Shown piece by piece: positions 1-64,000 of a stretch of DNA of 64,000 nucleotides. Position 1 is the first letter of the stretch. Each line of letters begins with the position of its first letter. Source of the stretch: Zunongwangia pacifica (GTDB taxonomy: Bacteria; Bacteroidota; Bacteroidia; Flavobacteriales; Flavobacteriaceae); the NCBI RefSeq assembly GCF_023499215.1, contig NZ_JAKHSK010000003.1, forward strand, positions 124,001 to 188,000. The letters are read 5' to 3'. The notes under the pieces are model-generated. The model did no database searches, had not been told where the DNA came from, and saw only the letters and a program-made list of their open reading frames with translations. Made by a program: the position numbers and the translations under genes.

Positions 1-1868
1 CGATAGTGCCAGGCCAGAGAATAATTTTTTTCTTCTAAAAATGTACCCGGGGTGCGATCTACAAAACTTTCGATTACCGGTCTTACGGCATCCATCCATT
101 CATTTTTTACATTTTCAGATAATTCCCATTCGCAATTTTTTTGTCGCATCCATGCACCATGTTCAGAAATTAACTCGATAGAGGTTCCTTTCCACCATTC
201 TCCAAGGGTTTCTTTATCACGACCACTAATAATTACCACATCTGTATTCTCCTGATTGTTAAGTTTTGTCACTAAATCAATAAGTTCTGGATCTGGTTTG
301 GCATCCTCGGGTTTATCTACAAAATCGACCAACGTACCGTCATAGTCAAGAAATAGCACTCGTTTTTCAGAACTTTTATAATCTTCCACTAATTGCTCTG
401 CTACTTTTGGAGATATTCTGATAGATTCAAATGCACGTCGATTGTCTTCTGTATTAATTAGCGCACTCATAAAATCTTTAGCCCATTTTTCAACATCATA
501 GCGTTTTAAACGCTTCTGAAGAATTTTATTTCTTTCAATCTGCTCTTCCTTTGGCATATTGATGGCTTCTTTTAAAGTCAGTGCGATTTGCTCAAAATTA
601 TTCGGGTTAATAATTAGTGCTTCGTTCATTTCGTGAGCAGCCCCGGCCATTTCACTTAAAATTAATACTCCGGTATGATCTGTTCTTGTTGCGATGTATT
701 CTTTAGCCACAAGATTCATCCCATCTCTAATAGGAGTAAGTAAGGCAATATCACAAGAAGTATAAAGGTCAATAAGATTATCAAAAGGCATAGAACGATA
801 AAAGTACCAGATTGGCGTCCAGCTTACGGTAGAAAATTTACCATTAATGCGGCCTACTAATTCGTCGATCTCTCGTTTTAAACGTTGATATTGTGGTACA
901 TTAGATCGTGAGGGTACTGCCAGCATTACCAGGCGAACCTTTTCGATGAATTCCGGGAATTTTTCCAGAAAATATTCAAAGGCTCTAATTCTATTGGCAA
1001 TACCTTTAGTATAGTCTAATCGATCAATACTAAGGATTAATTTAGCATCTGGTGTGGCCTCTAAGTGAAGGTCTAATCTTCGTTGTAATTCTGATTGTTC
1101 GTCTTCGCTTCCGCGGAAATGATTTAACGCAGCCTCTTCAAATTTTTTGTAATCGATTCCCATTGGGAATGAATCTACCTTCACGATTCTTTCAGGTAGG
1201 GTAATTTCATTGAAATCTACCTGATGTCTTAAAATACGACTCACCGAACTTAAAAAGTGACGTTCGTAATCGTAGGTGTGAAATCCAATAAGATCTGCGC
1301 CTAACATTCCTTCTAAAACAGATTCGCGCCATGGTAGTGTTCTAAAAACTTCGTAAGAAGGAAAAGGAATATGATTAAAAAAGCCAATAATAGCTTCTGG
1401 TTCTTCGTCCCTAATTAATTTAGGTACTAGTAATAACTGGTAATCATGCACCCAAACCCGATCTCCTTCTTCATAATATTTCAGGACTTCTTTTGCGTAT
1501 TTTATATTTACCTGTTTATAGGTTTCCCAAAAATTATATTCAGCTTCAGTATATTCCATAAAATAATGGAATAAAGGCCAAATAGTACGATTACTAAAGC
1601 CATAATAAAAGCCGTCAACTTCTTCTTCAGTTAAATTAACGGCTACACAATCTTCAGCTTTCGCTTTTTCTTTTACTTCATCCTCAAGATGATCTGGAAT
1701 TTCTTCTTCGGTTAAACCACTCCACCCAATCCAAATACTGTCTCCATCCTTATGGAAAGATTTGAGTCCTGTGGCCAATCCACCAACACTTGGGGTGACT
1801 CGAAGTTTATCGTCTTCTAGAGCTATTTTAAGGGGTAGACGGTTAGAAATAATGATAGTTTTACTCAT
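1..1868 (-). CDS. otsAB: Bifunctional trehalose-6-phosphate synthase/phosphatase (partial, C-terminus beyond window)
   Basis: Reading from the ATG at 1868, the frame stays open to base 1, so the gene continues off the left edge. The N-terminal ~480 residues are a GT20 trehalose-6-phosphate synthase: start MSKTIIISNRLPLKI, then VGGLATGL, WIGWSG, HDYQLLLVP, FFNHIPFPS, DRLDYTKGI and the donor-site stretch with EMAGAAHEMNEAL. A HAD-type phosphatase domain follows, with LDYDGTLVD (Asp508 and Asp510 as predicted nucleophile and acid/base) and IISGRD. The product should make trehalose from UDP-glucose and glucose-6-phosphate in the cytoplasm in two fused steps. It is divergent from a GH15 gene, 95 bp apart, a common trehalose/oligosaccharide pairing. 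Assignment is secure; the missing C-terminus holds the rest of the phosphatase. Confidence 0.95.
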   Translation of the reverse strand, partial: MSKTIIISNRLPLKIALEDDKLRVTPSVGGLATGLKSFHKDGDSIWIGWSGLTEEEIPDHLEDEVKEKAKAEDCVAVNLTEEEVDGFYYGFSNRTIWPLFHYFMEYTEAEYNFWETYKQVNIKYAKEVLKYYEEGDRVWVHDYQLLLVPKLIRDEEPEAIIGFFNHIPFPSYEVFRTLPWRESVLEGMLGADLIGFHTYDYERHFLSSVSRILRHQVDFNEITLPERIVKVDSFPMGIDYKKFEEAALNHFRGSEDEQSELQRRLDLHLEATPDAKLILSIDRLDYTKGIANRIRAFEYFLEKFPEFIEKVRLVMLAVPSRSNVPQYQRLKREIDELVGRINGKFSTVSWTPIWYFYRSMPFDNLIDLYTSCDIALLTPIRDGMNLVAKEYIATRTDHTGVLILSEMAGAAHEMNEALIINPNNFEQIALTLKEAINMPKEEQIERNKILQKRLKRYDVEKWAKDFMSALINTEDNRRAFESIRISPKVAEQLVEDYKSSEKRVLFLDYDGTLVDFVDKPEDAKPDPELIDLVTKLNNQENTDVVIISGRDKETLGEWWKGTSIELISEHGAWMRQKNCEWELSENVKNEWMDAVRPVIESFVDRTPGTFLEEKNYSLAWHY

Positions 1869-1963
1869 AATTATATGCTAATGCTGTTGTTGCCAATTTG
1901 AATTTTACTAAATTTCGGGAATTCATTTTAGAATACCATTCTTTTAAAAGAAATTTAAGATAT

Positions 1964-3763
1964 ATGGACAATTTAGATTACGGAATAATCGGGAATTGTA
2001 GGAGTTGTGCGCTTGTATCCAAAACAGGATCTTTAGATTGGTGCTGTTTACCAGCATTTGATTCGGCTGCTGTATTCGCAAAAATTCTGGACGAGGAACA
2101 AGGCGGTAGCTTTGAGTTTAAAGTTAGTGATGATTACAATATTTCGCAAGAATACCTTTGGGAAACCAATATATTATCTACGGTTTTCGATAATGGTGAA
2201 GATGCATTTCAGCTTATCGATTTTATGCCCAGATACCCAAGAGACGACGGTTCTTATTACTCACCACCAGATATTATTCGGTTTTTAAGACTTTTAAAGG
2301 GGAAACCTAAATTTAAGGTAATTTATAACCCAAGACTAGACTTTGCAAGGGAAGAAACACATAACGAGAATAAAGGGAATTATATTAAAAGTTATACAAT
2401 AGAAGGTAAATACGATTCGCTTTTTTTCTATTCTAATCTCGATCTGGATGATATTCTTCAGCAAAGAGAAATTACGCTTACCGGTAACGCATATTGTTTG
2501 GTAGGCTATCATGAAAAATTGATCACACAGTCTTTAGACCGTTCTTATTTAAAATTCCAGAGAACAAAAACCTATTGGATGAACTGGAGCGAGAAAACTA
2601 CACGATATTCTCATTACAGTAATGAGATTATGCGTAGTGCCCTGGTTTTAAAACTGCTTAGTTATAAAAAATCTGGGGCCGTACTTGCTGCGGCCACAAC
2701 CTCTTTGCCAGAAACTATAGGTGAGGAGCGAAACTGGGATTATCGTTTCTGCTGGATTCGTGATGCCTCAATGGTAATAAAAGTAATGGCAGGTCTTGGT
2801 CATGTAAAATCTGCCCGCGAATTTTTACAGTTCATTATCGATATTATTCCAGATAAGGATGAGAAAATTCAAATTATGTATGGTATTGATGGGCAAAAGG
2901 AGCTTACCGAACATATTTTAGATCATTTAAGTGGCTATAAAGGATCTTACCCGGTTAGAACAGGAAATGCTGCTTATATCCAAAAACAAAATGATATCTA
3001 CGGAATTTTGATGGAAGTAATTTATCAGCAATTCCTTCAATTTGAAACTTCACTGGAAAATAGTGAAGAACTCTGGACGGTGGTTCGTGGTATCGTTATG
3101 ATTGTTGAAGAAAACTGGCAAAAACCAGATAAAGGTATTTGGGAATTAAGAACTGAAGACCGCCATTTTGTATTTTCTAAATTATTATGTTGGGTAGCGG
3201 TAGATCGTGCTATAAAAATAGGTGAGGTGCTAAGAATGGGAATTAATGATACCCACTGGAAAACTCTTAGAGCCGAAATCTATGATGATATTTATAACAA
3301 TGGCTGGAACGAGGAGAAACAAGCTTATACGCAGTCTTATGGTTCGCCAGATCTTGATGCCAGTACTTTGTTAATGGAATCTTATGGATTTATAGATGCT
3401 AAAGATCCACGTTTTGTAAGTACGGTGAAAGCGACCGAGGAAGAATTATGTAACGACGGATTAATGTATCGTTATAAGAATAAAGATGATTTTGGATTAC
3501 CTTCTTCTTCCTTTACCATCTGTACATTTTGGTTAATTAACAGTCTTTATAAAATTGGGGAAGAAGAAAAATCTAAAGCCCTTTTTGAACAATTATTGTC
3601 TTACAGTAATCACCTGGGATTATTTAGTGAAGATATCGATTTTAAAACCAAACGATTATTAGGGAATTTTCCACAGGCTTATTCGCATTTAGCCTTGATA
3701 GAAACGGCTGCAAACTTTAGTAAAGGACATGCTTCTGAAGAAAATGCTTTTAGTGGTTTTTAA
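1964..3763 (+). CDS. Glycoside hydrolase family 15 protein (glucoamylase/trehalase-like)
   Basis: A 599-residue GH15 protein starting MDNLDYGIIGNCRSCALV. An in-frame start 66 bp upstream (1898) exists, but the added residues are not family-like, so the ATG at 1964 is chosen. It has the N-terminal beta-sandwich of bacterial GH15 proteins (SLDWCCLPAFDS), then the (alpha/alpha)6 barrel with NWDYRFCWIRDASM and GIWELR, whose Glu (about residue 394) is the predicted general acid. No signal peptide, so cytoplasmic. Family members hydrolyse alpha-glucosidic bonds, including trehalose in some actinobacteria. Divergent pairing with the trehalose synthase suggests trehalose or glucan turnover, but the substrate cannot be read from sequence. 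Confidence 0.9.
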   Translation: MDNLDYGIIGNCRSCALVSKTGSLDWCCLPAFDSAAVFAKILDEEQGGSFEFKVSDDYNISQEYLWETNILSTVFDNGEDAFQLIDFMPRYPRDDGSYYSPPDIIRFLRLLKGKPKFKVIYNPRLDFAREETHNENKGNYIKSYTIEGKYDSLFFYSNLDLDDILQQREITLTGNAYCLVGYHEKLITQSLDRSYLKFQRTKTYWMNWSEKTTRYSHYSNEIMRSALVLKLLSYKKSGAVLAAATTSLPETIGEERNWDYRFCWIRDASMVIKVMAGLGHVKSAREFLQFIIDIIPDKDEKIQIMYGIDGQKELTEHILDHLSGYKGSYPVRTGNAAYIQKQNDIYGILMEVIYQQFLQFETSLENSEELWTVVRGIVMIVEENWQKPDKGIWELRTEDRHFVFSKLLCWVAVDRAIKIGEVLRMGINDTHWKTLRAEIYDDIYNNGWNEEKQAYTQSYGSPDLDASTLLMESYGFIDAKDPRFVSTVKATEEELCNDGLMYRYKNKDDFGLPSSSFTICTFWLINSLYKIGEEEKSKALFEQLLSYSNHLGLFSEDIDFKTKRLLGNFPQAYSHLALIETAANFSKGHASEENAFSGF

Positions 3764-3784
3764 ATAGAATTATTTATTAAACAG

Positions 3785-3815
3785 AAAATCCCTAGGCCAA
3801 GCTTAGGGATTTTTT
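3785..3815 (+). terminator. Rho-independent terminator after the GH15 gene
   Basis: Inverted repeat AATCCCTA / TAGGGATT (3787-3794 and 3804-3811) with flanking A and T runs; six T on the + side. It lies between converging genes and may work for both, though the - side T-run is only four. Confidence 0.75.
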
Positions 3816-3846
3816 GTTTCTTTTTTTCTGATATTTTTTATTCAGT

Positions 3847-4953
3847 TTATTTATTTTTTGTTGATGGATCTTTTTCAGGTGAAATTGTTTCTGAAGGATT
3901 TTGATCTTGTTGTGGTAATACAAGTCTGGTTTTAGGTAAACTTTGCGGATAATTTTCCCGAATAAAATCAATAATTTTTTCCCGAATATACACCCGAAGA
4001 TCCCAGGCAGTAGGAGAATCTTTAGCACTTACCAAAATTCTTATTTGTACAGATTTTTCAGTCGCATCGGTCACCTGAAGCACATTTACCTGCTTATCCC
4101 AAAGAGGAGAACCTTCTAAAAGCCGAGTTAATTCTGCTCTAATTGCATCAAAAGAAACCTCATAATCGGTATACAAAAAAACAGTTCCCATAATGTCAGC
4201 CGATTTTCTCGTCCAGTTCTGAAAGGTATTTTCAATAAAATAAGTAGAAGGAACAACCAATCGTCGTTTATCCCATATTTTTACCACTACGTAGGTTAAG
4301 GTAATTTCTTCAATCCAACCCCATTCGCCTTCAACAATGACGGCGTCCTGTAAACGGATGGGTTGTGTGATCGCAATCTGTATACCTGCCAAAAGCGTTC
4401 CTATAGCTTTTTGTGCCGCTAAACCAACGATAATTCCCGCAATTCCGGCTGAGGTAAGTAAGCTTAAGCCAATTTGCCGAATACTTTCAAAGCTCATTAA
4501 GCAAATTCCTATGGCTAAGAGAATTAAAATAAAGATGATAATATTTTCCAGAATGGTGAATTGTGTATAAACTTTTCTGGCTTTAAGGTTATTATCCGTA
4601 TTTACGTCATATTTCTTCAAAAGCCGTTCTTTAAATACCTTTAGAAATACGATTAAAAACCAGGTGAAACTTATAATAATTCCAATGGTACTGGAATGCT
4701 TTACCAAATTGATTAATTCTTGATTAGAAAACACTTTTTGAAAAAGACAAACCTTAAGAAATAATGAAACCAGGAATATTAGTAAAGGAATTCGTAGTCG
4801 GCCTGCAAGATTAACCGGAAGGATATTTTTAGGATCTTTTCCTATTTTTTTGATAATAAAAAAAGCTATTGCAAATACAATTACGACGGCTAGAATTCCT
4901 ATAATTAAATATGAAGTGTTTAATGCCTCATCTGTTAGTACGCTTTGGGCCAT
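3847..4953 (-). CDS. Mechanosensitive ion channel (MscS family), short form
   Basis: 368 residues. An N-terminal hydrophobic helix (about 15-35) and several more up to residue 190 precede the MscS pore-lining helix and beta domain: GLSLLTSAGIAGIIVGLAAQ, then ITQPIRLQDAVIVEGEWGWIEEI and VPSTYFIENTFQNW. The family forms heptameric inner-membrane channels that release solutes under hypo-osmotic stress. The C-terminal tail is polar and low-complexity. It is followed upstream on the same strand by a second, larger MscS paralogue, and the two may be co-transcribed (109 bp gap). Family assignment is secure; gating and ion preference are unknown. Confidence 0.93.
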   Translation of the reverse strand: MAQSVLTDEALNTSYLIIGILAVVIVFAIAFFIIKKIGKDPKNILPVNLAGRLRIPLLIFLVSLFLKVCLFQKVFSNQELINLVKHSSTIGIIISFTWFLIVFLKVFKERLLKKYDVNTDNNLKARKVYTQFTILENIIIFILILLAIGICLMSFESIRQIGLSLLTSAGIAGIIVGLAAQKAIGTLLAGIQIAITQPIRLQDAVIVEGEWGWIEEITLTYVVVKIWDKRRLVVPSTYFIENTFQNWTRKSADIMGTVFLYTDYEVSFDAIRAELTRLLEGSPLWDKQVNVLQVTDATEKSVQIRILVSAKDSPTAWDLRVYIREKIIDFIRENYPQSLPKTRLVLPQQDQNPSETISPEKDPSTKNK

Positions 4954-5062
4954 TTTGTTTGGTTTTGTTCTTAATTTATATAAAGTGAATGAAACCAGGC
5001 TTCTAGTTAATTTTATTTTAACTGAAAAGGTTTTCGTACTATACAGGTGATTTTATTGTTTA

Positions 5063-6820
5063 TTAGGAGCGGCCATTAGAGGGAAACTCTTGAACTCTCA
5101 CTCTTGAAGTGGCTAAATAAAGTCCATCCTCCAAATTACTAATGTAACTTACCATTTCTTCGCGAAGTTCACAGTGCAGATCCCAGGTAGTCGAAGCATC
5201 TGTAGAACTGCAAAGAAACCTAATTTCAATAGCTTTTTCTGTACTTTCTACAACTTGTACTACAGGAGGTTTATTTTTGTCCCAGCTTTCTTTAGTTTCT
5301 AAAATTTCTTCGAATTTTTTTCTAAGCTTTTTTACATCAATCCTATAATCGGCGTAGATACTAATTGGCCGTATTTGATGTGCAGAGGTCATCGACCAGT
5401 TTTCAAAAGTATTCGAGATAACATACTTAAGTGGCACAACCAGACGGCGCCAATCCCAGGTTCTTACCACCATATAAGTAAAGCGAATATCTTCTACATA
5501 TCCCCAGTCATCATCAATGATTACAGTGTCTCCAATTCTTGCTGGTTTGGTAATTGCAATTTGTATTCCCGCTATGATATTTCCTAAGGTGCTTTGAGCG
5601 GCAATCCCTAATATTACCGTTGCTACTCCGGCAGAAGCTAACAAAGAAATTCCTAGTTTTTCTAAAGATCGAAATTGAGATAAAATTACCGACGCACCAA
5701 TAATAATCACTAAAAAAGTTACAATTCTTCTAGCAACAGAAACGTAGGTAAGCATTTTTCGAGCTTCAGAATTTTCTTCAGCACTGGTATCACCTATTTT
5801 ATTCTCTGCAACATAGAGCATAAAATAATCTACCATCCTCATAAAAAACCAGGTAATCGATCCTATAACAACTATTAACAAAATAGCATATAATGTAGTC
5901 GCAAATGGTCCCGCAAAAGAAATTAAATTATTGAGTAGAAGATAAAAAGATAAAACACCAATAGTAACACCGGCCGGAGTGGTTAATTTTCCAGCTATGT
6001 TTTTGATCCATCTTTTTTCAGACTTCATTAAAAATTTTCTAAGGTAGAAAGAAAAAAGTTTTCCGATATAATAACAAAGCAATATAAGAAGGAGCGCACC
6101 TGCAAACTTCCAGACTGGCATACTCCAAAGTTTTATCCTTGCCCAATCGGGCATCATTCGATCTAATTTTCTTGGGCCATAAACTTTGTATAGTTCATCT
6201 ATATTTTCAACCGTATTTGGAGATATTAGCCAAAATGCGCCGTAATCTTTATATTTCACCCGTTGTAGTCTAAACACATAATCTATACCATCTAGATCCA
6301 CTTCACCAAAAACTATACTTCTACGCGGATTTCCAGCTACAGCCTGATTGGTATTGGTCTGAATGTCAATTTGTCCATCGGGTCTATCAGGAAGATCATC
6401 CCAGTTTAATTTAACCCGTTGATTAATTACGAAATAGAGTTTTTCAGCTAATAACGCAGCATCTTCATGAGATAAATTAGATGGTAAAAGGTTTAAATTT
6501 AAAGCGTATGCAGCACTTTTGTAATCATTTTGCCGTGCGTTTAGTATAAAGTGTTCTAGAGTGGCCTGTGGCGTTTGAAAATTAACGTTATTTGGAGGTA
6601 AACCTATACTTTCATTTAACCTATTGATGATATAATAAGCTTCGTTATATTCTTCGATAGCATTAGGCCTAAACTTACCTTTATTCTTTATAATAGCTTC
6701 TTTAGAAGGAAGTTTTCTGTTTTGTTCATTACCAGAACTATCTGCTACAGGACTCTGTGCTAAAGAAATATTCCACGAAAGCACACAAATAATAAAAAGG
6801 GAAAAATATTTATATGACAT
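5063..6820 (-). CDS. Mechanosensitive ion channel (MscS family) with periplasmic N-terminal domain
   Basis: 585 residues. Signal peptide MSYKYFSLFIICVLSWNISLAQ, then about 210 residues of soluble, presumably periplasmic sequence with no named domain I recognise. Transmembrane helices begin near residue 235, followed by the MscS core: LGISLLASAGVATVILGIAAQ, ITKPARIGDTVIIDDDWGYVEDI, VPLKYVISNTFENW. The core is clearly paralogous to the neighbouring short MscS protein (matching SLLxSAG, IAAQ/LAAQ, WGWIEEI/WGYVEDI and NTFxNW blocks). The extra domain resembles the layout of MscK/YbdG-type large channels and may sense something in the periplasm; that is inference. Confidence 0.92.
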   Translation of the reverse strand: MSYKYFSLFIICVLSWNISLAQSPVADSSGNEQNRKLPSKEAIIKNKGKFRPNAIEEYNEAYYIINRLNESIGLPPNNVNFQTPQATLEHFILNARQNDYKSAAYALNLNLLPSNLSHEDAALLAEKLYFVINQRVKLNWDDLPDRPDGQIDIQTNTNQAVAGNPRRSIVFGEVDLDGIDYVFRLQRVKYKDYGAFWLISPNTVENIDELYKVYGPRKLDRMMPDWARIKLWSMPVWKFAGALLLILLCYYIGKLFSFYLRKFLMKSEKRWIKNIAGKLTTPAGVTIGVLSFYLLLNNLISFAGPFATTLYAILLIVVIGSITWFFMRMVDYFMLYVAENKIGDTSAEENSEARKMLTYVSVARRIVTFLVIIIGASVILSQFRSLEKLGISLLASAGVATVILGIAAQSTLGNIIAGIQIAITKPARIGDTVIIDDDWGYVEDIRFTYMVVRTWDWRRLVVPLKYVISNTFENWSMTSAHQIRPISIYADYRIDVKKLRKKFEEILETKESWDKNKPPVVQVVESTEKAIEIRFLCSSTDASTTWDLHCELREEMVSYISNLEDGLYLATSRVRVQEFPSNGRS

Positions 6821-6952
6821 AAAGCCAATGTACCCTAATTAGTATTAGAAAAATACTAGTGATTAGTTAATGTGATGAAAATAAATGTGAATTTTTAAAT
6901 AGATTTCGTTAAATTTTTAAAATATACCTATATTTCAACTTATTACATACAA

Positions 6953-7852
6953 ATGAAACACCTTCTTTGCCTTCAATTTTTTCTTATACTTTCTAGTTTT
7001 GCTAATTCACAGCAGCATTCACCCGTAAGGGAAGGAGCAACACCTCTATTAATTTCAGATCAATTTGAATTTACCGAAGGCCCGGCTTCAGACAAACAGG
7101 GAAATGTTTATTTTACAGATCAGCCTAATAACCGAATCTTAAAATGGAATGCATCCACAGATTCCATTAGCGTATTTATGGAAAATTCGGGGCGTGCTAA
7201 CGGATTGTTTTTTGATAATGATGAAAATCTCTGGGCCTGTGCCGATGAAAATTTTCAGCTATGGAAGATAAGTCCAGATAAAGAAGTTAGCGTTGTCTTA
7301 GACGGTTACGAAAACAAGGCATTTAATGGTCCTAATGATTTATGGATGGATGAAAAGGGCGGTTTTTACTTTACAGATCCTTACTATCAAAGAGAATACT
7401 GGGAAAGGAAATCTCCTGAGATGGAGAAAAGAAAAGTGTATTACCTGAGTCCTGATCATAAAGCCGTAACCCCCGTGGCAGAAGGTTTTGTACTTCCAAA
7501 TGGAATTATAGGTTCTTCTAAAGATCAGGTTTTATATGTTTCAGATGTTTCAAAAGAAAAAGTGTATAAGTATCAAATACAGGATAACGGTACCCTAACC
7601 GATAAAGAGCTTTTTGCTGATATGGGATCTGATGGAATGACCTTAGATAATGAAGGGAATGTCTACCTCACCGGAGACGGCGTAACGATATTTGATAAAA
7701 ACGGGAATAAAATCGATCATATTCAAATTGATAAAGATTGGACCGCTAATGTTACTTTTGGTGGAGCCAATGAAGATATTTTGTTTATTACCGCTTCCGA
7801 TGCGGTTTATAAGCTTCCAATGAGAACACACGGGATTCGATGGAATCATTAA
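6953..7852 (+). CDS. SMP-30/gluconolactonase-family secreted beta-propeller
   Basis: 299 residues with signal peptide MKHLLCLQFFLILSSFANSQQ. Propeller motifs typical of SMP-30/Gnl/LRE proteins occur in order: FTEGPASDKQGNVYFTD, GRANGLFFD, FNGPNDLWMDEKGGFYFTDP, LPNGIIGSSKDQVLYVSD and GSDGMTLDNEGNVYLTG. The metal-ligand set of the family (Glu near the N-terminus, Asn in PND, Asp in SDG) is present. Members are metal-dependent lactonases acting on sugar lactones; here periplasmic or secreted. It stands alone, divergent from the MscS pair. Exact substrate unknown. Confidence 0.9.
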   Translation: MKHLLCLQFFLILSSFANSQQHSPVREGATPLLISDQFEFTEGPASDKQGNVYFTDQPNNRILKWNASTDSISVFMENSGRANGLFFDNDENLWACADENFQLWKISPDKEVSVVLDGYENKAFNGPNDLWMDEKGGFYFTDPYYQREYWERKSPEMEKRKVYYLSPDHKAVTPVAEGFVLPNGIIGSSKDQVLYVSDVSKEKVYKYQIQDNGTLTDKELFADMGSDGMTLDNEGNVYLTGDGVTIFDKNGNKIDHIQIDKDWTANVTFGGANEDILFITASDAVYKLPMRTHGIRWNH

Positions 7853-7873
7853 ATAAAAGAGGCTGTCTAAAAA

Positions 7874-8030
7874 CGTCATTCTGAATCTGCCTATCGGCAG
7901 ACAGGTTCATTTCAGAATCTCATCATATTGATATTCAATCTTTATGAGAACCTGAAACAATTCCGATAGCTATCGGAACAGGTTGACGAAAATTTACTTT
8001 TAGACATTTAATCTCGATTATCAATAAAAA
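7874..8030. repeat. Composite intergenic palindromic repeat cluster
   Basis: The 232-bp gap after the lactonase gene holds nested inverted repeats. ATTCTGAA/TTCAGAAT (7878-7885, 7911-7918) enclose CTGCC/GGCAG (7887-7891, 7896-7900). The perfect 18-bp palindrome TTCCGATAGCTATCGGAA lies at 7961-7978 inside AACCTG...CAGGTT. A reverse copy of the dispersed element CGATAATCGAGATTAAAT sits at about 8005-8023. Related text occurs near 26.5, 37.2, 40.0, 48.6 and 52.3 kb. Confidence 0.8.
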
Positions 8031-8059
8031 AAGAGGCTACCTTGCTTAACGGTAGCCTC
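8024..8059 (-). terminator. Rho-independent terminator of the beta-oxidation operon
   Basis: GAGGCTACC (8033-8041) pairs with GGTAGCCTC (8051-8059) around a 9-nt loop. Read on the - strand it is followed by a run of T (A-run at 8025-8032). It lies 25 bp after the acyl-CoA dehydrogenase stop. Confidence 0.9.
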
Positions 8060-8084
8060 CAACTTCACTTAAACCAGAAAATAC

Positions 8085-9890
8085 TCAAAAACAATACTTA
8101 TTTTCAGCGATTAACTTATCGGCAATTTCAGTTCTTAATTTTACTACATTCGGGAAGTTATCGTATTTGGTGAAACGCTTTAATCCCATTAACATCATTC
8201 GTAGCTCGTCTCCTTCAGCGAAAGAAATAATTCCTTCTTTGGCTTTGGCGTTGATTTTTTCAACGGCATTATAAAGGTAAAGCTGAGACATTGCTATTTG
8301 TTCTTTTTGGGTATCTTCCCCAAAACGTTTCGCGTTTTTTTCGGTTCTTAAAATAGCCGATTCTGCCATATATACTTCAATTAGAATATCTGAAGCAGCC
8401 AATAATAATTGCTGATGTTCTTCTAGCTGTGGTCCAAATTTCTGAACAGCACTACCGGCAACCATTAAGAATACTTTTTTCAGCTTTTTGATCATTTCTT
8501 TTTCTTCTGCGAATAATTCAGAATAATCGGGTTTGTCAAAAGACGGAATTCCCATTAATTCTTCTCCTACCGCTTGTGCAGGCCCTAAAAGATCTACGTG
8601 ACCTTTCATCGCTTTTTTTACGAGCATACCTACCGAAAGCATTCGGTTAATTTCGTTGGTTCCTTCATAAATTCTGGAAATACGAGCGTCTCTCCAAGCA
8701 GCTTCCATCGGCGTATCGGCAGAGAAGCCCATTCCACCAAAAACCTGAATTCCTTCGTCAGAGCAATTCTGAATATCTTCTGAACAAGCAACTTTCAAAA
8801 TTGAACATTCTATCGCATATTCTTCCACACCTTTTAATTCGGCTTCAGAATGCGAGTTTCCACTTTCCAGACGAATATTGATTCGGTCTTCAATATTTTT
8901 AGCCGCACGGTACGAAGCAGATTCACCCACATAAGCAGAAGTGGCCATTTCGGCTAACTTTTGCTTAATTGCTCCAAATTGTGCGATTGGCGTTTTAAAC
9001 TGCACTCTTTCGTTGGCATACTTTACCGCATTTTCAGTCACACGACGTTGTGCGTCTAAACAGGCTGCAGCCAGTTTAATTCGCCCAATATTTAACGCGT
9101 TCATTGCAATTTTAAAACCTTCGCCACGACCAGCCAACATATTTTCTACCGGAACTTTGGTTTCGTTAAAGAATACCTGACGGGTAGAGGAGGAGTGGAT
9201 CCCTAATTTCTTTTCTTCTTCCCCAAAAGAGATTCCGTTTTCTTTATCGTTTTCTACGATAAACCCGGTGATGTTTTTATCATCTTCTACACGAGCAAAA
9301 ACGATAAATACATTCGCAAAACCAGCGTTTGAGATCCACATTTTCTGTCCGCTAATGCTGTAGTATTTTCCGTCTTCAGAAAGTACGGCTTTGGTTTTTC
9401 CTGAATTGGCATCACTACCTGCGCCCGGTTCAGTTAAACAATACGCGCCAAACCATTCGCCGGTGGCTAATTTAGGCACGTATTTTTTCTTTTGCTCTTC
9501 GGTTCCGTAAAGCGTGATGGGCATTGTTCCAATCCCGGTATGCGCTCCAAAAGCGGTAGCGATAGATCCGGTAGCTCCAGAAATGTAGTCACAAACTAGC
9601 ATTGTAGAAACAAATCCCATCCCAAGTCCGTCATACTCTTCGGGTATGGCAACGCCAAGAAAACCAAGTTCCCCGGCTTTTTGCATAATTTCTTCGGTAA
9701 GTGCGTAATCTTTTTTCTCGAATCGTTCTTTGTGCGGAACGATCTCACGATCTACAAATTCTTTTACAGAATCACGCATCATCTTTTGCTCCTCGTTAAA
9801 ATCTTCAGGAGTAAAAACGTCGTCGCAGCTGGTTTCTTTTACTAAGAATTGACCACCTCTTAATATTTCTTTATCTGTTTTAGCTTCCAT
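8085..9890 (-). CDS. Acyl-CoA dehydrogenase (FadE-type, beta-oxidation step 1)
   Basis: 601 residues, longer than the ~380-residue short/medium-chain enzymes and close to very-long-chain forms. It has the dehydrogenase core (YCLTEPGAGSDANSGKTKA, MWISNAGFANVF) with the FAD and substrate motifs, EGIQVFGGMGFSADTPME, and RIYEGTNEINRM, whose first Glu is the usual catalytic base position. A C-terminal ~170-residue extension follows, as in VLCAD-like enzymes. It oxidises acyl-CoA to enoyl-CoA and is the last gene of the operon marR-fadB-fadA-acd, each main pair separated by a small four-helix-bundle gene. Chain-length preference is inferred only from architecture. Confidence 0.94.
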   Translation of the reverse strand: MEAKTDKEILRGGQFLVKETSCDDVFTPEDFNEEQKMMRDSVKEFVDREIVPHKERFEKKDYALTEEIMQKAGELGFLGVAIPEEYDGLGMGFVSTMLVCDYISGATGSIATAFGAHTGIGTMPITLYGTEEQKKKYVPKLATGEWFGAYCLTEPGAGSDANSGKTKAVLSEDGKYYSISGQKMWISNAGFANVFIVFARVEDDKNITGFIVENDKENGISFGEEEKKLGIHSSSTRQVFFNETKVPVENMLAGRGEGFKIAMNALNIGRIKLAAACLDAQRRVTENAVKYANERVQFKTPIAQFGAIKQKLAEMATSAYVGESASYRAAKNIEDRINIRLESGNSHSEAELKGVEEYAIECSILKVACSEDIQNCSDEGIQVFGGMGFSADTPMEAAWRDARISRIYEGTNEINRMLSVGMLVKKAMKGHVDLLGPAQAVGEELMGIPSFDKPDYSELFAEEKEMIKKLKKVFLMVAGSAVQKFGPQLEEHQQLLLAASDILIEVYMAESAILRTEKNAKRFGEDTQKEQIAMSQLYLYNAVEKINAKAKEGIISFAEGDELRMMLMGLKRFTKYDNFPNVVKLRTEIADKLIAENKYCF

Positions 9891-9945
9891 TTTTATTATT
9901 TTGAATTTTGAATTATAAATTTTGAATGCTTATAATTCAATAGTG

Positions 9946-10296
9946 TTAGACATTGTTTTTTGCTGTAATTATGATTTTTGTAATGATATTGATAATATGA
10001 TTTACTTCCTTTATCTCATCTAAAACATTGAGAGTTGTTAGCTCAGAATTATTCAGTAATCGTAACCAATATTTAGTTTCTCTAGCTTCTTTTGAAGCGA
10101 TAGACATTTTATTTATAAAATCTCTTTTGGATTGAGCAGCCGTGGCTTCTTCAACATTGGTTCCAATACTTGTTCCTGATTTTACAAGCTGTTTTGAAAT
10201 AATGAACTCTTTATCTTCCTGAAGTTTTTTGAATAGGGAAATAATACTTAGAGAGAAATTGAAAGTTTTATCGATAATTATATTTTCTGTTTTCAA
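9946..10296 (-). CDS. Four helix bundle protein (23S rRNA IVP / S23-like), copy 1
   Basis: 116 residues, all-helical, with the family signature KQLVKSGTSIGTNVEEATAA followed by SKRDFINKMSIASKEARETKYWLRLL. The family was named for an ORF in 23S rRNA intervening sequences, but here no rRNA is nearby; it lies between acyl-CoA dehydrogenase and thiolase genes on the same strand. The segment is bounded by imperfect inverted repeats (9912-9932 and 10322-10342, about 19 of 21 positions matching), and the right one reaches the thiolase stop codon. Molecular function is unknown; dimeric or pentameric bundles are known in the family. Confidence 0.88.
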   Translation of the reverse strand: MKTENIIIDKTFNFSLSIISLFKKLQEDKEFIISKQLVKSGTSIGTNVEEATAAQSKRDFINKMSIASKEARETKYWLRLLNNSELTTLNVLDEIKEVNHIINIITKIIITAKNNV

Positions 10297-10341
10297 ATTT
10301 CTCCCAATTCTAATTCAACATTTAGCATTCAAAATTCATAA

Positions 10342-11529
10342 TCAAAATACCTCATAAACCCCTGCGGCACCTTGTCCCGTTCCTACGCACATTGTTACCA
10401 TCGCGTATTTGTTGTTCAGGTTTCGTTTGCGCATTTCATCAAATATCTGAACGGATAGTTTGGCTCCGGTACAACCCAGCGGGTGACCCATTGAAATCGC
10501 ACCACCGTTTACATTCACGATATCTTTGTTTAATCCTAATTCACGAATCACGGCTAAAGACTGAGAAGCAAAGGCTTCATTCAATTCGATTAATGAAATA
10601 TCGTCTTGTTTTAATCCGGCTTGTTTTATTGCTTTTGGAATGGCTTTTACCGGTCCAATTCCCATAATTCTTGGTTCTACACCAACAGCGGTGTAACTTA
10701 CCATTCGGGCAATGGGTTCAAGGTTGAGTTCTTTTACCATTTCTTCGCTCATCACCATTACAAAAGCAGCACCGTCACTCATTTGCGAAGAGTTTCCGGC
10801 AGTGACACTTCCGCCTTCGGCAAAAACAGGTCGGAGTTTGTTCAAAACGGCTTCCGAAGTATCTTTTCGTGGTCCCTCATCTTTATTAACCGTATAGCTT
10901 TTGGTTTTCTTTTTTCCGTCTGCATCTACATAAGTCTCATCTATCGTGATCGGAACGATCTGATCCTGAAAACGATCTTCCGCCTGAGCTTTAATGGCTT
11001 TTTGATGCGAATTGTAAGCAAATTCATCCTGATCTTCCCGAGAAACTTTATACTGATTGGCCACCGCTTCGGCAGTTAATCCCATTCCCCAGTAATAATC
11101 TTCGTGACCTTCTTTCGCGAGTTTATAATCGGGAACCGGTTTGTAACCACCCATCGGGATGTAGCTCATACTTTCCGCGCCACCAGCGATAATACAGTCG
11201 GCCATTCCACTCTGAATTTTAGCGGAAGCAATGGCAATGGTTTCCAATCCGGAAGCGCAATAGCGGTTTACCGTCATTCCCGGTACGTCTTCGGTTTTTA
11301 ATCCCATTAAAGAAATTAACCGACCTACGTTTAAACCTTGCTCAGCTTCGGGCATTGCATTCCCAACGATCACATCGTCGATACGATTTTTATCAAAATC
11401 CGGAAGTTTATCCATCATATATTCGATGGTTTCGGCTGCCAGTTCATCTGGTCTTTTAAATCTGAACACGCCTCGGGGTGCTTTCCCCACCGCGGTTCTA
11501 TATGCTTTTACTATGTATGCTGTTTTCAT
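10342..11529 (-). CDS. fadA: Acetyl-CoA C-acyltransferase (thiolase, beta-oxidation)
   Basis: 395 residues, the normal thiolase length. Motifs: [10 protein letters not shown] with the acyl-accepting Cys91, [23 protein letters not shown] with the catalytic His, and [11 protein letters not shown] with the second catalytic Cys. It cleaves 3-ketoacyl-CoA with CoA to acetyl-CoA and a shortened acyl-CoA. Its position between the multifunctional FadB-like enzyme and acyl-CoA dehydrogenase supports a degradative rather than biosynthetic role. A strong assignment. Confidence 0.95.
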
Positions 11530-11574
11530 TTTTTCTAGTATTTAGTATTTAGATGTGAGATTTGAGACGTGAGA

Positions 11575-11931
11575 TTATTTAGATGAAAATTTTTGGATGA
11601 GTGTATAATTCATTTTTTGTATTTCCATCAAATCATCAATTATTGGCTGAATTTTAAACTCTGTTATTAGATCTAATTCGTAGGCAAGGATTAATTGCGT
11701 ACAAAGCTCATTAGAAGAGCCATTAGCGATACCTAGAAAATTTCTAAACTCTCCATTTGTATTTCGTCCCGCTCCTTCGGCAATATTAGAAGCGATTGAA
11801 ATAGCGCTGCGACGAATCTGACTTGTAAGTCCGAATTTTTCTTCAGAAGGAAATTCTGAAGAAATTAGATATACTTTTTTAGCAATTCTCATTGCTTTTT
11901 GCCAAATCTTCAAATTTTGAAAGTTATGCAT
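11575..11931 (-). CDS. Four helix bundle protein (23S rRNA IVP / S23-like), copy 2
   Basis: 118 residues. Starts MHNFQNLKIWQKAMRIAKKVY, then FGLTSQIRRSAISIASNIAEG and FLGIANGSSNELCTQLILAYEL, the fuller signature of the family. It is clearly diverged from the copy at 9946-10296 (different N-terminus, different repeat text around it), so it is not a recent tandem duplication. It sits between thiolase and fadB on the same strand, flanked by imperfect inverted text rich in GAGATTTGAGA / TCTCAAATCT (about 11543-11580 and 11937-11974). Function unknown. Confidence 0.9.
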   Translation of the reverse strand: MHNFQNLKIWQKAMRIAKKVYLISSEFPSEEKFGLTSQIRRSAISIASNIAEGAGRNTNGEFRNFLGIANGSSNELCTQLILAYELDLITEFKIQPIIDDLMEIQKMNYTLIQKFSSK

Positions 11932-11967
11932 AGCGAATTCTTAAATCTAATATCTCAATTCTCAAAT

Positions 11968-14376
11968 CTAATTACGTAGAGGTTTCCCCTTCTGTAACAT
12001 ATGCTGAAGGCGTTCTAATGTTTTTCGTTCTCCGCAAAGGCTTAAGAAAGCTTCACGTTCCAGGTCTAATAAGTATTGTTCACTTACATACGATGCTTCA
12101 GAAAGGTCTCCACCGGCCATTACGTAAGCCAGTTTGTTAGCGATTTTCTTATCGTGGTCGCTAATATATTTTCCGGCGTTCATCTGGTCGGTTCCTACAT
12201 AAAAAGCTCCTAAAGCCTGTTTTCCCAACACTTTGATGTCGTTACGTTTAATAGGTTGTGTATATCCATTATCTGCCATTAACATCGCGTGTTTTTTCGC
12301 GATGGCTAATTGGTTGTCACGGTTCACCACCACAATATCTTTTCCTTTTTGTAGAATATTGGTATCGTAAGCTTCGTATGCCGAAGTGGATACTTTCGCC
12401 ATCCCGATGGTGAGGAAATTTTCGCGTAATCGGTTTAACTCAACATCATCTTTTTGGTAAGTGTCAGCCGCTCTCAGTGTCATTTCTTTAGAACCGCCAC
12501 CGCCGGGAATTACCCCAACACCAAATTCTACTAAACCAATATATGTTTCGGCGTGTGCTACCACTTTATCGGCGTGTAAGGAAAGTTCGCAACCGCCACC
12601 CAAGGTCATATTATGCGGAGCAGATACGGTTGGAATAGCCGAGTAGCGCATACGCATCATCGTATCCTGGAAGTATTTAATGGCCATATTCAACTCATCA
12701 TATTCCTGCTCGACCGCCATCATAAAGATCATTCCGATATTGGCGCCTACTGAGAAGTTTTTTCCGTCGTTGGAAACTACCAATCCACGGTATTCCTTTT
12801 CAGCTAAATCAATCGCTTTATTGATTCCGTCTAAAACATCACCACCGATGGAATTCATTTTACTGCGGAATTCTAAATTGAGGATGCCGTCGCCTAAATC
12901 TTCAACGACAACTCCACTGTTTTGGAATACAGCCTTAGATTCACGAATATTATCTAAAATGATATGGGAATCTTTTCCAGGAACTTTTACGTGTTTCTTC
13001 TCAGAAATTTCATAATAATAGGTGTTTCCTTCTTTTACTGAATAGAAGGAAGTCACCCCGGCGTCAACCATTTCTGAAACCCAGGCTGCAGGCTCGTAAC
13101 CTTCAGCTTTCATCATCTCAATTCCCTTTTCTACACCAATGGCATCCCAAACCTGAAATGGCCCGTGTTCCCATCCAAAACCGGCCTGCATTGCATCATC
13201 GATTTTGTAAAGTTCATCGGTAATTTCTGGAATTCTGTTTGACGCGTAAGCGAAAAGTGCCGAGAAGTTTTTGCGGTAAAATTTACCTGCTTTTCCTTCA
13301 TCTTTAATTAAAACTTTATAACGATCGCTAAGTTTATCGATAGTTTTTGTTTGGTCTAAAACTCCGAATTTTGCGCTTTTACGATCCCGAAATTCCATTT
13401 TATCAAGATCCAGAGATTTAATTTCGCTGGAACCGTCGTCTTTTTTTACTTTTTTATAAAATCCGGTATTATCAGTTTTGCTTCCCAGCCATTTGTTATC
13501 CATCATTGTCTGGATAAAATCGGGCAGTTTAAAAAGCTCGTGTGCTTCATCTTCGGGAACGTTTTCGTACAATCCGTTAGCAACGTGCACCAACGTATCT
13601 AAACCCACCACATCTACGGTACGAAAGGTAGCCGATTTTTGGCGGCCAATTACCGGACCGGTTAACTTGTCGACCTCTTCAATGGTCATATCCATATCTT
13701 TTACCATATGGAATAAACTCATAATGCTGAAAATCCCTACGCGGTTTCCGATAAATGCCGGAGTGTCTTTGGCGATTACCGATTTTTTCCCGAGGAATTT
13801 TTTTCCGTAGTCATTCAAGAAATTCAATACCTCTTCTGAAGTATCGGGTCCCGGAATAATTTCGAATAAACGTAAATATCTTGGTGGATTGAAAAAGTGC
13901 GTTCCGCAGAAATGTTTCTGGAAATCTTCACTTCTACCTTCGTTCATAAATTTAATGGGAATTCCGGAAGTGTTGGAAGTAATTAAAGTTCCCGGTTTTC
14001 TATGTTTTTCAAGTTTTTCAAAAACCTGTTTTTTAATGTCTAATCGTTCTACAACCACTTCGATAATCCAATCTACTTCAGAAACTTTAGCGATATCATC
14101 TTCTAAATTTCCGGTGGTTATGCGATTGGCAAAATCTTTATGGTAAATAGGGGAGGGCTTGGATTTTAAAGAATTTTGAAGGGAATCGTTAACGATACGA
14201 TTACGCACTTCTTTGTCTTCTAAAGTAAGTCCCTTTTTTTGTTCTTTTTCATTGAGTTCTCGCGGAACGATGTCGAGCAGTAACACCTCGACGCCAATAT
14301 TGGCGAAGTGGCAGGCGATACCGCTACCCATAATTCCTGATCCAATGACAGCAACTTTATTGATTATTCGCTTCAT
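11968..14376 (-). CDS. fadB: 3-hydroxyacyl-CoA dehydrogenase / enoyl-CoA hydratase fusion
   Basis: 802 residues. The dehydrogenase comes first: Rossmann NAD motif VAVIGSGIMGSGIACHFAN at the N-terminus, TSNTSGIP and GTHFFNPPRYL, then the helical C-domain (FIGNRVGIF). A crotonase-fold hydratase domain follows from about residue 490 (VVSNDGKNFSVGANIG, MTLGGGCELSLHADKV, GVIPGGGGSKEM). This is the reverse of E. coli FadB order, and such HAD-first fusions are common in Bacteroidota. It carries out beta-oxidation steps 2 and 3. The start is 2 bp after the marR stop, so the two are certainly co-transcribed. Confidence 0.94.
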   Translation of the reverse strand: MKRIINKVAVIGSGIMGSGIACHFANIGVEVLLLDIVPRELNEKEQKKGLTLEDKEVRNRIVNDSLQNSLKSKPSPIYHKDFANRITTGNLEDDIAKVSEVDWIIEVVVERLDIKKQVFEKLEKHRKPGTLITSNTSGIPIKFMNEGRSEDFQKHFCGTHFFNPPRYLRLFEIIPGPDTSEEVLNFLNDYGKKFLGKKSVIAKDTPAFIGNRVGIFSIMSLFHMVKDMDMTIEEVDKLTGPVIGRQKSATFRTVDVVGLDTLVHVANGLYENVPEDEAHELFKLPDFIQTMMDNKWLGSKTDNTGFYKKVKKDDGSSEIKSLDLDKMEFRDRKSAKFGVLDQTKTIDKLSDRYKVLIKDEGKAGKFYRKNFSALFAYASNRIPEITDELYKIDDAMQAGFGWEHGPFQVWDAIGVEKGIEMMKAEGYEPAAWVSEMVDAGVTSFYSVKEGNTYYYEISEKKHVKVPGKDSHIILDNIRESKAVFQNSGVVVEDLGDGILNLEFRSKMNSIGGDVLDGINKAIDLAEKEYRGLVVSNDGKNFSVGANIGMIFMMAVEQEYDELNMAIKYFQDTMMRMRYSAIPTVSAPHNMTLGGGCELSLHADKVVAHAETYIGLVEFGVGVIPGGGGSKEMTLRAADTYQKDDVELNRLRENFLTIGMAKVSTSAYEAYDTNILQKGKDIVVVNRDNQLAIAKKHAMLMADNGYTQPIKRNDIKVLGKQALGAFYVGTDQMNAGKYISDHDKKIANKLAYVMAGGDLSEASYVSEQYLLDLEREAFLSLCGERKTLERLQHMLQKGKPLRN

Positions 14377-14378
14377 AA

Positions 14379-14846
14379 TTATTTCGCTGAGGTTTCAGGT
14401 TTATAAATTTTTTTATTGTTGATTAATTCCATTATCGTATTGGCTACTTCGATAAATGTTTTAAGATCTTCTTCACTAACATTTTCTTTTACCGCTTCAT
14501 CAAATCTTAATACTACCCCTTTAGAGAAATTACGCATTTCCAAACCAAATTTTGTAAGATTTATAAGAACGCTACGGCCATCTTCTGGATTTCTTTTACG
14601 AACTATTAAGCCTTTATCTTCCATGGTTCTTAGAATGCGACTAAGGCTGGTGGCTTCCATCCCCATTTTTGGACCTAAAGAGGTGGACGGAGTTCCTTTT
14701 TCGGGATCTATGCTAAGTAAAGCAAATCCAGTTGCCATGGTACTGCCAGCTTTACCGGCTTCTTCATTATACAATTTAGAAACGGCCATCCAGGTAGCTC
14801 TTAAAACATAATCTATCGTTTTTTCTTTCATATTCTTCCCTTTCAC
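14379..14846 (-). CDS. MarR-family transcriptional regulator of the beta-oxidation operon
   Basis: 155 residues with a winged helix-turn-helix: MGMEATSLSRILRTMEDKGLIVRKRNPEDGRSVLINLT, including the DxRS wing motif of MarR proteins. A second in-frame ATG five codons in (14831) is an equally good start. As first gene of marR-fadB-fadA-acd, 2 bp from fadB, it probably represses its own operon and may be relieved by acyl-CoA or a fatty acid, as for other fatty-acid MarR/FadR-type regulators; the ligand is inference. A palindrome TATGC-GT-GCATA at 14925-14936 lies just upstream of its predicted -7 box and is a candidate operator. Confidence 0.9.
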   Translation of the reverse strand: MKGKNMKEKTIDYVLRATWMAVSKLYNEEAGKAGSTMATGFALLSIDPEKGTPSTSLGPKMGMEATSLSRILRTMEDKGLIVRKRNPEDGRSVLINLTKFGLEMRNFSKGVVLRFDEAVKENVSEEDLKTFIEVANTIMELINNKKIYKPETSAK

Positions 14847-14879
14847 AGGGGGTTAGTCGGTTAGGATGATAATTTTTTG

Positions 14880-14905
14880 GGGAGCTCCTTTTTAAGGAGC
14901 CTCCC
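14880..14905. other. Strong 11-bp hairpin at the predicted transcription start of the fad operon
   Basis: GGGAG-CTCCTT (14880-14890) pairs with AAGGAG-c-CTCCC (14894-14905), with a 3-nt loop and one bulged C. No T-run follows on the - strand, so it is not a typical terminator for the fad transcript. It begins right after the -7 box and would form the 5' end of the mRNA, or could be a second protein-binding palindrome. Confidence 0.6.
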
Positions 14906-14912
14906 AAATGTA
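14905..14912 (-). promoter_or_regulatory. Predicted -7 box of the marR-fad promoter
   Basis: TACATTTG on the - strand fits the Bacteroidota TAnnTTTG -7 consensus, about 60 bp upstream of the marR start. No clear TTTG -33 element was seen. Confidence 0.55.
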
Positions 14913-14924
14913 ATAAAAATATAC

Positions 14925-14936
14925 TATGCGTGCATA
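14925..14936. promoter_or_regulatory. Candidate MarR operator palindrome
   Basis: TATGC-GT-GCATA is a 5+5 bp inverted repeat with a 2-bp spacer, located 12 bp upstream of the predicted -7 box of the marR-fad operon. MarR proteins usually bind short palindromes overlapping their own promoter. Position and symmetry support an operator; binding is inferred. Confidence 0.45.
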
Positions 14937-14995
14937 ATAAATAAATGTAAATTTTGTTAATATTATATTATTTATGCTGTAATTTTTAGACTAAA

Positions 14996-15020
14996 CAAAA
15001 AAATCCCCTGGTTTGGGGAC
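14996..15020 (-). terminator. Rho-independent terminator of the acyl-CoA ligase gene
   Basis: TCCCC/GGGGA stem (15004-15008, 15015-15019) with a 6-nt loop and, on the - strand, a run of seven T (A-run 14997-15003). It separates the ligase from the marR-fad operon. Confidence 0.8.
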
Positions 15021-15051
15021 TTTTATGCAATAAATTAAATGTTATTTTGAA

Positions 15052-16833
15052 TTATTGATGATCATATATAAGGTTGTAAAGATCAATATATTTTTCTTTT
15101 ACATTCTTTCTTTTCACCTTCATGGTAGGGGTAAGGTGACCATCTTCAACAGTCCATATATCTGGTGTTAATTTGAATGTTTTTACTTTTTCCCACTTAC
15201 CAAAACTTTTGTTGTAAAAGTCTATATCCTGTTGAATACGATCGATCACTAATTGATTGTTCGCAATTTCTTTTTCGCTTTTATCTCCAAGATCAATGTT
15301 TTTACGTGAAGCCCATTCCCTCACAAAATCAAAGTTGGGTTGAATTAAAGCAGCAGGCATTTTTTCTCCTTCTCCCACGACCATTATCTGTTCAATAAAT
15401 TGTGATTGCTTCATTGTATTTTCCAGGATTTGTGGTGCTACATATTTACCTCCTGAAGTTTTGAACATTTCTTTTTTTCTATCGGTAATTTTTAAGAAAC
15501 CATCGGCATCAATTTCCCCAATATCTCCGGTATGAAAATAATGATCTTCGGTAAGGGCTAATTTCGTTTTTTCTTCGTCCTTATAATAGCCCATCATTAC
15601 ACTTGGCCCCTTGGCTAAAATTTCACCATCTTCTGCGATCTTGACCTCACAATTTTTAATAGGTTTTCCAACCGTTCCAATCTTAAAATTATGATCCCTT
15701 TCATCATTCACGGCAATTACGGGAGATGTTTCGGTAAGTCCGTATCCTTCCATAACAGGAATTCCCGCTGCCGCAAAAACTCTTGCCAGTCGTGGTTGTA
15801 ACGCAGCACTACCAGAAACAATTAGTTCTATATTACCACCTAGACCTTCTTTCCACTTCGAAAATACAATTTTACGAGCTAAACTTAATTTAAATTCATA
15901 CCATGACCCGTTAGCTCCATAAGGTTCATATTGATGTCCTAAACTTAAGGCCCAATTAAATAAAGCCGTTTTTATCCCACCGGCAGAAGTTCCTTTAGCT
16001 ATAATTTTGTCATATACCTTTTCCAGTAGTCTGGGAACTGCCGTAATCACATTTGGTTTTACCTCTTTTAGATTTTCACTAAGCATATCTATCGATTCTG
16101 CAAAGTAGATCGAAACCGCATAATATTGATATAGATAGAGGATCATCCGTTCAAAAACATGGCATATCGGTAAGAAACTTAATGCCGTATATGTCCCGAA
16201 ATCGAAAGGAACACGAGGAGCACTTCCTATAACATTGCTAACAATATTTTCGTGAGAAAGCATTACCCCTTTAGGTCTTCCTGTGGTTCCCGAGGTATAA
16301 ATTAAGGTTGCAAGATCCTTACTCGTTACGGCATCCATACGTTGTTGAACCTCGCCCTGATTGCTAAGATCTTCACCAATGTCAAGCACTTCTTTCCAGT
16401 TTTTACAACCTTCAATTTCATCAAAACTGTACACTTCTTTAAGATGTGTATTTGCTTTTATGGCATTTACTTTATCCAATACTTCTTTATCTGAGACAAA
16501 GCAATAGATCGATTCGCTATGATTTATAACGTATTCGTATTCCTGTTCAGAAATTGTGGGATAAACGGGTACGTTTTGGGCTCCAACCTGTAATATGCCA
16601 ATATCCAGAATATTCCATTCATTCCTATTATTAGAAGAAATTACGGCGATTTTGTCATTAGGTTTTATCCCAAGTCTTAAAAGTCCTCTACTAATTTTAT
16701 TTGCCTGATCTAAATATTCGTTGGTAGATAATTTAACCCAATTGCCATTTACTTTTGTAGCAAGTGAAGTTTCTAGCGGAAAGTTTTTCTGCTGATAATA
16801 TGGAAAATCAAAAAGACGTTTTATCTCGTTCAT
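15052..16833 (-). CDS. fadD: Long-chain-fatty-acid--CoA ligase (AMP-forming)
   Basis: 593 residues of the adenylate-forming superfamily. The AMP-binding P-loop is LIYTSGTTGRPKGVMLSHEN (about residues 178-197); further motifs are MEGYGLTETSPVIAV, YFHTGDIGEIDADGFLKITD, and RKKEMFKTSGGKYVAPQ with the catalytic Lys region. Overall it resembles the FAA1/FadD15-type long-chain ligases. It activates fatty acids to acyl-CoA before beta-oxidation or lipid synthesis. It lies behind the marR-fad operon on the same strand but is separated by a terminator and 205 bp, so it has its own promoter. The symbol is by function; several paralogues are usual in this family. Confidence 0.9.
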   Translation of the reverse strand: MNEIKRLFDFPYYQQKNFPLETSLATKVNGNWVKLSTNEYLDQANKISRGLLRLGIKPNDKIAVISSNNRNEWNILDIGILQVGAQNVPVYPTISEQEYEYVINHSESIYCFVSDKEVLDKVNAIKANTHLKEVYSFDEIEGCKNWKEVLDIGEDLSNQGEVQQRMDAVTSKDLATLIYTSGTTGRPKGVMLSHENIVSNVIGSAPRVPFDFGTYTALSFLPICHVFERMILYLYQYYAVSIYFAESIDMLSENLKEVKPNVITAVPRLLEKVYDKIIAKGTSAGGIKTALFNWALSLGHQYEPYGANGSWYEFKLSLARKIVFSKWKEGLGGNIELIVSGSAALQPRLARVFAAAGIPVMEGYGLTETSPVIAVNDERDHNFKIGTVGKPIKNCEVKIAEDGEILAKGPSVMMGYYKDEEKTKLALTEDHYFHTGDIGEIDADGFLKITDRKKEMFKTSGGKYVAPQILENTMKQSQFIEQIMVVGEGEKMPAALIQPNFDFVREWASRKNIDLGDKSEKEIANNQLVIDRIQQDIDFYNKSFGKWEKVKTFKLTPDIWTVEDGHLTPTMKVKRKNVKEKYIDLYNLIYDHQ

Positions 16834-17070
16834 CTATGTATACATTAGAGTACCTTGCAAAATAGCAAAATAGTGGAGTATTTCAAATGAAATTAATAAA
16901 AAAGAAACTAAAAATTAGAATCAATTTATGAGTTTTTTAATTTTGTTGGAAATATGAAGATATTAATTCATAATATGTACTAATTATTTAAACTATTAGT
17001 TAAAATAGAATTAAATGTATAAGTATTTTTCTTTCCCTCTTTGCAGTTCATTAGATTGCTTATAAAAACT

Positions 17071-17673
17071 ATGAAAACCAACCAATTTTTAGGATTTATC
17101 ATTTGTAGCTTATTATTTATTTCTTGCGGGAGTCAGGTAAAAACCACTAATCCCAAAGGAAAAGATCTGGATAATTATAAAACTTATGCTTATTTGCCTA
17201 ATACTGGCTTTAATACAGCTAAGATGGAAAGTGATCAGGATATTAATAAAATAGTGCTGGAAACAGTTAATATGAATATGAAGAATGCAGGATATTCTTT
17301 AGATACTGACAATCCAGACTTACTTGTTCTTATTAATTCGACCACAAATATTGAAGAAAATCAAGAAACGGAAGCAGAATATGCCTCTTATCCCTACGAT
17401 CTAGGTGTAACAGCCGTAAGTCCGTTATACAGTAATTATTTTTATTCTGGTTTTGCCAATTTTGGACCAATCACGGGATATGATGTAAATACGTACCAAT
17501 ATCATGAAGGAGCGGTAGATATTCATCTGGTAGATAGCAAAACAAAAGAATTAGTATGGAGCGGTAAAACTTCAGGAGCAATAGTAAATGCGGCGAATCT
17601 TGAAGCGCAGGAAGAATTAATAAATCAGATTTTTAGCAAGTTTCCTGCATTTCAGGATAAGTCAAAAAAATAA
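17071..17673 (+). CDS. DUF4136 domain lipoprotein
   Basis: 200 residues from the ATG at 17071 (a TTG start 30 bp upstream is less likely). Lipoprotein signal MKTNQFLGFIICSLLFISCG with Cys at the lipobox. The mature part opens KDLDNYKTYAYLPN, the typical DUF4136 beginning, and continues to DIHLVDSKTKELVWSGKTSG near the end. The family is a periplasmic or outer-membrane-anchored lipoprotein of unknown function, common in Bacteroidota and Proteobacteria. Single gene, no clear partner. Confidence 0.85.
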   Translation: MKTNQFLGFIICSLLFISCGSQVKTTNPKGKDLDNYKTYAYLPNTGFNTAKMESDQDINKIVLETVNMNMKNAGYSLDTDNPDLLVLINSTTNIEENQETEAEYASYPYDLGVTAVSPLYSNYFYSGFANFGPITGYDVNTYQYHEGAVDIHLVDSKTKELVWSGKTSGAIVNAANLEAQEELINQIFSKFPAFQDKSKK

Positions 17674-17688
17674 GGTCTAATATTGCAT

Positions 17689-17721
17689 AAAAAAGGAGCT
17701 GATTTTTTCCGCTCCTTTTTT
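17689..17721 (+). terminator. Bidirectional terminator between DUF4136 gene and purL
   Basis: A6-GGAGC (17689-17699) and GCTCC-T6 (17711-17721) around an 11-nt loop. The symmetric A and T runs can serve both converging genes. Confidence 0.85.
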
Positions 17722-17741
17722 AATAATTAACAATGCTAAGA

Positions 17742-20700
17742 TTATTTATTTTCTAACCATTTTCTCGCATTTTCAAATGCGCTAAGCCATGGTGTTACTT
17801 TATCATCTTTACGATCTTTTGGATAGTATGCCCAGTTCCAGGAAAATGTAGAACGCTCTAAGTGTGGCATCATTACCAGGTGACGACCAGTATCATCGGT
17901 TAACATCGCCGTATTAAAGTCAGATCCATTAGGATTGGCAGGATAGCCTTCAAATCCGTATTTCCCTACAATATTATATTGATCTTCAGCATAAGGGAAG
18001 CTAAACTTACCTTCCCCGTGTGCGGCCCAAATTCCTAATTTGCTACCCGCCAGATTGCCGAGCATTACTGAATTATTTTCAGCGATTTCTACGGAAGTAA
18101 AATTACATTCGAACTTATGCGAGTCGTTATGAAGCATTTTAGGTTTTTCCTCGTGTGTAGGGTTTATTAAGCCTAATTCGATAAATAACTGGCAACCATT
18201 ACAAACACCAAGCGATAAAGTATCTTCTCTTTTGAAGAAATTATCTAAGGCAGCTTTTGCCTTCTCATTATAAAGGAAAGCTCCGGCCCAACCTTTTGCA
18301 CTTCCCAAAACGTCTGAATTAGAGAACCCGCCAACGGCTGCAATAAACTGAATATCTTCTAAAGTTTCACGACCGCTAATTAAATCGGTCATATGTACAT
18401 CTTTTACCTCAAAACCGGCAAGGTGCATTGCACGGGCCATTTCACGTTCTGAATTTGATCCTTTTTCACGAATAATCGCTGCCTTGATTCCTCCCCTGGC
18501 CCCTCCTAAGGAGGGTAGCTCTCCCGTAAATCCAATCGGGAACTTATAAGAAAGAGGCTGATTTTTATAGTTTTCGTAACGCTCGGCTGCTTTTTCTTTT
18601 CCGCTTTGCTTCTGGTCTAATAAAAAGGAAGATTTATACCAGATGTCACGTAATTCGGCAATATCGAAATTCAGCGTTTCTTCAGCATTTTTTATAGTTA
18701 GCGTAGCAGTTTCAGAAACTTCACCAATTTTAAAAAATTCAATGCCGTTATCTACTAAAACTTTTTCAGCATTATCATCGGTCGCCTGGAAAACAACCGA
18801 ACTATTTTCGTTGAATAATAATTTTACAAGATCGCTTTCTCCCAATGCTGAAAGATCGATGTTCGCACCAAGATTTTGATCGCCAAAACACATTTCTAAC
18901 AATGTAGTGATCAATCCACCGGAAGCCACATCATGACCAGCAGTGATCATATCATTTTTAATTAATCCCTGAAGATTATAAAAAGCGTCTGCGAATTTTT
19001 TATCGTCTTTAATTGTAGGTACTTCATCACCAATCTTATTAAGGATTTGCGCGAAAGAAGAACCACCTAATTTTAACGAATCCTGCGATAGGTTAATATA
19101 ATAAATTGCACCGGCATTTTTTTGTAAAACCGGCTCTACAATTTTAGAAATATCATCACAATGCCCGGCTGCCGAGATAATCACCGTTCCCGGAGAAAGT
19201 ACGTCGCCATCTTTATATTTTTGTTTCATCGAAAGCGAATCTTTACCAGTAGGAACGTTAATCCCCAGGCTAATCGCAAAATCTGAAACGCCCTTTACCG
19301 CTTCGTAAAGTCTGGCATCTTCACCTTCATTATTACAAGGCCACATCCAGTTTGCTGATAAAGAAACCGATTTTAAGCCTTTTTCAAGCGGAGCCCAAAC
19401 AATATTGGTAAGTGCTTCAGCAATAGAATTTTTAGAACCCGCAACGGGATCTACTAAGGCCGAGATAGGGGAGTGGCCAATTGAAGTGGCTACACCATCT
19501 TTACCTTTGTAATCTAAAGCCATAACCCCAACATTGTTTAATGGTAATTGTAACGGCCCGGCAGTTTGTTGTTTTGCCACACGACCAGAAACGCAACGAT
19601 CTACCTTATTGGTTAACCAGTCTTTACAGGCAACGGCTTCTAATTGTAAAACCTGCTTTAAATATTCCTGAATATGAGTAGAAGAGTATACCAGTTTATC
19701 ATAGTTTCTGGCAACCGTTTTGTCGTTCATAATGGTTTTTGGAGAGCTTCCAAACATATCTGAAAGATCCAAGTCCATTGGTTTTTTACCACTTTTTTTA
19801 CCTTCAAAAGTAAAACGATGAGAACCAGTAACATTACCTACATCGTACATTGGAGAACGTTCTCTATCGGCAACACGTCTAAGTGTCTCGATATCTTTTT
19901 CACCAATGACCAATCCCATACGTTCCTGGGATTCGTTACCTATCACTTCTTTTGCAGAAAGAGTAGGATCACCTACAGGAAGTTTATCAAGATCGATGTT
20001 TCCACCGGTATCTTCTACTAATTCACTTAAACAGTTTAAGTGTCCGCCCGCTCCATGATCGTGAATAGATACAATTGGATTTTCTTCTGCTTCAACCATG
20101 CCACGTACCGCATTGGCCGCACGCTTTTGCATTTCAGGGTTGGAACGTTGAATCGCATTTAGTTCGATACCGCTACTAAATTCTCCGGTATCGGCAGAAG
20201 AGACGGCAGCACCGCCCATCCCGATTCTATAATTTTCACCTCCCAGAATAACGATTTTGTCGCCCTTCTGCGGAATATCTTTTTTTGCCTGATTAGCCTT
20301 GCCATAACCAACACCACCGGCCTGCATAATCACTTTATCATACCCTAATTTTCGACCATGCTCTTCATGCTCAAACGTAAGTACCGATCCTACGATTAAT
20401 GGCTGGCCAAACTTATTTCCAAAATCTGATGCTCCATTTGAAGCTTTTATCAGAATATCCATCGGGGTTTGGTATAACCAGTCACGTTCGTTCATGGCTT
20501 TTTCCCAGGGGCGGTCTTCTGCTAAACGACTATAAGAAGTCATATATACCGCTGTTCCCGCTAAAGGTAAAGAACCTTTACCACCGGCAAGACGATCTCT
20601 AATTTCACCACCACTACCTGTGGCAGCTCCGTTAAAAGGCTCAACCGTTGTTGGGAAATTGTGCGTTTCTGCTTTTAAAGAGATTACCGAATCGAATGCT

Positions 20701-21407
20701 GTATTTTGATAATAATCTGGTTTATCGGCAGATTTTGGTGCAAATTGCTCCAATTTTGGACCCTTTATAAAGGCAACATTATCTTTATAAGCTGAAACAA
20801 TTTCATTAGGATTTTCTTCGGAAGTTTTTCGTATCATTTTAAAAAGGGAAGAAGGTTTTTCTTCACCATCAATAACAAAAGTTCCGTTGAAAATTTTATG
20901 TCTACAATGTTCAGAATTTACCTGAGAGAAACCAAAAACTTCAGAATCGGTTAATTTTCGACCTATTTTTTCGGCTAAGCCTTGTAAATACGCAACTTCC
21001 TCAGTATTTAAAGCTAAACCTTCCTGTTGGTTGTACGCTTCAATATCCTCAATTTCTTTAATCGCTTCAGGCTCGATATTGATCGTAAAAATATCCTGAT
21101 TTAGTTCGGTATATTTTTGAGAAAGCATAGGATCAAAATCGGTAAAATGCTCATCGATTTTGTAGAATTCTTCAATTCTAATAATACCTTCGATGCCCAT
21201 GTTTTGGGTAATTTCTACCGCATTGGTACTCCAAGGAGTAATCATTGCAGCACGTGGCCCAACAAAAAAATCTGCCAAAGCAGATTCGTTATATTTTTGT
21301 GCACCCCCAAAAAGCCAGTTTAATTTAGAAATATCTTCAGCCAAAAGCTGTGTGTGCGTTTGCACGGCATAAACCTTATTGGTTTGAGTTCCGAAGAATA
21401 GGATCAT
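17742..21407 (-). CDS. purL: Phosphoribosylformylglycinamidine synthase, fused PurL-PurQ form
   Basis: 1221 residues, the single-chain FGAM synthase. Signature parts: SEHCRHKIFNG, THNFPTTVEPFNGAATGSGG, HDHGAGGHLNCLSELVED, PTGKDSLSMKQ, and a C-terminal glutaminase with LGVCNGCQLF (nucleophile Cys) and AHGEGKF. It converts FGAR to FGAM using glutamine and ATP in purine synthesis. The linker before the glutaminase domain contains LPSLGGARGG, encoded by a GC-rich palindromic repeat (18489-18525) that is out of character for the gene; the frame is preserved and all catalytic segments remain. It stands alone on its strand with its own promoter. Confidence 0.97.
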   Translation of the reverse strand: MILFFGTQTNKVYAVQTHTQLLAEDISKLNWLFGGAQKYNESALADFFVGPRAAMITPWSTNAVEITQNMGIEGIIRIEEFYKIDEHFTDFDPMLSQKYTELNQDIFTINIEPEAIKEIEDIEAYNQQEGLALNTEEVAYLQGLAEKIGRKLTDSEVFGFSQVNSEHCRHKIFNGTFVIDGEEKPSSLFKMIRKTSEENPNEIVSAYKDNVAFIKGPKLEQFAPKSADKPDYYQNTAFDSVISLKAETHNFPTTVEPFNGAATGSGGEIRDRLAGGKGSLPLAGTAVYMTSYSRLAEDRPWEKAMNERDWLYQTPMDILIKASNGASDFGNKFGQPLIVGSVLTFEHEEHGRKLGYDKVIMQAGGVGYGKANQAKKDIPQKGDKIVILGGENYRIGMGGAAVSSADTGEFSSGIELNAIQRSNPEMQKRAANAVRGMVEAEENPIVSIHDHGAGGHLNCLSELVEDTGGNIDLDKLPVGDPTLSAKEVIGNESQERMGLVIGEKDIETLRRVADRERSPMYDVGNVTGSHRFTFEGKKSGKKPMDLDLSDMFGSSPKTIMNDKTVARNYDKLVYSSTHIQEYLKQVLQLEAVACKDWLTNKVDRCVSGRVAKQQTAGPLQLPLNNVGVMALDYKGKDGVATSIGHSPISALVDPVAGSKNSIAEALTNIVWAPLEKGLKSVSLSANWMWPCNNEGEDARLYEAVKGVSDFAISLGINVPTGKDSLSMKQKYKDGDVLSPGTVIISAAGHCDDISKIVEPVLQKNAGAIYYINLSQDSLKLGGSSFAQILNKIGDEVPTIKDDKKFADAFYNLQGLIKNDMITAGHDVASGGLITTLLEMCFGDQNLGANIDLSALGESDLVKLLFNENSSVVFQATDDNAEKVLVDNGIEFFKIGEVSETATLTIKNAEETLNFDIAELRDIWYKSSFLLDQKQSGKEKAAERYENYKNQPLSYKFPIGFTGELPSLGGARGGIKAAIIREKGSNSEREMARAMHLAGFEVKDVHMTDLISGRETLEDIQFIAAVGGFSNSDVLGSAKGWAGAFLYNEKAKAALDNFFKREDTLSLGVCNGCQLFIELGLINPTHEEKPKMLHNDSHKFECNFTSVEIAENNSVMLGNLAGSKLGIWAAHGEGKFSFPYAEDQYNIVGKYGFEGYPANPNGSDFNTAMLTDDTGRHLVMMPHLERSTFSWNWAYYPKDRKDDKVTPWLSAFENARKWLENK
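18489..18525. repeat. GC-rich palindromic repeat inserted in-frame within purL
   Basis: On the - strand the core reads CCCTCCTTAGGAGGGG followed by CCAGGGGAGG. CCCTCCT/AGGAGGG is an inverted repeat. It encodes LPSLGGARGG in the linker between the synthetase and glutaminase domains, where other PurL proteins have unrelated sequence. I recall this type of text as an interspersed repeat in Bacteroidota genomes; here it is the only copy I see in the window. Confidence 0.7.
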
Positions 21408-21438
21408 CCTAAGAAGTTTTGTGTTGTTGTTGAAAGCG

Positions 21439-21446
21439 CAAATTTA
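21439..21446 (-). promoter_or_regulatory. Predicted -7 promoter box of purL
   Basis: TAAATTTG on the - strand matches the Bacteroidota TAnnTTTG box, about 32 bp upstream of the purL ATG. The -33 element is weak. No PurR-type operator is recognisable. Confidence 0.6.
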
Positions 21447-21654
21447 CTTTTTTAAACCGAATATTGAAAGTTATTGATATCGTCAAAATTAATAATACCC
21501 CAGGCTGGTCTCGAAATAGTAAATATTTTTAAGGTTACTATCTGTTTTTTTTTGATTGTATAGTGTTTATTACTAATTATTTACAGAATAATTTTAGAGG
21601 ATAATTTAGGTTTGTATCCTGTTGATCTTTTAGCTTTAAGTAATATGTTTAACG

Positions 21655-21683
21655 AAAAAACGCGCCATTTTAGGCGCGTTTTT
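21655..21683 (-). terminator. Terminator after the endonuclease I gene
   Basis: AAAAAACGCGCC (21655-21666) and GGCGCGTTTTT (21673-21683) with a 6-nt loop; T-run on both strands. It lies 20 bp after the endonuclease stop codon. Confidence 0.9.
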
Positions 21684-21702
21684 AGTCTGTGGGAAACTAA
21701 AC

Positions 21703-23151
21703 TTAATAAGTTCCTATATTATCTACCGTATTTTTATCAAACGATTCCCATTCGTCACTATTATAAGTTGCTGAAGGAGCGGTAACCGAAGATTTTCTTC
21801 GTAGTGTTATATCTTTTGCAAAGTCGTCACCACCGGCTGTTCCAATCATGTCGATAAGCGTTCCGTCTTTAAATAAACCTACCGGATCGTTTCCATTATA
21901 GTCGATTGGAGCACCACTCTGACTAATATCTGCTTCATCGAGTAGTTTTTGTAAATCGGATTGTGAGTTGATAATAACTAAAACTTCACCGGCAGCTAAG
22001 GTTCCAGATAGTGAAAGTTCATTACTCCATTCTCCATTGCCATTTACTTGTTTTTGAATGCTATATCCTGAAAGATCTGCCGTTTCTTCAGAAATGTTTA
22101 CTATTTCGAGCGCTTTATTGTTTCCGCTACCTTCAACATATTCAGAAAACATTAAAACAGCATTTTCACTTCCTCCATTTTCTCCGCCGTTGTTGTCCTC
22201 TTCACCTTCACCGTCATTTCCATTATCTTCTGTCGGGTTTTCAGTATATTCTTCTGAAATTGGACCGCTATAATCGGTGGTCCATGTATTTACAGCTTCA
22301 TCATCGCCACCCCAAAGCACTGTTGCCAAATATGGGTTATCTATAAATGGGTTACGATTTCCCTGAGCTTCAGCAACGACATTGTTTTTTTGTACTTCTA
22401 AAACAGATACAGGATCTGCTGCATTCCATTCTAAAAATAAATCCAGGTTTCCTACTGTTTCGAAGCTTTGGTCATAGCGAATGCTCATATACATTACAAT
22501 TCTGGCTACATCACCTCGCCAATCGTCACCGGGATACCAACCGCTACCTGTAGAGGTAAATGATCCTTCTCCCGCAACGAATGGATCGTTGCCTCTGTTA
22601 GAGTTGATAGTGATATCTGCAGGATAAAAATTGTGAAGATCTGCTTTACCAACTTCAACTTTAATTTTAGATTTTGGATAAATATGCTCGGTATTAAATG
22701 TTTGGTTTGGATTTGTATTATCTGCCGATTGATATTGATTTTTTGGTCTGCTTTCTCCGGAATATACTAATATAACGTTCTCAGGATTGTTAGGATCTTC
22801 AGTAGCATCATATAAATAATCGTGACGTTGCCAGTATTCTAATAAAGTGGTGTGCTTTTCTGACGTAAGGCTTACTAATTCTTTCTTTAATTCTTCTACG
22901 GTTACATCAAAAGAAACTTCACTGTAATAACCGGCAATTTCTTCTGGAATGATAAAATTAAGATCTAAGACGTCACTTTGTTCTTCATTAGTTTCCTCGG
23001 GATTTTCTGTATCCCCGCTACTTTGCTCTGGACTTTCTGTGTTCTCTGTATCTTCCTCGGGGTTTAATGTAAGAGTATCGTCGTCGTTACTACATGAGGT
23101 TACAGAAATCAAAAGAAAACAAAATAAGAATGTACTGAATTTAAACTTCAT
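21703..23151 (-). CDS. Secreted lipoprotein nuclease: endonuclease I domain plus lamin-tail domain
   Basis: 482 residues. Lipoprotein signal ending ISVTSCSNDDD, then an acidic Glu/Pro/Thr-rich linker to about residue 60. The endonuclease I domain (about 80-280) contains NTEHIYPKSK, DLHNFYPADITINSNRGNDPF, YPGDDWRGDVARIVMYM and GNRNPFIDNP, typical of this metal-dependent His-me nuclease family (EndA/extracellular RNase). After a second acidic Gly/Asn/Glu linker comes a lamin-tail (LTD) domain (about 325-430): VLMFSEYVEGSGNNKALEIVN, LSGYSIQ. It is probably surface-anchored or secreted and degrades external DNA or RNA for nutrients. LTD domains commonly accompany exported nucleases. Confidence 0.88.
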   Translation of the reverse strand: MKFKFSTFLFCFLLISVTSCSNDDDTLTLNPEEDTENTESPEQSSGDTENPEETNEEQSDVLDLNFIIPEEIAGYYSEVSFDVTVEELKKELVSLTSEKHTTLLEYWQRHDYLYDATEDPNNPENVILVYSGESRPKNQYQSADNTNPNQTFNTEHIYPKSKIKVEVGKADLHNFYPADITINSNRGNDPFVAGEGSFTSTGSGWYPGDDWRGDVARIVMYMSIRYDQSFETVGNLDLFLEWNAADPVSVLEVQKNNVVAEAQGNRNPFIDNPYLATVLWGGDDEAVNTWTTDYSGPISEEYTENPTEDNGNDGEGEEDNNGGENGGSENAVLMFSEYVEGSGNNKALEIVNISEETADLSGYSIQKQVNGNGEWSNELSLSGTLAAGEVLVIINSQSDLQKLLDEADISQSGAPIDYNGNDPVGLFKDGTLIDMIGTAGGDDFAKDITLRRKSSVTAPSATYNSDEWESFDKNTVDNIGTY

Positions 23152-23473
23152 TTTTATATCAATTTTTGGTTTATATAGAATTTAAATGTTTTGAAAATGG
23201 GGTACGAATGTAGTTTTTTAAGTTTGATGTTCACTTTAAGATATCATTATCTTTAAAAACATTGATCGGTAATATTTAATCTTAAATAGATATTAAGATT
23301 CATAATTATTCTTATAGTATTATAAAATTGAATTGGCTAATTACGAAGCGTAAACCTATCTTTTTGTGATTCTGGGAATTGGTATGATTAACAGTATAAA
23401 TATTTCTATTTATTTAACGCAACCTTTTTATGATCGAATGATCTTATGAATAAGCAATTAAATTTTAAGTATT
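23152..23473. other. 322-bp intergenic region between divergent lipoprotein genes
   Basis: AT-rich. It holds a near-match to a -7 box (TACATTCG on the - strand, 23205-23212) that could serve the nuclease gene, and an 8-bp inverted repeat AATCTTAA/TTAAGATT (23278-23285, 23293-23300). No ORF, tRNA or known RNA motif seen. Confidence 0.5.
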
Positions 23474-24025
23474 ATGAAGAGAATTAACTTTTTTGTGATA
23501 TTTGTTTTAATTTTTGTATCCTGTTCTGACGATGATAAACCTATAGTGGAATATTTGGATATTACAGTAAACCATTATCTGGTAACCGAATATATTCCTG
23601 CTGAGCATTTAGAATATCTAATAAAAATAGGGGATGAGGAAAATTTTAACCGGCAGATTTCTGAAATTGAAAACTTCGATTTTGAAGATGGTTATGTTTA
23701 TGAGCTAAGCGTTTTGAAAGAGTATCCAGATCCAGAATTGGTTGGTTCAAAGCCTGGTTATAGCCTTTTAGAAGAAAAAAGCAAATCTAAGGTCGCCGAG
23801 GATACACAATTTAAAATAACATTGAAAAATAGCGAAGGTGCTAGTTTTGTAAAAGGCAATGTCACTACCGGATTTACAATTTTAGATTTAATTACTGTTA
23901 CTTGCGAAACCGAGGATGTTTGTACTAAACTTCAGGAAAGTTTAGAAAATGATAATAAAGTTATAGGAACCTTTACGCATGCCGAAAACGGAGCTTATAA
24001 TTTAATAGGAATTGATGTAGACTAG
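23474..24025 (+). CDS. DUF4377 domain lipoprotein
   Basis: 183 residues with lipoprotein signal MKRINFFVIFVLIFVSCSDDD. The mature part contains IENFDFEDGYVYELSVLKEY and YSLLEEKSKSK, matching the DUF4377 pattern (FDYEEGYEYxLxV ... YxLxEvisK). No catalytic residues are apparent. Its stop is only 2 bp from the stop of the converging methyltransferase gene. Function unknown; envelope location is predicted. Confidence 0.75.
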   Translation: MKRINFFVIFVLIFVSCSDDDKPIVEYLDITVNHYLVTEYIPAEHLEYLIKIGDEENFNRQISEIENFDFEDGYVYELSVLKEYPDPELVGSKPGYSLLEEKSKSKVAEDTQFKITLKNSEGASFVKGNVTTGFTILDLITVTCETEDVCTKLQESLENDNKVIGTFTHAENGAYNLIGIDVD

Positions 24026-24027
24026 GC

Positions 24028-25242
24028 TTATTCAGCTTTTTCCAATGATGCCATATAGAATCCGTCATAACCAGTTTCTGAAGAAAGAATCTTACGATCT
24101 TCTATTAAAGTGAAACTTTTTCCTTCTTCTGAAGCTAAAAAATCTTTCACCTGCATTTGGTTTTCTGAAGGTAACACAGAACAGGTAGCATACACCATTT
24201 TACCACCTTTTTTTACGATTTTGGAATACTGTCGTATAATTTCCTGTTGTGTTTTTCGAATTCGGTCTAAAAATTCGGGTTCCAGTTTCCATTTCGCATC
24301 TGGATTTCGGCTTAAAACCCCAAGTCCGCTACAAGGCGCATCGATTAAAACTTTATCTGCTTTACCATAAAGTTTTTTGATTACCTTATTATTATCGATG
24401 GCACGGGTTTCGATATTATGCGCACCGGCACGTTTAGCGCGACGTTTTAATTCTTTTAATTTATTAGCGTAGATATCTAGAGCGATAACCTGCCCTTTAT
24501 TTTCCATTAAAGCGGCAAGGTGTAAAGATTTCCCTCCGGCACCTGCACAGGTATCCACTACGCGATCACCGGGTTGAACGCCAAGAAAATTGGCTACCAG
24601 CTGCGAAGATGCGTCCTGAACTTCAAATAAACCATTCTGAAAACTTTGTGTCTTAAAAATATTAGCACGTTCTACTAATTGTAATGCGTCTGGATAATCT
24701 TTAAGGTTGATGGTTTCAAAACCTTCGTCTGCCAGTTTTTGTTTTAGCGAGCTAACATCTGTTTTTAATCTATTCGCACGAATAATTACAGGAGCTTGTT
24801 TATTAAGTGCACCAATTTCTTTTTCCCAGGTTTCCTCACCAAGTTCAGCCACGCCAAGTTCATCTAACCAGTCTGGAACAGATTCTCTAAACTTTCTAAT
24901 TTTACTAAGCGCATCAAAACGCCCCTTAATACGTCGAGTAGGAGTATCTTCAATTTGTTTCCAATCGGGTAAGGTAATCCCTCGTAAGGTCGCCCAAACT
25001 GCGAATAATCTAAAGGCATTTTCCCTGGAAAAAGGTTCTTTAACTTCAGCAATTTCAGCATAAAGACGTTTCCATCTTACAATATCATACGTAGTTTCGG
25101 CAATAAAACTACGATCGCGAGCTCCCCAACGCTTATCACGTTTTAAGGTTTTTTCGATCACTTTATCGGCATATTGTCCTTCATTGAAAATCTCTAAAAG
25201 GGCATCAACTGTTGCAAAAACTAAATTTCTATGTAAACGCAT
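24028..25242 (-). CDS. RsmB/NOP-type RNA cytosine-C5 methyltransferase
   Basis: 404 residues. SAM-binding motif VVDTCAGAGGKSLHLAALM, then VLIDAPCSGLGVLSRNPDAKWK with the conserved Pro-Cys, and MVYATCSVLPSENQMQV with the second Cys, the two-cysteine mechanism of m5C methyltransferases. The N-terminal ~150 residues are the helical RNA-binding part (GARDRSFIAETTYDIVRWKRL). Probably methylates 16S rRNA in the cytoplasm, but the exact site cannot be deduced. Divergent from a propeller lipoprotein gene. Confidence 0.92.
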   Translation of the reverse strand: MRLHRNLVFATVDALLEIFNEGQYADKVIEKTLKRDKRWGARDRSFIAETTYDIVRWKRLYAEIAEVKEPFSRENAFRLFAVWATLRGITLPDWKQIEDTPTRRIKGRFDALSKIRKFRESVPDWLDELGVAELGEETWEKEIGALNKQAPVIIRANRLKTDVSSLKQKLADEGFETINLKDYPDALQLVERANIFKTQSFQNGLFEVQDASSQLVANFLGVQPGDRVVDTCAGAGGKSLHLAALMENKGQVIALDIYANKLKELKRRAKRAGAHNIETRAIDNNKVIKKLYGKADKVLIDAPCSGLGVLSRNPDAKWKLEPEFLDRIRKTQQEIIRQYSKIVKKGGKMVYATCSVLPSENQMQVKDFLASEEGKSFTLIEDRKILSSETGYDGFYMASLEKAE

Positions 25243-25260
25243 TGTTAAAATTTAAGGGCA

Positions 25261-25268
25261 CAAAGGTA
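25261..25268 (-). promoter_or_regulatory. Predicted -7 box for the RsmB-type methyltransferase
   Basis: TACCTTTG on the - strand, 18 bp upstream of the ATG, matches TAnnTTTG. Confidence 0.55.
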
Positions 25269-25325
25269 ATCTTTTTTATTGCTGAAACATTTATATTTGA
25301 AGGAAATCCACCAAAAACGAATGAA

Positions 25326-26402
25326 ATGAAAAAAGTCTGGATCATAGCCTTGCTGGCTTTTGCGGCCTGCAAAAATGATACAAAATCTACAGATAAGTCT
25401 GCTACAGAGGAAACGAAGCTTACTGCACATCGAACTTTTGAAAAAGTAGACATCGAACCCATTCTGGAAAACGATTCTTTAAGTATACGAGCGATTGAAG
25501 TTATTGGGAATAATCTGGCTTTTGCAGCAAATCGCGGTACTTATGGCTTATATAATTCAGCTAACAATAAATGGAAATTATCACAGCAAAAATTTGATAG
25601 TTTGAGTCCTGAATTTAGAGCGGTAGGAAGTACAGCTAATGATTTTTTTATGCTAAGCGTAGGGAATCCTGCCTTATTGTATAAAACAGGAGACGATGGT
25701 AAAATGAAACTGGTCTATAAAGAGGAAAACGGCAAGGTTTTTTATGATGCCATTGCTTTTTGGAATGATAAGGAAGGAATTGCCATGGGTGATCCTACAG
25801 CAGACTGCCTATCCATAATTATTACGAGAGATGGTGGGAATAGCTGGGAAAAAATAGACTGTTCAAAATTACCAAAAGCGGCAGAAGGTGAAGCCGCTTT
25901 TGCCGCGAGTAACTCTAATATCGCGATTGAAGATGATCATGTTTGGATCTTAAGTGGCGGAATGAAATCGAGAGTATTCCATTCTGCCGACAAAGGGGGG
26001 ACCTGGGAAGTAGTAGAGACGCCATTAAAGCAGGGAAAGCCAACATTGGGCGGTTATAGTATGGATTTTTATGATGAACAAAACGGAATTATAATAGGGG
26101 GGAACTACGAAGATCCTGAAGGTAATACTGGGAATAAAGCCATTACAACAGATGGTGGTAAAACATGGAAGTTGATAGCCGATGGCCAGGAACCGAATTA
26201 TAAAAGTAGTGTACGATACGTTCCTAACGGAAATGGTGAGGAAATTGTGGCTGTAGGATTTACCGGAATTTCTTATACTAAAGATGCGGGTAAAACCTGG
26301 GAGAAACTGAGTGACGAAGGATTTTTTACGCTAAGGTTTTTAAATGATTCTACTGCTTATGCCGCAGGTTCTAAAAGAATTGCAAAGCTTCGTTTTAAAT
26401 GA
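25326..26402 (+). CDS. Lipoprotein beta-propeller with BNR/Asp-box repeats (Ycf48/oxidoreductase-like)
   Basis: 358 residues starting MKKVWIIALLAFAACKND, a clear lipobox; an upstream in-frame extension to 25212 would overlap the divergent gene and hide the signal, so it is rejected. Repeated Asp-box motifs S/T-x-D-x-G-x-T/S-W occur: TRDGGNSWEK, SADKGGTWEV, TTDGGKTWKL, TKDAGKTWEK, spaced roughly one propeller blade apart. Such proteins (Ycf48/sialidase-like fold) serve as assembly factors or extracellular glycan-binding proteins; no sialidase active-site Arg triad is evident. Function unknown; envelope-anchored. Confidence 0.82.
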   Translation: MKKVWIIALLAFAACKNDTKSTDKSATEETKLTAHRTFEKVDIEPILENDSLSIRAIEVIGNNLAFAANRGTYGLYNSANNKWKLSQQKFDSLSPEFRAVGSTANDFFMLSVGNPALLYKTGDDGKMKLVYKEENGKVFYDAIAFWNDKEGIAMGDPTADCLSIIITRDGGNSWEKIDCSKLPKAAEGEAAFAASNSNIAIEDDHVWILSGGMKSRVFHSADKGGTWEVVETPLKQGKPTLGGYSMDFYDEQNGIIIGGNYEDPEGNTGNKAITTDGGKTWKLIADGQEPNYKSSVRYVPNGNGEEIVAVGFTGISYTKDAGKTWEKLSDEGFFTLRFLNDSTAYAAGSKRIAKLRFK

Positions 26403-26433
26403 TTTAGTTTCATTTAAAATTATAGTTATAAAA

Positions 26434-26473
26434 AAGAATTCCGGAGGACAAATTAATGCCAACCGGAATTCTT
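26434..26473 (-). terminator. Hairpin downstream of the sigma-factor operon
   Basis: Perfect 11-bp inverted repeat AAGAATTCCGG (26434-26444) / CCGGAATTCTT (26463-26473) with an 18-nt loop. On the - strand it is followed by TTTTT, consistent with a terminator for the operon ending at 26614, though it is 140 bp past the stop. Confidence 0.5.
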
Positions 26474-26503
26474 ACTACTAACTAACCAAAAAACTAAACG
26501 TTA

Positions 26504-26530
26504 TTTACTCGATAATCGAGATTAAATGTT
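26504..26530. repeat. Dispersed element CGATAATCGAGATTAAAT, copy 2
   Basis: TTTACTCGATAATCGAG followed by ATTAAATG; CTCGATAATCGAG is a near-palindrome. A degenerate copy of the GATAGCTATC palindrome (CCGATAACCATCGG) follows at about 26539. Other copies lie near 8005, 40076, 50604 and 62589. Confidence 0.75.
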
Positions 26531-26613
26531 TCAGGATCCGATAACCATCGGAATTACTCGAAATAAAAAATAATTTCTAATAAATGCCTAATTGGCTTTC
26601 CCTTATTTAAATA

Positions 26614-27069
26614 TTATTCTTCTTTTTCATTATTTCTTTCGCGCTCTTTGTGTTGTCTAGCACGGTATTCTCTAATCAATTTTCTATGGAAATCTTCTTC
26701 CAGTTTATGAAGTTTTATAATTTCCTGGGCTGAAAAAATGGTTTTTAAATCGGTAAAATATTTCTTTTTAAGTTCGTAATCTTCTTTTTCGATTTCTACA
26801 AATTCTAGTAAAAGATCATTGGCCTTACTTTCAGAAATACATTCTACATCGTTAATTTCTCTGTGCTCCCTACGATAAAGTTCCCGGCGTTTTTCTTCGT
26901 ATTTATCGTAAATAGGCCAAAATTTTTGTGCTACTTTATTACTAAGCTTAAGTTCCTGAGTAATAAAAGCTGTTTTTAGTGATTTTATACGCTCTCTTTC
27001 TTTATCGTCCTGCGCACGCGCTGTTGAAAATCCTAAAATTAACACTAATAGTATTACAATCTTTTTCAT
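26614..27069 (-). CDS. Spy-like periplasmic helical protein of an ECF sigma operon
   Basis: 151 residues. Signal peptide MKKIVILLVLILGFSTARAQ, then a highly charged, all-helical mature protein (LKTAFITQELKLSNKVAQKFWPIYDKYEE, HKLEEDFHRKLI) like Spy/CpxP or 'sensor of ECF-type sigma factor' proteins of Bacteroidota. It is third gene of the operon sigma - membrane protein - this, 5 bp after the previous stop. Probably a periplasmic chaperone or stress-sensing partner; inferred from family and context. Confidence 0.75.
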   Translation of the reverse strand: MKKIVILLVLILGFSTARAQDDKERERIKSLKTAFITQELKLSNKVAQKFWPIYDKYEEKRRELYRREHREINDVECISESKANDLLLEFVEIEKEDYELKKKYFTDLKTIFSAQEIIKLHKLEEDFHRKLIREYRARQHKERERNNEKEE

Positions 27070-27074
27070 AGCAA

Positions 27075-27605
27075 TTATTCTAAAATAAAAGAGGGATCTT
27101 CAACATTCTCGTCTAGATACTCAAAAACCGCATCACTATTCATTGTAGCAAAATCTGATTCTTCTACAATGTAACCGTCTTCAATGATCATACTAGAAAA
27201 TTCTGTATCTGAAAGATCAATATAACCGTCGTCGATATACTGTTCTATAGCAGAAAGTTCTACATCATCCCAACTAGCAGATTGTTCGTTACCCAAGGTA
27301 AAAACAGTGGTATATAATCCCACAAAAATAGCGGCCACTGCGGCTGCGTAATAAAAAGTTTTTCTGAAATCTATTTTTATTGATCTTGGTTGTTTATGCT
27401 CTATTTTTGCAACCAGTGCATCTTCAAGATCGTCAAAATAATGTCCAGGAACTTTAAATCCAGCCTTTTTAGGGAGTGCTATTTTCTCTAACTGCTTTTC
27501 TTCATTACAAACCTTATCACATAAGTTATCCTCCAGATTTTCGAAATATCCGGAAGGCACTTTAAAGCCAGAGGCGCCATGATATGGTATTTTCTCTTCC
27601 TTCAT
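27075..27605 (-). CDS. Single-pass membrane protein, probable anti-sigma factor
   Basis: 176 residues with one transmembrane helix (about 98-115, YYAAAVAAIFVGLYTTVF). The cytoplasmic N-terminal half contains an internal repeat, GFKVPSGYFENLED (13-26) and GFKVPGHYFDDLED (49-62). The C-terminal part is strongly acidic. No zinc-binding anti-sigma HxxxCxxC motif. Position directly after an ECF sigma gene (32 bp) and topology argue for an anti-sigma role; the repeated motif may be the sigma contact, which is inference. Confidence 0.7.
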   Translation of the reverse strand: MKEEKIPYHGASGFKVPSGYFENLEDNLCDKVCNEEKQLEKIALPKKAGFKVPGHYFDDLEDALVAKIEHKQPRSIKIDFRKTFYYAAAVAAIFVGLYTTVFTLGNEQSASWDDVELSAIEQYIDDGYIDLSDTEFSSMIIEDGYIVEESDFATMNSDAVFEYLDENVEDPSFILE

Positions 27606-27637
27606 TTGAATATTTGACTTGTATAATTTAGAAAGGT

Positions 27638-28183
27638 TTAATTTGTTTTTAAAAATTCCTCAATTTTTTTTACAGCAATGTGATAAGAGGCTTTTAAAGC
27701 ACCTTCACTGGTTTCTAAAATATCTGCAATTTCCCGATATTTTAATTCCTCAAAATATTTCATATTAAAAACCTGTTGTTGCTTTTTAGGCAAACTGGCA
27801 ATGGCCTTTTGTAGTTTAAGCTGAATTTCGGAGCCTTCAAAATAAACATCACTTTCAAGATTATTGATAATGGCACTCTGAAGATCATTTGAGGAAATTT
27901 GTAAACGTTTCGATTTTTTATTTAGGAAAGTGATCGACTCATTGGTTGCGATTCTATACATCCAGGAAAATAATTTGCTATCTCCTTTGAACTGATCGAT
28001 ATTTCTAAAAATTTTCATGAACGTATTTTGTAAAACATCATGCGCATCGTCATGATTTTTTACAATATTTCGGATATGCCAATACAAACGTTCCTTGTAT
28101 AAGGATACAAGTTCTCTAAAGGCTTTCTGTGAAGTTTTACTATCCTTTAATTGTTGTACAAGTAAATTTTCGGTTTTTTCCAA
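27638..28183 (-). CDS. ECF RNA polymerase sigma factor
   Basis: 181 residues. Region 2: NHDDAHDVLQNTFMKIFRNI and FSWMYRIATNESITFLNKKS. Region 4: LPKKQQQVFNMKYFEELKYREIADI, then LETSEGALKASYHIAVKKIEEF. Typical Bacteroidota ECF sigma of two domains, no region 1.1 or 3. First gene of a three-gene operon with a membrane protein and a Spy-like periplasmic protein, suggesting an envelope-stress circuit. A 13-bp direct repeat lies upstream of it. Confidence 0.92.
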   Translation of the reverse strand: MEKTENLLVQQLKDSKTSQKAFRELVSLYKERLYWHIRNIVKNHDDAHDVLQNTFMKIFRNIDQFKGDSKLFSWMYRIATNESITFLNKKSKRLQISSNDLQSAIINNLESDVYFEGSEIQLKLQKAIASLPKKQQQVFNMKYFEELKYREIADILETSEGALKASYHIAVKKIEEFLKTN

Positions 28184-28221
28184 GGGAAAAAATTTAGATT
28201 AACTATCCCTTTAAGATGGTT

Positions 28222-28304
28222 CGGCTAAAATATAGAAAACTTTAAAGCTGAGTAATGTTGTGCTATAAATTTATTAGAATAATAATCCTTACGGCTAAAA
28301 TATA
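28222..28304. promoter_or_regulatory. 13-bp direct repeat upstream of the ECF sigma operon
   Basis: CGGCTAAAATATA occurs at 28222-28234 and 28292-28304, 70 bp apart. The distal copy overlaps the inverted repeat GGCTAAA/TTTAGCC (28293-28299, 28306-28312). They lie 39 and 109 bp upstream of the sigma start and could be regulator sites; no known motif. Confidence 0.4.
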
Positions 28305-28427
28305 ATTTAGCCTAAAAGCTTAAAAAGCTGTTAAATAGGTACTTCAATTAGCTGTTTATTATTTATCTTTTCGTTTTAAGATTCTTAAATAGTGAAAGTC
28401 TTTTTTGCCCAAAATCAAACGTGAGAA

Positions 28428-28454
28428 AAATGAATACCTAATTAGTATTCATTT
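28428..28454 (-). terminator. Terminator of the DUF4199-GT-PGM-ABC operon
   Basis: AAATGAATAC (28428-28437) / GTATTCATTT (28445-28454), 7-nt loop, flanked by A-run and T-run. It is 3 bp past the ABC transporter stop. Confidence 0.8.
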
Positions 28455-28456
28455 TT

Positions 28457-30286
28457 TTATGCGAAAGATTGCATTTCAACTAACTTTTGATATGTGCCTT
28501 TTTTGGCGAGTAACTCGTCGTGTTTTCCCTGTTCTACAATCTCACCGCGTTGCATCACGATAATATTGTCGGCATTTTGAATAGTACTTAAACGATGCGC
28601 TATTACTATTGAAGTTCTATTACGCATCATATTTTCTAAGGCTTTTTGCACCAGTTTTTCACTTTCGGTATCTAAAGCTGAGGTAGCTTCATCTAAAATC
28701 ATGATCGGCGGATTTTTGAGTACAGCCCTGGCAATCGAAAGTCGTTGTTTTTGCCCTCCACTTAATTTGTTTCCAGAATCACCAATATTGGTGTCCAGAC
28801 CTAGTGGCATCTGCGAAATGAATTCCCAGGCATTGGCAATTTTTAATGCTTCGATAATTTCCTCTTCAGTAGCATTATCTTTTCCTAAAGCAACATTATT
28901 CCTAATCGTGTCATTAAACAAAATAGAATCCTGGGTTACCAGCCCCATTAGATTTCGTAAAGATTGCTTCGAAATTTCACGAATATCGATACCATCGATT
29001 TTTATGTCTCCTTTAGATACGTCGTAAAAACGGGTAATAAGGTTTGCGATGGTCGATTTTCCGCTTCCAGATTGCCCTACAAGTGCAATGGTACGACCTT
29101 TAGGAACATCCATGCTAAAATTCTTTAAAACCAGCTCTTTTTCGTATTTAAAATCGATATTTTTGACTTCAATTTTTGTATCGAAACTTTCTTTGTTGAT
29201 GGCGTTAGGGGCGTCTTTCAGAGTAGTTTCAGTTTCTATGATTTCTAAAATACGCTCGGCACTGGCATTTCCTTTTTGAACGCTATAGGTCGCTTTTGAA
29301 ATTGCTTTTGCCGGCGTAAGAATATTATAAGTTAAGACCAAAAAACCTATAAAGGTAGCAGCATCCATGGTTTGATCTATTAAAACCATATTTCCGCCAA
29401 ACCAAAGGACGATCGTGATCACCAAAACTCCTAAAAATTCACTCATGGGAGAAGCAAGGTTTTGGCGATGTAATAAGGTATTCAACGTAGTATTTAATCT
29501 ACTTGTACTTGCCTGAAATTTATTTCTGAATTTTCCTTCAGCATTAAAACCCTTAATGATCTTTAAACTGGAAAGCGTTTCTTCCACCACTGATAAAAAA
29601 TAGGCATTTTCCTGCTGAGCAATGGTCGATTTTGCTTTCAATTTTTTTCCGATAGAAGAAATGATTAATCCTGAAATTGGTAAAAAAATGAGGACAAATA
29701 TCGTGAGTTTCCAGCTTAGGGCTACCATTCCCACTAAAGTAAATAGTAGTGTTAATGGCTCTTTTACAAACATTTCTAACATACTAAGAAATGAAGATTG
29801 AATTTCCTGTACATCGCTGGTAATCCTTGAAATGATATCCCCTTTTCTTTTTTCAGAAAAATAAGAAACAGGAAGTTCTGTGATCTTTTCGTATATTTTA
29901 TCGCGTATGTCTTTAAGCATGCCGTTTCTTAAAGTTGCAATAAAATACATTGCCATATAATTAAACATGTTTTTGATAAAAAACAAGATAATGATCACGA
30001 TGCAGATAGTAATAAGGGCAGAGATCTGCCCATATTCTTCTATCCGTTGGTTTAAAAAAAAGTTTGCATATTCCTCAGCAAAATCTTTAAAATGTTTCCA
30101 ATTACCGTCCCAGATGGGTTCTGTGGTAATAGGTTTATTTACCTGAAATAGCACTTGTAGCATTGGTATAAATGCCAAAAATGATAAGGTGCTAAATAAG
30201 GCGTAAAAAACATTGCTAATAATATTCAATATTGCATAGCGCTTGTATGGCTTCGCAAATTGAAGAACTTTTTTTAAGTAACTCAT
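28457..30286 (-). CDS. ABC transporter, fused permease/ATPase (MsbA-like exporter)
   Basis: 609 residues: six-helix transmembrane domain (about 1-330) and a C-terminal ATPase with Walker A GQSGSGKST, signature LSGGQKQRLSIARAV, Walker B PIMILDEATSALD and the H-loop VIAHRLSTI. A homodimeric half-size exporter, close in size and motif to lipid A flippase MsbA, but multidrug half-transporters look the same. It is the last gene of an operon with a glycosyltransferase and a phosphosugar mutase (14 bp after the mutase), which makes a lipid or glycolipid cargo plausible. Confidence 0.9.
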   Translation of the reverse strand: MSYLKKVLQFAKPYKRYAILNIISNVFYALFSTLSFLAFIPMLQVLFQVNKPITTEPIWDGNWKHFKDFAEEYANFFLNQRIEEYGQISALITICIVIIILFFIKNMFNYMAMYFIATLRNGMLKDIRDKIYEKITELPVSYFSEKRKGDIISRITSDVQEIQSSFLSMLEMFVKEPLTLLFTLVGMVALSWKLTIFVLIFLPISGLIISSIGKKLKAKSTIAQQENAYFLSVVEETLSSLKIIKGFNAEGKFRNKFQASTSRLNTTLNTLLHRQNLASPMSEFLGVLVITIVLWFGGNMVLIDQTMDAATFIGFLVLTYNILTPAKAISKATYSVQKGNASAERILEIIETETTLKDAPNAINKESFDTKIEVKNIDFKYEKELVLKNFSMDVPKGRTIALVGQSGSGKSTIANLITRFYDVSKGDIKIDGIDIREISKQSLRNLMGLVTQDSILFNDTIRNNVALGKDNATEEEIIEALKIANAWEFISQMPLGLDTNIGDSGNKLSGGQKQRLSIARAVLKNPPIMILDEATSALDTESEKLVQKALENMMRNRTSIVIAHRLSTIQNADNIIVMQRGEIVEQGKHDELLAKKGTYQKLVEMQSFA

Positions 30287-30300
30287 ATAAAACTAAGGAC

Positions 30301-32031
30301 TTAACCTAATTGCAATTCAGCTTTAATTCGGCTGATTTTCTCTTTTAATTCTTTATTCTTGTCTTCAAAATCACTCACACTTTCTAAAGAAGTATTTACG
30401 CTGAAATAGAATTTGATCTTCGGCTCGGTTCCACTTGGTCGTGCTGCGATCTTGGTTCCGTCTTCAGTATAATAAATAAGTACGTTAGATTTTGGTATAG
30501 TGATCTGGGTTTCGGTATGGTCATTTTGGTTTTTAGCGATAGAAGATTGATAATCTTCTACTAAAACTACTTTTTCACCATCGATAGTTTCCCATGGTTT
30601 TTCCCTAAGGTCGATAAGCATTTGTTTGATTTCCTGTTCCCCTTCAATTCCTTTTTTAACCAAAGAAATTAATTCTTCTTTATATAAGCCGTAAGTAGTA
30701 TAAAGTTCCAATAGTTTTTTATAGAACGAGCTTCCCTGAGCTTTTAAGAATGCTGAAATTTCACAGGCTAATAGGGTAGAGGTCACGGCATCTTTATCGC
30801 GAACAAAATCGCCAACCATATAACCAAAACTTTCTTCACCACCACCAATAAAATCAAGTTCTGGGTGATCTTTTATTAATTTGGCGATCCATTTAAAACC
30901 GGTTAACACCTCTTTATATTCTACTCCGTAGGCTTCAGAAAGGTTTTTAAGCATTGGTGTAGAAACGATGGTAGAGGCAATAAATTCGTTGCCATCCATC
31001 TTATCAGCTTTTTTCCATTGCTCTAACAGGAACCAGGTCATAACGATCATGGTTTGGTTTCCGTTCAAGAGTTCAAGTTTATTGTCACTGTTTCTAACGG
31101 CAATTCCTAGTCGGTCACAATCAGGATCTGTACCTATTACGATATCTGCACCTTTTTCTTCAGCAATATCCAGGGCCATTTTTAAGGCTTCTGGCTCTTC
31201 TGGATTTGGTGATTTTACGGTTGGAAAATTACCGTCTGGTTCACGTTGCTCTTCCACAATGGTTACATTGGTAAATCCAGCTTTTTCTAATACCGGCGGA
31301 ACCATGGTGATTGAAGTTCCGTGTAAAGAAGTAAAAACAATCCCTAAATTTGCCTTTGCTTCTGCTGAAGTATCAAAGCTTCCATTTTTTACCGATTCAT
31401 CGATAAATTTTTCATCAACATCTTTATCTATTTTGTGAATTAAATCGGTATTCGCATCAAAATTAATTGCTTCGTATGCTAATCCGTTAATTTCTTCAAC
31501 CAAAGCTTTGTCCTGTGGCGGTACCAATTGGCCACCATCCTGCCAGTACACTTTGTACCCGTTGTATTCTGGTGGATTATGGCTGGCGGTCAAAACAATT
31601 CCGCAGTGACAATCAAGATCTTTTACCGCAAAAGAAAGCTCTGGAGTAGGCCTAAGATCTGAAAATAAAAATACTTCGATGTCATTTGCTGAAAAAACAT
31701 TCGCCACTACCTGTGCCAGTTCTTTACTATTATTTCTACAATCGTAAGCGATGGCAACCTTTAAAGATGCTCCTGAAAATTCTCTTTTTAAGAAGTTAGA
31801 AAGTCCCTGAGTATTTTTACCTAAGGTATATTTGTTGATTCGGTTGGTACCAACACCCATCACTCCGCGCATTCCACCCGTACCAAATTCTGCATTTTTA
31901 TAAAAGCTATCCTCTAATTCTTTAGGGTTATTTTCTATAAGATTATTGATTTCCTTTTTAGTTTCTTCATCAAAAACATCGGTAAGCCAGGTTTTGGCTT
32001 TCGCTAAAATTTCAGGTTTAGGTTGTGACAT
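30301..32031 (-). CDS. Phosphoglucomutase/phosphomannomutase family phospho-sugar mutase
   Basis: 576 residues from the ATG at 32031 (MSQPKPEILAKAKTWLTDVF); an upstream ATG at 32061 adds ten low-complexity residues and is less likely. Alpha-D-phosphohexomutase motifs: LTASHNPPEYNGYKVYW with the phosphorylated Ser, GTDPDCDRLGIAV metal loop, GGEESFGYM sugar loop, RPSGTEPKIKFYF phosphate loop. It interconverts hexose-1- and hexose-6-phosphate. Long form related to eukaryotic PGM2/phosphopentomutase, so glucose-1,6-bisphosphate or pentose substrates are possible. It sits in an operon with a glycosyltransferase. Confidence 0.92.
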   Translation of the reverse strand: MSQPKPEILAKAKTWLTDVFDEETKKEINNLIENNPKELEDSFYKNAEFGTGGMRGVMGVGTNRINKYTLGKNTQGLSNFLKREFSGASLKVAIAYDCRNNSKELAQVVANVFSANDIEVFLFSDLRPTPELSFAVKDLDCHCGIVLTASHNPPEYNGYKVYWQDGGQLVPPQDKALVEEINGLAYEAINFDANTDLIHKIDKDVDEKFIDESVKNGSFDTSAEAKANLGIVFTSLHGTSITMVPPVLEKAGFTNVTIVEEQREPDGNFPTVKSPNPEEPEALKMALDIAEEKGADIVIGTDPDCDRLGIAVRNSDNKLELLNGNQTMIVMTWFLLEQWKKADKMDGNEFIASTIVSTPMLKNLSEAYGVEYKEVLTGFKWIAKLIKDHPELDFIGGGEESFGYMVGDFVRDKDAVTSTLLACEISAFLKAQGSSFYKKLLELYTTYGLYKEELISLVKKGIEGEQEIKQMLIDLREKPWETIDGEKVVLVEDYQSSIAKNQNDHTETQITIPKSNVLIYYTEDGTKIAARPSGTEPKIKFYFSVNTSLESVSDFEDKNKELKEKISRIKAELQLG

Positions 32032-32099
32032 AATTTTGGTTTTAGTTTTAGTAGTGAACACAAAATAGAGTTCAAAAATAATATTTTCTATATTGAAAC

Positions 32100-33059
32100 T
32101 TAATAATTCTCTGTAGTTTTAGTAATAAGATAACGTTCTTTATCCCTTTTACTTCGCAATATCAGTTCTCCAACAAATCCTGCAAGAAACAATTGGGAAC
32201 CTATAATCATCACGGTAAGTGCAATGTAGAACCAAGGATTTAGCGCTACTAAAATATTAGGTTCGTTATGATACATTTTATAAAGCTTGGAAAATCCTAC
32301 AAATCCGGCCGTAAAAAATCCGATGATAAACATTAAAACACCCAAAGATCCAAATAAATGCATGGGGCGGCGACCAAATTTAGATAAAAACCAGATAGTT
32401 AATAAATCCAGAAAGCCAAAAATAAAACGTTCAGCCCCAAATTTAGTTTTTCCATATTTTCTGGCCTGGTGTTGTACTTCTTTTTCTGTAATTCTATAAA
32501 ATCCTGCATTTTTTGCTAAAACAGGGATGTAGCGATGCATTTCACCATACACATCGATATTTTTTACCACCGCTTTGTTGTAGGCCTTTAAACCACAGTT
32601 AAAATCGTGTAATTTTAATCCAGAAGTCTTTCTTGCCGCGGCATTAAATAGTTTTGAAGGTAAATTTTTGGCTAAAACAGAATCATATCGCTTTTTTTTC
32701 CATCCAGAAACTAATTGATATTGTTCTTCAGCAATCATTTTATAAAGTTCCGGGATCTCATCAGGATTGTCCTGAAGGTCGGCATCCATGGTAATCACTA
32801 CATCGCCTTCTGCTTTTAAAAAGCCAGCATGTAACGCCTGAGATTTACCATAATTACGATTAAATTTTATGCCTTTAACCGCTTTATCTTTATCGGCAAT
32901 AGCAGCGATTGTTTTCCAGGAACCATCGGTGCTGCCATCATCAATAAAAATGATCTCGTAAGAAAAGGAATTGGATCGCATAACTTTGGCGATCCAATTG
33001 TATAATTCTGCTAAAGATTGCTCTTCATTAAGAAGAGGTATAATTACGGAAATCTGCAT
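32100..33059 (-). CDS. Family 2 glycosyltransferase with two C-terminal membrane helices
   Basis: 319 residues. GT-A fold N-terminus: ISVIIPLLNEEQSLAELYNWI, FIDDGSTDGSW, TMDADLQDNPDEIPELY (DxD motif), then two hydrophobic segments near 232-260 and 270-300. This is the DPM1/GtrB/ArnC-like architecture that transfers a sugar onto undecaprenyl phosphate at the inner membrane. Starts 13 bp after the DUF4199 gene. Donor sugar unknown. Confidence 0.9.
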   Translation of the reverse strand: MQISVIIPLLNEEQSLAELYNWIAKVMRSNSFSYEIIFIDDGSTDGSWKTIAAIADKDKAVKGIKFNRNYGKSQALHAGFLKAEGDVVITMDADLQDNPDEIPELYKMIAEEQYQLVSGWKKKRYDSVLAKNLPSKLFNAAARKTSGLKLHDFNCGLKAYNKAVVKNIDVYGEMHRYIPVLAKNAGFYRITEKEVQHQARKYGKTKFGAERFIFGFLDLLTIWFLSKFGRRPMHLFGSLGVLMFIIGFFTAGFVGFSKLYKMYHNEPNILVALNPWFYIALTVMIIGSQLFLAGFVGELILRSKRDKERYLITKTTENY

Positions 33060-33072
33060 TAAATTTTATTTT

Positions 33073-33612
33073 CTAATAAGCTTGCGGATCTTTTTTTCTG
33101 AAAATTAACGCCAGAATAAGTCCAATTACAGCCCAAAATGCCAATTGGTATACATATGATTTAAGTTGATTTAATAACGAAAATTGATTGTTTTCCATTA
33201 TTTCCTGAACAGCTTTATTAATATCTGCTTCTGGAACACCAAAATTGTCCATCATATTTCTGGTCATTTCAGCCGTATATTCCATTACGGTTTGTGCTGC
33301 TTCTGAATCTACAAAATTAAAAATAATTATAGTTGTAATAGTACTAATAAGTAATCCAATTGCAATTGGAATAAAAGCAGCAATAAATGCATTTTTAAAG
33401 GAGAAAGCAGGATTCGCTAAAACTTTTCTTGTTTTTATCTCGGCCGCAACTAAGAATGCGATAATGATAAGGAAATTAAGAACACCTAACCACCATTTTG
33501 TAAATAGTTCTAAATTGAAAGCATAAGCAAGTACAGTGACTAAACTTAGAAATATACCAATGTAAATTCCAAAAGGAGCTGCAACCGATTTAACTGAAGT
33601 AGAGTTTTCCAT
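33073..33612 (-). CDS. DUF4199 membrane protein
   Basis: 179 residues with four predicted transmembrane helices (about 15-32, 42-58, 73-100 and 150-172) and a soluble segment between helices 3 and 4 rich in Met, Asn and Glu. The layout and sequence (KNAFIAAFIPIAIGLLIST) fit DUF4199, a Bacteroidota family that commonly precedes a GtrB-like glycosyltransferase. It is the first gene of the DUF4199-GT2-mutase-ABC operon, and may be a membrane partner of the glycosyltransferase; function unproven. Confidence 0.8.
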   Translation of the reverse strand: MENSTSVKSVAAPFGIYIGIFLSLVTVLAYAFNLELFTKWWLGVLNFLIIIAFLVAAEIKTRKVLANPAFSFKNAFIAAFIPIAIGLLISTITTIIIFNFVDSEAAQTVMEYTAEMTRNMMDNFGVPEADINKAVQEIMENNQFSLLNQLKSYVYQLAFWAVIGLILALIFRKKDPQAY

Positions 33613-33648
33613 TTTTTTGATTAATTTTGTTATTTATCGGTTAGTAAG

Positions 33649-33656
33649 CAAATATA
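33649..33656 (-). promoter_or_regulatory. Predicted -7 box for the DUF4199 operon
   Basis: TATATTTG on the - strand, about 37 bp upstream of the start codon, an exact TAnnTTTG match. Confidence 0.6.
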
Positions 33657-33703
33657 GTAAAACGTTACATAGGGGATAAATAAAAAAATATTTTTAATTG
33701 GTA

Positions 33704-33733
33704 TTGTATTAATGAATAAAATGTTTAAATTTG
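33704..33733 (+). promoter_or_regulatory. Promoter of rpmE2 (L31)
   Basis: TTG at 33704-33706, 19-bp spacer, TAAATTTG at 33726-33733: the full Bacteroidota -33/-7 arrangement, 27 bp upstream of the ATG. Confidence 0.75.
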
Positions 33734-33760
33734 CACCCTGAAAATTAAAAGATCAAAGCG

Positions 33761-34018
33761 ATGAAGCAAGGAATCCATCCGGAAAATTATAGATTGGTAG
33801 CATTTAAAGATATGTCTAACGACGATGTATTCATTACAAAATCTACCGCAAAGACAAAAGAAACTATTGAAGTAGAAGGTACTGAATATCCATTAATCAA
33901 ATTAGAGATTTCCAGAACTTCTCATCCATACTATACCGGGCAGACTAAGCTTGTGGATAGTGCTGGTAGAATTGACAAATTCAAGAATAAATACGCTAAA
34001 TTCAAGAAGAATAAGTAA
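33761..34018 (+). CDS. rpmE2: 50S ribosomal protein L31 type B
   Basis: 85 residues: [20 protein letters not shown] and [20 protein letters not shown], matching the type B (zinc-free) L31. The Cys residues of the zinc-binding type A form are absent. Its own consensus promoter lies upstream and a strong terminator downstream, so it is a single-gene unit. In the Bacteroidota this form is often the constitutive L31; no Zur box was recognised. Confidence 0.97.
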
Positions 34019-34044
34019 TTTTTCTGGATTAAAGAATATATAGT

Positions 34045-34070
34045 AAGGCTGCTTTTTGCAGCCTTTTTTT
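34045..34070 (+). terminator. Terminator of rpmE2
   Basis: AAGGCTGC (34045-34052) / GCAGCCTT (34058-34065), T5 loop, followed by a T-run to 34070. Confidence 0.92.
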
Positions 34071-34160
34071 GTTTTTATGCCTATTTTTTACATTGATTTT
34101 AACTTGATTTTCTTTAAACTTACCTAATTCGCTTTAACTTTATAAAAATTTTGTGCGGAA

Positions 34161-35333
34161 ATGAATTATATACTTTTTGATGGTTCGGTAAGAAACCAGT
34201 TACTCCCTTTTACCTTTACCCGCCCGGTAGCCGATATTAGATTCGGTATATTAACCATGCGCGAGCGCTGGGAATATATTCTTGGTAGTACTACATCAAC
34301 GATTACCGAAGATTACCTGAGCGAAAAGTGGCCATTAGTTGAATTTGAGGAAAATGTGATGATTAATGCCGCTTATTTTCCTTCTTCAGCATTTATCGAT
34401 CAGGTGAAGAATCTGCAAAAAAACGAAGCAATTTTTGATGGAGAAGAAATCGTTGCTTTTTATGCCGAAGAAGATCAGGAGGTCGATTTTACAGCATTTA
34501 AACAATTGGAAATTGCAGGAGAGGTTCTTAAATTAGCCTATACCTGGGATATATTTTCAAAAAATGGGATTGCGATTCAATTCGATTTTAAATTAATTAC
34601 TGAAGATCGTGAATCTCAGCCTATAGATTCCTCGAATTACGTAAAAAATCCGGAAAATATTTTTATTGAAGAAGGTGCTGTTGTTGAAAATTGCTCATTA
34701 AACGCCAGTAATGGTCCAATTTATATTGGGAAAGATTCTTTGGTGATGGAAGGTTGCTTTTTTCGTGGCCCTATTGCGATTGGTGAAGAAGCTATCGTGA
34801 AAATGGGTGCTAAAATATACGGAGCCACAACGATAGGTCCCGGGAGTAGGGCAGGAGGAGAGATTAATAATTCGGTATTATTCCAAAACTCCAATAAAGG
34901 TCATGAGGGATATTTAGGAAATTCGGTATTGGGTGAATGGTGTAATTTAGGTGCCGATACCAATAACTCTAATCTTAAAAACAATTACGCTGAAGTCCGT
35001 CTTTGGGATTATGAAACAGAAGGTTTTGCAAAAACCGGACTCCAATTTTGTGGTTTAATGATGGGCGATCATAGTAAATGCGGAATCAATTCGATGTTTA
35101 ATACCGGCACAGTGGTTGGCGTGAGTTGTAATATCTTTGGAACGGGATATCCACGAAATTTTATACCCAGTTTTAGCTGGGGTGGAAGCTCGGGAATGAC
35201 CACCTACCAAACCAAAAAAGTTTTTGAAGTCGCCAGGCTTGTTTTAGAACGTCGTAAAATGGAATTTACCGAGCAGGATGAAGCGATTTTAGAACATGTA
35301 TTTGAAGAAACATCTAAGTATCGTAGATATTAA
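34161..35333 (+). CDS. GlmU-like putative sugar nucleotidyltransferase with left-handed beta-helix
   Basis: 390 residues. The N-terminal ~190 residues (MNYILFDGSVRNQLLPFTFT, RPVADIRFGILTMRERW) belong to the NTP_transf_4-like group; the glycine-rich LxxGxGTRxxPLT loop of true GlmU is not present. The C-terminal part has hexapeptide-repeat turns (YIGKDSLVMEGC, AIGEEAIVKMGAKIYGATTI, GPGSRAGGEINNSV) of a left-handed beta-helix acyltransferase. Commonly annotated as GlmU family in Flavobacteriia next to rpmE2. Either a divergent nucleotidyltransferase or an acyltransferase; substrate unknown. Confidence 0.8.
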   Translation: MNYILFDGSVRNQLLPFTFTRPVADIRFGILTMRERWEYILGSTTSTITEDYLSEKWPLVEFEENVMINAAYFPSSAFIDQVKNLQKNEAIFDGEEIVAFYAEEDQEVDFTAFKQLEIAGEVLKLAYTWDIFSKNGIAIQFDFKLITEDRESQPIDSSNYVKNPENIFIEEGAVVENCSLNASNGPIYIGKDSLVMEGCFFRGPIAIGEEAIVKMGAKIYGATTIGPGSRAGGEINNSVLFQNSNKGHEGYLGNSVLGEWCNLGADTNNSNLKNNYAEVRLWDYETEGFAKTGLQFCGLMMGDHSKCGINSMFNTGTVVGVSCNIFGTGYPRNFIPSFSWGGSSGMTTYQTKKVFEVARLVLERRKMEFTEQDEAILEHVFEETSKYRRY

Positions 35334-35403
35334 AATTAGATGTTAGATCCCTTCGCTTTTAGATATTAGAAGCTAGATATTTTAAATATGAAAGAAATCT
35401 TCT

Positions 35404-35667
35404 CTAAAACATTAAATACCAGAAGATAGAAAGAACAATAATCATAATTACAGCGGTAAAGGCGATAACTCTTTGCCGCTTTTTGTTATTTTCAGCTTTG
35501 ATTTTTTGACCTAACTTGCTGAGTTCTTCTTTAGAAAGCTTGTCGTAATCACTAAGTTTCCCAAGTTTAGACCCTGTTTTTTCGGCATAGCGTTCTAGCT
35601 GAGAAGTCCTTTTTCTCCTATTGTTACGCTGACTAACAATTGCCGCTATGGCGCTTCCAAAACTCAT
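35404..35667 (-). CDS. Small hypothetical membrane protein
   Basis: 87 residues: basic N-terminus (SQRNNRRKRTSQLERYAEKT), a charged helical middle and one C-terminal transmembrane helix (about 67-86, VIAFTAVIMIIVLSIFWYLMF), i.e. tail-anchored topology. I do not recognise the family. It is flanked on both sides by simple 'TTAGATATTAGAAGCTAGATA'-like text seen elsewhere beside the four-helix-bundle genes. Coding potential is supported by composition and an in-frame membrane helix but not by a family. Confidence 0.6.
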   Translation of the reverse strand: MSFGSAIAAIVSQRNNRRKRTSQLERYAEKTGSKLGKLSDYDKLSKEELSKLGQKIKAENNKKRQRVIAFTAVIMIIVLSIFWYLMF

Positions 35668-35748
35668 ATTATAAATTTAGAAAAAAGAATATAGATCTTA
35701 GAAATTAGACTCATAATTTTTGATCGTTAAAATTATCAGACATCTTAA

Positions 35749-35837
35749 GTCTCTTGTCTCTTGTCTCTTGTCTCTTGTCTCTTGTCTCTTGTCTCTTGTC
35801 TCTTGTCTCTTGTCTCTTGTCTCTTGTCTCTTGTCTC
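35749..35837. repeat. Heptamer tandem repeat (GTCTCTT)12.7
   Basis: Twelve complete perfect copies of GTCTCTT plus GTCTC, 89 bp, with no interruption. It ends 4 bp before the stop codon of the DUF3037 gene on the - strand and lies between it and the small membrane gene. A + strand frame through it would give a Leu-Ser-Cys repeat but has no other support. Confidence 0.97.
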
Positions 35838-35841
35838 AATT

Positions 35842-36225
35842 CTACAAAACCAATTCCTCAAAAAGGCAATCTAAAGTTTTCTCCAGATCCTTGCTAAATC
35901 CGGGGTGGGTCTGGGAGGTTTGTATTACTGAACTACGGGTTGCAGTTAGCCATCGAAACCTAGAAGCGGCGTCCATTTGCCCAATGGGTCCGGAATCTTT
36001 TTCGCCTATACAAATTCGTTTAAAAGATTCTAAATTCTTTTGGATTTCTTCAGGATCACAATCGGGGCAAATCGTTTTTAGTTTTTTGTTATCCAAATGA
36101 TAGCGCATGTTGATATAGCGGGTGCTTTTGGAAAAAATCCCAACGCCCACATTTATAAATTCTTCTCGTTCTACTTTAGGGACGATTCTTATGACGGCGT
36201 ACTCATATAAGTGATTCTCTTGCAT
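35842..36225 (-). CDS. DUF3037 family protein
   Basis: 127 residues: YEYAVIRIVPKVEREEFINVGVGIFS and CPDCDPEEIQ, then a C-terminal segment with SRFRWLTATRSSVIQTSQTHPGF, the DUF3037 hallmark. The start overlaps the upstream HipA-like kinase gene by 23 bp, indicating translational coupling. The two families are repeatedly found together, so DUF3037 is likely a dedicated partner of the kinase; no activity is known. The stop is adjacent to a heptamer repeat array. Confidence 0.85.
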   Translation of the reverse strand: MQENHLYEYAVIRIVPKVEREEFINVGVGIFSKSTRYINMRYHLDNKKLKTICPDCDPEEIQKNLESFKRICIGEKDSGPIGQMDAASRFRWLTATRSSVIQTSQTHPGFSKDLEKTLDCLFEELVL

Positions 36226-37000
36226 CTTGCGCTTGTTTTGTGAAAATTTCAGAATGAGTTAATCGTACTGTTAAGAAATTCAGGTAAACTTCTCGAATTT
36301 CAGCAGGCGTTTCATCGGCGCCTTCCCAAAGTAACCAATCTTCAGGAATTAAATTCACGATATTTTGTAAAACTTCCGGAGTCAATTGCTGCTTAAACTC
36401 GTGGTCAGCCTCTTTAATTTTACTGGCTTGTGGTAGTAACACATGATCTTTGATAAAAGCAAAAGGTGTTTTCGCGGTTTTTTCCCAATTGGTCCACGAA
36501 TGATGAAAATACAACGAAGCACCATGATCGATAAGCCAGAGTTCTTTATGCCAGCTTAGCATATTGGTATTTTTAAATGTACGATCGATATTGGTTAAAT
36601 AGGCATCCAGCCAGACAATTTTCGAGGCGGTTTCGGGATCAATTTCAGTAACTACGGGATCATAATTAATGGCTCCAGATAAAAAATGAAGTCCCAAATT
36701 TAAACCCTGACTTCCTTTTAAAAGATCCTGAATTTCTTCGTCTCCTTCGGTTCTTCCAAACGCTTCATCCAGATGAGCAAAAACAATTTCAGGAACATTA
36801 AAACCTAAAAAGCGTGCAATTTCACCCCCAATCAAGTCGGCAATTAAAGCTTTACTGCCATGCCCGGCACCTCGAAATTTTATGACATATTTAAAATCAT
36901 CGTCGGCATCGGCAAGCGCGGGTAAAGAACCACCTTCTCGTAATGGTGTGATGTAACGCATCACATTCACCGTTCGTAATTCAAAAGCCTTATTGCTCAT
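36203..37000 (-). CDS. HipA-like kinase domain protein (HipA_2 group)
   Basis: 265 residues. KYVIKFRGAGHGSKALIADL carries the likely ATP-binding Lys, LDAYLTNIDRTFKNTNMLSW the catalytic-loop Asp/Asn (IDRxxxNxN), and ELWLIDHGASLYFHH the metal-binding Asp. This is the HipA-like fold shorter than HipA toxin (about 440 residues) and without a HipB partner. It is paired with DUF3037 by a 23-bp overlap. It could be a stand-alone protein kinase or a toxin-like module; substrate unknown. Confidence 0.83.
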   Translation of the reverse strand: MSNKAFELRTVNVMRYITPLREGGSLPALADADDDFKYVIKFRGAGHGSKALIADLIGGEIARFLGFNVPEIVFAHLDEAFGRTEGDEEIQDLLKGSQGLNLGLHFLSGAINYDPVVTEIDPETASKIVWLDAYLTNIDRTFKNTNMLSWHKELWLIDHGASLYFHHSWTNWEKTAKTPFAFIKDHVLLPQASKIKEADHEFKQQLTPEVLQNIVNLIPEDWLLWEGADETPAEIREVYLNFLTVRLTHSEIFTKQAQDARESLI

Positions 37001-37016
37001 CCCTTTTAATTTTCAG

Positions 37017-37024
37017 CAAATATA
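37017..37024 (-). promoter_or_regulatory. Predicted promoter of the HipA-like/DUF3037 operon
   Basis: TATATTTG on the - strand, 16 bp from the ATG, with a TTT 19 bp further upstream: a good Bacteroidota promoter. Confidence 0.6.
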
Positions 37025-37172
37025 AATTTTTCTGAATGCTCTTAAACCTATGATTGTGGAAAATAGCAGTAGTTTTTATATTTCAGTTTTAGAAATATCT
37101 ATACTGAAATTGGAGATTTTAGCGTCTGCTTTCTTCGGAAATATCTAATTTTTAAACCCTCTCAATTATGAT

Positions 37173-37212
37173 ATTATTATAAATATAATGGAATCCTTAT
37201 ATTTATAATAAT
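37173..37212. repeat. 16-bp perfect inverted repeat, 8-nt loop
   Basis: ATTATTATAAATATAA (37173-37188) and its exact reverse complement (37197-37212) around TGGAATCC. It lies between divergent promoters, so it is not an obvious terminator for either gene. It adjoins the composite repeat that starts at 37222. Confidence 0.85.
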
Positions 37213-37221
37213 AATGATTTT

Positions 37222-37345
37222 TGTCATTCCGTTCCGATAGCTATCGGAATTGATCCGGAATCTAATACAGATTTAAAAAAAACAAGATTTTGAGTATGGG
37301 ACCCTGAATCAAGTCCGCCTGCCGGACGGGCAGGTTCAGGGTGAC
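37222..37345 (-). repeat. Composite palindromic repeat element, copy A
   Basis: Read on the - strand: CCTGAACCTGCCCGTCCGGC, GACTTGATTCAGGG, an AT-rich spacer, GATTCCGGATCAA, then the palindrome TTCCGATAGCTATCGGAA (37232-37249) and CGGAATGAC. The same block order occurs at 52273-52361 in the opposite orientation, without the 18-bp palindrome. Confidence 0.8.
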
Positions 37346-37456
37346 AGTATTGTCAAAATTCATTACATCTATTTAAAAAATATATAAATGTTTTAAACGA
37401 TTGATTTACAAACTTTAAAACAATCCTTCCAATTTTAGTAAACCAATTTTAGATAG

Positions 37457-37464
37457 TATATTTG
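37457..37464 (+). promoter_or_regulatory. Predicted -7 box of mtaB
   Basis: TATATTTG, 46 bp upstream of the ATG; exact TAnnTTTG match. The -33 element is not clear. Confidence 0.6.
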
Positions 37465-37510
37465 CAGCCCGAATAAGGTAAAACGTGTTTTTGCTAAAAA
37501 GAGCAGGAAA

Positions 37511-38842
37511 ATGATAGATAAAAAAGTTGCTTTTTATACACTAGGTTGCAAATTAAATTTCTCTGAAACTTCAACAATTGCAAGGTCTTTCCAGGAGGAA
37601 GGATTTCAGAAGGTCGAATTTAACGAGTATGCAGATATTTATGTAATCAATACATGTTCTGTGACCGAGAATGCCGATAAGCGTTTTAAAACCATCGTAA
37701 AACAGGCTCAAAAAACTAATGAAGATGCTTTTATCGTTGGGGTGGGGTGTTATGCCCAGTTGAAGCCCGAAGAGCTTGCTGCGGTAGATGGTGTGGATCT
37801 TGTTTTGGGAGCTACCGAGAAATTTAAAATCACCGATTATCTTAATGACCTTTCTAAAAACGATTTTGGAGAAGTACATAGTTGCGAAATTCAGGAAGCC
37901 GATTTTTACGTGGGGTCATACTCTATAGGGGATCGTACCAGGGCTTTTCTAAAGGTTCAGGATGGTTGTGATTATAAATGTACGTATTGTACCATTCCTT
38001 TAGCACGCGGAATTTCACGAAGTGATAAACTAGAAAATGTTTTACAAAATGCGGCCGAAATTTCTGAACAGGGCATTAAAGAAATCGTGCTTACCGGGGT
38101 GAATATTGGGGATTACGGGAAAGGCGAGTTTGGAAATAAAAAGCATGAGCATACTTTTTTAGATTTGGTAAAAGCTTTAGATGAAGTTGATGGGATCGAA
38201 AGACTTCGAATTTCTTCTATCGAACCGAATTTGCTGAAGAATGAAACCATCGATTTTGTATCCCAAAGCAATACGTTTGTGCCACACTTTCATATTCCAT
38301 TGCAAAGTGGTAGCAATGATATCCTTAAATTGATGCGTCGTCGTTATTTACGTGAATTATATGTAGATCGTGTTGCGCAAATTAAAAAAGTGATGCCCAA
38401 CGCCTGTATTGGGGTAGATGTAATTGTTGGTTTCCCAGGGGAGACCGATGAGCATTTTCTGGAAACCTATACCTTTTTAACCGAACTTGATATTTCTTAT
38501 TTACACGTTTTTACTTATTCTGAACGTGATAACACTCCTGCTGCTGAAATGAGCGGAGTAGTTTCCACCAAGGTCCGTAAAAAACGGAGCAAAATGTTGC
38601 GTGGTCTTTCAGCTAAAAAACGTAGAGCATTTTACGAAAGTCAGTTAGGAACCACTCATATTGTTCTTTTTGAAGGCGAAAACAAAGAAGGGTATATACA
38701 TGGGTTTACCGAGAATTATGTAAAAGTGAAAGCCCCGTGGAATCCGGAGCTTGTAAATACACTTCATCAAATTCAGCTTACTGAAATCGACGAAGATGGT
38801 CTTGTACGGTTTGAATACGTAAAGGAAGCGGTAAGCGCTTAA
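37511..38842 (+). CDS. mtaB: tRNA N6-threonylcarbamoyladenosine C2-methylthiotransferase
   Basis: 443 residues. N-terminal MTTase domain with three cluster cysteines (TLGCKLNFSET, INTCSVTENADKR, VGVGCYAQ), radical-SAM motif DGCDYKCTYCTIPLARG (CxxxCxxC), GVDVIVGFPGET, and a C-terminal TRAM domain (about 375-440). TLGCKLN rather than TxGCQMN points to MtaB rather than MiaB. It adds a methylthio group to t6A37 of tRNAs decoding ANN codons, using two 4Fe-4S clusters. Its end overlaps the stop of the converging GNAT-like gene. Confidence 0.95.
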   Translation: MIDKKVAFYTLGCKLNFSETSTIARSFQEEGFQKVEFNEYADIYVINTCSVTENADKRFKTIVKQAQKTNEDAFIVGVGCYAQLKPEELAAVDGVDLVLGATEKFKITDYLNDLSKNDFGEVHSCEIQEADFYVGSYSIGDRTRAFLKVQDGCDYKCTYCTIPLARGISRSDKLENVLQNAAEISEQGIKEIVLTGVNIGDYGKGEFGNKKHEHTFLDLVKALDEVDGIERLRISSIEPNLLKNETIDFVSQSNTFVPHFHIPLQSGSNDILKLMRRRYLRELYVDRVAQIKKVMPNACIGVDVIVGFPGETDEHFLETYTFLTELDISYLHVFTYSERDNTPAAEMSGVVSTKVRKKRSKMLRGLSAKKRRAFYESQLGTTHIVLFEGENKEGYIHGFTENYVKVKAPWNPELVNTLHQIQLTEIDEDGLVRFEYVKEAVSA

Positions 38843-39180
38843 ATATTAATTCCTACCGGTAAAAGATCCTTATACTTTCTGCGGTTACGCCGCATAAATT
38901 TGGCGATATCGGGATGCGTTGGCATCACCCGAAAATTGGTATTCTCTTTAATTTCAGCTAAAACAGCCTCGATGAATTTGTTGGTGGTTTCCTCATCATC
39001 AAAACCCTTAGGCATTTTAAGTTTGGTGAGGAAAATTTTACGTTCCTGGTCGGCATACTCGATAATGGCCAACTCGCCATTTAAAGTAGTTTCGAATTGT
39101 CTTAAAAATTCATTGTTGGTAATTTTAAAATCCTCTTCATTCATCATATAATTGTTTAACTCTGAATTCGGTATATTCAT
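38839..39180 (-). CDS. YidJ/NATD1-type small GNAT-like protein with degenerate acetyl-CoA loop
   Basis: 113 residues. FETTLNGELAIIEYADQERKI, then KIFLTKLKMPKGF and FRVMPTHPDIAKFMRRN follow the small one-domain Gcn5-like family (GELAxIEY ... Hxxxp ... vvPxCpfvaxxixrh). The usual RGxGxxL pyrophosphate-binding loop is replaced by DDEETTNKF, so acetyl-CoA binding may be lost or altered. A second ATG at codon 12-13 is possible. Converging with mtaB, overlapping its stop by a few bases. Confidence 0.72.
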   Translation of the reverse strand: MNIPNSELNNYMMNEEDFKITNNEFLRQFETTLNGELAIIEYADQERKIFLTKLKMPKGFDDEETTNKFIEAVLAEIKENTNFRVMPTHPDIAKFMRRNRRKYKDLLPVGINI

Positions 39181-39205
39181 TTTTACCGAATTCAGAAAGT
39201 TTTTA

Positions 39206-39922
39206 CTATTTCATTGGGACTTCAATAAGCAGTATTTTACTATCCTTACTGAAAGATACTTCGAAATTTTCGGTTTCAGAAATTCCCATAGCATCTCTTT
39301 TATTCAGCTTTTCACCGTCGATGCTGGCTTCTCCTTCAATCAAAAATACATAAACACCACTATTTTTCCCTTTTATAGTATAAGCAAAATCTGTGCCTTG
39401 TTCAAAATTCCCAAGTGACAGGTAAGCTTGCTGATGGATCCAAAGGGCATTTTCAAAATCATTTCCTTTAGGTCCTACCACGGTTACCAGTTTATTTGGA
39501 CTCAATAATCCAGAAAAGTTTTTCTGGTCGTATCTAGGTTCTACATTTTCTTTTTCAGGAAATATCCAGATTTGTAAAAGGTTTAATGTTTCTGAAGAAT
39601 TTGGGTTAAACTCACTATGTTCTACACCGGTGCCGGCACTCATTACCTGTACCTCTCCTGCATTAATAGTCGATGCATTTCCCATAGAATCTTTATGGGC
39701 AATAGCGCCCTGTAAAGGTATGCTTATTATTTCCATATTTTGGTGAGGATGCGTTCCAAAACCCATTCCGCCTTTTACTAAATCATCATTTAACACCCGT
39801 AAAAGTCCGAAATGAACATTATTAGGATTAAAATAATTAGCGAAGCTGAAAGAGTAGCGGGCATTAAGCCATCCAAAATCTGCTTTTCCTCTTAAATCTG
39901 CTGGATAAATTGTCTTTTTCAT
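39206..39922 (-). CDS. Pirin family bicupin protein
   Basis: 238 residues, the usual YhaK/pirin length. The N-terminal cupin contains FGTHPHQNMEIISIPLQGAI and GTGVEHSEFNP, providing the conserved metal-binding His, His, His and Glu residues. FSFANYFNPNNVHFGLLRVLND at the N-terminus is typical of pirins. Some relatives have quercetinase activity; the role here is unknown. No signal peptide. Confidence 0.9.
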   Translation of the reverse strand: MKKTIYPADLRGKADFGWLNARYSFSFANYFNPNNVHFGLLRVLNDDLVKGGMGFGTHPHQNMEIISIPLQGAIAHKDSMGNASTINAGEVQVMSAGTGVEHSEFNPNSSETLNLLQIWIFPEKENVEPRYDQKNFSGLLSPNKLVTVVGPKGNDFENALWIHQQAYLSLGNFEQGTDFAYTIKGKNSGVYVFLIEGEASIDGEKLNKRDAMGISETENFEVSFSKDSKILLIEVPMK

Positions 39923-40015
39923 TTTTCTTTTTCTTTTATGTAAGCCAATAATTAAGTCTTATTTTTGAAAGTAAAATTTCTCTGGGCAATCCAGGGAGAC
40001 GTTTACCAAAAAAAT

Positions 40016-40098
40016 CATTTCGAGATATCTTGATCCCGTTCCGGTAGCCATTTGGATTGGAATGGGGCCGAAAAATTTAACCTCGATTATTGAGTAAA
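40016..40098. repeat. Degenerate repeat cluster with dispersed element copy 3
   Basis: A decayed relative of the TTCCGATAGCTATCGGAA-containing repeat (GTTCCGGTAGCCATTTGGA near 40035-40053), followed by AACCTCGATTATTGAGTAAA (about 40079-40098), the reverse orientation of the ACTCGATAATCGAG element. Confidence 0.6.
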
Positions 40099-40135
40099 AT
40101 TACAATTTTTAAGCCTGTAATGGCGGTTTACTAAC

Positions 40136-40849
40136 ATGAGTGATAGCGCTAACAACCTGATTCACGTATACTTTATGCCAGGGATGGCAGCCAATCCATC
40201 CATTTTTGAATTTATCGAGTTACCCGAAGATCAATTTAAAATTCACTGGTTAACATGGCTTATTCCGGCTAAAAACGAGAGTATGCAAGATTATGCCAAA
40301 CGATTGATTGAAAATATTCATCATGAAAATATAGTGTTGATTGGCGTGTCTTTTGGCGGAGTTATTGTACAGGAAATAGCAAAATACATTAAAGTTAGGC
40401 GATTAATAATTATTTCGAGTGTGAAGTGTAGAGATGAGCTGCCTAAAAAGATGAAGTTTGCCAGCAAAACCGGTGTGTATAAAATACTCCCTATTGGTTT
40501 GTTGGACTATATAGACCACTTAGAAAAGATTGCTGTAAACGATTATCTTAAAAAAAGAGCAAAATTATACCGTCAGTACTTGTCGATTCGCGATAAATAT
40601 TATCTTTCGTGGGCAATTCAGAATATGGTAAACTGGGATTGTAGTACCATAAACCCAGAGATTATTCATATACATGGAGATAAAGATATCGTCTTTCCTA
40701 TTAAATACATTAATGATGCCATCGTGGTAAAAGGAGGGACGCATGTGATGATAATTAACCGGTTCAGGTGGTTTAATACCCACCTGCCCGAATTGATTCT
40801 GAAAGGAAAAGAAGCAGTAGAGAATAATCCGAAAATTGTTAAAATATAA
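40136..40849 (+). CDS. Alpha/beta hydrolase
   Basis: 237 residues. HVYFMPGMAANPSIFEFIEL gives the first strand and oxyanion region, VLIGVSFGGVIVQEIAKYI the nucleophile elbow (Ser in GVSFGG), IIHIHGDKDIVFP the acid Asp, and VVKGGTHVMIINR the catalytic His. Complete triad, so likely an active esterase/lipase-type hydrolase in the cytoplasm. First gene of a three-gene unit; the lytic transglycosylase starts 1 bp after its stop. Substrate unknown. Confidence 0.87.
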   Translation: MSDSANNLIHVYFMPGMAANPSIFEFIELPEDQFKIHWLTWLIPAKNESMQDYAKRLIENIHHENIVLIGVSFGGVIVQEIAKYIKVRRLIIISSVKCRDELPKKMKFASKTGVYKILPIGLLDYIDHLEKIAVNDYLKKRAKLYRQYLSIRDKYYLSWAIQNMVNWDCSTINPEIIHIHGDKDIVFPIKYINDAIVVKGGTHVMIINRFRWFNTHLPELILKGKEAVENNPKIVKI

Positions 40850-40850
40850 C

Positions 40851-41795
40851 ATGAAAATATTAAAAACAGGGCTAATAGTTGTTGGAGCCGCAACCGTCTT
40901 TTTTGCAATAACAGAGGCTGTACAGCGTCCCGATATTCAGGAAGAACACAAAGAAGTTTATCAGGAAACTTTCGACAAGAATGTTGCTAAGGTGTATACG
41001 ATTAAAGCATTAAGTGTTCCAGAAAATATCAATTTCGCAGGAGAATCGGTGCCCTTAACAGATCCAGATGTTTATGAACGCTTAGATCGTGAGTTGCTGG
41101 TAAATACCTATTGGCAGTCTAACGCATTACTTTTAATGAAACGTGCCAATAAATACTTTCCTGTTATTGAACCTATTTTAAAAGAAGAAGGAGTCCCCAA
41201 TGATTTTAAATATTTAGCGGTTATAGAAAGCGGATTAACGCAGGCCGTAAGTCCGGCAAATGCCGTTGGTTTTTGGCAGTTGTTAAAGGGAACAGGGCGT
41301 GATTTAGGGCTGGAAATTAATAGCAATGTAGATGAACGTTATCATATTGAAAAAGCAACCAGAGCGGCATGCCAGTATTTAAAGGAGTCTAAAAGAGATT
41401 TTGGAAGCTGGACGTTGGCAGCAGCGGCTTATAATGCCGGTAGGGCAGGAATAGCCAGACAACAGGAACGACAAAAAGTAACAGATTATTACGATTTGTT
41501 GTTAGGGGAGGAGACTGGTCGTTATATGTTCAGGATTTTAGCTTTAAAAGAAATTATGTCTAATCCTTACGAATATGGATTTAAATTTGAAGAATCAGAT
41601 CTTTACAAACATATTCCTACCAAAAAGGTAAAAGTAGATACCGCTGTAAATGATTTTCCAGATTTTGCTGCCAAATACGGAATTAACTATAAGATTTTAA
41701 AAATCCATAATCCTTGGTTGCGCGAAGCACATTTAAATAATACTTCAGGGAAAGCGTATTACATAGATATACCCGAAGAAGGTTATTACAAATAG
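40851..41795 (+). CDS. Lytic transglycosylase (SLT domain), membrane-anchored
   Basis: 314 residues from the ATG at 40851 (MKILKTGLIVVGAATVFFAI, a signal anchor). The SLT domain has FKYLAVIESGLTQAVSPANAVGFWQ with the catalytic Glu in IESG, and TLAAAAYNAGRAGI. MltD-like, but no C-terminal LysM repeats are obvious. It cleaves peptidoglycan glycan strands with formation of 1,6-anhydroMurNAc in the periplasm. Spacing of 1 bp to the hydrolase and 26 bp to the M28 peptidase indicates an operon. Confidence 0.9.
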   Translation: MKILKTGLIVVGAATVFFAITEAVQRPDIQEEHKEVYQETFDKNVAKVYTIKALSVPENINFAGESVPLTDPDVYERLDRELLVNTYWQSNALLLMKRANKYFPVIEPILKEEGVPNDFKYLAVIESGLTQAVSPANAVGFWQLLKGTGRDLGLEINSNVDERYHIEKATRAACQYLKESKRDFGSWTLAAAAYNAGRAGIARQQERQKVTDYYDLLLGEETGRYMFRILALKEIMSNPYEYGFKFEESDLYKHIPTKKVKVDTAVNDFPDFAAKYGINYKILKIHNPWLREAHLNNTSGKAYYIDIPEEGYYK

Positions 41796-41821
41796 TCCAC
41801 CGATTTATCATTCTAACTATT

Positions 41822-42748
41822 ATGATTTCAAAAATAAATTCCTCAATTGTGCTTGTTTTTCTATTTATTATAACTCCGGTTGGTTCTATTTTTTCTCAAG
41901 AAGAAATTACGAAACAGGAATTGGAAGAGCATATTCAGTTTTTAGCAAATGATTCATTAAAAGGCAGATTTCCTGGAACTGTAGAAAATAAAATGGTAGT
42001 AGATTATATAAAAAAGGATTTTACTTCTAATGGAATTTTTTCCCAATTTCAGGAATTTACGGCACGCTTAAAAGCTGATAATTCTGAAGTGAAAACCTGC
42101 AATGTTATAGGATTTATTGAAGGTAATGATCCTATATTGAAAAATGAAATTATTATTTTAGGAGCTCATTATGATCATTTAGGAGTACGTGAAGGATCAA
42201 TTTACAATGGAGCAGATGATAATGCTAGCGGTACTGCTGCTTTATTAGAAATAGCAGAAAAGGTTAAAGCCAACCAAAAATTATTAAAAAGGAGCATCTT
42301 ATTTATCGCTTTTGGAGCTGAAGAACAGGGGTTACTTGGTAGTTCCTATTTTGTAAATCATCCAACCGTAGCTTTGGATAGTGTTAAGTTGATGATAAAT
42401 ATGGATATGGTTGGACATTTAAATGAGCAAAATCATGTTTACATGGGGGGTGCCGGTACTTTTCCCGGTGGTATGCAATTAATGGATAGTTTAGGTATGC
42501 CCAATCATGTTAAGCCAATAGTTCATGCAGGATCTGTGGCAGGATCAGATCATGTTTCCTTCTATGATAAAGGCATATCTGTATTGGGAATACATACCGG
42601 TGGGCATGATCATTATCATAAACCTACAGACGATATTGAAAATTTAAATCTGGCTGGAGAAGTAAAAGTAGCGAATTATATTTATAATGCTTTAATGGCA
42701 ATTGCGAACTCTAAGCGAGAAATGAAATTTATACCTCAAGATGATTAA
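41822..42748 (+). CDS. M28 family zinc aminopeptidase, secreted
   Basis: 308 residues with a signal peptide (MISKINSSIVLVFLFIITPV ... IFSQ). Zinc ligands of M28 are present in order: His in GAHYDHLG, Asp in GADDNASGTAAL, Glu-Glu in FGAEEQGLLGS, Asp in NMDMVGHL, and His in GGHDHYHKPTDD. Likely a periplasmic or secreted aminopeptidase. Downstream of the lytic transglycosylase, so envelope peptide or peptidoglycan-peptide turnover is possible, but nutrient peptide use is equally likely. Confidence 0.92.
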   Translation: MISKINSSIVLVFLFIITPVGSIFSQEEITKQELEEHIQFLANDSLKGRFPGTVENKMVVDYIKKDFTSNGIFSQFQEFTARLKADNSEVKTCNVIGFIEGNDPILKNEIIILGAHYDHLGVREGSIYNGADDNASGTAALLEIAEKVKANQKLLKRSILFIAFGAEEQGLLGSSYFVNHPTVALDSVKLMINMDMVGHLNEQNHVYMGGAGTFPGGMQLMDSLGMPNHVKPIVHAGSVAGSDHVSFYDKGISVLGIHTGGHDHYHKPTDDIENLNLAGEVKVANYIYNALMAIANSKREMKFIPQDD

Positions 42749-42788
42749 AACGGGTATTATTAAGGCTCGTTTTTAGTTTATAATACGA

Positions 42789-42810
42789 TCCTATTTTAGG
42801 ACAATTTTTT
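42789..42810 (+). terminator. Probable terminator of the hydrolase-slt-M28 operon
   Basis: TCCTA/TAGGA hairpin (42789-42793, 42797-42801) followed by CAATTTTTT; preceded by a second inverted repeat GTATTAT/ATAATAC (42754-42760, 42780-42786). Confidence 0.5.
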
Positions 42811-42817
42811 CAGGATA

Positions 42818-43567
42818 TTATTCCTTTTTATCTTTTCTGGAAGCTAGTCGTGATTTCATTAATTCAGTATCCTCATAATTTATAAGGTAACTGGTGATCC
42901 CTTCATCAATCTGGTTGAAGTTTTTCTTCAAAGCATTTTCGATAGGGGTTCCATAAGCTACAGCTGTATATCTGGTAATATCTTCTATTCTTTTATCTTT
43001 ATTGATAAGAAAACAAGTAGGAAGCCCAAGTGAATGCTTTAATTGTTTCACGACATAAGGCGATTTGTTCTGTGTTTCGTCTACGTAAACAATTTTGACA
43101 TCACCATTAAATTCTTTCGAGACCTTTTTTACTTTATCCCGTGTATCCCAAAATAAAACAACAATCTGAATTTGATCTTTGTATTTTTTTGCAATCTCGT
43201 TTATGGCAGGAATAGCACCTTTGCCAGGAATACACCAGGAAGCATAAGTAATCAAATAAATTGATTTATCGAAATCGTAAAGATGAACTTCTTTACCTTT
43301 TAAGGTGTTAAACTTAAAATTGTTAATGTAAGATCCTGCTAGATGGTTTACCGTTACAGAATCAAATAAACGTTGCGCTTCCTTAAAATCTCTCTTTCTG
43401 TAAGCAAAGTTAGCTTTATCGTTATAATCGGCTAAATGTAATGCTAAAGCCTCGCTAAAAAACACTTTGTCTTTATCTTTAATACTGTCGGTTTTCGTTT
43501 CCTGAGCAGAAAGGAAATAGGTATTAAATAACAGAGAAATCAATATGGCACATAGTGATTGCTTCAT
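42818..43567 (-). CDS. Secreted thioredoxin-fold (TlpA-like) protein with single active-site Cys
   Basis: 249 residues with signal peptide (MKQSLCAILISLLFNTYFLSAQ). The thioredoxin-like domain (about 90-210) has HLYDFDKSIYLITYASWCIP, then GKGAIPAINEIAKKY and the cis-Pro segment SLGLPTCFLINKD. The usual WCxxC is WCIPG here: the second Cys is a Gly. A disulfide exchange by two thiols is therefore impossible at this site, though Cys in LPTCF could substitute. Periplasmic; function uncertain. Not linked to a cytochrome or redox operon. Confidence 0.8.
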   Translation of the reverse strand: MKQSLCAILISLLFNTYFLSAQETKTDSIKDKDKVFFSEALALHLADYNDKANFAYRKRDFKEAQRLFDSVTVNHLAGSYINNFKFNTLKGKEVHLYDFDKSIYLITYASWCIPGKGAIPAINEIAKKYKDQIQIVVLFWDTRDKVKKVSKEFNGDVKIVYVDETQNKSPYVVKQLKHSLGLPTCFLINKDKRIEDITRYTAVAYGTPIENALKKNFNQIDEGITSYLINYEDTELMKSRLASRKDKKE

Positions 43568-43689
43568 TGGTGGTTAAGACGAATAGTTAGGTCTTTTCAA
43601 AAATAAGCAATACTTACTGCAATATGAAATATTATCGACCAAGAGCAAAATTATTGGCCGATAAGTAATACTGGAAATTTAATAAGAAT

Positions 43690-44205
43690 TTATATTTTTT
43701 TCATTTGTTGCTTCATCATCCTTATCTGGTCGGTAAGCATACCATGTTTATCTAGCTTTTTAGCTTCAGCCAATAGGTTGGTGGCTTCACGCTTTCTTCT
43801 TTTGGTCATCGCTATACCAGCAAGGTTTAGTTTGGCCATAGCAAGATCGTGATCCATTGATAATCCCAATTTTATAGCTTTTTTGAAGTGTTTTTCGGCC
43901 TGGGTGATGTTGGTTTGAGAAACCATTAACCCGTGTAAATACCAATAATAGCCCTGTTGCTTTTTAGTAAGTGCAGCTTCTGGATTTTTAATTTTATCTA
44001 ACCATTTCTTAGCACCGGGGAAGTCTTGCTTCCGAAGTCTTAAAAATGCTAAAAGGATGATCTCATTTTTAAAATATAAAAATATAAAGATACCTGCTAA
44101 TAGAATAAGCATAATCCCATTCCCAATATATCCTTCGATAAATTGCCAAACGGCTGCAGCTAAAACTAATCCTGCTAATACTAACTTTATATTTTTATTG
44201 AACAT
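43690..44205 (-). CDS. Membrane-anchored TPR-repeat protein
   Basis: 171 residues. Two N-terminal hydrophobic helices (about 6-24 and 29-47) and a cytoplasmic TPR-like region: FPGAKKWLDKI, YYWYLHGLMVSQTNITQAEKHFKKAIKLG, HDLAMAKLNLAGIAMTKRRKREATNLLAEA. Probably a scaffold; common in Bacteroidota with no assigned role. Divergent from rpmH, with a TAnnTTTG box (44228-44235) upstream. Confidence 0.8.
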   Translation of the reverse strand: MFNKNIKLVLAGLVLAAAVWQFIEGYIGNGIMLILLAGIFIFLYFKNEIILLAFLRLRKQDFPGAKKWLDKIKNPEAALTKKQQGYYWYLHGLMVSQTNITQAEKHFKKAIKLGLSMDHDLAMAKLNLAGIAMTKRRKREATNLLAEAKKLDKHGMLTDQIRMMKQQMKKI

Positions 44206-44227
44206 AATGCATTGATTTTTGAGCCGC

Positions 44228-44235
44228 CAAAGGTA
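44228..44235 (-). promoter_or_regulatory. Predicted -7 box of the TPR protein gene
   Basis: TACCTTTG on the - strand, 22 bp upstream of the ATG. Confidence 0.5.
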
Positions 44236-44267
44236 ATAAAAAGATTTAAAAATAATTTAATTTTCTA

Positions 44268-44298
44268 TTTGGAAGAGTTAAAAAGCTTTGTATATTTG
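44268..44298 (+). promoter_or_regulatory. Promoter of rpmH
   Basis: TTTG (44268-44271), 19-bp spacer, TATATTTG (44291-44298): the best match in the window to the Bacteroidota -33/-7 consensus. Confidence 0.85.
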
Positions 44299-44356
44299 CA
44301 CGCAGTTTTAAAAAGAGCAATAAAAAGATTTCACAGAAGATTAAAGATACAGTAAA

Positions 44357-44515
44357 ATGAAAAGAACGTTTCAACCATCTAAGAGAAAAAGAAAAAATAA
44401 GCACGGATTTAGAGAGCGTATGGCTAGTGTGAACGGTAGAAAAGTCCTTGCTAGAAGAAGAGCAAAAGGTAGAAAGAAATTATCTGTATCTTCTGAAAAC
44501 AGACATAAACACTAA
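44357..44515 (+). CDS. rpmH: 50S ribosomal protein L34
   Basis: A 52-residue gene: [20 protein letters not shown], then [20 protein letters not shown]. This is the complete highly basic L34 with its KRTFQPS start and GFRxRM...[13 protein letters not shown] core. It is not next to dnaA or rnpA, unlike many bacteria. A consensus promoter lies 58 bp upstream and a terminator 25 bp downstream, so it is a single-gene transcript. Confidence 0.98.
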
Positions 44516-44540
44516 TGATAGTTAGTGATTTAAAATATTA

Positions 44541-44572
44541 AAGGTGTTACTTTTTTAGTAACGCCTTTTTTT
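44541..44572 (+). terminator. Terminator of rpmH
   Basis: AAGGTGTTAC (44541-44550) / GTAACGCCTT (44558-44567) with one G-U pair, then a T-run. Confidence 0.9.
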
Positions 44573-44618
44573 ATATCTAATAGCTTCTTACATTTATACC
44601 ACCACAACACAATTTAAA

Positions 44619-47471
44619 ATGCCCAAAAACAACAATCTTAAAAGTATTTTGATTATTGGTTCTGGACCGATTGTGATCGGACAGGCCTGTGAATTTGATT
44701 ATTCAGGAACACAGTCACTTAGATCTTTGCGTGAAGACGGTATAGAGACGATTCTAATCAACTCTAACCCGGCTACGATTATGACAGATCCTTCTATGGC
44801 AGATCATGTGTATCTTAAGCCGCTTACCACCAAATCTATTATAGAAATTCTAGAGGCGCATCCTAATATTGATGCTGTACTGCCAACAATGGGAGGGCAA
44901 ACCGCATTAAACCTATGTATTGAAGCTGATGATAAAGGAATCTGGAAGGATTACAATGTAAAACTTATTGGTGTAGATATCGACGCCATTAATATTACGG
45001 AAGATAGGGAAAAGTTTAAACAATTAATGGAGCGTATAAATATTCCTGTAGCTCCTGCAAAAACAGTAACTTCTTATCTTCAGGGCAAAGAGGTTGCCCA
45101 GGAATTTGGTTTTCCGTTAGTGATTAGAGCTTCCTTTACGTTGGGAGGTAGTGGAGCAGGTTTTGTTCATAAAGCCGAAGATTTCGACGAAATGCTTACT
45201 CGTGGTCTGGAGGCTTCTCCAATTCACGAGGTTCTTATCGATAAAGCCCTTCTTGGTTGGAAAGAATACGAATTAGAATTACTTCGCGATAAAAACGATA
45301 ATGTGGTAATTATCTGTACTATCGAGAATATGGATCCTATGGGAATTCATACGGGAGACTCTATCACTGTGGCTCCTGCTATGACACTTAGCGATAGTGC
45401 TTTCCAGAGAATGCGTGATCTTGCTATAAAAATGATGCGTAGTATTGGTGACTTTGCCGGTGGATGTAACGTACAGTTTGCGGTAAGCCCAGATGAGAAA
45501 GAAGAAATTTATGCCATCGAAATTAACCCTCGTGTATCCAGATCTTCGGCATTGGCATCTAAAGCAACAGGATATCCAATTGCAAAAATTGCAACCAAGT
45601 TAGCACTAGGTTATACTTTAGACGAATTGGATAACCAGATTACACAATCTACTTCAGCTTTATTTGAGCCGTCTTTAGATTATGTGATCGTAAAAATTCC
45701 TCGCTGGAATTTTGATAAGTTTGAAGGTTCAGACAGAACTTTAGGACTGCAAATGAAAGCAGTAGGAGAAGTTATGGGGATTGGCCGTTCTTTCCAGGAA
45801 GCGTTGCATAAAGCAACACAATCTCTGGAGATTAAGAGAAATGGTCTTGGAGCCGATGGTAAAGGATATACCAAATACGATGAGATTATCGAGAAGCTTA
45901 CGCATGCCAGCTGGGATCGTGTATTTGTAATTTATGACGCCATCCAGGCAGGAATTCCTTTAAGCCGAATCCATGAAATTACCAAAATCGATATGTGGTT
46001 CCTTAAGCAATATGAGGAACTTTATATGCTGGAAAAAGAAATAAGTACCTACGATATCAATTCACTTCCAAAAGATTTAATGTTAGAAGCAAAACAAAAA
46101 GGTTTTGCAGACCGGCAAATTGCTTATATGGTTAAATGCCTGGAAAGTGAAGTTTATAATAAACGTAGTGAATTAAATATTAACCGTGTTTATAAGCTGG
46201 TAGATACCTGTGCGGCAGAATTTAAGGCAGAAACACCTTATTATTACTCTACTTTTGAAGCAGATATTGAAACTACCGATGGTAAGCGGTACACTGCTAA
46301 CGAAAGTGTAGTTACCGATCGTAAAAAGATTGTGGTATTAGGATCTGGACCCAATAGAATTGGACAGGGAATCGAATTTGATTACAGTTGTGTACACGGA
46401 GTTTTAGCCGCAGCAGAATGTGGTTACGAAACCATTATGATTAACTGTAACCCAGAAACGGTTTCTACAGATTTTGATGTAGCAGATAAATTATATTTTG
46501 AGCCGGTATTCTGGGAACATATTTACGATATCATCAGGCATGAAAAGCCAGAAGGCGTAATTGTGCAGCTTGGTGGGCAAACCGCTTTAAAACTTGCTGA
46601 AAAATTAGAGCGCTACGGAATTAAGATTATAGGAACCAGCTATGAAGCACTGGATCTTGCCGAAGACCGTGGTAGTTTCTCTACCTTACTTCAGAGAAAT
46701 GATATTCCTTATCCTGAATTTGGAACCGCAGAGAATGCTGAAGAAGCTCTTAAATTAGCAGATCAGTTAGATTTCCCTATTTTGGTTCGTCCTTCTTATG
46801 TGCTTGGAGGACAAGGAATGAAAATCGTAATCAATAAGCAGGAATTAGAAGAAACCGTAGTCGATCTTCTTCGTAAAATTCCAAATAACAAATTATTGCT
46901 GGATCATTATTTAGACGGAGCGATTGAGGCTGAGGCCGATGCGATTTGCGATGGTGAAGATGTGTACATTATTGGTATTATGGAGCATATCGAGCCTTGT
47001 GGAATCCATTCAGGAGATTCAAATGCGCTATTGCCTCCTTTTACACTTGGCGATTTGGTGATTCAGCAAATAAAAGATCATACTAAGAAAATTGCACTGG
47101 CATTAAATACCGTTGGCTTAATCAATATTCAGTTTGCGATAAAAGAAGATAAAGTTTACATTATCGAAGCAAATCCAAGGGCTTCCAGAACAGTACCATT
47201 TATTGCCAAAGCCTATAAAGAGCCTTACGTAAATTACGCGACTAAGGTAATGTTAGGGGATAAGAAGGTTAAAGATTTTAATTTTAACCCTAAACTAGAT
47301 GGCTACGCGATTAAACAACCGGTGTTCTCTTTTGAAAAGTTCCATAAAGTGAATAAGCAATTGGGGCCAGAGATGAAGAGTACTGGAGAAAGCATTCTGT
47401 TTATCAAAGATCTAAAAGACGATGATTTCTACAATCTTTATACGCGCCGAAAAATGTATCTGAGCAAATAA
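44619..47471 (+). CDS. carB: Carbamoyl-phosphate synthase large subunit lacking the MGS domain
   Basis: 950 residues, about 120 shorter than E. coli CarB. Both ATP-grasp halves are complete: IGSGPIVIGQACEFDYSGTQ and MGGQTALN in the first, GSGPNRIGQGIEFDYSCVHG and QLGGQTALKLAEK in the second, with SRSSALASKATGYPIAK and ASRTVPFIAKAYKEPY. The protein stops soon after LGPEMKSTGES, where the allosteric MGS-like domain (UMP/ornithine control) would begin. It forms carbamoyl phosphate from bicarbonate, ATP and glutamine-derived ammonia for pyrimidine and arginine synthesis, with CarA encoded elsewhere. Shortening is known in Bacteroidota. Confidence 0.96.
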   Translation: MPKNNNLKSILIIGSGPIVIGQACEFDYSGTQSLRSLREDGIETILINSNPATIMTDPSMADHVYLKPLTTKSIIEILEAHPNIDAVLPTMGGQTALNLCIEADDKGIWKDYNVKLIGVDIDAINITEDREKFKQLMERINIPVAPAKTVTSYLQGKEVAQEFGFPLVIRASFTLGGSGAGFVHKAEDFDEMLTRGLEASPIHEVLIDKALLGWKEYELELLRDKNDNVVIICTIENMDPMGIHTGDSITVAPAMTLSDSAFQRMRDLAIKMMRSIGDFAGGCNVQFAVSPDEKEEIYAIEINPRVSRSSALASKATGYPIAKIATKLALGYTLDELDNQITQSTSALFEPSLDYVIVKIPRWNFDKFEGSDRTLGLQMKAVGEVMGIGRSFQEALHKATQSLEIKRNGLGADGKGYTKYDEIIEKLTHASWDRVFVIYDAIQAGIPLSRIHEITKIDMWFLKQYEELYMLEKEISTYDINSLPKDLMLEAKQKGFADRQIAYMVKCLESEVYNKRSELNINRVYKLVDTCAAEFKAETPYYYSTFEADIETTDGKRYTANESVVTDRKKIVVLGSGPNRIGQGIEFDYSCVHGVLAAAECGYETIMINCNPETVSTDFDVADKLYFEPVFWEHIYDIIRHEKPEGVIVQLGGQTALKLAEKLERYGIKIIGTSYEALDLAEDRGSFSTLLQRNDIPYPEFGTAENAEEALKLADQLDFPILVRPSYVLGGQGMKIVINKQELEETVVDLLRKIPNNKLLLDHYLDGAIEAEADAICDGEDVYIIGIMEHIEPCGIHSGDSNALLPPFTLGDLVIQQIKDHTKKIALALNTVGLINIQFAIKEDKVYIIEANPRASRTVPFIAKAYKEPYVNYATKVMLGDKKVKDFNFNPKLDGYAIKQPVFSFEKFHKVNKQLGPEMKSTGESILFIKDLKDDDFYNLYTRRKMYLSK

Positions 47472-47497
47472 TATAGTTTAGTTCATAGTTTTAATTA

Positions 47498-47548
47498 TCC
47501 TCTGTAATTTTAAGTTTTATTTAAACTGAATTTTACAGAGGATTTTTT
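47498..47548 (+). terminator. Terminator of carB
   Basis: TCCTCTGTAA (47498-47507) / TTACAGAGGA (47533-47542) followed by six T; a 25-nt loop with a possible inner AGTTT/AAACT pair. Confidence 0.8.
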
Positions 47549-47616
47549 ATTTTGAAGAATATTTAATACTGAATTTATCCTGAAATTCGATAAAAACGGA
47601 ATCAATTTTATAAAGA

Positions 47617-48021
47617 ATGAAAGAGCTTTTTTTAATAATTGGAGGAGTGTATGGAACTTTAGCAGTGATCTTTGGCGCTTTTGGAGCCCACGCCTTAAAA
47701 AAGAAATTATCTGAAGAGCAACAAAAAAGTTTTGAGACTGGCGTAAGATACCAAATGTATCACGCTTTGATCCTTATTGTGACAGCTATTGCATTTCCGT
47801 TTAGGGAAGTGTCCCAGCAAATTACAGGCTGGTGCTTCGTCATTGGGGTGTTATTATTTTCTTTTAGTATTTATGGGCTGGTGTTAAGTGATGCTAACGG
47901 CAAAAAAATGCGAATTCTAGGTCCCATAACTCCTTTGGGCGGACTTTTCCTGATAATCGGATGGATATTATTTACAATCAATATTGCTGAAATTGCTACC
48001 TATTTAAATCCGGCGCAATAA
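47617..48021 (+). CDS. DUF423 membrane protein
   Basis: 134 residues, four predicted helices. GVYGTLAVIFGAFGAHALKK near the N-terminus and TGVRYQMYHALILIV plus ILGPITPLGGLFLIIGWI are diagnostic of the DUF423/YgdD family of small inner-membrane proteins. Function unknown. Single gene after the carB terminator. Confidence 0.9.
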   Translation: MKELFLIIGGVYGTLAVIFGAFGAHALKKKLSEEQQKSFETGVRYQMYHALILIVTAIAFPFREVSQQITGWCFVIGVLLFSFSIYGLVLSDANGKKMRILGPITPLGGLFLIIGWILFTINIAEIATYLNPAQ

Positions 48022-48036
48022 GAGCCGTGTCTCAGC

Positions 48037-48492
48037 TTAATTTACGCCACAATTGGTTCTGGTAAGTGCAAAGTCTTCATTAAATGTATAGGCTGAGGTA
48101 TCTTCTGAAGTGAAACCTTCAATGAATTGATTATCTCTTTTTAGAAACATTACGGGTCTAACCGAATTTTCACCTTCACTCATATACTCGTAATCAGCAA
48201 AAAGAGTATCACCTTTCATTGTTCCTGAAATTTCACCCCTATTTATATCTTTTTCATGTAGCATGTAAACAAGACTTCCAGAAATATCCTCCTCTAATTT
48301 TTCGATATTAAGACTAATGGTATCATTTTCTGAAGCATATAAATAACACATTTTCACCGGAATTTCTTCTTTATCTTCGGGTTGTTGCGACTCTACAACC
48401 GATTGATTTTTTGTTGTATCTTCCTCTTTATTGTTTTTACAGGAAACAATTAAAATTCCACTTAAGCCAAGGATAAGTAGTCTGGTTTTCAT
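48037..48492 (-). CDS. Hypothetical lipoprotein
   Basis: 151 residues with lipobox (LSGILIVSCKNNKEED), an acidic/Gln linker, then a small beta-rich domain (CYLYASENDTISLNIEKLE, GEISGTMKGDTLFADYEYMS, DFALTRTNC). The SGTMKGDTLFADYEY pattern is common to Bacteroidota lipoproteins of unknown role. A near-consensus TACCTTTA box precedes the gene. Confidence 0.75.
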   Translation of the reverse strand: MKTRLLILGLSGILIVSCKNNKEEDTTKNQSVVESQQPEDKEEIPVKMCYLYASENDTISLNIEKLEEDISGSLVYMLHEKDINRGEISGTMKGDTLFADYEYMSEGENSVRPVMFLKRDNQFIEGFTSEDTSAYTFNEDFALTRTNCGVN

Positions 48493-48681
48493 GTCTTAAT
48501 TTTTTATAAAGGTAAAGGGTCTTTCCATAAACGCCAATGGCTTAACAAAATTTTATTGGCACCGCCAAAAGGTTTTATACCCCGTCCCGATAGCAATCAG
48601 GATGCCTCCGGAATTGAAATTTTTTTTCTATCTAATTCCTCGTGGGCTTACATCTAGGTAGTTATTCAGTTTTATAATTCG

Positions 48682-49632
48682 TCAATTTGCATCTCTATTT
48701 CTATATTTTTCAGCAAAATAGGCGATTAAAATAAGCTGTGAAGAGTGAAAAAGCATAATTGGCAGCAATAATAAGCCGGTATTGGCGGCATTTCCGAAGA
48801 TAACTTTTACCATAACCGAACCGTGAACCAATGATTTTTTGGTGCCGCAAAATTGAGCGGTGATTTTATCTTCTGTAGATAAATTTAAAAGTTTACTCAC
48901 AAATGCAGTTAGATAATAAACAGCAAAAAACAACACCAAAACCCCCAATATTAATAGTAGGAATCCCATTAAATCTATGGTTTCAAATAAGTTAGAAGTA
49001 AAGGAGTGGCTAAAACTGCTATACACGATAATTAAGATAATCCCTTTGTCAAAAAGGGCAAGTTTTTTACTGTTTTTCCTGGCCCAATCACCAAAGAAAC
49101 GTTGCAAAAGCAAGCCCAAAATTAATGGTGCCAATATTTGCCAGCCTAATTTAACCAGGACATCAATAAACTGGAAATCGGCGCTTTTGCCTAAAATAAG
49201 GCTCAGCCAGATAGGGGTAGCAAAAATGCCAATAATTCCAGATAAACTGGCATTAAATATGGCGGTAGGTAAATTCCCTTTGGCTAAAGCAACCATTACA
49301 ATCGAGGAACTTACGGTAGACGGTAACGTGGCTAAAAAGAAAATAGCCGTCCATAATTCAGAATCTTTGCCCTGTTCAAATAAAGGTAAATAAGCGATGG
49401 CTAGTAGCGGAAAAACTACAAAAGTGGTAAGTTGTACAATAATGTGTACTTTGTAGTTTAAAAGGCCTAATTTGAGCTCTTGTGGAGCTAATTTTAATCC
49501 GTAGAAAAAAAATATTAAACCAATACCAATATCTGTGATGGTTTTTAATGGTAATAAATCATTTCCCTGCGGAAGTAAATAAGCCAGTAAGATAACGCCA
49601 AAAAGCGAAACTATAAATCCGTTTATTTTCAT
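48682..49632 (-). CDS. Bile acid:sodium symporter-like transporter (YfeH/SBF-like)
   Basis: 316 residues, about nine to ten hydrophobic helices. Motifs of the SBF-like family: DIGIGLIFFFYGLKLAPQEL, LPSTVSSSIVMVALAKGN, CGTKKSLVHGSVM. Members include plant and bacterial solute:Na+ symporters; substrates are mostly unknown. Last of a three-gene operon, 2 bp after the thioesterase stop. Confidence 0.85.
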   Translation of the reverse strand: MKINGFIVSLFGVILLAYLLPQGNDLLPLKTITDIGIGLIFFFYGLKLAPQELKLGLLNYKVHIIVQLTTFVVFPLLAIAYLPLFEQGKDSELWTAIFFLATLPSTVSSSIVMVALAKGNLPTAIFNASLSGIIGIFATPIWLSLILGKSADFQFIDVLVKLGWQILAPLILGLLLQRFFGDWARKNSKKLALFDKGIILIIVYSSFSHSFTSNLFETIDLMGFLLLILGVLVLFFAVYYLTAFVSKLLNLSTEDKITAQFCGTKKSLVHGSVMVKVIFGNAANTGLLLLPIMLFHSSQLILIAYFAEKYRNRDAN

Positions 49633-49634
49633 AA

Positions 49635-50186
49635 TTATCGCTCAATAATCACCTTATAATCTTCTAATAAATGCAGATAATTTTCTGAAACAAAATCGGT
49701 TTCATCAAACTGACTGGTGCGTTTTTTCTTGTAGTTTATCCTTTTGATGCTCTTTGTAAATCTACGAATGTCGTGATCGTTATCTAAAATTAAGCCAGGA
49801 ACTTCTACCGATTTACCGCTGTCGTCTTTTGCGACCATGGTGAAATAAGACGAATTACAGTGCTTTTTTTCTCCGGTTTGGATATTCTCGGTTTCCACCC
49901 GAATTCCTATCACCATAGAACTTCTGCCAACATAATTTACAGATGCCTTCATGGTAAGTAATTCACCAATTTCTATAGGGGCCAAAAAATCTACCGTATC
50001 TACACTTGCAGTCACACAATAGGCGGCTGAATGTTTAGAAGCACATGCAAAAGCGATTTGGTCTAAAAGTGACAAGATATAGCCACCGTGTATTTTGCCA
50101 TTAAAGTTGGATCGGTTAGGTAACATTAATTCAGATATGGTTACCTGGGATTCTTCTACTCGTTTAAATTTTTTTTGTTCTGTCAT
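49635..50186 (-). CDS. Acyl-CoA thioesterase (hotdog fold)
   Basis: 183 residues. MLPNRSNFNGKIHGGYILSLLDQIAFACA carries the family's Asn/His-Gly-Gly and Asp residues, followed by DTVDFLAPIEIGELLTMKASV and VGRSSMVIGIRVETEN, matching YciA/BACH thioesterases. It hydrolyses acyl-CoA to free acid and CoA in the cytoplasm. Overlaps the upstream small membrane protein gene by 4 bp (ATGA-type coupling). Confidence 0.9.
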   Translation of the reverse strand: MTEQKKFKRVEESQVTISELMLPNRSNFNGKIHGGYILSLLDQIAFACASKHSAAYCVTASVDTVDFLAPIEIGELLTMKASVNYVGRSSMVIGIRVETENIQTGEKKHCNSSYFTMVAKDDSGKSVEVPGLILDNDHDIRRFTKSIKRINYKKKRTSQFDETDFVSENYLHLLEDYKVIIER

Positions 50187-50551
50187 CTATCTCTAAAATG
50201 TGGGGATTTTGCTTCTTCTACTTTGGTGACAAAATATTTACTGTCACCCCAAAAAAGGAAGGTGGCATAACGTTCTACGTAATAAAGTTTTACATAGTTA
50301 CCTTCGTTTTCCTGTAAGGCTGTTACAACGTCTTTATCTTCTTTTAATACTGAAAAACTAAAAATTTGGGCACCGCTAATTCCCTGGCTAATTTCACCTT
50401 CCCAGGTTTTAAAAACGACGCCTTTTTTACTGAATTTAATAAGTTCACCCGTTCGGGTTCCTTCACTGTAGGTTGCAAAATAAGCAAAGGCATAATACAG
50501 TAAAAATAAAACAAAAATTCCGCCAAGGATATAAAAAAGTATCTTCTTCAT
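50183..50551 (-). CDS. Small single-pass membrane protein (conserved in Bacteroidota)
   Basis: 122 residues. N-terminal transmembrane helix (about 4-25) followed by a beta-rich soluble domain: YSEGTRTGELIKFSKKGVVFKTWEGEI, LQENEGNYVKLYYVERY, FWGDSKYFVTKV. I recognise the pattern from a Bacteroidota family sometimes misnamed 6-phosphogluconate dehydrogenase; it has no such domain. First of the operon with thioesterase and transporter. Function unknown. Confidence 0.75.
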   Translation of the reverse strand: MKKILFYILGGIFVLFLLYYAFAYFATYSEGTRTGELIKFSKKGVVFKTWEGEISQGISGAQIFSFSVLKEDKDVVTALQENEGNYVKLYYVERYATFLFWGDSKYFVTKVEEAKSPHFRDR

Positions 50552-50603
50552 TCAAAAAAAATAAACGCTGTTTAGCAATAAAAAGTGTTGTCTGTAATCA
50601 AAA

Positions 50604-50628
50604 TTACTCGATAATCGAGATTAAATGC
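50604..50628. repeat. Dispersed element CGATAATCGAGATTAAAT, copy 4
   Basis: TTACTCGATAATCGAG plus ATTAAATG, identical over at least 24 bp to the copy at 26505. Lies between rmuC and the small membrane gene. Confidence 0.8.
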
Positions 50629-50677
50629 TCCGAGGCTTGCCCAGAGGTAGTTTACTTAAAGTGTGAATTTAGCTAAA

Positions 50678-52105
50678 TTATGCCGTATCGCCAGATTTAT
50701 CAAAATTATTAGTGTTTTCTTCAATCATAATTTGCGATTTTTTAACAAGATCGGCATCAACCTGTTTGCTAGCTTTAGCACCTAATCTTTTTAGTTTCTC
50801 TACTTTAGCGATCAAATTCCCTTTGCCGGTAAGTTTCTTCATCGCGCCATCATAACTATTTTGTACCGTACCTAATTGTTTTCCCACTTTTAATAGTTCA
50901 TCGGTTAGATTGGTAAACTGGTCATATAATTTTCCGGCTTGTGTAGCAATTTCAATAGCATTTTGTTTTTGCTTTTCGTTTTGCCACATACTATCAATCG
51001 TTCTAAGTACCGCTAAAAGCGTTGTGGGGGTCACTAAAATGATATTCTTATCAAAAGCGTCGCTGTACAAATTAGGGTAATTGTTTGAAGCTACCGCAAA
51101 AGCAGCCTCAATCGGGATAAAGAGCAGTACAAAATCAGGGCTTCCTACATCATATAATTGATGGTAGTTTTTATGGCTGAGTTCATTGATTCGATTTCGA
51201 AGGGCGATAAGGTGATTTTTAAGATGCACCGGTTTTTCATTTTCTTCGGTTTCGTTCACATAGCGTTCGTAAGCGTTTAGAGAAACTTTAGAATCAATGA
51301 TCATTTTTTTATCGCCAGGAAGGTGAATAATCACATCGGGTAAAACACGTTTTCCATCTTCAGTAGTAAAAGATTGTTGTATGCTATATTCACGGTCTTT
51401 TTGCAAACCGCTTTTTTCCAAAACCCGTTCTAAAACCATCTCTCCCCAGTTTCCTTGCATTTTTGTATCTCCCTTTAAAGCTTTGGTAAGATTACTAGCT
51501 TCTTTGCTCATTTGTAAGTTCAGGTCTTTTAAGCCTATAATTTGTTCCCGAAGCATCGCATGCCGGTCGATACTTTCTTTTTGACCTTCCTCTATTTTCT
51601 TTTCGAAAAGCTGGATTTTTTCCTGAAGGGGTGAGAGGATATTCTGAATATTTTCTTTGTTTAAATTGGTGAATTTTTCGGACTTATTTTCGAGAATTTT
51701 ATTGGCTAGATTTTCAAACTGAATGCTGAATTTTTCCTGTAAGTTTTCAAGCTCTTTTTTCTGCTCATTTTGGCGTTCTAAAAGGTGTTCATAATCGGCA
51801 TTTTTTCGGGTAAGTTCGTTTTTAAAGAACTCTTTTTCCTTTCGAAGCTCTTCACGTTCGTTTTTTACCTCTGCTAATTTTATTAGCAGGTCGTTTTTAA
51901 TGTTTTCTGTGGTTGCTTTGTATTCATTTAAATTTCTGTTTTCCAGATTTTTAAGTTTTTCTATTTCAAGTAATAGTTGATTTTTTTTCTCTTCCTGAAT
52001 CGTCAGTTCATTCTTCGATTTTAATCCTGAAATAAGGCTGCCAAGAAAGAATCCTAAGGCTAAAGCGATGATAAAAACAACTAAAAACGGCAAAATTTGA
52101 TCCAT
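50678..52105 (-). CDS. rmuC: DNA recombination protein RmuC
   Basis: 475 residues. N-terminal membrane helix (about 5-28), a long coiled coil (30-170, repeated Glu/Lys/Asn heptads) and the RmuC core: QGNWGEMVLERVLEKSGL, LPGDKKMIIDSKVSLNAYERY, SPDFVLLFIPIEAAFAVA, IILVTPTTLLAVLRTI. The core is a PD-(D/E)XK-like nuclease fold (Asp and Lys of IIDSKVS). It limits inversions and acts on damaged or foreign DNA structures in other bacteria. Own promoter predicted upstream. Confidence 0.95.
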   Translation of the reverse strand: MDQILPFLVVFIIALALGFFLGSLISGLKSKNELTIQEEKKNQLLLEIEKLKNLENRNLNEYKATTENIKNDLLIKLAEVKNEREELRKEKEFFKNELTRKNADYEHLLERQNEQKKELENLQEKFSIQFENLANKILENKSEKFTNLNKENIQNILSPLQEKIQLFEKKIEEGQKESIDRHAMLREQIIGLKDLNLQMSKEASNLTKALKGDTKMQGNWGEMVLERVLEKSGLQKDREYSIQQSFTTEDGKRVLPDVIIHLPGDKKMIIDSKVSLNAYERYVNETEENEKPVHLKNHLIALRNRINELSHKNYHQLYDVGSPDFVLLFIPIEAAFAVASNNYPNLYSDAFDKNIILVTPTTLLAVLRTIDSMWQNEKQKQNAIEIATQAGKLYDQFTNLTDELLKVGKQLGTVQNSYDGAMKKLTGKGNLIAKVEKLKRLGAKASKQVDADLVKKSQIMIEENTNNFDKSGDTA

Positions 52106-52124
52106 GTACTAAGTGGGTTTGTTT

Positions 52125-52132
52125 CAAATATA
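52125..52132 (-). promoter_or_regulatory. Predicted -7 box of rmuC
   Basis: TATATTTG on the - strand, 19 bp upstream of the ATG, exact TAnnTTTG match. Confidence 0.6.
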
Positions 52133-52272
52133 ATCATAAGTTTTTTAAACCCTGAAAACGTTAAGAAACAGAGCTGATTTTTGCTGACATCATATTGCTA
52201 TTTTATGGGTATTTTTAATCCAGAATTAATGCAAATTTATATTGAAATTTTACCACAAAAAGACGTTAATCT

Positions 52273-52361
52273 AAACCTGCCCGTCCGGGAGGCGAGCTTG
52301 ATTCAGGGTCTCATCAAGGTAGTTTAAAATATGAGATTCCGGATCAAGTCCGGAATGACGT
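52273..52361 (+). repeat. Composite palindromic repeat element, copy B
   Basis: AACCTGCCCGTCCGG, then GCTTGATTCAGGGTCTC, a 27-bp spacer, then GATTCCGGATCAAG and TCCGGAATGACG. TTCCGGA/TCCGGAA (52337-52343, 52349-52355) is a perfect inverted repeat. Same block order as 37222-37345 in opposite orientation, with about 3 mismatches in the first 35 bp. Confidence 0.8.
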
Positions 52362-52405
52362 AATCATTTATAACCATAAAAATAAGCTCCTTTTTTTACC
52401 GGATT

Positions 52406-53206
52406 TTATTCCTTGTTTTTGATACGAAAAGCTCCTGAAATTTCATCAAAATGGATTAGATCTTTTGGGAATAAATCCTGAAAAGCACCAGTAGAAATTA
52501 GATGATTTGGTGTATTAATTTGCGTTTCTTCAGGATGCATCAAAATGATTTTGTCGCAAATCTGGATTGCTAAATTAACCTCGTGAGAAGCAAAAATAAT
52601 TGTTTTTCCAGTCTGCTTTGCGAGTTTCTGGAGTAGTTTTACCACATAAGCTTTGTGGTACATATCCAGATGTGTGGTAGGCTCATCCAAGATGATTATA
52701 GGCGTATCCTGGGCGATTGCTCTGGCAATTAAAACACGTTGCAACTGTCCGTCGCTAAGTTCATAACATTTGCGGTCTTTTAGCGGTTGAATGGAAGTCA
52801 GTGCAATAGCATTTTCAATTTTTTCAATATCAATTTTAGAGAGTTTTCCCAGCCAATTGGTATAAGGCTGGCGACCAAGTGCGATTAATTCAAAAACGCT
52901 AAGGTTCTTGGAGATTGGCTGATTGGTAAGCACTAGGCTAATTTGCGAGGCTCGTTGCAAATCATTCATTTCGCGCAGGTTTTGACCTTCAATTTCAATA
53001 GTTCCTGAAATGGGCTGCTGAATACCCGAAATGCTGCGTAATAAAGTTGATTTTCCGATGCCATTTACACCAATCACCGCTATTAATTCTGAAGTATGGG
53101 CTTCAATATTAATATTTTTAGCAATCGATTTTATACCTCTTTTATCCTGATAACCAATCTCAAGATTCGATGTTTTTAGGTTGATATTTTGAAAATTTGG
53201 CTTCAT
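52406..53206 (-). CDS. btuD: Cobalamin ABC transporter ATP-binding protein
   Basis: 266 residues. Walker A GVNGIGKSTLLRSIS, Q-loop LVLTNQPISKN, signature LSDGQLQRVLIARAI, Walker B IIILDEPTTHLD, H-loop ASHEV. FecE/BtuD class II importer ATPase. Starts 1 bp after the permease. Its placement with a BtuF-like binder, opposite a B12-riboswitch-controlled receptor, makes cobalamin the likely substrate; iron-siderophore importers share the fold, so the assignment relies on context. Confidence 0.87.
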   Translation of the reverse strand: MKPNFQNINLKTSNLEIGYQDKRGIKSIAKNINIEAHTSELIAVIGVNGIGKSTLLRSISGIQQPISGTIEIEGQNLREMNDLQRASQISLVLTNQPISKNLSVFELIALGRQPYTNWLGKLSKIDIEKIENAIALTSIQPLKDRKCYELSDGQLQRVLIARAIAQDTPIIILDEPTTHLDMYHKAYVVKLLQKLAKQTGKTIIFASHEVNLAIQICDKIILMHPEETQINTPNHLISTGAFQDLFPKDLIHFDEISGAFRIKNKE

Positions 53207-53207
53207 T

Positions 53208-54239
53208 TTAAAACAGAAATTTTTGTTTTCTAATCAATAACCAAATCACCACGGGAGCACCGATTATCGATGTTATTGCATTTATGGGTAAGGTAAATTC
53301 CATTCCCGGTAATTGCGATACAATATCACAGATAAGCATTAAAATCGCTCCGCCTAAAATGACTGCCGGTAATAAAATAAGATGATTGTTTACCGGTAAA
53401 ACCTGCCGAATTAAATGTGGTACTGCCAAACCTATAAAAGCGATAGGCCCGCAAAAAGCGGTAATACTTCCTGCCAGTAAGCTGGTAGCAAGGATAATGA
53501 GCATTCGGTTTCTGCCAATATTAACCCCCAAACTACGTGCATATTCTTCGCCAAGCAATAAGCTGTTTAAATTTTTTATGCTAAAAACCGCCAAACTGAT
53601 TCCTAAAAACCAAAAAATACCAAGAATACCAACTTCTGTCCACGAAAGGTCACCAAGACTTCCAAACGACCAGAAGATATATTGTTGTAGCTGTGCTGCC
53701 GGGCTAAAATAGCTTAGTATGCTTACCACTGCTCCGGTTAAACTGGCAAACATTAACCCCACAATTAAAATAGCCATGGTATCGCGTAAACGTACCGAGG
53801 CCAAAACCACCGCAAAAAGCACTATTAAACTGCCTAAACTCGATGCAATCACCAACGTCCATTTAGATAGTGCCAAAGCAACAAAAGGGCCACCAATTAA
53901 AGTAGCACCCATAATTACGATAGCAACCCCCAAACTCGCCCCGCTGCTTAAGCCCAGAACATAAGGCCCGGCAAGTGGATTTCTAAACATGGTTTGCATT
54001 AATAAACCGCTAATGGCCAGTCCAGATCCGGCTATTATTGCGGTAAATGCCTTGGGAAGTCGGTAATCTAAAATGATGTAGCTATAGGTTTCTTTGGAAA
54101 CTTCAGCGTTAAAAAGGGAGGAAAAAATATCCTTGAAAGGAATATGTACAGATCCCAGACTAATATTAAGTAATGTTAGGGCGAGTAATACCAGACCCAA
54201 AATCACCAATATCGAGGCATATTTTCCTGTTTGCTGCAT
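53208..54239 (-). CDS. btuC: Cobalamin ABC transporter permease
   Basis: 343 residues, about ten helices of the FecCD/BtuC family. Typical motifs: YIILDYRLPKAFTAIIAGSG, SGLLMQTMFRNPLAGPYVLGL, GASLGVA, and FCGPIAFIGLAVPHLIRQ. Its start overlaps the last base of btuF and it is 1 bp from btuD. The inner-membrane channel of the importer. Confidence 0.9.
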   Translation of the reverse strand: MQQTGKYASILVILGLVLLALTLLNISLGSVHIPFKDIFSSLFNAEVSKETYSYIILDYRLPKAFTAIIAGSGLAISGLLMQTMFRNPLAGPYVLGLSSGASLGVAIVIMGATLIGGPFVALALSKWTLVIASSLGSLIVLFAVVLASVRLRDTMAILIVGLMFASLTGAVVSILSYFSPAAQLQQYIFWSFGSLGDLSWTEVGILGIFWFLGISLAVFSIKNLNSLLLGEEYARSLGVNIGRNRMLIILATSLLAGSITAFCGPIAFIGLAVPHLIRQVLPVNNHLILLPAVILGGAILMLICDIVSQLPGMEFTLPINAITSIIGAPVVIWLLIRKQKFLF

Positions 54240-55378
54240 TAATCGTTTAAGGCTTTAAAAAATGTAGGGTTATAGTTTTCTAAAAGCTGTGGATGAAATA
54301 TCGAAATAAGATCTTTAAGAATAAGATCGGGACGATTTGGGCCCAATTCGTAAAAAATCACGCCCCCTGTTGCTCCTTTGCTCATACTTACCGAATATAC
54401 TTTTTTATCCTGTACGGCTTTAAATTGTGAATAATGCTGTGATTGTTCTAAGATTCCTGAATACGAGGTGAACTGCCCGGTACTGATCCAAAAATCGGCA
54501 TTTTGGGCTTTATCCAAAACCGATTCGAATGAGAGGGAAAGACTCCCGGAACCTTTGGTATCTGCCCAAAGATATGCTGCATTAGCATCCTGGATCATTT
54601 GCGCCTGCCAGCTATTTCCGTAAGGCACATACCACTGGTCGTTAAACATAGAACCACTAAGCACGGTCGGCTTATTTTCGACAGTTTGCGCCAGTTTTTT
54701 AGCCGAATTATAATTGCTTTCAATATCATTAAAAATCGAATCTGCAGTTTTGGATTTGTCGTAAAGTGCGCCGAAAAATTTGATCCATTCGGCTTTTCCA
54801 AGTGCTGAAGATTCGGTCCATTCGCCATTATAAATTACCGGGATTCCGGTTTTTTGAATGGTGCTAAAACTTTTATTATCAGCATTAATAGCAAATCCTA
54901 TTACAACATCTGGTTGAAGGTCGATTAAAACTTCAGTATTTAAGTTTTCGTTTTTTCCAACTTCTTTTATGGCTCCGGAATCGATTAAATTTCGGGTTTT
55001 TACTGAAGAGATATAATCTAAACCCGGGAAACCTTTTAAAGTCCTGGTTTCATTTAAAGCTTCTAAAGCCGGAATATGGGTTGTGGACGTCACCACAATT
55101 TTTTGAACCGGAATGGTCACTTTTTGATCGAAAGCTAAATTTTTAGGAATTTGAGCCTCTTTTTTAGCCAGCAGATAGGTAAAGATTTTTTCGGCTTCTG
55201 GCCAGGGAGAATTGACTTCGATGATGCTGTAATCCTTAAATTTGGTTATGGAAAAACCATGCGCATATTCGATAGTAATTTCTTTTCCTGCTGGATTTTT
55301 GGCTGAAGTTTTGGACTCTTCAGCACGTTTACAAGACAGACTTAAAAGAAAAATATAAAGAATTCCGATTTTTTTCAC
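54239..55378 (-). CDS. btuF: Cobalamin ABC transporter substrate-binding lipoprotein
   Basis: 379 residues with a lipobox (IFLLSLSCKRAEES). The periplasmic-binding class III fold appears as LIDLQPDVVIGFAINADN, TGIPVIYNGEWTE, GKAEWIKFFGALYDKS and a C-terminal ILEQSQHYSQFKAVQDKKVYSV. Longer than E. coli BtuF (about 266), as usual for Bacteroidota lipoprotein binders. Divergent from the riboswitch-btuB transcript, 360 bp apart. No riboswitch seen on its own leader. Confidence 0.87.
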   Translation of the reverse strand: MKKIGILYIFLLSLSCKRAEESKTSAKNPAGKEITIEYAHGFSITKFKDYSIIEVNSPWPEAEKIFTYLLAKKEAQIPKNLAFDQKVTIPVQKIVVTSTTHIPALEALNETRTLKGFPGLDYISSVKTRNLIDSGAIKEVGKNENLNTEVLIDLQPDVVIGFAINADNKSFSTIQKTGIPVIYNGEWTESSALGKAEWIKFFGALYDKSKTADSIFNDIESNYNSAKKLAQTVENKPTVLSGSMFNDQWYVPYGNSWQAQMIQDANAAYLWADTKGSGSLSLSFESVLDKAQNADFWISTGQFTSYSGILEQSQHYSQFKAVQDKKVYSVSMSKGATGGVIFYELGPNRPDLILKDLISIFHPQLLENYNPTFFKALND

Positions 55379-55396
55379 AAGTGTTTAATTTGACTT

Positions 55397-55404
55397 CAAA
55401 AGTA
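55397..55404 (-). promoter_or_regulatory. Predicted -7 box of the btuFCD operon
   Basis: TACTTTTG on the - strand, 18 bp upstream of btuF, matches TAnnTTTG. No -33 TTTG found. Confidence 0.5.
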
Positions 55405-55463
55405 ATATTATTTAGAAATTAAGCTGCTTTCCTATAAGAAATGATTATTTTCGCATCGAAATT

Positions 55464-55700
55464 TTGGTTCGGTAATACCGATTAAAAGGGAATCAGGAAA
55501 AGTTAGAAGATTAGAAGTTAGCACTACAAAATAGGTGTAGTTTATTTAAATCTTCTTTTCATTAAACCTGAGCTGTTCCCGCAACTGTAAGCTTTGTTCC
55601 CAATTGGGAATGCTTGTAAAAAACTTCAAAAACCACTGTCTTTATATAGATGGGAAGGTAATTTACAGGACGCTAGCCAGGAGACCTGCCAGAGATAATT
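55464..55700 (+). promoter_or_regulatory. Cobalamin riboswitch (AdoCbl class) controlling btuB-btuG
   Basis: Conserved elements in order: GGTTCGGTAATACCG (about 55466-55480), ATTAAAAGGGAATCAGG (55481-55497), CCTGAGCTGTTCCCGCAACTG (55567-55587 region), CCACTG (55633-55638), ATGGGAAGG (about 55650-55658) and the B12 box AGCCAGGAGACCTGCC (55675-55690). The arm between AATCAGG and CCTGAGC is enlarged to about 70 nt. Between the B12 box and the ATG, GCCAG (55688-55692) can pair with CTGGC (55732-55736), enclosing GACT/AGTC, a likely expression platform hiding the start region. It should switch off the genes when cobalamin is plentiful. Confidence 0.95.
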
Positions 55701-55738
55701 AAAAACGGATTGACTTTCGGGATAAAAGTCGCTGGCAA

Positions 55739-57574
55739 ATGAACAAACAACTACTTTTTTTACTAGTAGCCTTAGGGCTTTTTGGGTCTAAACTATATTC
55801 TCAATCGGGAAAAATTACGGTTTTAGATACCGTGATGCTAAGTGACGAAAAACTGGAAAAGTTTTCGACCGGGCAGCATGTTACGCAACTTTCAGATTCT
55901 CTGCTTACCTTTAATAATCCTTTACTTACCGAGGTTTTAAATTTTAATACCCCAATTTATTTTAAGGAAAACGGACTTGGGATGGTTTCTTCTCCTTCGT
56001 TCAGAGGAACATCAGCTTCACAAACCGCGGTGATTTGGAACGGGATTAACATCAATTCCCAATTTAATGGGCAAATTGACTTTAACACGGTAAATAGTGG
56101 TGCGTACGATCAAATTTCGGTTCGTGGCGGGGGCGGAAGTGTGGTTTATGGTACCGGAGCCATTGGTGGAAGCATTCATCTTAATAATACCTTATCATTC
56201 AAAAAACAACAGGATCATCATCTTTTACTGCGCTATGGGAGTTTTAATACACTCGATGCACGTTACAACTTTAAAACTGCCCAAAATAACTGGAGCCTAA
56301 ATTTAGCAATTTCCAGAAATAGCAGTGATAATGATTACGATTATCCCAATGATCTTGGTAAAAACCTAAATGGAGCTTTTTATAATAATTCAGCAAATGT
56401 GACGCTGGGGTATCGCTTTAATGCTAAAAATACGCTTAAACTTATTAGTGAGCTCTATGATGGAGAGCGTCATTTTTCACTAATTCGGGCTTCAGAAAAT
56501 CGTACCAAATACATCGATCGGTCTTATCGCAATTTGGTAGAATGGAATAGTGAATTTTCCAATTTTACCCAAATAACCAGATTTGCATTTATACAAGAAG
56601 AATATCAATATTACGGAAATATCGAAAGTGATAATTTTACCCTCGGAAATGCCCATAGTTACATTGGGAAATACGATTTGGCCTATAAAGCTTCAAAGGA
56701 TATCCTGCTAAATGCGGTGATCCAAAATACGTATACAGAAGGAGAGGGGAGTAGCATTGCTGAAAATGATCGAAATATATTTTCAGCAGCAATTTTAATA
56801 AAACATGCGCTTAATGATAAATTTCAATATGAAATGGGTTTGCGTAAGGAAGCTACCGATAACTATGATAGTCCGCTTTTATATTCTTTTGGCGCCAATT
56901 ATGAGTTTAGTGATCTTTACACCTTAAAATTTAATGCTTCCAGAAATTTTAGGGTTCCAACCTATAACGATTTGTACTGGGCCTCATCGGGGAATCCAGA
57001 TTTAAACCCGGAAACTTCAGATCAGACAGAAATCGGAAGTATTTTCAATATTGCAAATTTCGAATTAGGACTTACATTTTTTTACAATCAGGTAGAAGAT
57101 ATGATTCGCTGGTTACCGGGAGCAGATGGTGTTTGGCGACCAGGTAACGAAGATAAAGTGGAGATCTATGGCATCGAATCTTACATCAACTGGCAAAAAA
57201 AGCTGACTGAAGATCAAATTTTAAGTGCCAATTTTAACTATGCCTATAACGTTTCAGAAAACGATAAAACTAACCGACAATTAATTTATGTTCCGTTCCA
57301 TAAACTGAATGGAAATATTACGTATCAAATTAATCGTTTTACACCATCCCTTCAGTTTTTATATACCGGAAAGGTGTTTACAAGAACCGATCATAGTGAT
57401 GAACTTTCGAGTTATTTTTTAACCAATCTGGGACTTTCCTATGCTATGGATAAGCAAAGGAACTGGCAGTTGGGCGTGAAAGTAAACAACCTATTTAATA
57501 CCGAATATCAAAATGTAGAAAACCGGTGGATGCCGGGAGTTAATTTTAATATATATCTGAATTTTAAATTTTAA
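55739..57574 (+). CDS. btuB: TonB-dependent outer-membrane receptor, vitamin B12 (BtuB-like)
   Basis: 611 residues with signal peptide (MNKQLLFLLVALGLFGSKLYSQ). Plug domain contains SSPSFRGTSASQTAVIWNGI and VRGGGGSVVYGTGAIGGSIH, followed by a 22-strand barrel rich in aromatic-terminated strands and ending NFNIYLNFKF with terminal Phe. Size fits BtuB (about 600). Directly behind a cobalamin riboswitch and 10 bp ahead of a BtuG-like gene, so B12 is the substrate with good confidence. No STN domain, so no transmembrane sigma signalling. Confidence 0.92.
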   Translation: MNKQLLFLLVALGLFGSKLYSQSGKITVLDTVMLSDEKLEKFSTGQHVTQLSDSLLTFNNPLLTEVLNFNTPIYFKENGLGMVSSPSFRGTSASQTAVIWNGININSQFNGQIDFNTVNSGAYDQISVRGGGGSVVYGTGAIGGSIHLNNTLSFKKQQDHHLLLRYGSFNTLDARYNFKTAQNNWSLNLAISRNSSDNDYDYPNDLGKNLNGAFYNNSANVTLGYRFNAKNTLKLISELYDGERHFSLIRASENRTKYIDRSYRNLVEWNSEFSNFTQITRFAFIQEEYQYYGNIESDNFTLGNAHSYIGKYDLAYKASKDILLNAVIQNTYTEGEGSSIAENDRNIFSAAILIKHALNDKFQYEMGLRKEATDNYDSPLLYSFGANYEFSDLYTLKFNASRNFRVPTYNDLYWASSGNPDLNPETSDQTEIGSIFNIANFELGLTFFYNQVEDMIRWLPGADGVWRPGNEDKVEIYGIESYINWQKKLTEDQILSANFNYAYNVSENDKTNRQLIYVPFHKLNGNITYQINRFTPSLQFLYTGKVFTRTDHSDELSSYFLTNLGLSYAMDKQRNWQLGVKVNNLFNTEYQNVENRWMPGVNFNIYLNFKF

Positions 57575-57584
57575 TACTCAACCA

Positions 57585-58652
57585 ATGAAAATGAACAAAT
57601 TTTTAGCCTTGGGAGTCGTTGCGACTTCTTTATTTTTTGGCTCGTGTAGCAGTGATGATGATTTTATTGTCGACAGTAGTAATGATAATGAAGAACCTAC
57701 GGAAGAACCAGAAAATCAGCCTTATGAAGACGGTGTATTTGTTTTAAATGAAGGGAACATGGCTGCAGGATCTGTTTCGTTCTTAAATGAAGATTTAAGT
57801 GCTGTAGAAAATAGTATTTTTAAAACAGTAAACCCTGATTTGGAACTAGGTGGTTATTTACAGTCTATTTTTTTTGATGGAGATTTAGCCTATATTATCT
57901 CTAATGCTTCCAATATAATTACTGTAGTGGATCGCGAGACTTTCGAATATAAGGGAGTTGTGGATAGCGGTTTAAATGTTCCTTATTACGGAGTGGCATA
58001 TAACGGAAAAGCTTATGTTTCTAACCTTGCAGATTTTAATACTGGAGAGGATGACTTTATTGCGGTAATCGACCTGGAAACGTTAGAAGTAGAGAAAACT
58101 ATCGTTGCAGGTACTTATCTTGACGATGTTGATGAAGAAGATGGTCTTATTTATGTACAGGGATCTTCTTTTGGTAATGGAAATTCAATTCATGTTTTTG
58201 ATCCGGCCACTAATTCTATAAGCTATACATTTACTACTAATGCCGGTTTAAATTCTTTTGAAATTGAAGATGATCATCTTTATGTTTTATCTAAAACTCA
58301 GCTTCAGGTATTCGATTTAAATACGAATGAAGAAATTAACACTATAAATTTCCCAGAAGAAATTACAAGTGCTAAAAATCTGGTAATCGAAGATAATATG
58401 ATTTATTTTACTGTAGAATCAGCAGTTTATACAATGGCTGAGAATGCTACTGAATTTCCTGATGCCAGTTTATTTAGTCTGGATGAAGTAACAACACTTT
58501 ATGCGTTTGATGTTGAAGGTGATATGATTTGGACAGGAGATGCTAAAGATTATGTTTCAGGAGGTGCAGTAAGAGTATACTCTTTATCTGGAGATGTGAT
58601 GCATGAATTTATCGTTGGGTTAATACCCAACAGTTTCTATTTTAACGACTAG
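57585..58652 (+). CDS. btuG: Surface-exposed beta-propeller lipoprotein, BtuG-like cobalamin binder (DUF5074/YncE type)
   Basis: 355 residues. Lipobox SLFFGSCSSDDDF followed by acidic residues, a pattern that in Bacteroidota favours surface export. Acidic linker to about residue 48, then seven-bladed propeller-like repeats: YEDGVFVLNEGNMAAGSVSFL, YIISNASNIITVVDRETFEYKG, VYNGKAYVSNLADF-like, GLIYVQGSSFGNGNSIHVFD, LYVLSKTQLQVFDLNT. Matches the DUF5074 type that includes BtuG of Bacteroides, which sits on BtuB and captures cobalamin with very high affinity. Co-transcribed with btuB after the riboswitch. Assignment by family and context. Confidence 0.82.
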   Translation: MKMNKFLALGVVATSLFFGSCSSDDDFIVDSSNDNEEPTEEPENQPYEDGVFVLNEGNMAAGSVSFLNEDLSAVENSIFKTVNPDLELGGYLQSIFFDGDLAYIISNASNIITVVDRETFEYKGVVDSGLNVPYYGVAYNGKAYVSNLADFNTGEDDFIAVIDLETLEVEKTIVAGTYLDDVDEEDGLIYVQGSSFGNGNSIHVFDPATNSISYTFTTNAGLNSFEIEDDHLYVLSKTQLQVFDLNTNEEINTINFPEEITSAKNLVIEDNMIYFTVESAVYTMAENATEFPDASLFSLDEVTTLYAFDVEGDMIWTGDAKDYVSGGAVRVYSLSGDVMHEFIVGLIPNSFYFND

Positions 58653-58771
58653 CCTTTTTTGTACCCAATCTTTAGAAAACTTTAATATTCCAAAGGAAAT
58701 TAGATAAAAAAGTTTTCGTTTTAAAATAGTATCGATATTTAGCGAAAGCTAATAAGATACGATCACCTATG

Positions 58772-58805
58772 AAAAAGCCCCGGATTTCCGGGGCTTTTAA
58801 TTTTT
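58772..58805 (+). terminator. Terminator between btuG and the S41 peptidase gene
   Basis: AAAAGCCCCGG...CCGGGGCTTTT hairpin (58773-58798), then AATTTTT; symmetric, so usable by both converging genes. Confidence 0.9.
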
Positions 58806-58821
58806 AAAAAAGAAGGTATTT

Positions 58822-60276
58822 TTAATTTCTTAAGTTTAAGCTAGGTAATTCATCGATATACATTCTTTTATAATTAGGTTTTAAAGCATTACGCTCTTTA
58901 AATTCCTTATAATTTATTTGCATTCTTTTAGATGCAAAAGATTGTTTTTGTGCTTTTCCTGTGATGGCACTAATGGCAGCAGCTAAAAGTGGTTCAGACG
59001 GGTCACCCAGAGTTCCAAAACTATCTAACTCTTCTTCAATTTTAATATCAGGCACAATTCCCTCATAGGGCACCACAATATCATTGGCATTTACAGATTC
59101 ATATACCAAAGGCTGTATCGCATATTTATGATTAGGATTTGCATTTTTTCTAGCAAAATTTTCCCCATCATACAAGGTTACCGAAGCTTGAGATTTACCG
59201 GTTGTTCTGGTACCAATGGTCGTTACGTTTATATAGGGTTTTAAGCCGTTAATCACTAATTCACTGGCCGATGCCGTACTGGAAGTGCCTATAACGTATA
59301 AATTATTTAGGTTTAATTTATTGATGGCCACATTATTATCAATATGATCTGTAAAATAATCGAATAAACCATCTGGATCGGTTGCTAAAAAGTAATTTTG
59401 ATAGCTTTCATTCCATCGTTGTTTGGCAAAAATTTCACCGGTATTTGATCCTGTAATCATACTGGCTAAACGCGTAGCTGAACTTACACGGCCACCGCCA
59501 TTGTACCTTAGGTCTAAAACGAGATTATCAATATTTTCAGCTTTAAAATAACCAAAAGCATCATTTAGCTCCCCATCAAAATCGGCAACAAAACTATTGT
59601 ACATTAAATACCCAATTTTTTTACCGTCTATTTCGATCACTTTTTGAATTAGAATTGGGTTTTCGGTAATCTCTGTATTAGCTATGGTAACTTCTTCTCC
59701 GGTTTCCTCAACAGTGTTGCCATTTAATTGCGCTAAAGAAAACGTCACCGATGGGCTGGATAGCAACGAAGCATAATTACTTGTATTTAGAGACTCTCCG
59801 TTAATTCTGGTAAATAAATCACCTCTTTCAATAGCAGTGCCTTCAGCGTTACTACCTGGAATTATATAACGTACAACTCCAAAAATATCGTTTGAACCCG
59901 AAAAAAGATATAATCTATAATCGACACCTGTAGATTTTGAAATTCCGTTAAAACTATTTTCTAATTCTATGTAATCGTCTGTTATAAAGCTAAATCGGTC
60001 CAAAGCCACCGTTAAATCATCAAATAGATCTTCAGGGCTATCCATACTGGCCAGATAGTCTTTGTAAGCATCTTCATCTGAAAAATAATTATCCGCTAAT
60101 TGGGGTACGTCAGCTTTATAAAGATAGATCTCATTCATACCTCTATAAATGAAATCGGCGATTTCCATATAGCTGGCATCTCTTACTTCATCATCCATAT
60201 CATCGGCACAGGACATCAATAAACCACCACAAAGGAATGTGAATAGTAGTAATCTTTTCATTTTCATGCGTTTCAT
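58822..60276 (-). CDS. S41 family peptidase (C-terminal processing-type), lipoprotein
   Basis: 484 residues. Lipobox LCGGLLMSCADDMDDE. An N-terminal helical segment (YMEIADFIYRGMNEIYLYKADVP), a PDZ-like part (IERGDLFTRINGESL) and the S41 protease core: KKIGYLMYNSF, NLVLDLRYNGGGRVSSATRLA, and the nucleophile segment TSSTASASELVINGLKPY. Typical Flavobacteriia S41 lipoproteins act in the periplasm or at the surface. Divergent from an ECF sigma factor gene, 125 bp apart. Confidence 0.9.
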   Translation of the reverse strand: MKRMKMKRLLLFTFLCGGLLMSCADDMDDEVRDASYMEIADFIYRGMNEIYLYKADVPQLADNYFSDEDAYKDYLASMDSPEDLFDDLTVALDRFSFITDDYIELENSFNGISKSTGVDYRLYLFSGSNDIFGVVRYIIPGSNAEGTAIERGDLFTRINGESLNTSNYASLLSSPSVTFSLAQLNGNTVEETGEEVTIANTEITENPILIQKVIEIDGKKIGYLMYNSFVADFDGELNDAFGYFKAENIDNLVLDLRYNGGGRVSSATRLASMITGSNTGEIFAKQRWNESYQNYFLATDPDGLFDYFTDHIDNNVAINKLNLNNLYVIGTSSTASASELVINGLKPYINVTTIGTRTTGKSQASVTLYDGENFARKNANPNHKYAIQPLVYESVNANDIVVPYEGIVPDIKIEEELDSFGTLGDPSEPLLAAAISAITGKAQKQSFASKRMQINYKEFKERNALKPNYKRMYIDELPSLNLRN

Positions 60277-60332
60277 TTAAAGTTATTGTTAAAAAAAGCT
60301 AAAGTAGGGACAAAACAAATAAATTAAAAAAG

Positions 60333-60345
60333 TTTTGTAACAAAA
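60333..60345. promoter_or_regulatory. TTTTGT-A-ACAAAA palindrome between divergent S41 and sigma genes
   Basis: Perfect 6+6 bp inverted repeat with one central base, located between divergent start codons. A possible regulator site; unassigned. Confidence 0.35.
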
Positions 60346-60401
60346 TAAATTGTCGTCCGTCGTAAAGATGAAAGGGTAGTAAAAAACCAACCATCAATTA
60401 A

Positions 60402-60911
60402 ATGAAAGAACAAAAATTCTTAAATATCATCAACCCTTTTAAGGATAAGATTTATCGTTTGGCCCTAAGATTGCTCACCTCTAAAGAAGCGGCGCAAGAT
60501 GCTACTCAGGATGTGATCATAAAGCTTTGGAACCAACAAGAAAAAATCAATGATTATGCCAACGTGGAAGCGTTTGCTATGACGGTTACCAAGAATTATT
60601 GTTACGATCAGTTAAAGCTTAAGCAAAACAATAATCTTAGGATTGTACATACAAATTATGATAATAACGAAATCTCTGGACAACGACAACTTGAACTGAA
60701 AGATGAAATGCAGTGGATTACCGAAATTTTAAAAACATTACCCGAACAACAGCAGGCTATTTTTCAGTTAAGAGATGTAGAGCAATACGAATTCGAAGAG
60801 ATTTGTAAGATCATGAATATGAAAAATACGGCGGTAAGAGTAGCGCTTTCCCGTGCAAGAAAAAAAATTAAAGAAAGTCTTATAAAACAACATAGCTATG
60901 GAATTGGATAG
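60402..60911 (+). CDS. ECF RNA polymerase sigma factor
   Basis: 169 residues. Region 2: TSKEAAQDATQDVIIKLWNQ, ANVEAFAMTVTKNYCYDQLK. Region 4: TLPEQQQAIFQLRDVEQYEF, EEICKIMNMKNTAVRVALSR. First gene of sigma - membrane protein - DUF4252 - DUF4252, overlapping the next gene by 14 bp. Distinct from the sigma factor at 27.6 kb. Controlled genes unknown. Confidence 0.92.
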   Translation: MKEQKFLNIINPFKDKIYRLALRLLTSKEAAQDATQDVIIKLWNQQEKINDYANVEAFAMTVTKNYCYDQLKLKQNNNLRIVHTNYDNNEISGQRQLELKDEMQWITEILKTLPEQQQAIFQLRDVEQYEFEEICKIMNMKNTAVRVALSRARKKIKESLIKQHSYGIG

Positions 60912-61359
60912 AATAGACATGCTTTTAAAAAAGTATGATGCTGCTAAAACAAGCCTTGCTGAAGAACAGGAGCTACAGGAGTATTTTGATAGTGGCCAGG
61001 TTGCACAGCGACATAAAGCTTATCAATTAATGTTTGGTTTTTCAGCTTTTAACAGAAAGGAAACTTTAGAAGTTATCCCTCAGTTAAAAACAAAAAAGAA
61101 AAAAACAAAGCTAAAACCACAATCCTGGATGTACGCGGCAGCGATGATCGCTTTGATCTTCAGTATATTTTTCTTTAAAAATCAGGATGCTGGTTTAAAT
61201 TCAGAAAACTTAGGTCAGTTAACCGAAGAAGAAATGGCGTATCAACAAACAAAGCAAACCCTTCAGATGATTTCAAAATTAATGAATGAAGGAAAAGAAG
61301 ATTTAAAGTATTTAAAAGAGTTTAGTAACCCTACACAGAAAATAATCAACAACAAATAA
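60898..61359 (+). CDS. Single-pass membrane protein, probable anti-sigma factor
   Basis: 153 residues. N-terminal cytoplasmic helices (DRIDMLLKKYDAAKTSLAEE, QELQEYFDSGQVAQRHKAYQ), a basic stretch KTKKKKTKLK before one transmembrane helix (about 76-96, SWMYAAAMIALIFSIFFF), and a short extracytoplasmic part. Overlap with the sigma gene by 14 bp implies translational coupling and stoichiometric production, as for anti-sigma factors. No zinc motif. Confidence 0.75.
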   Translation: MELDRIDMLLKKYDAAKTSLAEEQELQEYFDSGQVAQRHKAYQLMFGFSAFNRKETLEVIPQLKTKKKKTKLKPQSWMYAAAMIALIFSIFFFKNQDAGLNSENLGQLTEEEMAYQQTKQTLQMISKLMNEGKEDLKYLKEFSNPTQKIINNK

Positions 61360-61368
61360 CAAAGAAAA

Positions 61369-61899
61369 ATGAAACGAATAGTAATAATTATAGTCCTTTT
61401 TATGGCTCCGTTTTTGGCGCAATCACAGGATTTTGCCAAGTATGAAAATATGAAAGACGTCGATGCAATGGTCATGACCAGCAAGATGTTTAAAATGTTA
61501 TCTAAGGTAGATCTTAGCGAAGGAGATCCTGAAGCTAAAAAATACATGGATATGATCGAAAATCTTAGCGAGATACGATTGTACAAAACAAACGCATCTT
61601 CTATTAGAAGCCAGATGTCTAAAGATTTTGAAGCCTATTTAAATAAAGGCTCTTTAGACGAGTTAATGCGAATTAAAGACTCTGGGAAAAACATCAAATT
61701 TTACTCAAAGTCAGACGGGAAAAACGATGATATCGTAAAAGAGTTGTTAATGTTTATGGATGGTGACGAAGGAGGTGAGCCAATCTCTGTAATTTTAAGA
61801 ATTACCGGGCAAATTGATCTTACACAGTTATCAAAATTAACTTCAGATCTTAATGTTCCGGGAGCAGATCAATTAAAAAACGCAAAATCTAAAAACTAA
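61369..61899 (+). CDS. DUF4252 protein, periplasmic
   Basis: 176 residues with signal peptide MKRIVIIIVLFMAPFLAQSQ (no lipobox). MVMTSKMFKMLSKVDLSEGD, ENLSEIRLYKTNASSI and VILRITGQIDLTQLSKLTSDL match DUF4252. It follows the anti-sigma gene by 9 bp and precedes a second DUF4252 gene by 5 bp. These proteins are recurrent partners of Bacteroidota ECF sigma cassettes; role unknown, perhaps ligand or effector of the sigma circuit. Confidence 0.85.
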   Translation: MKRIVIIIVLFMAPFLAQSQDFAKYENMKDVDAMVMTSKMFKMLSKVDLSEGDPEAKKYMDMIENLSEIRLYKTNASSIRSQMSKDFEAYLNKGSLDELMRIKDSGKNIKFYSKSDGKNDDIVKELLMFMDGDEGGEPISVILRITGQIDLTQLSKLTSDLNVPGADQLKNAKSKN

Positions 61900-61904
61900 G
61901 AATT

Positions 61905-62531
61905 ATGAAAATCATCAAAACCATCGGTTTTATAGGAATAAGTCTTTTAATGTTAGCGTGTAGTAAGGAAAAGACCCTACAAAAGTATTATGTAGAAAAT
62001 CAGGATGACAGTAAATTTATTTCTTTAGATATTCCTACCAGTCTTTTTGCTAATACAGATCATTTAGAGCCAGAGCAGCGTAAAACATTAGAAAGTGTTC
62101 GTAAAATAAATGTACTTGCTTATCCTTTAAAGGCAGAAAATGAATCTTTTGATGCTGAAAAAGCTGAATTAGAAGAAATCCTTAGTAATGATAAATATCA
62201 GTTGCTAATGAAATACGGAAGCAATGATAGAAAGGGAGCGCTTTATTTTACTGGAGAAGAAGATGCGATAGACGAAATTGTCGCTTTTGGATATGATACC
62301 GAACGCGGAATGGGAGTAGCCAGGATTTTAGGAAAGGATATGAATCCTCAAAAAATTATGGAACTTGTAAAATCCTTGGACGCTGAAGATATTAATGCAG
62401 AAGGCCTAAAAGGCTTTGCCGAAATGATTGGTGGAGACTCCAGCCATGTCAAAATCACCAAAGATTCTACAGAGGTGAAATCTGGTATCTCTATCGATGT
62501 AAAAGTAGATACCGTATCTAAAGGAAATTAG
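61905..62531 (+). CDS. DUF4252-like lipoprotein
   Basis: 208 residues with lipobox (FIGISLLMLACSKEK). The body shares the DUF4252 layout with the preceding gene (LDIPTSLFANTDHLEPEQRK, VRKINVLAYPLKAENESF, then VARILGKDMNPQKIMELVKSL) but is extended at both ends. Last gene of the sigma cassette, followed by a perfect palindromic terminator. The pair of one soluble periplasmic and one lipid-anchored DUF4252 protein is conserved-looking but unexplained. Confidence 0.8.
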   Translation: MKIIKTIGFIGISLLMLACSKEKTLQKYYVENQDDSKFISLDIPTSLFANTDHLEPEQRKTLESVRKINVLAYPLKAENESFDAEKAELEEILSNDKYQLLMKYGSNDRKGALYFTGEEDAIDEIVAFGYDTERGMGVARILGKDMNPQKIMELVKSLDAEDINAEGLKGFAEMIGGDSSHVKITKDSTEVKSGISIDVKVDTVSKGN

Positions 62532-62560
62532 TTTGTTGTAATTTAATTAAGTTGAAGAGA

Positions 62561-62589
62561 AAGGGAATGCCGCGGCATTCCCTTTTTTA
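62561..62589 (+). terminator. Terminator of the sigma-DUF4252 operon
   Basis: A 24-bp perfect palindrome (62561-62584; half-site AAGGGAATGCCG) followed by T-run to 62589. Confidence 0.9.
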
Positions 62590-62608
62590 TTCGATAATCG
62601 AGATTACA
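62589..62608. repeat. Dispersed element CGATAATCGAGATTAAAT, copy 5
   Basis: ATTCGATAATCGAGATTACA immediately after the terminator T-run; one base differs from the TAAAT form of other copies. Confidence 0.7.
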
Positions 62609-62789
62609 TCCCTTATAACCTGAGTTCGATTTATGAAAATTCCGGAAGCTGAGTGAAATTTTTCTGAAAATTTTATATCGAAACTTCTATTTTGGTAACA
62701 TTTCGATACAAATTTCAATGAAGATTCACTCAATGGCCCAAAACGCCAATAACAATCGAACTTATGGATATAGTTTTCCCAAAGAGAGT

Positions 62790-63437
62790 TTATCTAATAA
62801 TATTGATTTTTATAAAAGATCGTAATTTTTGTTTGGAGTGAATCCTAAAGGTGTTACTTAACACAAGAAATGCATTTAATACAATAATGCTGCCCAAAAT
62901 ATAATTGTTGCTATATGGTGTATGGAAACTTTCAATATTACTCTGAAAGAGTCGGTTTATTAATGGTAATATATGGGGAGTGAAAACCATATAAATAAAT
63001 GTGGTCAGTGCAAAAGCGAAAATACCCCAGGTAAGCTTTGTATTTATAATGGTCTTGGAAATTGTATCTATTCCTTCGATCTGGTCTTTTTTCCAAACCC
63101 ACATGATCGCCGGAACAAAACAACTTAAAATAAGAATTATTGGATTTGTACTTCCCCACCAAAAAGCAAAAATTAGTGTAGATAGTGCAGAGAGGTTTAG
63201 GGCTTTAAGGTACTGTAAATCGTAAATAGCCCTGGTGTTTTTAGATAATTCTTCAATAGAAATTCCAAAAGCCACTGATACTTTTTTAAGAGAATCGGCA
63301 TTTGGCATACTATCACTGTTTTCCATACGCTGTATAGTGCGAACACTTAATCCCGAATGTTCTGCCAGTGTTTCCTGAGAAAAGCCTTTTTGGATTCTAA
63401 AATTTTTAATGCGGTTTAATAAATTTTGATTTTCCAT
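62790..63437 (-). CDS. XRE-family helix-turn-helix protein with C-terminal membrane domain
   Basis: 215 residues. Cro/CI-type HTH (about 8-62): RIKNFRIQKGFSQETLAEHS, GLSVRTIQRMENSDSMPNAD, SLKKVSVAFGISIEELSKN. After residue 75 come about four hydrophobic helices (NLSALSTLIFAFWWG, PIILILSCFVPAIMWVW, WGIFAFALTTFIYMVF, NYILGSIIVLNAFLVL). A membrane-tethered DNA-binding protein, common in Flavobacteriia; signal and targets unknown. Confidence 0.88.
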   Translation of the reverse strand: MENQNLLNRIKNFRIQKGFSQETLAEHSGLSVRTIQRMENSDSMPNADSLKKVSVAFGISIEELSKNTRAIYDLQYLKALNLSALSTLIFAFWWGSTNPIILILSCFVPAIMWVWKKDQIEGIDTISKTIINTKLTWGIFAFALTTFIYMVFTPHILPLINRLFQSNIESFHTPYSNNYILGSIIVLNAFLVLSNTFRIHSKQKLRSFIKINIIR

Positions 63438-63685
63438 AAATTGTTCGATTTTTGATTAATAACATTTTAACTAGAATATCTGTGTACAAATGTACCAGTC
63501 AAAATCACGAAACCGCCGGTCATTTTAACGACATTTTACTGCCATATTTATGTGATGTTCACGACAAATTTTTCATTTCTGGTAATTTAGCTATAAGCTT
63601 TTTGTTTTTTTTACATCTACTCTCACGGTAGATCAATAAAATCTAATTGATCATTTCTATAACAAAAGTCTCCAGTAGTTTTTAA

Positions 63686-64000
63686 TTATTCTAAAATCAA
63701 ATTTCTGTTTTTCGCATATTTCGCAGCATATTTTAAATTGAGTTTTATTTCCTGAGTGGGATCAAGGCTAAAATTCCATTGCACCTCACCATTTTCTTTA
63801 GTCAATTTTCCGTTAGAAATATTTTCGATTTCCAGAGAAATATCTTCGGAAGTGGCCACTGGCACCTGATCCAGTATAATCATATTTATAGGCTCATTTT
63901 TATTGTTTTTTACTGAAATTTCCCATTCTCTAATTTCCACTTTTTTATTCCCTATAAATTGCTTTTCGGTAAAGTCTTGGATTTTTTGGCGATTTACCGA
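63686..64000 (-). CDS. DUF4139 domain protein, C-terminal end (partial)
   Basis: The - strand frame is open to the window edge; residues before the internal GTG at 63940 read DFTEKQFIGNKKVEIREWEI, continuing ISVKNNKNEPINMIILDQVP and ENGEVQWNFSLDPTQEIKLN, then LKYAAKYAKNRNL. This is the typical end of DUF4139 ('mucoidy inhibitor MuiA family') proteins, which carry a signal peptide and coiled coil in their missing N-terminus. About 104 residues are visible. Function unknown. Confidence 0.85.
   Translation of the reverse strand, partial: SVNRQKIQDFTEKQFIGNKKVEIREWEISVKNNKNEPINMIILDQVPVATSEDISLEIENISNGKLTKENGEVQWNFSLDPTQEIKLNLKYAAKYAKNRNLILE

Follow-up and report, generated by a model that had tools for sequence, protein, structure and literature searches.

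S23p genes between inverted heptad arms in a fadB-fadA-acd operon: candidate counterparts of the 23S rRNA intervening sequences

The intervening sequence (IVS) of Coxiella 23S rRNA has a terminal stem of 28 bp, with GACAGAT heptads in tandem ahead of an S23p ORF, and its excision by RNase III has been reported (PMC4990558, in excerpt). According to the same excerpts S23p has no known function. A structure of the family has been solved since 2006 (2gsc), and database records label such genes 'four helix bundle protein' or 'S23 ribosomal protein'. Excerpts of two further papers state that the family profile PF05635 resembles Avd (PMC10053308) and that other 23S insertions carry transposases (PMC2672173). 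A separate body of work describes heptamer repeats in bacterial genomes: TAACTGA in Beggiatoaceae, cyanobacteria and Bacteroidetes (PMC4679880), and GGGAATC in Xanthomonas and GGGGA(T/C)T in Nostoc, with 70-75 inverted heptamer pairs in two Xanthomonas genomes (PMC4692102). In the excerpted text of both papers these arrays are treated as possible regulatory, rearrangement or G-quadruplex sequences, and the term 'S23' is absent from their main texts. Among the open-licence PMC papers searched, at the depth to which their text was available, none was found that connects S23p genes located outside rRNA with heptad arms.

The window analysed here is a stretch of 64,000 nucleotides from a 5.1-Mb genome that, judging by its relatives, probably belongs to a flavobacterium-like member of the Bacteroidota. 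The ORF list places a fadB-fadA-acd operon on the minus strand (14376 to 8085), with a fadB-type gene (11968..14376), a fadA-type thiolase gene (10342..11529; 97-98% protein identity within the genus) and an acyl-CoA dehydrogenase gene (acd, 8085..9890), all three on the minus strand and named by inference from sequence. Both junctions are occupied, by one S23p gene each. At the fadA/acd junction, element 1 comprises a minus-strand S23p, or four-helix-bundle, gene of 116 aa with a TTG start (9946..10296), a 5' arm (10313..10347) overlapping the thiolase stop codon on the upstream side, and a 3' arm (9893..9927; 5' and 3' refer to the orientation of the gene), an inverted heptad array with the unit ATTTTGA. 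The repeat search and TRF (period 7 at 9898-9927) describe the arms as degenerate 7-base tandem repeats of 35 nt each that are 83% complementary; their score of 41 was reached by 0/5000 dinucleotide shuffles, the best of which scored 33. The initial annotation had reported 21-mers at 9912-9932 (+) and 10322-10342 (-), matching at about 19 of 21 positions, enclosing a small four-helix-bundle gene and touching the thiolase stop codon on the right. Each of these statements was borne out, with the coordinates exact and the match at 19 of 21; the 21-mers form the core of the 35-nt arms, and a pattern covering both has one forward and one reverse exact match in the 5.1-Mb genome. The cassette was also correctly described as having no transposase: its only gene is S23p.

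Element 2, at the fadB/fadA junction, goes beyond the initial annotation, as does the heptad structure of the arms; it carries a minus-strand S23p gene of 118 aa (11575..11931) between a 5' arm that abuts the fadB stop codon (11952..11969) and a 3' arm of AGATTTG/AGACGTG-type heptads (11558..11575; TRF 11547-11576, period 14). The arms are inverted and 89% complementary, built on a heptad other than that of element 1, and their score was reached by 3/5000 dinucleotide shuffles. The genome holds seven S23p copies in all. With swapped flanks as the control, four of them pass P<0.05 for inverted flanks, the other three giving P values of 0.07, 0.18 and 0.36. Elsewhere in the window, TRF found a perfect GTCTCTT array of 12.7 copies without an S23p gene (35749-35837), with degenerate AG-type heptads seen by eye at about 35330-35440 and 35670-35715; the array may have expanded recently or may be what is left of an element.

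Like the S23p-coding 23S IVSs of Coxiella, as far as the excerpts describe it, and of Azospirillum (L332, below), the window elements combine an S23p ORF, a length of about 430-470 nt and terminal inverted repeats with heptad arms. Unlike them, they lie at the stop codons of protein-coding genes within an mRNA operon and not in an rRNA helix. A search of the whole window with Rfam at gathering thresholds returned no rRNA, and the neighbours of both elements are protein genes; the only match was a cobalamin riboswitch (RF00174, 86 bits, 55448-55707) just upstream of an ORF that starts at 55739 and looks like a TonB-dependent receptor gene. The excerpts of PMC4990558 describe the Coxiella ORF as decaying and probably not expressed, whereas the window-type S23p gene is under purifying selection. 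The published heptamer families share with the S23p arms, in the text available, their 7-nt tandem arrays between genes, in many cases close to a stop or start codon, and overlapping host groups.

The proteins belong to the S23p family. Element 1 encodes a product that matches PF05635 at 80 bits (E=1.7e-22) and TIGR02436 at 93 bits, and the product of element 2 matches PF05635 at 133 bits (E=6.1e-39) and 2gsc by phmmer at E=4e-19. The AF2 model of the element 1 protein has four helices (pLDDT 89.5), and its best PDB match is 2rld, an S23 family protein of Bacteroides that was deposited with five chains and shares 44-46% identity with it (TM up to 0.86, E=5e-7); the next match is 2gsc (Xcc0516) at E 0.007. 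The four-helix-bundle fold is also that of Avd of the diversity-generating retroelements (bAvd, PF22296). However, an identity with Avd was rejected, as the two window proteins scored far below the cut-offs of the Avd models (NF033474, 13.7 and 25.4 bits against 80; PF22296, 15.2 and 21.9 against 40). Avd chains (4dwl, 8ub7/8ub8) reached TM 0.57-0.78 at E 0.13 or worse against the element 1 model and ranked below some unrelated helical proteins. The median dN/dS of S23p was 0.076 with a maximum of 0.24 over 85 pairs, which are not independent of one another, and comparison of the second window gene with that of genome G005 gave dN 0.060 and dS 1.70. S23p is thus under purifying selection, which implies that the protein does something. 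Of 296 genomes sampled from the window's phylum, 213 carry genes of this family.

We evaluated inverted flanks across S23p loci with a score of at least 24 as the threshold and with upstream and downstream flanks swapped between loci as the control. For 115 genes from the window's genome and its relatives, inverted flanks occurred in 60%, compared with 5.3% for swapped flanks and 4.3% for direct repeats; this set derives from 135 matches by per-genome counts, 115 of them taken as separate loci, and from 120 genes found in the loci less five that were cut by a locus end. Among 96 genes in 80 named loci the values were 79%, 15.5% and 22.9%. These are the best 80 of at least 579 confirmed loci, retrieved with canonical-subfamily proteins as query, and they over-represent the fadB/fadA site; they come from Mucilaginibacter, Pedobacter, Flavobacterium, Salegentibacter and others, with two Balneolaceae and one Chlorobiota bin. 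A sample of 29 phylum-wide loci gave 41% inverted, 5.4% swapped and 13.8% direct, and 112 non-redundant loci, mostly Bacteroidota and thinned to genes with under 60% identity, gave 64.3%, 5.2% and 11.6%. The raised direct-repeat scores in the named and non-redundant sets arise because the arms are themselves simple repeats. Detectable inverted flanks are missing in about a third of the non-redundant loci. The check proposed in the initial annotation, whether each four-helix-bundle gene has its own inverted flanks, thus came out positive for a majority of copies, namely for the four significant copies of seven in the window's genome and for the 60% of the 115 genes.

The periodicity of these flanks is specific. 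Self-identity at lag 7 was 0.388/0.379 in the flanks compared with 0.259 in nearby DNA, with further peaks at lags 14 and 21. Of 241 flanks on each side, 153 upstream and 137 downstream held lag-7 arrays scoring above a 1% shuffle threshold, compared with 2-6 arrays for lags 5, 6, 9 and 10 and 21-24 for lag 8 in the same flanks. The heptad unit varies by locus (TCAGTGG, AGATTTG, AGTATTA, TTTTGAA and many more) and is common to both arms within a locus. In the largest subfamily an AG is conserved in each heptad (A 0.80, G 0.87; 204 arms), and subfamily 5, with 12 genes, is enriched for CAGT (6.75 compared with 0.49 per locus, p=9e-10 uncorrected for 256 tetramers). A Mantel comparison of protein distance with arm similarity gave r -0.076, in the expected direction and matched by 7 of 500 permutations. 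The heptad therefore follows the S23p subfamily in part; the overall link is weak, rests partly on orthologous sites, and is confounded for several subfamilies by shared sites. Arms are most often four to six heptads long. A fixed number of five per arm was rejected, since the mode moves from four to six with the mismatch penalty, and a match between five heptads and a protein pentamer is on that account only suggestive.

The order fadB-fadA-acd is conserved in 30 compared loci, and the occupants of its junctions are not. An S23p gene lies at fadA/acd in nine of the 30 genomes and at fadB/fadA in seven (one of the seven, in G008, is broken by a stop), with one or both junctions occupied in 12, and every such gene is on the operon strand. 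Junction contents were examined in 26 of the loci, a scope that leaves out four without an S23p gene (L059, L062, L064 and L065). Clean absence, a point raised by the initial annotation, was found at both junctions: in G006, G013, G014, G017 and G022 they hold spacers of about 7-43 nt. Within the genus, where the fadA proteins are 97-98% identical, the occupant of the fadA/acd junction varies: G000, G001 and G004 share one subfamily there, G003 and G005 have a second one whose arms differ too, and G002 has a GC-rich palindromic element instead. Fixation of the gene and flanks across the family, the outcome that the initial annotation set against its cassette reading, was not what we observed, as occupancy is patchy and occupants have been swapped. 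Vertical inheritance alone was also rejected, given different subfamilies at one junction within one genus, and the palindromic element indicates that insertions of different kinds can settle at these junctions. Such GC-rich inverted palindromes (CCTCCCC...GGGGAGG), REPIN-like by eye, were noted at the fad junctions of L042 (G002) and L049 (G024). Heptad hairpins without a gene were identified by eye at fadB/fadA in G001, G004, G010, G011, G018 and G020 and at fadA/acd in G030. The G001/G004 and G018 hairpins best resemble element arms of their own genome or, for G001/G004, of the sister genome (scores 43-46 and 51, elsewhere at most 31). The G010 hairpin scores 40 with arms of its own genome and 49 with those of G011, and the G011 hairpin has no resembling arms (best score 22).

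Both flanks are common to all 19 gene pairs that are at least 90% identical and to 51 of 55 pairs at 80-90%. Recent copying, which would leave a near-identical gene between unrelated flanks, was accordingly rejected (0/19 and 4/55). At 70-80% nucleotide identity neither flank is common in 375 of 654 pairs, which is what relocation of elements in the distant past would produce. Mapped on a FastTree tree, site labels require 39 changes compared with a shuffled mean of 104, and the fadB/fadA and fadA/acd labels 12 compared with 25; most flavobacterial fadB/fadA copies cluster together, and likewise most fadA/acd copies. Recurrent sites are the fad junctions and, judged by sequence, apparent CoA-transferase, suf and sdh operons. 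Flank sharing together with site labels that follow the tree indicates long residence at a few junctions with occasional replacement, and movement of the elements is rare. The evidence therefore supports one part of the 'mobile cassette' of the initial annotation, a cassette inserted together with inverted ends of its own, and supports mobility only in the sense of slow mobility.

No catalytic domain or transposase lies inside the element, and profile searches of the genomes with RVT_1 and Y1_Tnp pointed to no helper or mobility enzyme. RVT_1 (E<=1e-10) is absent from G001, G003, G007, G011 and G012, which hold 6-16 S23p copies, a further difference from Avd systems. The one such match of the window's genome is on contig C69, and the window is on contig C34. 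Y1_Tnp (PF01797) is absent from G001, G003, G004, G005 and G018, which hold 6-7 copies. Both a reverse transcriptase and a Y1 transposase were rejected as mobilisers in trans, being missing from several copy-rich genomes. With MITEs and REPINs the elements share small intergenic size, inverted ends and gene-less versions; they differ from them in this lack of Y1_Tnp in five genomes and in having locus-specific heptad arrays as ends, with no shared terminal sequence.

The same arrangement extends to other replicons. A plasmid set of 16 loci from 31 records (14 cyanobacterial, one Gemmatirosa, one Azospirillum) gave inverted flanks in 8 of 16 compared with 7.7% for swapped flanks, and lag-7 identities of 0.417/0.415, with TAGGGAG, GGGTGTA, GGGAAAA and GGTGACA among the units. 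In L319 the arms are direct, not inverted. S23p genes are present in plasmid-transfer regions and within CRISPR operons on cyanobacterial plasmids, in the orders cas6 - S23p - cas4 (L319, L322) and cas10 - S23p - cmr3 (L323). The figure legend of a CRISPR discovery paper, in the part of it available, includes '23S rRNA IVP' among its domains (PMC10910872); the S23p genes in CRISPR-Cas operons may be insertions and not Cas accessories. On a Nostoc plasmid, L318 places an S23p element with near-perfect TAGGGAG arms between the genes for the beta and alpha subunits of ribonucleotide reductase, on the opposite strand. Thirty-two relatives were found on contigs called viral by IMG/VR; 28 of these loci gave 29 genes, the rest having short flanks or an identical gene, and 24 of the 29 have inverted flanks compared with 5.9% for swapped flanks. 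A single query of phage records returned no match. L332, on Azospirillum lipoferum plasmid AZO_p2, has an unannotated S23p frame (1437-1904) inside a 23S rRNA gene (RF02541), which makes it an intervening sequence of the classical kind. By eye, one arm reads AGAGGAC GGATGAC AGAGGAC GGAGGAC and the other, in reverse complement, AGAAGAC GGATGAC AGAAGAC AGAGGAC; the automatic score of 20 for this locus understates the two arms because the start was taken inside the 5' arm. The Coxiella-type heptad GACAGAT is also found in a Lewinella locus, L187.

The orientation of the genes and the mismatches within the arms bear on whether the elements act as RNA. In all 115 loci the upstream gene is co-directional with S23p, and both neighbours are in 110. 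In a set of 226 genes (240 minus 14 short or identical), both neighbours are co-directional for 212, only the upstream one for seven and neither for six, against a background of about 70% for adjacent gene pairs (215/309 in G003, 251/357 in G012, 236/337 in G172). The 5' arm starts at a median of -2 nt relative to the upstream stop codon (59 loci), which together with the co-directionality fits an S23p gene without its own promoter. The co-directional upstream gene, the RNase III excision reported in the Coxiella excerpts and the like anatomy of L332 in LSU rRNA would agree with arms that pair in the operon mRNA, with RNase III removing the S23p segment and selection on the RNA keeping the complementarity. 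Judged by mismatch type, this is not borne out, as G-U and A-C mismatches are about equally common: 64 and 64 in 69 loci, 284 and 311 in 158 loci, and 167 and 158 among one-sided arm changes between orthologues. Without a G-U preference, pairing in the sense RNA does not seem to maintain the arms. In addition, three of the 14 annotated cyanobacterial plasmid loci (L317, L318 and L327) are antisense to both neighbours, with ten co-directional to both and one to the upstream gene only. We consider this RNA-level account unlikely. Changes between orthologous arms were one-sided in 880 cases and two-sided in 150, and the latter exceed the 63.7 expected under independence, with 63 of the 150 complementary; each comparison entered the count in both directions, and this excess may be inflated where loci have diverged unevenly. 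The mismatches in the 69 loci are also strand-asymmetric: a sense A or G faces A about three times as often as the reverse (G/T 65 vs T/G 20; A/T 69 vs T/A 22).

Two other accounts concern the origin of the arrangement. The gene and arms could be a domesticated operon device that tunes or insulates metabolic cistrons and is inherited vertically and often lost. The recurrent junctions in the fad and in apparent CoA-transferase, suf and sdh operons, the agreement of site labels with the tree and the low median dN/dS are what such a device would give, but patchy occupancy within one genus, different subfamilies and heptads at a single junction, and the gene-less hairpins and unrelated palindromic element at these same junctions argue against it, as does S23p in CRISPR and plasmid-transfer regions. 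This too appears improbable. Far less credible is the proposal that the arrays grow by replication slippage and template switching with S23p as an unrelated passenger. It would account for the GTCTCTT array that has no S23p gene and for the lag-7 arrays in 6 of 188 sampled spacers in G003 and 6 of 185 in G012. Against it, arrays concentrate on both sides of S23p genes and the heptad follows the subfamily in part. G172, which has no S23p match, has an array in only 1 of 170 spacers; the numbers are small throughout, and since lag-11 arrays are as frequent as lag-7 arrays in G003 and commoner in G172, these array counts are weak. A scan of 400 kb per genome for gene-less hairpins gave 3 heptad inverted pairs in G003, 1 in G012 and 0 in G172, numbers too low to bear on mobilisation in trans.

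The reading that we prefer, and to which we give about an even chance, is that the window elements are IVS-type S23p elements resident in mRNA operons and that an S23p pentamer reads their heptad arms. Both window elements are built alike: the 5' arm begins at the stop codon of the preceding gene, S23p is read in the direction of the operon, and the 3' arm repeats the 5' arm in reverse complement. The S23p homopentamer may be a sequence-specific heptad binder with roughly one protomer per heptad, recognising the heptads as DNA ends in the way that a transposon protein reads terminal repeats. We infer that arm complementarity is mainly a matter of origin and that the arms are read as DNA, most simply by the pentamer. 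The element would live off transcription of its host operon and persist for long periods at a few housekeeping junctions; the occasional move or replacement could proceed through a cruciform and recombination or through a putative helper enzyme. On this view a gene-less hairpin would be either what is left of an element or an element served in trans by an S23p with matching specificity. Weighing against the reading are the lack of recent transposition and of a catalytic domain, the absence of RVT_1 and Y1_Tnp from several copy-rich genomes, the loci without inverted flanks, the raised direct-repeat scores, the direct arms of L319, the predominance of one-sided arm changes among orthologues and the weak link between arms and subfamily.

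A broader proposal is more tentative, and we hold it at somewhat less than even. S23p with inverted heptad arms may constitute one widespread selfish class, found in rRNA, mRNA operons, plasmids and CRISPR loci of several phyla, with the S23p pentamer as a heptad-reading nucleic-acid binder with subfamily codes and with the orphan heptamers of cyanobacteria, Xanthomonas, Beggiatoaceae and Bacteroidota as its arms and remnants. What is new here is the presence in mRNA operons of IVS-type S23p elements whose arms carry a heptad code, a connection between heptads and protein not found in the papers searched, as far as their text was available. S23p genes are often inside apparent core metabolic operons, and elements of this kind may connect several bacterial repeats that so far lack an explanation. 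Should the arms prove to be cognate sites of S23p, the function of this protein and two long-standing, separate puzzles, the 23S IVSs and the heptamer repeats, would become one testable problem with a concrete substrate.
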